Below are positions 1 through 5,297 of a DNA stretch of 5,297 bases, piece after piece. This DNA is from a bacterium (lineage in GTDB: Bacteria; DYJV01; JALVYZ01). The stretch lies in NCBI GenBank assembly GCA_027037705.1, contig JALVYZ010000022.1, forward strand, positions 1-5,297, given 5' to 3'. Below the pieces are notes generated by a model, which was not told the origin of the DNA, ran no database searches, and was given only the letters and a program-made list of their open reading frames with translations. The stretch's first letter is position 1. Every line of letters begins with the position of its first letter. Both the position numbers and the translations under genes were made by a program.

Positions 1-864
1 AACTTTCTTTTAAATGAAAAAATATCACAATCATTATCAGGAAGGGTAAAAATAGTTAAATTATTGCCATTTAGTTTTTCTGAAATAAAAAAAAATTTTA
101 ACATAAAAGATATTGATACTTTACTTTTTAGAGGATGTTATCCACCTATTTATGATAGAAATATAGAGCCAGATGTCTGGTTTGATGACTATCTTGCAAC
201 TTATATTGAAAGAGATGTCAGAAATTTAAAAAATATTTCAAATTTAATTACTTTTCAGAAATTTTTAAAACTTCTTGCTGCAAGAGTAGGACAATTATTA
301 AATTTTAATTCTCTTGCAAATGAAACAGGAATTTCTCACAATACTGCAAGGAGCTGGTTTTCAATTCTTGAAGCAGGTTATATTGTATATGCTTTAACTC
401 CATATTATGAAAATTTTGGCAAAAGAATAGTCAAACAACCAAAGATTTACTTTTATGATACTGGTCTTGTCTGTGCTCTTCTTGGACTTGATTCTCCATC
501 GCAGTTATCTTTTCATTATTTAAGGGGAAATATTTTTGAAAATTTTGTTGTTACTGAATATTTAAAATCAAGATATAATATTTGCAAAAGGAATAATTCA
601 TTTTTCTGGAGAGATAAAAATCAAAATGAAATTGATTTATTAATTCAAAAAGGTAATAAACTAATACCAGTAGAGATAAAATCTTCAGAGACTTTTAATG
701 AATCTCTTATAAAAAATTTAAAAAAATGGGACAAAATAACAGGCAAAAAAAATCAAAAATTTTTAATATATTGTGGAGAAATAGATATTGACCTTGAAGA
801 TATTAAAGTTATTTCATGGAAAAATTTAGACAAATTTTTTAATATGATTAATGGGGAGGTTTAA
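1..864 (+). CDS. AAA ATPase with DUF4143 domain, C-terminal part (5'-truncated)
   Basis: The reading frame is open from base 1, so the gene begins upstream; the TTG at 64 is an internal Leu and not a start. Residue numbers here count from base 1 (287 residues visible). The first residues (NFLLNEKISQSLSGRVKIVK, then LPFS at 22-25) match the segment after the ATPase core in DUF4143 proteins. A Y-I-E-R-D motif lies at 68-72, a winged-helix segment at about 101-129 (SLANETGISHNTARSW), and the family hallmark PKIYFYDTGL at 147-156. The C-terminus carries a PD-(D/E)XK nuclease-like pattern: W203-R-D, E210-I-D212, then V224-E225-I-K227. Family members usually have about 380-400 residues, so about 100 residues with Walker A and B are missing from view. 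Cellular role is unknown. The stop codon directly abuts the next gene's ATG, so the two are probably co-transcribed. Confidence 0.9.
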   Translation, partial: NFLLNEKISQSLSGRVKIVKLLPFSFSEIKKNFNIKDIDTLLFRGCYPPIYDRNIEPDVWFDDYLATYIERDVRNLKNISNLITFQKFLKLLAARVGQLLNFNSLANETGISHNTARSWFSILEAGYIVYALTPYYENFGKRIVKQPKIYFYDTGLVCALLGLDSPSQLSFHYLRGNIFENFVVTEYLKSRYNICKRNNSFFWRDKNQNEIDLLIQKGNKLIPVEIKSSETFNESLIKNLKKWDKITGKKNQKFLIYCGEIDIDLEDIKVISWKNLDKFFNMINGEV

Positions 865-1590
865 ATGGATAAAAATGAGCTTGTAAAATTAATAATTGAT
901 GGGATGAGAAGAACATTAGTTCATTATGGGTTCTGGTTTAATGAAGCAATACATCAGTTTGGTTTTGAAGAAGCTGAGAAAATGGAAAAAACTGCATGGG
1001 AGAATGGATTTAAAATTATAATGAAAAGATTGTCTAAAATTTTAGGATTTGAAATTGATGAAGATGGCGTGCCTATTGTGTTAAAAGAAAAATCAGAAGA
1101 AGAATTAAAAAAAATTCTTGAAGGTGTTGCTGCTAATTGGCTTGCAAATGATGGAGTATGGTTTCAGGCAATAGAATTTCCAAATGGGATAAATGATGCA
1201 AAAAGAACAAATGATTCTTGCTGGACTAAATTTTCTCCTTTTGAAGCAAAAAAGATAAAAGAATTATTAAACTTAGGAGAAAATCCAGGGCTTGAAGGAT
1301 TAAAAAAAGCCTTGCAATACAGAATGTATGCTTTTATAAATAGATGGTCTATTGAAAAACCTGATGATAAAACTTTAATTTTCAGAATGAATGACTGCAG
1401 AGTTCAGTCTGCAAGAAAGAGAAAAGGACTTCCTGATTACGATTGCAAAACAGCAGGTCTTGTTGAATACATTTTTTTTGCAAAAACAATAGATTCACGA
1501 ATTAAAACAGAATGTATCTGTTGTCCACCTGATAACCATCCAGAGGAATATTATTGTGCATGGAAGTTTACAATAAAGGATGAAGGTTGA
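865..1590 (+). CDS. DUF6125-like cytosolic protein with internal duplication
   Basis: This 241-residue protein has no signal peptide or membrane segment. The start is fixed by GGGGAGG at 853-859, five bases before ATG 865, which directly follows the upstream stop. The C-terminal part is the recognisable region: N176-D-C178-R-V-Q-S-A-R-K-R-K-G, then C194-K, then T215-E-C217-I-C219-C220-P-P-D-N-H225, and C231-A-W. This Cys/His-rich tail resembles the family I know as DUF6125, distantly like L-2-amino-thiazoline-4-carboxylate hydrolase-type proteins. The family name comes from memory and was not searched. Seven cysteines (119, 178, 194, 217, 219, 220, 231) plus H225 could bind a metal or form a redox centre, which is an inference. 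Residues 5-60 and 80-135 align without gaps at an offset of 75, sharing G-x-W-F-x7-G-x3-A-x7-W, so the protein seems to contain a duplicated helical unit. Function is unknown. Confidence 0.7.
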   Translation: MDKNELVKLIIDGMRRTLVHYGFWFNEAIHQFGFEEAEKMEKTAWENGFKIIMKRLSKILGFEIDEDGVPIVLKEKSEEELKKILEGVAANWLANDGVWFQAIEFPNGINDAKRTNDSCWTKFSPFEAKKIKELLNLGENPGLEGLKKALQYRMYAFINRWSIEKPDDKTLIFRMNDCRVQSARKRKGLPDYDCKTAGLVEYIFFAKTIDSRIKTECICCPPDNHPEEYYCAWKFTIKDEG

Positions 1591-1597
1591 AGGAGGG
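1591..1597 (+). promoter_or_regulatory. Orphan Shine-Dalgarno site
   Basis: AGGAGGG directly follows the TGA stop of the DUF6125-like gene and is one of the best SD matches in the window. No ATG, GTG or TTG lies within the following 15 bases. The next plausible gene starts at 1703, over 100 bp away, with no SD of its own. The site looks like the leftover ribosome binding site of a gene that was displaced or lost. Confidence 0.5.
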
Positions 1598-1702
1598 AAA
1601 AAACAATACACAAGTTACGAACCACGAAACACAATTATTAAATAATAAATAGTAACTAATAACTTAATAACTATAAATAACAATAAATTACACATAAAAA
1701 TC
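1598..1702 (+). repeat. G-poor degenerate short-repeat spacer
   Basis: This spacer has unusual composition: about four G in the last 92 bases of the + strand. It contains two ACGAA units 7 bp apart (1617-1621 and 1624-1628). A run of TAACT units follows at 1653-1657, 1660-1664 and 1668-1672, with TAAC at 1678-1681, giving steps of 7-10 bp. It is full of TAA triplets and cannot code for a protein. Similar degenerate ACGAA/TAACT-type intergenic tracts are, from memory, common in some uncultured bacterial genomes; this was not searched. I see no convincing promoter: TATAAA at 1672-1677 has no usable -35 box. Confidence 0.45.
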
Positions 1703-2188
1703 ATGTATTACATAGAATTATTCGAAAGCTTATATAGAAATAAAATTAAATATCTAATTGCAGGAGGTCTTGCTATAAACCTTTATGGAATTCCAAGAGT
1801 TACAATGGATGTGGATTTATTAGTTGATTTAAACTCTGAAAATATAAATAACCTGAATAAAGTTTTACAAAAATTAAATTATGAACCAATTTATCCAGAT
1901 ATGAAATCATTTTCCTGTGAAAATATTGACTACTGGATTAAATATAAAAACATGATTGCATTTTCGTTTAAAAATGTAAATGAACCGTTTAAACAGATTG
2001 ATATTTTACTTGAACCATCAAAAGATTTTAAGTTTTACTGGAATAAAAGGGAAATAAGGAAAATAAACAATATTGAGATTTACCTTTTATCAATTGATGA
2101 TTTAGTTGAAATGAAAAGAAAATCAAATAGAATTCAGGATAAAAAGGATATAGAATTTCTTGAAAAAGTTAAAAATGAAAGAACTTAA
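1703..2188 (+). CDS. AbiEii/MNT-like nucleotidyltransferase (putative toxin)
   Basis: This 161-residue protein belongs to the nucleotidyltransferase fold (DNA polymerase beta-like). The GG loop is at G21-G22 (LIAGGLA). The two metal-binding aspartates are D36 and D38 (TMDVDLLVD), and the third carboxylate is D100 (KQIDILL). The C-terminal segment S130-I-D-D-L-V-E-M-K-R-K-S-N-R-I-Q-D-K-K-D-I is the usual ending of the small AbiEii/AbiGii-type and DUF6036-type proteins. In that superfamily the enzymes transfer nucleotides to tRNA, protein or partner proteins; the substrate here cannot be told. All catalytic residues are present, so it looks active. ATG 1703 has no SD and lies directly after the repeat spacer. 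The 3' end overlaps the next gene by 14 bp, which implies translational coupling. It may be a toxin-antitoxin component or a stand-alone modifying enzyme. Confidence 0.82.
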   Translation: MYYIELFESLYRNKIKYLIAGGLAINLYGIPRVTMDVDLLVDLNSENINNLNKVLQKLNYEPIYPDMKSFSCENIDYWIKYKNMIAFSFKNVNEPFKQIDILLEPSKDFKFYWNKREIRKINNIEIYLLSIDDLVEMKRKSNRIQDKKDIEFLEKVKNERT

Positions 2189-2351
2189 AGGCTTTTATTA
2201 TCATATTGATGACAATAAGATTGAGGAATATAAAAAATTACCAGATGAAATGAAATTGAAATGGCTTGATGAGATTTTTAAATTTACTGTAATGTGCGAA
2301 ACAGAAAAAACTAAAAAAATAAGAGAAAAGTTAAGAAAAGGAGAAATATAA
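2175..2351 (+). CDS. 58-residue partner of the nucleotidyltransferase (putative antitoxin)
   Basis: This is a small, charged, probably all-helical protein. I choose ATG 2175 (overlap with the upstream gene 14 bp) over the in-frame TTG 2160, because the protein then begins MKELKGFYYHIDDNKIEEY, similar to small partners I recall next to this nucleotidyltransferase type in other bacteria. Visible blocks are D12-D13-N-K-I-E-E-Y19, a central L28-K-W30-L-D-E33 helix, and a basic tail K48-I-R-E-K-L-R-K-G-E-I58. There is no SD before either start, so translation probably depends on coupling to the upstream gene. An antitoxin or accessory-subunit role is inferred from the overlap and size only; there is no recognised DNA-binding domain. 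The end lies 3 bp before the HMG-CoA lyase start, and this gene's last codons contain the AGGAG at 2339-2343 that probably serves the lyase. Confidence 0.72.
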   Translation: MKELKGFYYHIDDNKIEEYKKLPDEMKLKWLDEIFKFTVMCETEKTKKIREKLRKGEI

Positions 2352-2354
2352 CCA

Positions 2355-3224
2355 ATGATAATAATTAATGATGTTACTTTGAGAGATGGTCTTCAAAATG
2401 AGCCGTACTTTGTACCAACAGAGGAAAAAGTAAAATTAATAAACATGCTTATAGATGCAGGCATAAATTATCTTGAAATTACATCATTTGTAAGACCAGA
2501 TATTATTCCTCAATTAAAAGATAATTTTGAACTTGCTACATCTGAAGATTTAAAAGATGCTCATTTCAGCGCACTTATTCCAAATTTAAAAGGATTTCAG
2601 AGATTAGTTAAAACAAAAATTGAAGAAGCTGTTTTTTTTATTAGTGCATGTGAACTTCACAATCAAGAAAATGTGAGAAAGACAATTGATAGAAGTTTAG
2701 ATGATTTAAAAGAAATCTGTGATTATTCAAAAGAAATAAATACTTCCAAAAAAATAAAAATTGCAATATCAATGGTTTTTGGTTCTCCTTTTACAAAGTC
2801 TTTACCTGAAGATAAAAACCTATTTAAAATAATTGATTTTGCTCTTGAAAATAGTATTCACGAGATTACTCTTTCGGATACATGGGGAAATGCAGATGAA
2901 AAAGTTTTTTATAATCAATTAAAAAAAATTATGAATCAATATAAAGGTGTAAATTTTTCTCTTCATCTTCATAACATTGCAGGAAAGGGATTAAAAAATT
3001 TAGAAATAGGACTTAAAGAAGGGATTTATAAATTTGATACATCTCTTGCTGGCATTGGCGGCTGCCCATTTTCAACAGAAAAAGGGGGTAATATTGATAT
3101 ATTTGATGCATTAAAAATTGTTGAATCATTAAATTTAAAACATAACATTGATAAAAACAGAGTAAAATTAGCTGAAAATTATTTTAAAAATATAAAAAGA
3201 ATACCTGACTTTTTAAAATTTTAA
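2355..3224 (+). CDS. hmgL: Hydroxymethylglutaryl-CoA lyase
   Basis: This enzyme cleaves (S)-3-hydroxy-3-methylglutaryl-CoA to acetoacetate and acetyl-CoA, the last step of leucine degradation, in the cytosol. It is a full-length (289 residues) HMGL-like TIM barrel. The N-terminal strand carries D6-V-T-L-R10-D11-G-L-Q-N-E16, with the catalytic Arg-Asp pair. E41-I-T-S-F-V and P76-N-L-K-G-F follow. The metal-binding pair is H204-L-H206. The signature loop with the catalytic cysteine is A232-G-I-G-G-C237-P-F, and N246 follows in G-G-N. The usual cysteine-containing GCPY segment reads F142-G-S-P-F here, a known kind of variation. Start ATG 2355 has AGGAG at 2339-2343, about 11 bases upstream. The gene is 3 bp behind the small partner protein gene and is probably read from the same transcript. 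The AUH-type hydratase downstream supports the leucine-pathway assignment over other acyl-CoA lyases of the superfamily. Confidence 0.92.
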   Translation: MIIINDVTLRDGLQNEPYFVPTEEKVKLINMLIDAGINYLEITSFVRPDIIPQLKDNFELATSEDLKDAHFSALIPNLKGFQRLVKTKIEEAVFFISACELHNQENVRKTIDRSLDDLKEICDYSKEINTSKKIKIAISMVFGSPFTKSLPEDKNLFKIIDFALENSIHEITLSDTWGNADEKVFYNQLKKIMNQYKGVNFSLHLHNIAGKGLKNLEIGLKEGIYKFDTSLAGIGGCPFSTEKGGNIDIFDALKIVESLNLKHNIDKNRVKLAENYFKNIKRIPDFLKF

Positions 3225-3238
3225 TAAATTTTATGCAA

Positions 3239-3270
3239 TTACCTTTGTTTTAAGGGTAAAATTTTTCTTT
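3239..3270 (+). terminator. Possible intrinsic terminator after HMG-CoA lyase
   Basis: TTACCTT (3239-3245) can pair with AAGG-G-TAA (3252-3259) with one bulged G and a 6-base loop. TTTTTCTTT follows at 3262-3270. The stem is short and weak in an AT-rich setting, but it sits 15 bp past the lyase stop, where an operon end would be expected. Confidence 0.4.
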
Positions 3271-3488
3271 AATTTTTATTGAAAAAAACAATTTTTGAAA
3301 AGGAAAAATTAATTATTGGAATTGGAGATACCACTATTAATTATTAATGAAAAATTTAAATTTATAAACTCAGATAGGCAATTAAAATTTTTTAAAGACA
3401 TTCCTGAAAGCCATCTTTAAAAGATAAAAAGATAATCAGATTAAAATTGAGAAAATAAAAAAATTTTATCAATCTGTCTAATTGTTAA
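3271..3488. other. AT-rich gap without a convincing gene
   Basis: I find no confident gene here on either strand. The longest item of note is a 34-codon frame from TTG 3316 to the TAA at 3418-3420 (LELEIPLLIINEKFKF and so on). It has only a distant AAAGGA as SD and no recognised motif, and it may be a gene remnant. A small perfect palindrome, ATCTTT-A-AAAGAT, lies at 3413-3425. The rest is A/T-rich, with stops in all + frames. Confidence 0.4.
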
Positions 3489-3530
3489 ACAAAATGATAT
3501 ACATTTTGTCAAATTATTTGACAAAATGAT
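3489..3530. repeat. Nested inverted and direct repeats upstream of the second ATPase gene
   Basis: A perfect odd palindrome of 27 bp spans 3502-3528. Its left arm is CATTTTGTCAAAT and its right arm is ATTTGACAAAATG, around one central T at 3515. The left arm also pairs with ACAAAATG at 3489-3496 across ATATA. The decamer ACAAAATGAT therefore occurs twice in the same direction (3489-3498 and 3521-3530), 32 bp or about three helix turns apart, with an inverted partial copy between. This looks like a set of operator half-sites for a dimeric or multimeric regulator, or a recognition site for the ATPase itself. It is not a typical terminator, as no T-run follows. Confidence 0.75.
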
Positions 3531-3544
3531 TTAATTGTGATAAT
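3518..3544 (+). promoter_or_regulatory. Candidate promoter for the second ATPase gene
   Basis: TTGACA at 3518-3523 is a perfect -35 box inside the right arm of the palindrome. After 15 bp comes GATAAT at 3539-3544, a 5/6 match to the -10 box, preceded by TGT at 3536-3538 (extended -10). The -10 lies within a further inverted repeat, TTTAATT (3530-3536) and AATTAAA (3542-3548). The predicted transcription start is near 3551, only 0-3 bases before ATG 3553, so the message may be leaderless. Overlap of the -35 with the palindrome suggests repression or autoregulation. The spacer is shorter than the ideal 17 bp. Confidence 0.5.
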
Positions 3545-3552
3545 TAAAAAAT

Positions 3553-4743
3553 ATGGATTTTAACAAAATATTAGAATTAAATGAATTAGCTAAATCTACA
3601 ATAAAAAAGTTTAATAAAAAAAGGTTTGCCTTTAACAATATTTTAGCTGAAAAAGGGAAACATTTTGTTGGAATAGTTGGTCCAAGAGGTGTTGGAAAGA
3701 CAGTTATATTAAAACAAATTTTAGCAGATATAGAAAATTCTTTCTATGTTTCAGCAGACACTATAGATGAAGATATTTTTGAGATTGCTAAAATTCTTAA
3801 AGAAAAATTTAAAATCAAATTATTATTAATAGATGAAATTCATTTTAAAGATGATTTTGAAATAGCTTTAAAAAAAATTTATGATTTTTTAAATTTAAAA
3901 GTAATATTTACAAGCTCTTGCTCATTATCCCTTTTTCAGTCAGCAGTTGATCTATCAAGGCGTGTAAAGCTTATAAAATTATATCCCTTTTCTTTAAGGG
4001 AGTATCTATATTTTAAAAAAGATTTACTTCTTAATAAGCTAACTTTTGAAAATATTATAAAAAGAAATAATCTTGAAAAATATCTTCTTTATGAATTTTT
4101 ATTTGATAATTATTTAAAAGGAGAATTATTTCCTTTTAGTCTTGATGAACCTGAGGTTATGGATATCTTAAAGAATATTCTAAATACGATAATTTTTAAA
4201 GATATCCCTTCGATTAGCAACTTAAAATATAAAGAACTTAATATAATTGAAAAAGTTATAAAATTTATAGGAAAATCGCCAGTTGATGGGATAAATTTTT
4301 CTTCAGTTGCCAAAAATTTAGGAATTACAAAATATAAAGCAGAACAATATATAAAACTACTTGAAAACTCTTTTATACTGAACATTGTATATCCAGCTGG
4401 CTCTAATGTTTTAAAAGAACCAAAAATTTTAATGAATTTACCCTTTAGATTGATTTTTAAAGATTTTAATGATTGTATTGGAGAATTGAGAGAAGATTTT
4501 TTTGTAGAAATATTAAAAATGCAAGATTATGAATTTTATTATCTAAAGACAAATAGAGGACAAAAAACTCCTGATTATATTGTTAAATTTAAAGATAATG
4601 ATGTTGTGTTTGAAATTGGAGGGCGAGGAAAGGGTAAAAGCCAATTTAAAGGTGTTAAGGTGGAAAATAAAATTATATTAACTCATCCAGGAATTGTTGA
4701 TAAAAATAAACTACCCCTGTTTATAATGGGATTTACTGTATAA
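3553..4743 (+). CDS. AAA ATPase with DUF4143-type C-terminus
   Basis: This 396-residue protein has the full length usual for the family. It carries Walker A G43-P-R-G-V-G-K49-T50 and Walker B L90-L-L-I-D94-E95. A sensor-like T120-S-S-C segment follows, then a possible arginine finger S135-R-R137 and the conserved L143-Y-P-F-S-L-R-E-Y. The DUF4143-like half has F215-K-D-I-P, a winged-helix segment at about 246-276 (INFSSVAKNLGITKYKAEQY) and P285-type LKEPKILM. The C-terminal nuclease-like pattern is P340-D341 then F353-E354-I-G356-G; the Lys of ExK is replaced by Gly, so nuclease activity is doubtful. It is cytosolic and its function is unknown. It is clearly diverged from the ATPase at the start of the window, so this is not a recent duplication. 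ATG 3553 has no SD and probably begins a near-leaderless message. The gene separates the two leucine-pathway genes. Confidence 0.9.
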   Translation: MDFNKILELNELAKSTIKKFNKKRFAFNNILAEKGKHFVGIVGPRGVGKTVILKQILADIENSFYVSADTIDEDIFEIAKILKEKFKIKLLLIDEIHFKDDFEIALKKIYDFLNLKVIFTSSCSLSLFQSAVDLSRRVKLIKLYPFSLREYLYFKKDLLLNKLTFENIIKRNNLEKYLLYEFLFDNYLKGELFPFSLDEPEVMDILKNILNTIIFKDIPSISNLKYKELNIIEKVIKFIGKSPVDGINFSSVAKNLGITKYKAEQYIKLLENSFILNIVYPAGSNVLKEPKILMNLPFRLIFKDFNDCIGELREDFFVEILKMQDYEFYYLKTNRGQKTPDYIVKFKDNDVVFEIGGRGKGKSQFKGVKVENKIILTHPGIVDKNKLPLFIMGFTV

Positions 4744-4812
4744 GCAACTTATATATTTTTTAATATGTATAAAAAATTCTTCATAAAATAAAAATTTTTC
4801 AGGAGGTAAATT

Positions 4813-5297
4813 ATGAATTATGAATTTTTAAAAGTAGAACAAAAAGGTCAAATTGCAATTTTAACATTAAACAGACCTGAAATTATGAATGCTCTGAACT
4901 TCCCATTATTAAAGGAGTTAAATCATTTTATAACTGAAGCAAATTTTGACAAAGGAGTAAGAGTAATAATAATAACAGGAGCTGGAGAAAAAGCATTTTG
5001 TGCTGGAGCTGATTTAAAAGAAAGAAGAACAATGAGTCCAGATGAAGTTAAAAGATATATTTTTACAATAAGGACAACATTCACAGCAGTTGAGTATTTG
5101 CCAAAACCAGTTATTGCAGCAGTTAATGGTGTTGCTCTTGGTGGTGGGACTGAGCTTGCATTGGCTTGTGATATGAGAATTGCCTCAAAAAATGCAACAA
5201 TGGGGTTAACAGAAACTTCTCTTGCAATTATTCCAGGTGCAGGTGGGACTCAAAGACTTGCAAGAGCAGTTGGTAAAGGCAAGGCAAAAGAGATGAT
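4813..5297 (+). CDS. Enoyl-CoA hydratase, AUH/LiuC-type methylglutaconyl-CoA hydratase (3'-truncated)
   Basis: The first 161 residues of a crotonase-fold enzyme (usually about 260 residues) run off the window end. ATG 4813 is set by a perfect AGGAGG at 4801-4806, six bases upstream. Motifs are L19-N-R-P, then F62-C-A-G-A66-D-L-K-E-R-R with the first oxyanion-hole position, then G106-V-A-L-G-G111-G-T-E114 with the second. The two catalytic glutamates E114 and E134 have the same 20-residue spacing as Glu144/Glu164 of rat crotonase. The stretches GADLKER and then LTETSLAIIPGAGGTQRLAR (132-151) are closest to AUH-type enzymes, which hydrate 3-methylglutaconyl-CoA to HMG-CoA. This feeds the HMG-CoA lyase about 1.6 kb upstream. 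A 3-hydroxybutyryl-CoA dehydratase is the main alternative. The 69 bp before it hold no clear promoter. Confidence 0.92.
   Translation, partial: MNYEFLKVEQKGQIAILTLNRPEIMNALNFPLLKELNHFITEANFDKGVRVIIITGAGEKAFCAGADLKERRTMSPDEVKRYIFTIRTTFTAVEYLPKPVIAAVNGVALGGGTELALACDMRIASKNATMGLTETSLAIIPGAGGTQRLARAVGKGKAKEM

Follow-up and report, generated by a model that had tools for sequence, protein, structure and literature searches.

Palindromic sites paired at an exact 32-bp offset overlap the promoter of an AAA_14/DUF4143 ATPase gene and are private to that gene

Results

A pair of palindromes upstream of an ATPase gene

In the 5,297-nucleotide stretch of bacterial DNA analysed here (the window), the gene for an AAA_14/DUF4143 ATPase is preceded by two 27-bp palindromic sites, and their pairing at an offset of exactly 32 bp is the conserved part of the design. 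The original prediction was of a single perfect 27-bp palindrome whose right arm holds the -35 box TTGACA. We saw that the palindrome is indeed perfect and that the hexamer lies where it was placed, but this is only half of the element, as a degenerate copy 32 bp upstream had been overlooked. The features of the region, all on the + strand, are as follows.

3470-3496, +: operator unit 1, degenerate 27-bp inverted repeat CAATCTGTCTAATTGTTAAACAAAATG (PWM score 27.6)
3486-3491, +: second possible -35, TAAACA, within unit 1 and with 17 nt to TCAAAT; weak in the window
3497-3501, +: 5-bp linker between the units, ATATA (TATAT, ATATG, CATAT etc. in orthologues)
3502-3528, +: operator unit 2, perfect 27-bp palindrome CATTTTGTCAAAT-T-ATTTGACAAAATG, centre 3515 (direct reading)
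3509-3514, +: second possible -10, TCAAAT, within unit 2 (left arm)
3518-3523, +: candidate -35 TTGACA, within unit 2, right arm (direct reading)
3536-3544, +: candidate extended -10 TGT-GATAAT, with a 15-nt spacer that is not optimal (direct reading)
3553-4743, +: AAA_14 + DUF4143 ATPase of 396 residues (Pfam, PADLOC, AF2 pLDDT 92.4)

Unit 1, listed as D4 by the repeat finder, is identical to unit 2 at 21 of 27 positions and keeps 9 of the 13 palindromic pairs. Taken alone, the palindrome is weak evidence, as its rarity is modest: arms of at least 13 bp without a mismatch appeared in 0.33% of dinucleotide-Markov windows of the same length (5/1500), which corresponds to about one such palindrome per 2-Mb genome by chance, and the window pair compared with the window's own shuffles gave p=0.02 only. 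A second inverted repeat had also been proposed around the -10; the TGT-GATAAT box is there, but the repeat is mostly A/T and does not score like an operator unit. The third-best site in the window scored -0.8 by PWM (37.1 and 27.6 for the two units), and a third operator unit at the -10 was rejected on this score.

Conservation of the sites and their spacing in orthologues

The evidence that carries the pair comes from orthologues, for which we had 27 usable sequences (47-55% identity, 10 anonymous families); since the phyla of the window genome and of the nearest relative hold two genomes each, the set covers at least three phyla. All 27 have sites upstream, as the original prediction would have it, and in every one the two best sites within the upstream 300 bp are exactly 32 bp apart, as scored with a symmetrised site matrix trained without a spacing rule. 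The 32-bp offset occurred in 0 of 171 control windows taken at these loci, and a matrix trained with the tested family left out again gave 27/27 across the ten families. The third-best site in the orthologues is nearly always far lower in score.

A search of the genome collection with the single window protein gave no match, and a profile search returned only the record of the G044 orthologue (Deltaproteobacteria MAG, nzgw173) plus distant relatives. This nearest relative in the first 60 genomes (55% identity) has TATACATTATGAAAAATAGTTTGACAAAATG at the equivalent place, and the DNA around this site otherwise aligns poorly with the window. Unit 2 at this locus (L072) ends within the ATPase start codon, such that operator and start overlap. 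The orthologue of G345 (L075 1501-2694) carries two in-frame stops but has retained the two operator units with their 32-bp offset; given stops beside an intact operator pair, its decay looks recent.

Sites private to the gene

When we scanned 28 genomes allowing up to 3 mismatches, every strong match but one was directly upstream of the ATPase gene, and a control scan of the same 28 genomes with the reversed pattern found none. The pair is therefore a private operator and not a regulon, and the genome scans rule out the regulon of a host factor. The stray strong copy (L179, G465:C77 23289-23315) adjoins no recognisable ATPase ORF and may be a remnant. There was no conserved neighbouring gene or regulator at the orthologue loci, so the unit consists of the operators and the ATPase. 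Three features expected of an autoregulated gene were found: an operator private to the gene, a conserved operator overlapping the gene's promoter (27/27), and, by prediction, a DNA-binding domain in the product. Viral origin or viral decoys were also considered and rejected, as viral contigs held no relative of the protein and no exact operator.

Promoter layout and translation start

The 15-nt spacer between TTGACA and GATAAT in the window is short for sigma-70, and the window promoter is ambiguous, being either TTGACA-15-nt-GATAAT or the weak TAAACA-17-TCAAAT; neither conserved layout fits cleanly. Among the orthologues the layout is more regular. With the 32-bp period, a spacing of exactly 17 bp separates the unit-1 TTGACA (positions 17-22) from the downstream TnnAAT at unit-2 positions 8-13, and about half of the orthologues have a good sigma-70 promoter with the -35 TTGACA taken from unit 1 and the -10 from unit 2, e.g., TTGACA-17-TAAAAT in G044. 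In the orthologues with long leaders, the -10 is exactly 17 nt downstream of the unit-2 TTGACA in 8/9, with a mean of 4.3/6 -10 matches at 17 nt vs ~2 at most other spacings.

The start codon proved to be placed as predicted, with ATG 3553 following the -10 by 8 nt and no Shine-Dalgarno sequence, whereas one is present at three neighbouring genes. Leaderless initiation had been suggested on this basis. As a conserved feature this did not hold, because several orthologues have a Shine-Dalgarno sequence or leaders of tens of bases, which puts leaderless initiation outside the conserved design. In the window a leaderless start is conceivable, but transcription from the alternative promoter in unit 1 would leave a leader of ~30 nt.

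The ATPase and its predicted winged helix

Identification of the gene product as a DUF4143-type ATPase was borne out, both Pfam domains scoring above their gathering cut-offs: AAA_14 (PF13173) with an E-value of 2e-22 (79.9 bits, cut-off 27) and DUF4143 (PF13635) with an E-value of 2e-7 (31.1 bits, cut-off 28.1). The protein also matched the PADLOC PDC-S01 HMM (E-value 4.4e-24), as did all 47/47 members of alignment A4. The predicted parts of the protein that concern us here are the following.

4228-4437, +: predicted winged helix-turn-helix, residues 226-295 (AF2: H226-241, H249-256, H260-272, E276-279, E291-294)
4330-4368, +: predicted recognition helix, residues 260-272 (alignment and AF2)
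4477-4740, +: C-terminal PD-(D/E)XK-like domain with the altered motif TPDY...EIGGRGKG (AF2 of the domain alone, pLDDT 86.8)

The winged helix that the original prediction attributed to the family is confidently placed in the AF2 model of the window ATPase, with pLDDT exceeding 90 over most of 226-272 and dropping to 77 around 281-290. The predicted recognition helix opens with ITKYKAE, which is almost invariant in close orthologues. Structural matches to the C-terminal domain alone were nearly all PD-(D/E)XK nucleases, and these were modest (best Z 7.6, Foldseek E-value 0.007). The catalytic D...E-x-K of those enzymes is absent, the window protein having D341...E354-I-G-G with Gly at the Lys position in this class; this replacement makes cleavage activity doubtful in the class. 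By sequence there was no full-length homologue among solved structures. The nearest solved structures to the AF2 model were the archaeal ATPases 2qen (Z 16.0) and 2fna (Z 15.6), then CED-4 and plant NLR receptors, and Orc1/Cdc6 was also among the matches.

Paired palindromes in other AAA_14/DUF4143 subfamilies

Significant tandem palindromes with a period of 31-33 bp were found upstream of 34 of the 130 non-close members of the family, about a quarter only passing this generic pair test, compared to 4/169 control upstreams (Fisher p=4e-10); family members had been removed from the control upstreams by HMM before the final statistics. Canonical members alone gave 22/105 with a tandem palindrome pair (p=5e-7). 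The family-wide period peaks at 32 and 33, and while the palindrome sequences differ from subfamily to subfamily, the spacing is nearly constant. By aligning the winged helices we could distinguish six subfamilies, each with a distinct recognition helix, a distinct palindrome, and mostly a fixed period of 32 or 33 bp.

Helix type ITKYKAEQY: palindrome CATTTTGTnnAAT, period 32
Helix type DNKTV: palindrome TTGGAGTATACTCCAA, period 32 (3/3)
Helix type GKEKL: palindrome AGTTCTAnTATAGAACT, period 32 (4/6 members)
Helix type DRVTM: palindrome TGTAAnnTnnnTTTACA, period 33
Helix type GDERTL: palindrome TAGTATTGCAATACTA, period 33 (3/4)
Helix type SKEYVY: palindrome AGTAAACTnnACTTnACT, period 33 (7/7, a count that takes in three members earlier not counted significant, which helped train the matrix)

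A further search for SKEYVY proteins in new genomes returned members already known. Paralogues within one genome have unrelated operators, with a mean half-site similarity of 0.42 that equals the baseline, and 40%-identical proteins in different genomes share operators (half-site similarity 0.59). The operator sequence thus tracks the predicted recognition helix, not the host. That kin ATPases have different palindromes at near-equal spacing suggests that each controls its own gene.

Among named plasmids, the pair is seen in Runella slithyformis pRUNSL05 (period 33), Segatella copri (33), and Persicobacter pPP5 (32), along with a weaker case of period 34 in Aliarcobacter pACRY43158. No operator pair was visible upstream of the ATPase at L085 or in Bacteroides finegoldii (L265). 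Other arrangements were also seen: L080 has at least 3 to 4 TGTAAnnTnnnTTTACA sites upstream of its ATPase, and L083 has three CGTTCT...GAACG-like sites with a 40-bp period. Five genomes (G044, G265, G200, G256, and G039) have 18 to 34 DUF4143 domain matches each, which suggests large expansions.

The window itself holds a second DUF4143 ATPase of the canonical class (1-864, Pfam E-value 1.7e-53), the 5' end of which is off the contig, with its upstream region falling outside the window. Between the two ATPase genes, a DUF6036/AbiEii-like nucleotidyltransferase ORF (1703-2188) overlaps a 59-residue ORF (2172-2351), and the ORFs in 1703-2351 might be a small two-gene unit of nucleotidyltransferase type.

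Discussion

We think it likely that the pair is a two-site operator to which the ATPase itself binds by way of its winged helix, giving negative autoregulation. The original prediction of self-regulation is favoured by the predicted winged helix, the gene-private site, and the 27/27 orthologues. That the gene's own product binds, that it binds as dimers, and that control is negative and depends on ATP are inferences. One ATPase dimer would sit on each 27-bp inverted repeat, and the 32-bp period, corresponding to three turns of DNA, would set both dimers on the same face, where they could act together. The bound ATPase would cover its own promoter and repress its own gene; as the -35 hexamer is inside the operator arms, bound protein would block RNA polymerase. 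Repression would probably be modulated by the nucleotide or activation state of the ATPase. Activation rather than repression is an alternative sign of control.

A serious rival, though in our estimate an unlikely one, is that the palindrome pair serves as a platform for loading or assembly, either origin- or iteron-like or the cut or recombination site of the nuclease-like domain, with the promoter overlap being secondary; such a docking or loading role would fit repression as a by-product. The fold resembles that of the Orc1/Cdc6 initiators, which bind inverted repeats, the C-terminal domain is nuclease-like, and the AAA_14/DUF4143 family occurs on plasmids. However, the overlap of the sites with -35/-10 hexamers is fixed in position, the start codon follows shortly after the sites, Gly replaces the catalytic Lys (EIGG) in this class, and the gene is found in many genomes without conserved neighbours. 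Binding by a host transcription factor in trans would account for tandem palindromes over a promoter, which are typical of ordinary repressors, but paralogues in the same genome have different operators, orthologues across phyla share them, the genomes have almost no other sites, and no regulator is conserved nearby. The combination of helix-operator pairing, privacy, and cross-phylum conservation makes a host factor hard to sustain, and we regard it as improbable.

We give still less weight to control of translation or transcription termination by RNA hairpins in the 5' leader. Either unit could form a hairpin, and unit 2 was flagged by a terminator-like scan. Against this, the arms hold -35 hexamers, so that transcripts start downstream of or within them, covariation from one unit to the other equals that inside a single unit, which fits a shared DNA specificity, and there was no Rfam match; the hexamers and the between-unit covariation together make RNA hairpins unlikely. 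Finally, a perfect arm of 13 bp is expected about once in a genome of similar size, and the window palindrome seen by itself could be a product of chance in AT-rich DNA, but conservation in 27/27 orthologues with exact spacing rules this out, leaving chance a negligible prospect.

Beyond autoregulation of the window gene, we raise more speculatively that much of AAA_14/DUF4143 (PDC-S01) has a lineage-private, helix-matched palindrome pair about three turns apart, with the promoter serving as a docking site for the ATPase and activation freeing the gene. The ATPase fold would here be immune-receptor-like, and the activation cue might be ATP, DNA ends, or phage infection.

Since all of the aligned members match PDC-S01, which is very common and unvalidated, the operators open an uncharacterised family directly to experiment. 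With a predicted cognate site for each subfamily, binding, ATP dependence, specificity swaps, and phage induction become assayable on short DNA, and the helix-operator pairs lend themselves to working out a winged-helix recognition code. If these proteins are true self-regulating DNA binders, the defence label itself becomes testable.

Comparison with known systems

PDC-S01, whose HMMs are matched by the window protein and the aligned members, is reported to rank fourth in frequency among prokaryotic defence candidates, at ~39,000 occurrences, and to lack a validated function (PMC12988326). It is a single-gene phage-defence candidate defined by protein HMMs only, with mechanism and defence unvalidated (PMC12988326). 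The literature that we searched, mostly open journals with few preprints, held no description of an operator for DUF4143, COG1373, or PDC-S01; DUF4143 is named there in one paper and COG1373 in seven, once in each. The window protein shares both domains with the AAA_14 + DUF4143 ATPases of COG1373, but its DUF4143 part is divergent, with EIGGK for the usual E-x-K.

By structural alignment, the AAA core and winged helix of the window ATPase align with SSO1545 (2fna), PABY2304 (2qen), and STAND ATPases such as CED-4 over ~250 residues (Z 15-16), though at only 14-18% identity, and the range aligned with 2qen and 2fna excludes the C-terminal nuclease-like domain. We know of no promoter operator for SSO1545, PABY2304, or the STAND ATPases. 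Orc1/Cdc6 (2qby, a DNA complex) also joins an AAA module to a winged helix that binds inverted repeats; these initiators bind origin repeats, whereas the window-type sites coincide with part of a promoter and differ in sequence from subfamily to subfamily.

In regulation, the likeness is to LexA/TetR-type autorepressors and toxin-antitoxin operators, in which palindromes lie over the gene's own -35/-10. The window system differs from the LexA/TetR type in its presumed repressor, an ATPase that carries a nuclease-like domain, and in having two sites with a fixed three-turn period family-wide. Autoregulation through palindromic operators is old, and what appears to be new is that, across a family of ATPases of this fold, the operators come as pairs matched to the recognition helix and set at a fixed three-turn period.
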